Part shown: in pieces, positions 1 through 9,834 of the stretch
Layout: every line of letters starts with the position of its first letter
Numbering within the stretch: the stretch's first letter is position 1
NCBI GenBank assembly: GCA_017421885.1
Contig: JAFOHJ010000322.1
Span: forward strand, 1-9,834
Length of the DNA: 9,834 nt
Reading direction: 5' to 3'
Source of the DNA: Clostridia bacterium
Lineage (GTDB): Bacteria; Bacillota_A; Clostridia; Oscillospirales; Butyricicoccaceae
The notes under the pieces: model-generated
The model's database searches: none
What the model saw: only the letters and a program-made list of their open reading frames with translations
What the model was told of the DNA's origin: nothing
Made by a program: the position numbers and the translations under genes

Positions 1-257
1 ACGACTATCAGCTGCTGTATATGGCGGCCATAACCGACGTCAAGGCAGGCAGAGTTCCCGACAAGGGCAGCTTCGAGCTGCTGCTGGACCACCTGAGGAA
101 TCAGGGCGCCGATATCTTTATTCTGGGATGCACCGAGATCCCCCTTGCCTTTGAATGGCTGGATATCAAAGATCCTGCCATCGATGCTACCGAAGAGCTG
201 GCTAAGGCGGCCATCCACTTCTGCGGCAAGAAGGTTCGCGAGATAAAGATCCATTAA
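1..257 (+). CDS. Asp/Glu racemase-family protein, C-terminal part
   Basis: This is the 3' end of a gene whose start lies outside the window; the frame is open from base 3 to the TAA at 255-257. The motif ILGCTEIPLAF matches the second catalytic-cysteine motif (GCTE) of the cofactor-independent aspartate/glutamate racemase superfamily, in which two cysteines, one per half of the pseudo-dimeric fold, interconvert L- and D-amino acids by proton transfer. The tail (DAT-ELAKAAI) also fits the end of this family. Only the second half of the active site is visible, so glutamate racemase, aspartate racemase and broad-specificity RacX/YgeA-type enzymes cannot be told apart. The short tail after the motif and the position of the Cys suggest an aspartate-racemase-type member rather than MurI, but that is an inference. 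A strong terminator follows five bases after the stop, so this is the last gene of its transcript. Confidence 0.8.
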   Translation, partial: DYQLLYMAAITDVKAGRVPDKGSFELLLDHLRNQGADIFILGCTEIPLAFEWLDIKDPAIDATEELAKAAIHFCGKKVREIKIH

Positions 258-262
258 AGTTT

Positions 263-294
263 AAAAGCCTTGCGGCATCTGCCGCAAGGCTTTT
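263..294 (+). terminator. Intrinsic terminator of the racemase gene
   Basis: A perfect 14-bp inverted repeat (263-276 with 281-294) with a 4-nt loop ATCT. The stem is GC-rich at the top and ends in A4/T4, giving an RNA hairpin followed by U residues. It begins five bases after the racemase stop codon. Confidence 0.9.
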
Positions 295-342
295 GTGATG
301 TTTGGAGATGGTTAGGGGGAATATGACCATATATGGGCATTT

Positions 343-416
343 GCGGGCGAGCACTGCTCGCCCCTACAGATATCTGATGGGAAATCACCCTGTAGGGGCG
401 TGCATTGCACGCCCGC
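343..416. repeat. Inverted pair of a 26-bp palindromic repeat
   Basis: Two copies of one unit face each other: 343-368 (read on the minus strand) and 391-416 (plus strand), 22 bp apart. Both read TGTAGGGGCG-n-CGCCCGC in the same orientation and differ at only about three positions. Each copy is itself a hairpin: 345-353 pairs with 355-363, and 396-404 with 406-414. The differences sit in paired stem positions and keep the stem intact (GGGCGAGCA/TGCTCGCCC versus GGGCGTGCA/TGCACGCCC). A third copy lies at 8867-8893. Units of this kind are, as I recall, scattered through intergenic DNA of gut Clostridia; their function is unknown to me. They could act as transcript ends or as recognition sites for a REP-type transposase. 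Confidence 0.85.
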
Positions 417-495
417 TGATATATACCCTCTAAGTGCCCTTCAGGGTAAAGTGCCCTTGGGGTATTACCGAAGAGGGCTTGGAGAACGGCTCCTT

Positions 496-753
496 TTATA
501 AACCAAATGCAAATCTATAGATTGAATACATTATCAGAAGCGCACCAAATACCTGTCTGCTGCGAAGGGCAAAGGTCGATGGCTCGACAGGGAGATAGGC
601 AAAACCGCCGGTGACTATCCACGCGGCTTTTGGAAACAGTATGCAGGCAATGCCAAAGGGGAAGCCGACCCATGGATATACCTTGGAAAGGCTGCGTAGA
701 AGCACGACGGCAATAAGAATAATAATTGTGCTTACGGTAGATTTTTTTGTCAT
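496..753 (-). CDS. Small integral membrane protein, hypothetical
   Basis: An 85-residue protein that I do not recognise. It has a short basic N-terminus (MTKKS), a hydrophobic helix at about residues 8-20, a second long hydrophobic stretch at about 28-53 containing Gly/Pro (VGFPFGIACILF), and a third hydrophobic segment near the C-terminus (about 68-84). This suggests two or three membrane passes and little outside the membrane. The start is supported by a textbook ribosome binding site, AAGGAGG, 7-8 bases before the ATG on the minus strand (around 760-768). The gene is divergent from the leucine-rich-repeat gene at 895. No partner gene follows, and no clear terminator is visible downstream; the palindromic repeat pair at 343-416 lies there and could serve as one. 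The function is unknown. Confidence 0.7.
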   Translation of the reverse strand: MTKKSTVSTIIILIAVVLLRSLSKVYPWVGFPFGIACILFPKAAWIVTGGFAYLPVEPSTFALRSRQVFGALLIMYSIYRFAFGL

Positions 754-773
754 GTTTCATACCTCCTTTTTAT

Positions 774-798
774 TATTTTATCATATTATCATAAAATA
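774..798. promoter_or_regulatory. AT-rich inverted repeat in a divergent promoter region
   Basis: TATTTTAT (774-781) and ATAAAATA (791-798) form perfect 8-bp arms around a 9-bp spacer, between the divergent genes starting at 753 (-) and 895 (+). On the minus strand it contains two TATGAT hexamers (788-793 and 780-785) that could serve as a -10 for the small membrane protein, but no good -35 is seen. It could be a promoter, an operator or chance in AT-rich DNA. Confidence 0.3.
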
Positions 799-894
799 GT
801 AAACTCTGACATGAAAACGACAGCTGCATCTTGTGTGAGAGCAGATAAGAGTGTAAACTTAAGGCATAAATAAACTGCCCATGGAGGAAAAGAT

Positions 895-1533
895 ATGGGA
901 AACATGATAACCAATAACGGCTACAGATACGAGCTGCTGGGAGAGGGAAAGATTAAGGTCTACAGCTACACCGGCGGCGGAGATGTCGCCGTGCCTGATA
1001 CTTTCGACGGCTATGATGTTGCCGAGATCAGTCAGCTCACCTATACAAACTGCGGCGTTCAGCGCCTTACCCTCAGCGATAAGCCCCAGAAGCCCATGAT
1101 AATCTCGGTCTGCTGGGATCTCAGAACCATCGCTCTGCCCGACGGCCTGGGCGTAGGCCTTGCCCCCAGAGTCATGAATTGCCCCATCTTCGGCGAGTTC
1201 GAGGTGGGCGAGGGCAGCGAGAATTATGTTCTGCGTGACGGTGTTCTGTTCAGCAAAGACGACAGCATCCTCTACCGTATGCCCTGCGCCTGCGGGATCG
1301 AGCATTATGTCGTACCCGATGGGGTAAAGGAGATCGCGCCCCATGCCTTCAACGGATGCTATAACCTTCGCAGCGTAAAGCTGCCCGAGGGTCTGAGAAG
1401 AATCGGCTTCTCGGCATTCGAGAACCTAAAGGATATGGCCGAGGTGGTCATTCCCCGCGGATGCGAGGCCGACCCCGACTGCGGCCTGTTCCCCGAGCAT
1501 GATTTTGACGACGACGAGGACGAAAGCTATTAA
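895..1533 (+). CDS. Leucine-rich-repeat (BspA/LRR_5-like) protein, cytoplasmic
   Basis: A 212-residue protein with the repeat pattern of BspA-type (LRR_5) leucine-rich repeats: short strands such as DVAVPDTFDGYDVAEIS, LRTIALPDGL, YVVPDGVKEIAPHAFNGC and LRSVKLPEGLRRIGFSAF. The clearest repeats lie at about residues 30-50, 78-88 and 138-185. The C-terminus (about 190-212) is strongly acidic, with a run of Asp/Glu. There is no signal peptide, anchor or sorting motif, unlike many BspA-like surface proteins, so it is probably intracellular. The start is set by GGAGG at 883-887, seven bases before the ATG. LRR_5 modules generally bind proteins, so a scaffold or binding role is plausible, but no partner is evident. 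The gene appears to stand alone and ends at a bidirectional terminator shared with the convergent gene. Confidence 0.75.
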   Translation: MGNMITNNGYRYELLGEGKIKVYSYTGGGDVAVPDTFDGYDVAEISQLTYTNCGVQRLTLSDKPQKPMIISVCWDLRTIALPDGLGVGLAPRVMNCPIFGEFEVGEGSENYVLRDGVLFSKDDSILYRMPCACGIEHYVVPDGVKEIAPHAFNGCYNLRSVKLPEGLRRIGFSAFENLKDMAEVVIPRGCEADPDCGLFPEHDFDDDEDESY

Positions 1534-1537
1534 TAAC

Positions 1538-1562
1538 AAAACCGCCCCTTAAGGGCGGTTTT
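1538..1562. terminator. Bidirectional intrinsic terminator between convergent genes
   Basis: The stem AAAACCGCCC (1538-1547) pairs with GGGCGGTTTT (1553-1562) around CTTAA, with A-runs and T-runs on the two sides so that it can end transcripts on both strands. It separates the LRR gene (+) from the membrane-protein gene ending at 1566 (-). The stem is nearly the same as in the terminator at 3861-3889. Confidence 0.9.
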
Positions 1563-1565
1563 TGA

Positions 1566-1967
1566 CTATTCTTCGCTATGCTGATGATATGGGGCTATAT
1601 ACAGTCCCCTTGTATTGTTGTAGGTGTATACCTGCCGATGCGGCTCGCCGGTTTTCCTTGTGACGGCAACCGAGTAGCCGCCCGAATAGAACCAGTCTTT
1701 AAAATAAGTTATGCTTTCTATATCATCCTGAATACCGTTTTCGGTTATCATGGCATTTATGCTCTTTTCGGCTCTGTACCTTTCAAGAGGTAGCTCGAGA
1801 ATGAAAAATGAGATCATTACGAACAAAGCAGCAAGCAGAATGGATCTTCGGACTTTTGGCTGAGAAACGACTCTTTTAACAGGAGGCAGCTGAGTTATGA
1901 CGAGGATGGCGATGGCCATGATTAATACGCCATACTGCAGCCAGAAATCTTTCCCTGTCAGAAACAT
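1566..1967 (-). CDS. Two-helix membrane protein coupled to a secreted hydrolase gene
   Basis: A 133-residue protein without a family I can name. Two membrane segments (about residues 11-26 and 41-58) are joined by a short basic loop (PPVKRVVSQPKVRR). A soluble C-terminal domain of about 70 residues follows (from ERYRAEKSINAMI to the end), rich in Tyr. The basic inter-helix loop suggests, by the positive-inside rule, that the loop is cytoplasmic and the C-terminal domain faces outward. The ATG lies one base after the stop codon of the upstream hydrolase gene, with GGAGA just inside that gene's end, so the two are translationally coupled. Sharing a message with a secreted cysteine hydrolase suggests a partner, anchor or immunity role, but this rests on context alone. 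It ends at the shared terminator 1538-1562. Confidence 0.65.
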   Translation of the reverse strand: MFLTGKDFWLQYGVLIMAIAILVITQLPPVKRVVSQPKVRRSILLAALFVMISFFILELPLERYRAEKSINAMITENGIQDDIESITYFKDWFYSGGYSVAVTRKTGEPHRQVYTYNNTRGLYIAPYHQHSEE

Positions 1968-1968
1968 T

Positions 1969-2691
1969 TTATATATCTCCTGAATTGTAAGTAATCTGAC
2001 GACGAAGTCCGGGAATCGATGTGGTCAAATTAGTTGGACCTATTAAGCCATAAGTGTATTCTTCTGCGACTCCAGCTTCATAGTATGCTTGATATACAAT
2101 TTTAGAACAATATGTTTTATCTGTGCTAAACAAAGAACCAGTTAGGGAATACGGCACATCGGTTCCGTAATAAGTGGATTTAGCATAAACACCTGCAGTA
2201 GTTGCTGCACTTGAACTTGTATGACGGTATATTTTTGTCCATGAATCATCTTCTCTATTTGTAAAAGTAGTATGCCAATTACTAAGAGTAACTGCGGAGG
2301 GAGTTTCGTTTGGAACAATATGTAAGATACGGAAAGAAGCTCCTACAGTAATGACTATTCCAGCATGTCCCACCATTGCAGTCGAAATTGACTTGTTTGT
2401 TATAAATACATCGCCTAGCTGCATTGAATAAGTACTATTGGGAGAAATAGAACTATCATATACAAGCTCAAAGTCATCAGAAGAAGATAACTGGTTCATA
2501 AGAGACTGCTGTTCAATGATAAACTGATACCAAGTATCAAAAGAGATACTTTCGTCAATAGTACCATTTTCAACATGGGTGGCATATTCTTCGTAGTAGA
2601 ATGATAATTCGTTTTTGGTTGAAGCAACGGCATTAACAGAAAATGAAAGAATAAATGTGATGATTAACACGAGTGAATATAATTTTTTCAT
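1969..2691 (-). CDS. Secreted YiiX/YycO-like permuted papain-fold cysteine hydrolase
   Basis: A 240-residue protein with a clear Sec signal peptide: MKK, then a hydrophobic core (residues 4-17), with likely cleavage after AVAS (about residue 24). The mature part has the pattern of the circularly permuted NlpC/P60-papain group (YiiX/YaeF/YycO, formerly DUF830), where the catalytic His precedes the Cys. LGDVFITN (about 92-99) is followed by VGHAGIV with His109, and TYCSKIVYQAY carries Cys195. Family members hydrolyse peptide or thioester/amide bonds in the cell envelope; the substrate here is unknown. AAAGGAGC (2697-2704) fixes the start and a strong promoter lies at 2742-2770. By eye, its base composition is much AT-richer than the WYL, Spx-operon or barnase-operon genes, which hints at separate origin. 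It shares a transcript with the membrane protein at 1566-1967. The fold is fairly sure; the activity is inferred. Confidence 0.72.
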   Translation of the reverse strand: MKKLYSLVLIITFILSFSVNAVASTKNELSFYYEEYATHVENGTIDESISFDTWYQFIIEQQSLMNQLSSSDDFELVYDSSISPNSTYSMQLGDVFITNKSISTAMVGHAGIVITVGASFRILHIVPNETPSAVTLSNWHTTFTNREDDSWTKIYRHTSSSAATTAGVYAKSTYYGTDVPYSLTGSLFSTDKTYCSKIVYQAYYEAGVAEEYTYGLIGPTNLTTSIPGLRRQITYNSGDI

Positions 2692-2741
2692 ATTTTGCTC
2701 CTTTCAACATCTGGTGAAGTGATAACTTATTTATCAACTAA

Positions 2742-2770
2742 AGTATATATTGAAATGTTGAATTTGTCAA
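2742..2770 (-). promoter_or_regulatory. Sigma-A promoter of the secreted hydrolase operon
   Basis: On the minus strand, TTGACA (2765-2770) and TATACT (2742-2747) are separated by exactly 17 bp, a near-consensus housekeeping promoter. The predicted start near 2735 leaves a leader of about 44 nt before the ATG at 2691. The surrounding sequence is AT-rich. Confidence 0.8.
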
Positions 2771-2821
2771 TATAAATTTTGATTATTGTAATAGCAGTTT
2801 TAATTTATTTATTCCAACCAG

Positions 2822-2850
2822 TTCCAAATCGGTCAGTTTCGCGGTATAAT
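2822..2850 (+). promoter_or_regulatory. Putative promoter of the WYL regulator gene
   Basis: A perfect -10 TATAAT (2845-2850) lies 32 bases before the ATG at 2883. The -35 at 17 bp spacing is poor (TTCCAA, 2822-2827), which suggests the need for an activator or weak expression. A short direct repeat, CAGTTCC (2818-2824) and CAGTTTC (2834-2840), flanks the -35/spacer and could be a binding site, though such short repeats may be chance. Confidence 0.5.
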
Positions 2851-2882
2851 CAAAACATAACCCTTACCGGAGGTGCGTTTTT

Positions 2883-3857
2883 ATGGCAAAAGCATCGGGT
2901 CAGAAGCTCAAGCTTCTCTATCTGAGAGATTACCTGCTCAAAAACAGTGACGAGGCCCATCCCGTCACGATAAACGATATGATCGCATATCTCGCCGAGC
3001 GCGGAGTCTCGGCCGAACGCAAGAGCCTATATGACGATATCGCATCTCTACAGGATTTCGGCCTTGATATAATCAAGATCAAGGCAAAATCCACCGGCTA
3101 TTACGTTGCATCCCGCGATTTCGAGCTGCCCGAAGTCAAGCTGCTTATCGATGCGGTGCAGTCGTCGCGCTTCATCACCACACGCAAGACCGATGCCCTC
3201 ATCAAGAAGATCGAGGGTCTTGCCTCCAGCCATGAGGGCCGCTCGCTCCACCACCAGGTGTTCATTCAGAACAGAGTAAAGTCGGTCAACGAGAGCGTGT
3301 ATTACAACGTCGACCTCATTTCCGAGGGCATCGACCGCGGAGTGAAGCTGTCGTTCCGCTATTTTGAATACGGAGCCGACAAGCAGCGCCGCTACCGCCG
3401 AGGCGGAGGCCAGTATGTGGTCAGCCCCGAGTTCCTTATCTGGGATGACGAGAATTATTATCTCGTTGCCTGCCCCGACGACACCGGCGACACAAGACAC
3501 TACAGGGTCGACAAGATGGAGGGCATCGAGCTTCTGAGTGACAGGGCTCAGCCGAGAAAGAACGACCCTGCCATATACAGCAACACCCTTTTCAGTATGT
3601 TCAACGGCGAAAAGCGCAATGTGCGCATCCGTTTCAGCGACGAGCTGGCCGGTGTAGTAATCGACCGTTTCGGCTCGGATGTTATATTCGCGCGATATGA
3701 CGAGCACAGCTTTACCGTCAATGTAGATGTGGCCGACAGCCCCCAGTTCAGGGCATGGATATTCGGCCTCGGAAGCGGCGCCGAGATACTGGCCCCCGAA
3801 GATGTGCGTCAGCGCATGAAGGCCGAGCTTGAGAGTATTCTTGAGAGATATAAATAG
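2883..3857 (+). CDS. WYL-domain transcriptional regulator (YafY-type)
   Basis: A 324-residue cytoplasmic DNA-binding protein. A helix-turn-helix region occupies about residues 8-72 (KLLYLRDYLL, then ERKSLYDDIASLQDFGLDI, the recognition-helix pattern of HTH_11/DeoR-like winged helices). A linker and the WYL domain follow at about 138-215, with ISEGIDRGVKLSFRYFEY and the signature region WDDENYYLVA, then HYRVDKM. A WCX-type C-terminal region spans about 245-322. WYL domains sense nucleic acids or nucleotides and control DNA-damage, phage-defence and other accessory loci in well-studied cases. The start is supported by GGAGG in TACCGGAGGTG upstream and a TATAAT box. The gene is divergent from the AT-rich hydrolase operon with a 190-bp shared regulatory region, so regulation of that operon is possible but not shown. 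Its own terminator follows at 3861. Confidence 0.88.
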   Translation: MAKASGQKLKLLYLRDYLLKNSDEAHPVTINDMIAYLAERGVSAERKSLYDDIASLQDFGLDIIKIKAKSTGYYVASRDFELPEVKLLIDAVQSSRFITTRKTDALIKKIEGLASSHEGRSLHHQVFIQNRVKSVNESVYYNVDLISEGIDRGVKLSFRYFEYGADKQRRYRRGGGQYVVSPEFLIWDDENYYLVACPDDTGDTRHYRVDKMEGIELLSDRAQPRKNDPAIYSNTLFSMFNGEKRNVRIRFSDELAGVVIDRFGSDVIFARYDEHSFTVNVDVADSPQFRAWIFGLGSGAEILAPEDVRQRMKAELESILERYK

Positions 3858-3860
3858 CAG

Positions 3861-3889
3861 AAAAACCGCCCGAAAGGGCGGTTTTTTTT
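3861..3889 (+). terminator. Intrinsic terminator of the WYL regulator gene
   Basis: AAAAACCGCCC (3861-3871) and GGGCGGTTTTT (3876-3886) form a perfect stem closed by a GAAA tetraloop, followed by more T residues (eight in all, to 3889). It starts four bases after the stop codon. Confidence 0.92.
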
Positions 3890-3916
3890 GAGGTAATAGG
3901 TAATAGTGAATAAGTC

Positions 3917-4117
3917 TTGGCTCTCCCTCTGGGAGAGCTGGCACCCGAAGGGTGACTGAGATTTGGCACCAATGGCTTCCCCCTACGTGGGGAAGCTGTC
4001 GGCCTTGTGCCGACTGATGAGGGGTCGCGAAGCGCTTTGCAGGTAGCCGGATGCAGGTCACCTCATCCACCGCCGTGCGGCGGTCCCCCTTCCCCGTCAA
4101 GGGGAAGGCATGGCCAA
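3917..4117 (+). repeat. Composite hairpin-rich repeat, copy A
   Basis: About 200 bp made of consecutive hairpins: 3921-3927/3931-3937, 3942-3946/3950-3954, 3975-3982/3989-3996, 3998-4003/4009-4014, 4069-4074/4079-4084 and 4088-4095/4101-4108. GATGAGG (4016-4022) and CCTCATC (4061-4067) also pair across a 38-nt centre. The core 3974-4109 (136 bp) recurs in inverted orientation at 8947-9082 with about eight differences. It lies between the WYL terminator and the 3' end of a convergent operon. It has no coding content: the open frames crossing it are products of its low stop density. It may be a small non-autonomous mobile element or a structured intergenic repeat. I see no convincing target-site duplication or long terminal inverted repeats. 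Confidence 0.85.
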
Positions 4118-4139
4118 TCGCCTGCAAAAATATGCCTCT

Positions 4140-4442
4140 TCAGATCTTAAAATATCCGAAATCACAGAGGGAGGCAAAGCAGTGGTTTACCTCCTCGTCG
4201 GTGAACAGAGCGCCGTATTTGCTGTCGGTAACGGCAGCCTCCAGCGAGAGCTCGAGCTTGCCCAGCTTTGCAAGCTTTTCAAAGTTTTCCGACATTCCGC
4301 CTTTGGAAACGATGAACTTTGCGGCATCAACGCCGCCCTTGGTGCTCACCGTCTGGGCAAGGCGGGCAGGGTATGCGCCGATCGCCTTGGCCTTTTCAAA
4401 ACGGGCGAGGACATCACTTGTGAACTTGTCTTTGAGATCCAT
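4140..4442 (-). CDS. Conserved hypothetical protein, 100 aa, third gene of the Spx-like/ThpR operon
   Basis: A 100-residue soluble, mostly helical protein with no signal or membrane segment. Its pattern (RFEKAKAIGAYPARLAQTVS, a GGVDAAKFIVS stretch, a FEKLAKLGKLELSLEAAV stretch and LFTDEEVNHCFASL) resembles a small conserved module that I recall as a stand-alone protein and as a C-terminal domain in larger bacterial proteins. I cannot name the family or its function. The ATG follows the stop codon of the phosphodiesterase gene with no gap (4443/4442), and AAAGGAAC lies just upstream, so the two are translationally coupled. It is the last gene of the operon. No clear terminator is seen on the minus strand; repeat copy A with its hairpins lies just beyond the stop and may serve. 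Confidence 0.75.
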   Translation of the reverse strand: MDLKDKFTSDVLARFEKAKAIGAYPARLAQTVSTKGGVDAAKFIVSKGGMSENFEKLAKLGKLELSLEAAVTDSKYGALFTDEEVNHCFASLCDFGYFKI

Positions 4443-4946
4443 TTATCTTAGTTCCTTTCGGTATATTTCGGTGTATTTCATGCCGTCCCTCGATTGGTCC
4501 GACCGCATGAGTGAAATGGCTCGGACGGTCATCTGTGACTTGAAGGGAGAGGGCAGCGCGCCCTTCTGTCTGAAGCGGCGGGCGAGGGTGATATGGGGCC
4601 TGAATGCCCGCTTTTCGATGGAGAAGCCCCTGCTTCTCAGCTCTTTGGCCATAGCTTCACCAAGGGGGATAAGGTGTTCGCCCTCGGCACCCTGCCACAG
4701 TATGTCGCCAAAGCTTCCGAGCCCTCCAAGTTTAAGCTCAAATGCGGGGAATGCGGCGGCACAGCTGTCAACAGCATGCTGTGCGGAGGCGATATCGCTG
4801 CTCTCGCCGATAAAGGCGAGGGTCAGATGAAAGTTGGCACGCGGGGTGAAGCGCCCCTCACAGCCCATCTTTTTAAGAGCGCTCGAGGTGCGCGAAAGGG
4901 CATCCTTAAATGGTTCGTCGAAAAGGATGGCGCAGAAGAGCCTCAT
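4443..4946 (-). CDS. thpR: RNA 2',3'-cyclic phosphodiesterase (LigT/ThpR family)
   Basis: A 2H-phosphoesterase with both signature motifs: HLTL (residues 40-43, within NFHLTLAFIG) and HITL (118-121, within RPHITLAR). These enzymes open 2',3'-cyclic phosphates at RNA ends to 2'-phosphates and, in reverse, can join tRNA half-molecules; the cellular role is uncertain. The 167-residue length is slightly below the usual 175-190. I chose the ATG at 4946 because the family normally starts MRLF-like and because it overlaps the upstream stop as ATGA, a coupling arrangement. A GTG at 4973 (nine residues longer) has a better-placed AAGGAGG and cannot be excluded. It sits between an ArsC/Spx-like gene and a small hypothetical gene. 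Confidence 0.88.
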   Translation of the reverse strand: MRLFCAILFDEPFKDALSRTSSALKKMGCEGRFTPRANFHLTLAFIGESSDIASAQHAVDSCAAAFPAFELKLGGLGSFGDILWQGAEGEHLIPLGEAMAKELRSRGFSIEKRAFRPHITLARRFRQKGALPSPFKSQMTVRAISLMRSDQSRDGMKYTEIYRKELR

Positions 4947-5434
4947 CTGAGCTTTACCAGCTTTTCCTCCCACTCGGCCTCCTTGAAGCCGACGAGGGCA
5001 CGGTCGCCTGCCATAAGAAGGGGGCGCTTTACCAACATTCCGTCGCTTGCCAGAAGCTCCAGCATCTCATCCTCGCTCATGGAAATCAGCTTGTCTTTAA
5101 GGCCCATCTCGCGGTAGAGCTGGCCGCTGGTGTTAAAGAGCTTCTTTGCCGGCAGGCCGGTGAGAGCCATCACCTGACGCAGCTCGTCCCGGGTGGGGTG
5201 TTCTTCCTTTATATTTTTAAGATCATATTCGAATACACGCTCGTCCAGCCACTTGAGCGCCTTTTTGCAGGTGGTGCAGGTGGGGTGGCAGAAGACCACC
5301 GGCTTATGAGCACGGTCGATAGGTTCGAGGCGCTTAAGCAGATCGGAGTTTTCTTCAATCATCTTTTTAAAACGGTCGGCCATAGAGGTCTTTTTGTCGA
5401 GGCTGCCGATGTTTCTGATCTTTTCGTCTGACAT
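4943..5434 (-). CDS. ArsC/Spx-like thioredoxin-fold protein with N-terminal extension
   Basis: A 163-residue protein whose residues from about 45 onward fit the ArsC/Spx/YffB family: a beta strand KPVVFCHPTCTTCKKALKWL with a CxxC pair (Cys53, Cys56), the ERVFEYDLKNIKEEHPTRDEL segment, LFNTSG (about 99-104), and VKRPLLMAGDRALVGF, which carries the conserved Arg-Pro of the family. Some members reduce arsenate; others (Spx, MgsR) bind RNA polymerase. The CxxC recalls Spx-type or YffB-like redox proteins, and arsenate reduction should not be assumed, since no ars genes are near. The first 45 residues (charged, helical, with an RFKKMIEENSDLLKRLEPID stretch) are additional to the family. The start is nonetheless supported by AAAGGAGC seven bases upstream. 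It is the first gene of the three-gene operon. Confidence 0.82.
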   Translation of the reverse strand: MSDEKIRNIGSLDKKTSMADRFKKMIEENSDLLKRLEPIDRAHKPVVFCHPTCTTCKKALKWLDERVFEYDLKNIKEEHPTRDELRQVMALTGLPAKKLFNTSGQLYREMGLKDKLISMSEDEMLELLASDGMLVKRPLLMAGDRALVGFKEAEWEEKLVKLR

Positions 5435-5466
5435 GGTCAGGCTCCTTTCATTGGAGATATATTGTT

Positions 5467-5495
5467 ATTATAGCCCACAGAAGAGGGCAAATAAA
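5467..5495 (-). promoter_or_regulatory. Putative promoter of the ArsC/Spx-like operon
   Basis: On the minus strand a perfect TATAAT (5467-5472) lies 33 bases before the ATG at 5434. At 17 bp spacing the -35 is TTTATT (5490-5495), only half consensus, and it lies inside the AT palindrome at 5488-5515. Confidence 0.55.
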
Positions 5496-5515
5496 GAAAA
5501 AATTTTTTCTATTTG
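5488..5515. promoter_or_regulatory. AT-rich palindrome between divergent promoters
   Basis: A perfect 14-bp palindrome, GAAAAAATTTTTTC (5496-5509), continues outward as CAAAT/ATTTG with a two-base bulge. An outer CCCACA (5474-5479) also matches TGTGGG (5514-5519). It covers the -35 region of the minus-strand promoter and lies upstream of the plus-strand promoter at 5541-5549. It may be an operator, or A-tract DNA acting as an UP element for both promoters. Confidence 0.45.
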
Positions 5516-5540
5516 TGGGTAGATTATCGTACATTTGTTC

Positions 5541-5549
5541 TGGTATAAT
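5541..5549 (+). promoter_or_regulatory. Extended -10 promoter for the 5572-7767 genes
   Basis: TGGTATAAT combines a consensus TATAAT (5544-5549) with the TGn extension, which can work without a good -35; none is seen at 17 bp. The first gene starts 23 bases further on, with AAGGAG at 5557-5562. Confidence 0.6.
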
Positions 5550-5571
5550 ACAGACAAAGGAGTTGATATAA

Positions 5572-6009
5572 ATGACATCGACCGCGAGAAAGATAGAAAA
5601 GAAATATATCCCCATGCCCACATGGGAGCTGACACCTCAGGCACTTACCGAGCTTATCCGTTTCCGTCACGAGCGTTTTCCCTCCGAGCTGATCCATGTC
5701 ATTCCTCTGACCCGCGATTTCCGCGTGGTCTTGCTGGACTACAGCCACTTTATCGGCCGCAAGGCACGAAATATACTGCTTCTCAGAATGGCCTCGGAAG
5801 GCATTTATGACGAAGCTCTGCTTACCGAGCTGTGCGAACGCGCAGGAACAGCCGTCCTCCGCGAGGCCCTTAAGATGGCCCGCCGCAGAGGCGAACCGGC
5901 CGTTATCGCCGTTATTTCCGAGCATTTTCGCGAAAGCGTCGAGGAAGACCCTCTTCCCGGCGATTTCTGGCACAGAACATGGGAGAAGTTTTGCGGACTT
6001 GCCTATTAA
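5572..6009 (+). CDS. Hypothetical cytoplasmic protein, 145 aa
   Basis: I do not recognise this protein. It is soluble, with no signal peptide or membrane segment, and rich in charged residues. There is a basic N-terminus (residues 1-12), a TWELTPQALTELIRFRHERF stretch, a hydrophobic strand-like stretch (RVVLLDYSHFI), and an Arg-rich helical region ending in ALKMARRRGEPAVIAVI at about 103-120. The composition suggests a mixed alpha/beta or helical protein. The start is supported by AAGGAG nine bases upstream and a TGn-TATAAT promoter. A second gene follows after 54 bases with no terminator between them, so it is probably co-transcribed with the alpha/beta hydrolase and possibly with the barnase and barstar genes. 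A weak promoter in that gap cannot be ruled out. Confidence 0.65.
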   Translation: MTSTARKIEKKYIPMPTWELTPQALTELIRFRHERFPSELIHVIPLTRDFRVVLLDYSHFIGRKARNILLLRMASEGIYDEALLTELCERAGTAVLREALKMARRRGEPAVIAVISEHFRESVEEDPLPGDFWHRTWEKFCGLAY

Positions 6010-6063
6010 GCCGCCTTGTGATAATCTGTATAGTATAAAATCAACCTCAATCGGAGAATACAG

Positions 6064-6810
6064 ATGAAAACATTTATCCCCTCTTCGCAGGCCGGACGAA
6101 ACATCCCCTGCGACTGCCGCATAAGCGGCAATGAAAGGAAGGTGTGCATCATCGCCCACGGCTTTGCCAGCAGCAAGCAGAGCGGCACGGCTCAGATGAT
6201 GCTCGATCACCTCGCCTCCTTCGGCGTGGGCGGCATTGCCTTCGATTTTCCCTGCCACGGCGAGAGCGGGGCAGAGTTCGGCGCACTGACCGTCGACAGC
6301 TGCCTCAGCGATATGAGAGTTGTCGAGCTTTACGCAAAGACGCTGGCGAAGGATGCCGAGATAGTCTATTTCGGTTCGTCCTTCGGCGCATATATCACCC
6401 TCTGCCACATCTGCTCATGCCCGCATGAGGGAAAAAGAGCCTTCCTCAGATGTGCCGCTGTCGACATGGATCACGCCTTTGACGATGTCATGGATACCAT
6501 CGAGGGCCAGCTTGAAACACTCGGCTATGGCATATACGACCCCGGCTTCGGTGATGGACTTAAGCTGTCACGCGGGTTTTTCGACAGCCTCAGGGGACGT
6601 TCGGTGTTTGATATGGAGCTGCCCGAGGGCGCTGAGATCCGCATGATCCACGGCCTTGCCGATGACGTGGTCGACCCCGAGGCGGCAAAGAGCTATGCCG
6701 CAAAGATCGGCTGCCCCATCTATCTCATTCCCGGCACGGGCCACTCGATCGACAACGAAGAAGGCATCAGTACTCTCCGCGAGAAGACAGCAGAGTTCTT
6801 TGGGAGGTAA
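6064..6810 (+). CDS. Alpha/beta hydrolase
   Basis: A 248-residue serine hydrolase of the alpha/beta fold, without a signal peptide and so cytoplasmic. The elements are in canonical order: oxyanion-hole HGFASSK (residues 32-38), DFPCHGESG (61-69), nucleophile elbow GSSFG with Ser106, the acid in IHGLADDVVD (Asp200, or Asp201), and the base in GTGHS (His227). HGF plus DFPCHGESG resembles the esterase/BAAT-like and YqiA/FrsA-like subgroups that act on small esters or acyl compounds, but the substrate cannot be read from sequence. The ATG is preceded by CGGAGAA. It lies 54 bases after the unknown 145-aa gene and six bases before the barnase-like gene, whose ribosome binding site overlaps this gene's stop, so it is in one operon with the toxin and inhibitor genes. 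Confidence 0.88.
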   Translation: MKTFIPSSQAGRNIPCDCRISGNERKVCIIAHGFASSKQSGTAQMMLDHLASFGVGGIAFDFPCHGESGAEFGALTVDSCLSDMRVVELYAKTLAKDAEIVYFGSSFGAYITLCHICSCPHEGKRAFLRCAAVDMDHAFDDVMDTIEGQLETLGYGIYDPGFGDGLKLSRGFFDSLRGRSVFDMELPEGAEIRMIHGLADDVVDPEAAKSYAAKIGCPIYLIPGTGHSIDNEEGISTLREKTAEFFGR

Positions 6811-6816
6811 GGGAAT

Positions 6817-7458
6817 ATGAAGTTTAACAAGAGCTTTTTCACAAGAGCCGCGGCCCTTGCGCTGGCTCTGATAATGACATTCAGCTTCTCGGGATGCTCG
6901 GAAGAGGATCAGGAGCTGGTAAATGCCGTAGTCGACATTGCCGATGCCGTTCTGAGCGAATCGGAATCGGAAGACGGCAGCGAGAGTTCGGACGTTCAGC
7001 AGAGTGAAGAACCGGAGGAACCCTCAGATAAACATACCGAGGAAATTCCGCAGGAAGAAGAGCCTGAGCCTCAGGAGCCCCAGCAGGAAGAACCCCAGGA
7101 GCAGCTCCCTCTTATCGACGAGGACGGCATATATACATCCATGGAGGATGTTGCCGACTATCTTATCGCATACGGAAGGCTGCCCTCGAACTTTATCACC
7201 AAGAAAGAGGCACGCAAGTTGGGCTGGGAAGGCGGTGGACTTGACCGCTATGCCGAAGATAAGTGCATCGGCGGCGACACCTTCGGAAACCGTGAGGGCC
7301 TTTTGCCCAACGGACATAAATATATCGAGTGTGATATCGACACCCTCAATCAGGATTCACGCGGACCTAAGCGCATTGTTTTCTCGGAGGATCTCTCGCT
7401 GATATACTACACCGATGACCATTACGAGAGCTTCACTCTCATTTACGGAGAAGAATAA
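6817..7458 (+). CDS. Lipoprotein-anchored barnase-type ribonuclease
   Basis: A 213-residue protein in three parts. The first is a lipoprotein signal: basic MKFNK, hydrophobic core, and lipobox FSGC with lipidated Cys27. The second is a linker at about 48-97, very rich in Glu, Pro, Gln and Ser. The third is a guanyl-specific RNase domain at about 105-210. That domain matches barnase closely: VADYL, RLPSNFITKKEARKLGW, IGGDTFGNREG, YIECDI, and TDDHYESFTLI. By alignment from memory, the catalytic residues are present: Glu171 (barnase Glu73), Arg186 (Arg87), His202 (His102), and also Lys129 (Lys27) and Arg182 (Arg83). It should cleave single-stranded RNA after G on the outer face of the membrane. 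GGGAGG overlaps the end of the hydrolase gene. The inhibitor gene follows three bases after the stop. The anchor is unlike the freely secreted Bacillus enzyme. Confidence 0.93.
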   Translation: MKFNKSFFTRAAALALALIMTFSFSGCSEEDQELVNAVVDIADAVLSESESEDGSESSDVQQSEEPEEPSDKHTEEIPQEEEPEPQEPQQEEPQEQLPLIDEDGIYTSMEDVADYLIAYGRLPSNFITKKEARKLGWEGGGLDRYAEDKCIGGDTFGNREGLLPNGHKYIECDIDTLNQDSRGPKRIVFSEDLSLIYYTDDHYESFTLIYGEE

Positions 7459-7461
7459 GAA

Positions 7462-7767
7462 ATGATAAAAGCTATACTGGACTGCGAAAAGCTGGCGGGA
7501 GGCCACGACAAGGCCCATGCCTACCTCAAGCAGGAGCTTGAGCTTCCCGAATACTACGGCATGAATCTTGATGCCCTTTATGACTGCCTTTCCTCCCATC
7601 CCGGCACCATCGAGCTGCTGCTGAGAAATGCATCCAGACTTGAAGAGAGTGCCTATGCCAAAAAGATCGTCGAGACCTTCTGCCAGGCGGCGGCGGTCAC
7701 CGGCGGCCATGTCATAATGGAATATGATGCACCTGTGATAGAGGAAATGGAAGTTTCGGAAGAATAA
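7462..7767 (+). CDS. Barstar-type ribonuclease inhibitor
   Basis: A 101-residue cytoplasmic protein of the barstar family. LKQELELPEYYGMNLDALYDCL (residues 22-43) matches the barstar core, including the two acidic residues that plug the RNase active site in the Bacillus pair (Asp35 and Asp39 there, Asp37 and Asp41 here). Trp38 of barstar is Tyr40 here. Length and order fit the family (about 90 residues), plus a slightly longer acidic tail. It should bind and block the RNase encoded just upstream, protecting the producing cell before export. Its ATG lies three bases after the RNase stop, with GGAGAAG inside the end of that gene, so translation is coupled and the inhibitor is made whenever the enzyme is. 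The operon ends at the terminator 7774-7804. Confidence 0.93.
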   Translation: MIKAILDCEKLAGGHDKAHAYLKQELELPEYYGMNLDALYDCLSSHPGTIELLLRNASRLEESAYAKKIVETFCQAAAVTGGHVIMEYDAPVIEEMEVSEE

Positions 7768-7773
7768 TAAAAT

Positions 7774-7804
7774 AAAAAGGCTCCCCATGTGGGGAGCCTT
7801 TTTT
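7774..7804. terminator. Bidirectional terminator between the barstar and transporter genes
   Basis: AAAAAGGCTCCCC (7774-7786) pairs with GGGGAGCCTTTTT (7791-7803) around a 4-nt ATGT loop, with T-runs or A-runs on both sides. It lies between convergent genes and can end both transcripts. Confidence 0.93.
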
Positions 7805-7814
7805 GATACCTTAT

Positions 7815-8735
7815 TTATTTTTTGGCGGCTGCTTTCGTATGCTCGATATGTTCTGAGCGCTGGTATACAAGCAGGCCTGCGATCATAAACATTGCGCCGA
7901 GGAAGACGATGGGCTTGGGGACCTCACCAAGCAGGAAGTAAGCCGAAACAGCGGTGCAGAAGGGGCCGGCGAGGCTGATGACCGATACGGTTACCGACTT
8001 GACATACTTGAGCGACCACATATTCATCGAGTGGCCCAGCAGGGTGCACACAAGGCTGACACCCAGCAGCGCGGGAATTGCCTCGGAGGGGATGTGGAAG
8101 CTTGCGCCCTGAATGTAGGCATAGATACCCGACATGATGCCTGCGGCAAAATAGGAAAGGCCCATCATGGGAATGAGGTCCATTGTCTGGCGGACAAGAC
8201 GGGCAAAGATATTGTTGAGCGAGTTACAGCATACACAGCATACAATGACGATAAGCGCCGATGCACTGCCGAGAGACGATACATTATCAATGCCGATAAT
8301 GGTAACGCCGATCAGGCAGATAAGAATACCGCCGATCGACTTCATCGAGGTCTTTTCCTTAAGCAGGAAGTAGGCCAGAACTACGATGAAAATAGGCTGC
8401 ATGTTGGAAAGGGTGGTCATGGTGAAGGCGGGAGCGCCGCGGCGCAGGCCTTCGGCCCACAGAATGAAGCCGCCCAGCTTGGTGAAGCAATAGAGAGCAA
8501 ATATCTTCCATGTTTTGCCCGAAATAGAAGCGAGATTGTCGCGATAGGACTTTTTGGAGAAAGCCCAGGGGATCATTACCAGCGATACGAGCATAAAGCG
8601 GTAGAATGTGACCGCCGCCGAATCCATGCCGGTTTTAAGGATCATCGACAGGAATGTCGAGATGAACGAGTTGATTACTACCGAGAGCACGACGACGAAC
8701 AGGGCTTTGTTCTGCATGCTGTTTTTCTCTTCCAT
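7815..8735 (-). CDS. EamA/DMT-family transporter
   Basis: A 306-residue integral membrane protein with about ten hydrophobic segments, fitting the drug/metabolite transporter superfamily. It contains two EamA-type five-helix repeats, roughly residues 10-150 and 160-295. Recognisable elements are ITFL-type helices (VVVLSVVINSFISTFLSMIL), YRFMLVSLVMIPWAF, and AYFLLKEKTSMKSIGGILI, the repeat-ending motif before the short loop, repeated near the end as AYFLLGEVPKPIVFLGAMFM. The family exports or imports amino acids, nucleosides and other small metabolites; the substrate is unknown. The start at 8735 has GGGAGG nine bases upstream; a second Met at residue 7 is possible. It has its own strong promoter with an operator-like dyad at the transcription start, suggesting repression by an unknown regulator. 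Confidence 0.9.
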   Translation of the reverse strand: MEEKNSMQNKALFVVVLSVVINSFISTFLSMILKTGMDSAAVTFYRFMLVSLVMIPWAFSKKSYRDNLASISGKTWKIFALYCFTKLGGFILWAEGLRRGAPAFTMTTLSNMQPIFIVVLAYFLLKEKTSMKSIGGILICLIGVTIIGIDNVSSLGSASALIVIVCCVCCNSLNNIFARLVRQTMDLIPMMGLSYFAAGIMSGIYAYIQGASFHIPSEAIPALLGVSLVCTLLGHSMNMWSLKYVKSVTVSVISLAGPFCTAVSAYFLLGEVPKPIVFLGAMFMIAGLLVYQRSEHIEHTKAAAKK

Positions 8736-8772
8736 GAGAAGGTTCCTCCCGTAAAAACAAGATTTTGGCGCT

Positions 8773-8789
8773 TGACCACGCTTTGGTCA
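8773..8789. promoter_or_regulatory. Operator-like dyad at the transporter transcription start
   Basis: A perfect inverted repeat, TGACCA-N5-TGGTCA, lies immediately downstream of the -10 and covers the predicted start point. That position and size suit a dimeric repressor. As RNA it could also form a small 5' hairpin. Confidence 0.6.
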
Positions 8790-8819
8790 TTATATACCCT
8801 AAAGTGGGGTTTAAGTCAA
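8789..8819 (-). promoter_or_regulatory. Promoter of the EamA transporter gene
   Basis: On the minus strand, TTGACT (8814-8819) is followed at 17 bp by TATATA (8791-8796), overlapping a TATAAT (8789-8794) at 19 bp. This is a good sigma-A promoter, about 55 bases upstream of the ATG at 8735. Confidence 0.7.
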
Positions 8820-8866
8820 GTAGGGAATTGGGGGGAGGGGATTCAGGTGTTTTTACGTCAGACGAC

Positions 8867-8893
8867 TGTAGGGGCGATTCACGAATCGCCCGC
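8867..8893 (+). repeat. Third copy of the 26-bp palindromic repeat
   Basis: TGTAGGGGCGATTC followed by GAATCGCCCGC, with stem 8872-8880/8883-8891. It has the same outer sequence as the copies at 343-416 but a different inner stem that is still fully paired. It sits directly before composite repeat copy B. Confidence 0.85.
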
Positions 8894-8897
8894 ATAG

Positions 8898-9135
8898 CCC
8901 TCTTTTGAAAGAGGGAGGCAGGCGAAGCCTGACGGGTGTTTGGCCAGCCTTCCCCTCGATGGGGAAGGGGGACCGCCGCACGGCGGTGGATGAGGTGAAC
9001 TGCGTCCAGTTACCTGTAAAGCGCTTCGCGACCCCTCATCAGTCGGCACAAGGCCGACAGCTTCCCCACGGAGGGGGAAGCCATTTTGCCAAACCTCAGT
9101 CACCTTCGGTGACAGCTCCTTTCAAAAGGAGCCTT
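8898..9135 (-). repeat. Composite hairpin-rich repeat, copy B (inverted relative to copy A)
   Basis: The core 8947-9082 (136 bp) is the reverse complement of copy A at 3974-4109 with about eight differences and no length change. The module at 9092-9135 (hairpins 9099-9104/9108-9113 and 9115-9122/9125-9132) corresponds to 3917-3960 of copy A, with the stems changed in both arms. Copy B has two extra hairpins on its other side, 8898-8915 and CAGGC-GAA-GCCTG at 8919-8931, which copy A lacks in this form. It occupies the gap between the transporter promoter and the protease gene's 3' end. No gene is present. Confidence 0.85.
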
Positions 9136-9156
9136 GGACGCGGGATCATAAACAGA

Positions 9157-9186
9157 AAAACAGCCCCCAGGGGAAGGGGCTGTTTT
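9157..9186. terminator. Terminator-like hairpin downstream of the HtrA-like gene
   Basis: AAAACAGCCCC (9157-9167) pairs with GGGGCTGTTTT (9176-9186) around an 8-nt loop, with flanking A- and T-runs that would allow termination in either direction. It lies about 140 bases past the stop of the minus-strand protease gene and is its most likely end. The distance is unusual. Confidence 0.7.
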
Positions 9187-9324
9187 CTGTTTTGTTTTTG
9201 CAAAACACTTGTTTTTGTAAGGGGGATTAAAGAGAGGTATTTTCTGTGATTATAATACCACAGTCCTTTGGAAAATGTGTGTATGAATTATGTTTACTTT
9301 GTAAATATACTGTAAATCCTTATT

Positions 9325-9834
9325 TTATGCCGATGTGCCGGCTGCAAGGACGATGGTCAGGTCGACAGTCTGGCCGTCGCGCTCGACTGTAATGGTGACG
9401 GTGTCTCCAACGCTGCACTTATCCTTCTGATAATTGAGCTCGGTGGAGTTTTCGACTTTGACGCCATTGAAGGAAAGGATCTTGTCACCCACCTGCATTC
9501 CGCCTGCCTCGGCGCAGCTGCCGGGGAGGACCTCGGTGACGGTGATGCCGGCTTCATATCCGTAGTAGGCGGCATATTCCTCAGAAATGCTTTGGACGGT
9601 GATGCCCAGCATGGGGCGATCGGTGACATAACCATGGTCGATAAGATCATTTGCGATCTTGAGGGCGGTGTCTATGGGGATGGCGAAGCCGATGCCTTCA
9701 ACATCCTCCTGCGAGATCTTGGCGTTGACAACGCCGATGACCTGGCCGCGGCTGTTGATGAGGGGGCCGCCCGAGTTGCCGGGGTTGACGGCGGCATCGA
9801 TCTGGATCAGCGACATGATATAATCTTCGATCTG
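9325..9834 (-). CDS. HtrA/DegP-like trypsin-fold serine protease with PDZ domain, C-terminal part
   Basis: The 3' part of a gene whose start lies beyond the right edge; the frame is open to base 9834. It opens within the protease domain: [21 protein letters not shown] carries the catalytic Ser (GNSGG), followed by [13 protein letters not shown] and [13 protein letters not shown], the family's GIGFAIP substrate-loop region. A single PDZ domain follows (about the last 100 residues), with the carboxylate-binding type loop PMLGITV, then [26 protein letters not shown] and [12 protein letters not shown]. The protein ends soon after one PDZ, as in HtrA/HtrB/YyxA of Firmicutes. These are surface-tethered proteases or chaperones in envelope quality control. 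The N-terminal membrane anchor and the His and Asp of the triad are outside the window. Confidence 0.92.

What the first reader, a model, noticed from the sequence alone, without database searches (positions are those of the whole stretch)
6817..7767. Barnase tethered as a lipoprotein through a Glu/Pro spacer, with its barstar
The RNase domain carries the catalytic set of barnase (Glu171, Arg186, His202, Lys129) and barstar follows three bases later with the two key Asp residues. Bacillus barnase is freely secreted; here a lipobox (FSGC, Cys27) would fix it to the outer membrane face, with about 70 residues of mostly acidic, Pro-rich spacer reaching into the wall. A cell-surface RNase could act on RNA in the surroundings, on competitors in contact, or be released by proteolysis. 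The anchored form is not one I know to be described.
Basis: partly seen in the sequence, partly recalled or inferred. Interest (0 to 1): 0.7.

Follow-up and report, generated by a model that had tools for sequence, protein, structure and literature searches.

The report
Membrane-tethered barnase with its barstar
This gut bacterium appears to hold a barnase-type RNA-cutting enzyme on its membrane by a lipid anchor and a floppy acidic arm, next to the gene for its inhibitor; among the related gene pairs examined this anchored form is common, although the textbook enzyme is freely secreted.

Summary
Window 6817-7458 (+) encodes 213 residues: a lipobox signal (FSGC, Cys27), a predicted helix (29-50), a disordered acidic Glu/Pro arm, and a complete barnase domain (Lys129, Arg159, Glu171, Arg182, Arg186, His202). 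A barstar with both key Asp starts three bases later. It is not peculiar to this window: of 168 distinct barnase loci collected here (74 of them ranked by likeness to the query), 120 have a lipobox, 40 another hydrophobic N-terminus, and 155 carry barstar on the same strand. Lipobox and other hydrophobic N-termini replace each other repeatedly on a poorly resolved tree, which suggests that tethering itself is kept. No description of an anchored barnase turned up in ten paper searches. Best reading: an envelope-zone RNase that digests RNA arriving from outside, perhaps for phosphate and nucleoside salvage, with barstar guarding the cytoplasm. Anchoring rests on sequence alone; the salvage role is inferred, and my own test of it was inconclusive. 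A new variant of a known kind, moderately interesting. Side finding: in 41 of 43 tandem barnases among 230 listed homologues, exactly one domain is catalytically dead.

The parts
6817..6897 (+). Signal sequence with lipobox FSGC; Cys27 codon at 6895-6897
   Evidence: lipobox pattern; Cys27 invariant in 17 of 17 chosen homologues
6898..6966 (+). Residues 28-50: stretch with a helix predicted at 29-50 right after the lipobox Cys
   Evidence: AlphaFold2 model, pLDDT about 66; amphipathic against shuffles p 0.04 in the window
6967..7125 (+). Residues 51-103: acidic Glu/Pro-rich disordered arm
   Evidence: pLDDT under 50 at 51-83; spacer net charge -29 over 80 residues
7126..7455 (+). Residues 104-213: barnase-type RNase domain with Lys129, Arg159, Glu171, Arg182, Arg186, His202 (stop codon 7456-7458)
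   Evidence: PF00545, PDB by sequence, fold, catalytic columns
7447..7453 (+). Shine-Dalgarno-like GGAGAAG for barstar inside the end of the RNase gene
   Evidence: read; not tested
7462..7767 (+). Barstar, 101 aa, no signal sequence seen; Asp37 and Asp41
   Evidence: PF01337, PDB by sequence, conserved columns
7774..7803 (.). Terminator-like hairpin of 13 pairs between barstar and the convergent transporter gene
   Evidence: pattern scan, listed for the minus strand; the stem is palindromic
6064..6810 (+). Upstream alpha/beta hydrolase gene, six bases before the RNase gene; probably the same operon
   Evidence: same order in L030 and L031, but this neighbour family lies beside barnase in only 3 loci

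Best explanation
A Sec-exported lipoprotein RNase. The signal is cut before Cys27, the Cys is lipidated, and the barnase domain folds outside the membrane on a disordered acidic arm. The arm reaches at most about 53 x 0.36 = 19 nm plus about 3 nm of helix (arithmetic), usually several nm, so the enzyme stays in the membrane and inner-wall zone instead of diffusing away. There it cuts RNA at G into small pieces that phosphatases and nucleoside carriers can use. Barstar, made beside it and lacking a signal, blocks RNase that stays in the cytoplasm. Shown by sequence: domains, catalytic residues, lipobox, gene order, conservation. Inferred: lipidation, surface location, RNase activity, inhibition, the salvage role.
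For: Lipobox in 120 of 168 loci and another hydrophobic N-terminus in 40; of the 8 without, 4 are cut by a contig end. Lipobox against other hydrophobic N-terminus needs 17 changes on the tree, while the secreted set needs 2, as if the anchor type were free but anchoring kept. Genomes G548 and G847 hold a lipobox copy (L145, L147) and a secreted-looking copy (L157, L156) side by side as paralogues. Catalytic Glu73, Arg83, Arg87 and His102 in 134 of 134 locus proteins, Lys27 in 130. RNase domain dN/dS 0.12. Barstar beside it in 155 of 168. Secreted balifase is induced by phosphate starvation (PMC5021464, abstract and passages).
Against: No experiment and no SignalP. The window lipobox fails the stricter G+LPP-type pattern. 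Nucleoside-carrier family PF02608 is no commoner in barnase genomes (20 of 27 against 50 of 72, p 0.81); 5'-nucleotidase family PF02872 is somewhat commoner (12 of 27 against 15 of 72, p 0.024), but not if only anchored barnases count (10 of 24 against 17 of 75, p 0.11), with no correction for kinship. No salvage gene is a fixed neighbour. The RNase domain is acidic in 90 of 101 lipobox proteins, unlike basic Bacillus RNases.
Confidence: 0.5

Rival explanations
1. A contact-dependent antibacterial toxin displayed on the surface, with barstar as immunity protein.
For: Toxin-then-inhibitor order with barstar within 30 bases in 147 of 168 loci; barnase domains do occur in polymorphic toxins with barstar as immunity (PMC3482391, passages); a toxin-like barnase is present in the nearest genome (L029).
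Against: No delivery domain in the window protein; purifying selection on the RNase; RNase 62% but barstar 32% identical over 1081 pairs of 47 genome-drawn loci, so the enzyme is not the part that diversifies; short arm.
Confidence: 0.15
2. Not anchored in practice: the signal is cut by signal peptidase I, or the enzyme is shed by proteolysis of the arm, and it acts as a secreted RNase like Bacillus barnase.
For: Disordered arm is an easy protease target (inference); strict G+LPP-type pattern not met.
Against: Cys27 invariant in 17 of 17 chosen homologues while the arm drifts; 118 of 120 lipobox members fit the PS00013-type pattern and 0 of the 48 others do (the same kind of pattern made the class, so this is partly circular).
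Confidence: 0.15
3. A gate against RNA entering the cell, for example genomes of RNA phages, placed at the membrane on purpose.
For: Tethering close to the membrane; SNIPE shows that a membrane-bound nuclease can cut entering phage DNA (PMC13190303, abstract).
Against: That system cuts DNA; I know of no RNA phage tested on these hosts; no defence neighbours recur. The padloc library was not searched.
Confidence: 0.08
4. An ordinary intracellular toxin-antitoxin pair.
For: Two-gene layout with an inhibitor.
Against: Export-type N-terminus in 160 of 168 loci.
Confidence: 0.02

Closest known systems
Bacillus barnase, binase and balifase (secreted N1/T1 guanyl-preferring RNases)
   Same: Fold, catalytic residues and barstar partner
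   Different: Type I signal and propeptide, free in the medium, basic; balifase's one-operon layout with its inhibitor was called unique (PMC5021464, abstract), whereas barstar lies within 30 bases in 147 of 168 loci here
Polymorphic toxins with Tox-Barnase and Imm-Barstar (PMC3482391, passages)
   Same: Barnase domain, exported, inhibitor gene downstream
   Different: No delivery or processing domain and no repeats in the window protein. That paper calls simple barnase-barstar pairs widely distributed; in the 12 of 14 places shown it does not mention a lipobox on them
Surface nucleases of mycoplasmas (PMC4807054, abstract; PMC12115388, abstract in listing)
   Same: Nuclease held on the cell surface, thought to feed nucleotide salvage
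   Different: Unrelated nuclease folds by their description, no barstar, wall-less cells
SNIPE membrane-bound anti-phage nuclease (PMC13190303, abstract)
   Same: Nuclease kept at the membrane
   Different: Cuts phage DNA during injection; different system

Membership tests
Barnase / PF00545 RNase | Pfam model over curated cut-off and barnase fold | tested here: met
   62.5 bits against cut-off 24; TM-score 0.88
Barnase / PF00545 RNase | Catalytic Lys27, Glu73, Arg83, Arg87, His102 | tested here: met
Barnase / PF00545 RNase | RNase activity with preference for G | not testable with these tools
   no assay
Barstar (PF01337) | Pfam model and Asp35/Asp39 | tested here: met
   49.2 bits against 23.4; Asp37, Asp41
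Barstar (PF01337) | Glu76 contact | tested here: not met
   Gln75 in the window (alignment)
Barstar (PF01337) | Inhibits its RNase | not testable with these tools
   no assay
Bacterial lipoprotein | PS00013-type lipobox pattern (recalled) | tested here: met
Bacterial lipoprotein | Stricter Gram-positive G+LPP-type pattern (recalled, coded loosely) | tested here: not met
   Phe at -3; 32 of 120 lipobox members share it
Bacterial lipoprotein | Lipidation and membrane location | not testable with these tools
   no SignalP, no experiment
Polymorphic toxin system | Delivery, processing or repeat domains before the toxin domain | tested here: not met
   only PF00545 found in the protein; two NCBIfam matches far below cut-off
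Freely secreted barnase type | Type I signal without lipobox | tested here: inconclusive
   lipobox pattern present, cleavage type not predicted

The most novel reading that the evidence does not exclude
Across Bacillota the usual barnase is a tethered envelope enzyme and the textbook secreted form is the derived exception. The tether is selected for its own sake: it holds an RNase in the membrane and inner-wall zone, where it acts as a mouth or a gate for RNA, with anchor chemistry freely exchangeable.
Probability: 0.35. Interest if true: 0.65.

Novelty: new variant of a known kind. Interest (0 to 1): 0.45.

Why it matters
Barnase and barstar are a model protein pair, yet what barnases do in nature is little explored (my judgement). 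If many natural barnases of gut Clostridia sit on the cell, they are envelope enzymes for outside RNA and not diffusible ones. That can be tested directly, and it would change how a large set of 'ribonuclease' genes in gut genomes is read (7998 of 8000 scored candidates passed E 0.001).

Tried and rejected
Viral or plasmid origin: scans of viral contigs with the alignment (64 pattern stretches) and with tandem protein P0003 (49) gave none that encodes a relative; in the plasmid collection 9 records match, each under 60% identity and none covering 80% of the query.

Conserved partner other than barstar: in all-against-all BLAST of neighbours of 134 loci, barstar stands at +1 in 122; the next family (transporter-like) reaches 17 loci at scattered positions; the window's hydrolase family reaches 3. 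An alpha/beta hydrolase-barnase fusion (L120) looked like a link, but the two hydrolases do not align (E 0.68).

Helix after the lipobox as a family-wide feature: 23 of 100 lipobox proteins beat shuffles at p under 0.05, about 5 expected by chance; not family-wide.

Disulphide Cys150-Cys172: Cys at barnase position 74 in 131 of 134, at position 50 in 87 of 134; not a strict pair.

Salvage genes: inconclusive.

Limits of the counts. The 168 loci are the window, 93 from genome searches (59 lipobox, 28 other hydrophobic, 6 none; 81 with barstar) and 74 ranked by likeness to the query (60, 12, 2; 73 with barstar). Duplicates by the last 100 residues and one spurious fragment (L111) were dropped. 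Each genome search gave at most 30 loci, best first, so weak barnases are under-sampled. The 'secreted' set of 7 (L151-L153, L156-L159) was picked by eye after classification, so that none of them is called lipobox is a weak control. 'Other hydrophobic' was not separated from cleavable signals except by a crude A-x-A test (11 of 40 positive, including 3 of those 7). Searches used earlier, smaller sets (135, 134, 119 or fewer). Of the 120 proteins listed, 106 were called lipobox by a looser pattern; some tandem ones (P0014, P0018, P0019, P0030, P0044) end in ALA and may be type I signals. The tree has 110 columns for 164 rows; starred branches force only 4 changes of the lipobox label.

Full report
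WHAT IS THERE. The protein at 6817-7458 (+) is, in order: a signal with lipobox FSGC (Cys27), a helix predicted at 29-50, an acidic disordered arm, and a barnase domain at 104-213. The domain matches PF00545, binase/barnase by sequence and by fold, and keeps Lys129, Arg159, Glu171, Arg182, Arg186 and His202. Barstar starts three bases after the stop. A Shine-Dalgarno-like GGAGAAG lies inside the end of the RNase gene (read), and a 13-pair hairpin follows barstar. An alpha/beta hydrolase gene ends six bases upstream; the order 145-aa protein, hydrolase, barnase, barstar is the same in L030 and L031.

WHOSE IT IS. The window's own assembly is not held; the nearest genome, G001, shares 27% of sampled words. 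G001's barnase contig is 6794 bases long, the length of JAFQVZ010000265.1, a goat-colon Clostridia metagenome assembly whose barnase is 95% identical to the window's. So the window comes from a relative of that organism (inference).

HOW COMMON. The protein search scored 8000 candidates, of which 7998 passed E 0.001; 120 are listed. Genome searches found PF00545 in 27 of 99 near relatives, 57 of 391 of the class, 80 of 394 of the order and 19 of 398 of the phylum; the sets overlap. From these and the 80 best of 583 loci in named genomes I collected 168 distinct loci: 120 lipobox, 40 other hydrophobic N-terminus, 8 without (4 cut by a contig end); barstar on the same strand in 155, within 30 bases in 147. 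In the 93 genome-drawn loci alone: 59, 28 and 6, barstar in 81. Genomes G548 and G847, of the same phylum, hold a lipobox copy and a secreted-looking copy each.

WHAT IS KEPT. Among 134 locus proteins: Glu73, Arg83, Arg87 and His102 in 134, Lys27 in 130. In 101 lipobox proteins the arm measures 22-138 residues (median 71) and is net acidic in 100; the RNase domain is net acidic in 90, against +2 for barnase. The arm's length and sequence drift while acidity stays. Arg59, a barstar contact in Bacillus barnase (PMC8837141, passages), is Tyr in 103 of 134; the window is among 17 with Arg.

EVOLUTION. On a tree of 164 domains the lipobox label needs 18 changes against 39.1 for shuffled labels; lipobox against other hydrophobic N-terminus needs 17; the secreted set needs 2 and lies among anchored ones. 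The tree warns of few columns, is midpoint-rooted on a long branch, and its starred branches force only 4 changes, so direction and number are not shown. Against L030 the RNase domain has dN/dS 0.12 and barstar 0.12; against L031, 0.12 and 0.37, with saturated dS. Over 1081 pairs of 47 genome-drawn loci the RNase averages 62% identity and barstar 32%, the RNase higher in 1075.

MECHANISM. Lipidation, location and activity are inferred from the anatomy. By arithmetic the arm reaches about 22 nm at full stretch and much less on average; Gram-positive walls are 20-40 nm (recalled), so the enzyme should work in the inner wall zone. I favour RNA salvage because secreted balifase is induced by phosphate starvation (PMC5021464, abstract and passages) and because the protein has no delivery parts. 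My own tests were inconclusive: PF02872 in 12 of 27 barnase genomes against 15 of 72 others (p 0.024), 10 of 24 against 17 of 75 for anchored ones (p 0.11), PF02608 20 of 27 against 50 of 72 (p 0.81). The contact-toxin rival is weakened, not excluded. A gate against RNA is the boldest rival; SNIPE (PMC13190303, abstract) shows the principle for DNA.

LITERATURE. Ten searches were answered. One paper holds barnase, lipoprotein and lipobox together: PMC3482391. In the passages shown lipoboxes are named for Amoebophilus effectors and Imm65, and no anchored barnase is mentioned; its last part is not held. The one paper with barnase and signal peptidase II, PMC8294519, treats barnases as Sec-secreted (passages). 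The library is open-licence PMC only, so 'not described' is limited to these searches.

SIDE FINDING. Of 230 listed homologues, 43 have two barnase domains. In 41 exactly one lacks Glu73 or His102 (37 the first, 4 the second); in 2 both are intact; Arg83 and Arg87 are kept in all 86 domains. Arg59 is present in 31 of the 41 dead domains and 1 of the 41 live ones. The 41 form 11 clusters at 70% identity, so they are not independent, and P0075 and P0135 may have incomplete first domains. A dead, more basic barnase that may bind RNA or barstar beside a live one deserves its own study. I did not see the genes around these proteins.

Noticed in passing
43 tandem proteins among P0001-P0230 (not in the window): In 41 of 43 two-domain barnases exactly one domain lacks Glu73 or His102; the dead one keeps Arg59 in 31 of 41, the live one in 1 of 41. 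Possibly a pseudo-enzyme that binds RNA or barstar.
   Followed up: partly
L029 (G001:C351), 1480-2406 minus strand: The nearest genome has a second barnase at the end of a 308-aa helical protein without a signal, followed by a barstar and preceded by three small ORFs, one with a WXG100 match below cut-off: perhaps a type VII-type effector.
   Followed up: partly
L120 (1480-2616 minus strand) and L121: Fusion of a hydrophobic N-terminus, an alpha/beta hydrolase (PF12695, called for L120) and barnase, with barstar after it.
   Followed up: partly
window 3971-4109 and 8947-9085: Inverted 139-base repeat, 94% alike; 32 full or partial matches in the nearest genome: a dispersed repeat family.
   Followed up: partly
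window 5572-6009: 145-aa protein with no Pfam match over cut-off, kept upstream of hydrolase, barnase and barstar in L030 and L031.
   Followed up: no
window Cys172 (barnase position 74): Cys directly after the catalytic Glu in 131 of 134 locus proteins, Ala in Bacillus barnase; unexplained.
   Followed up: no
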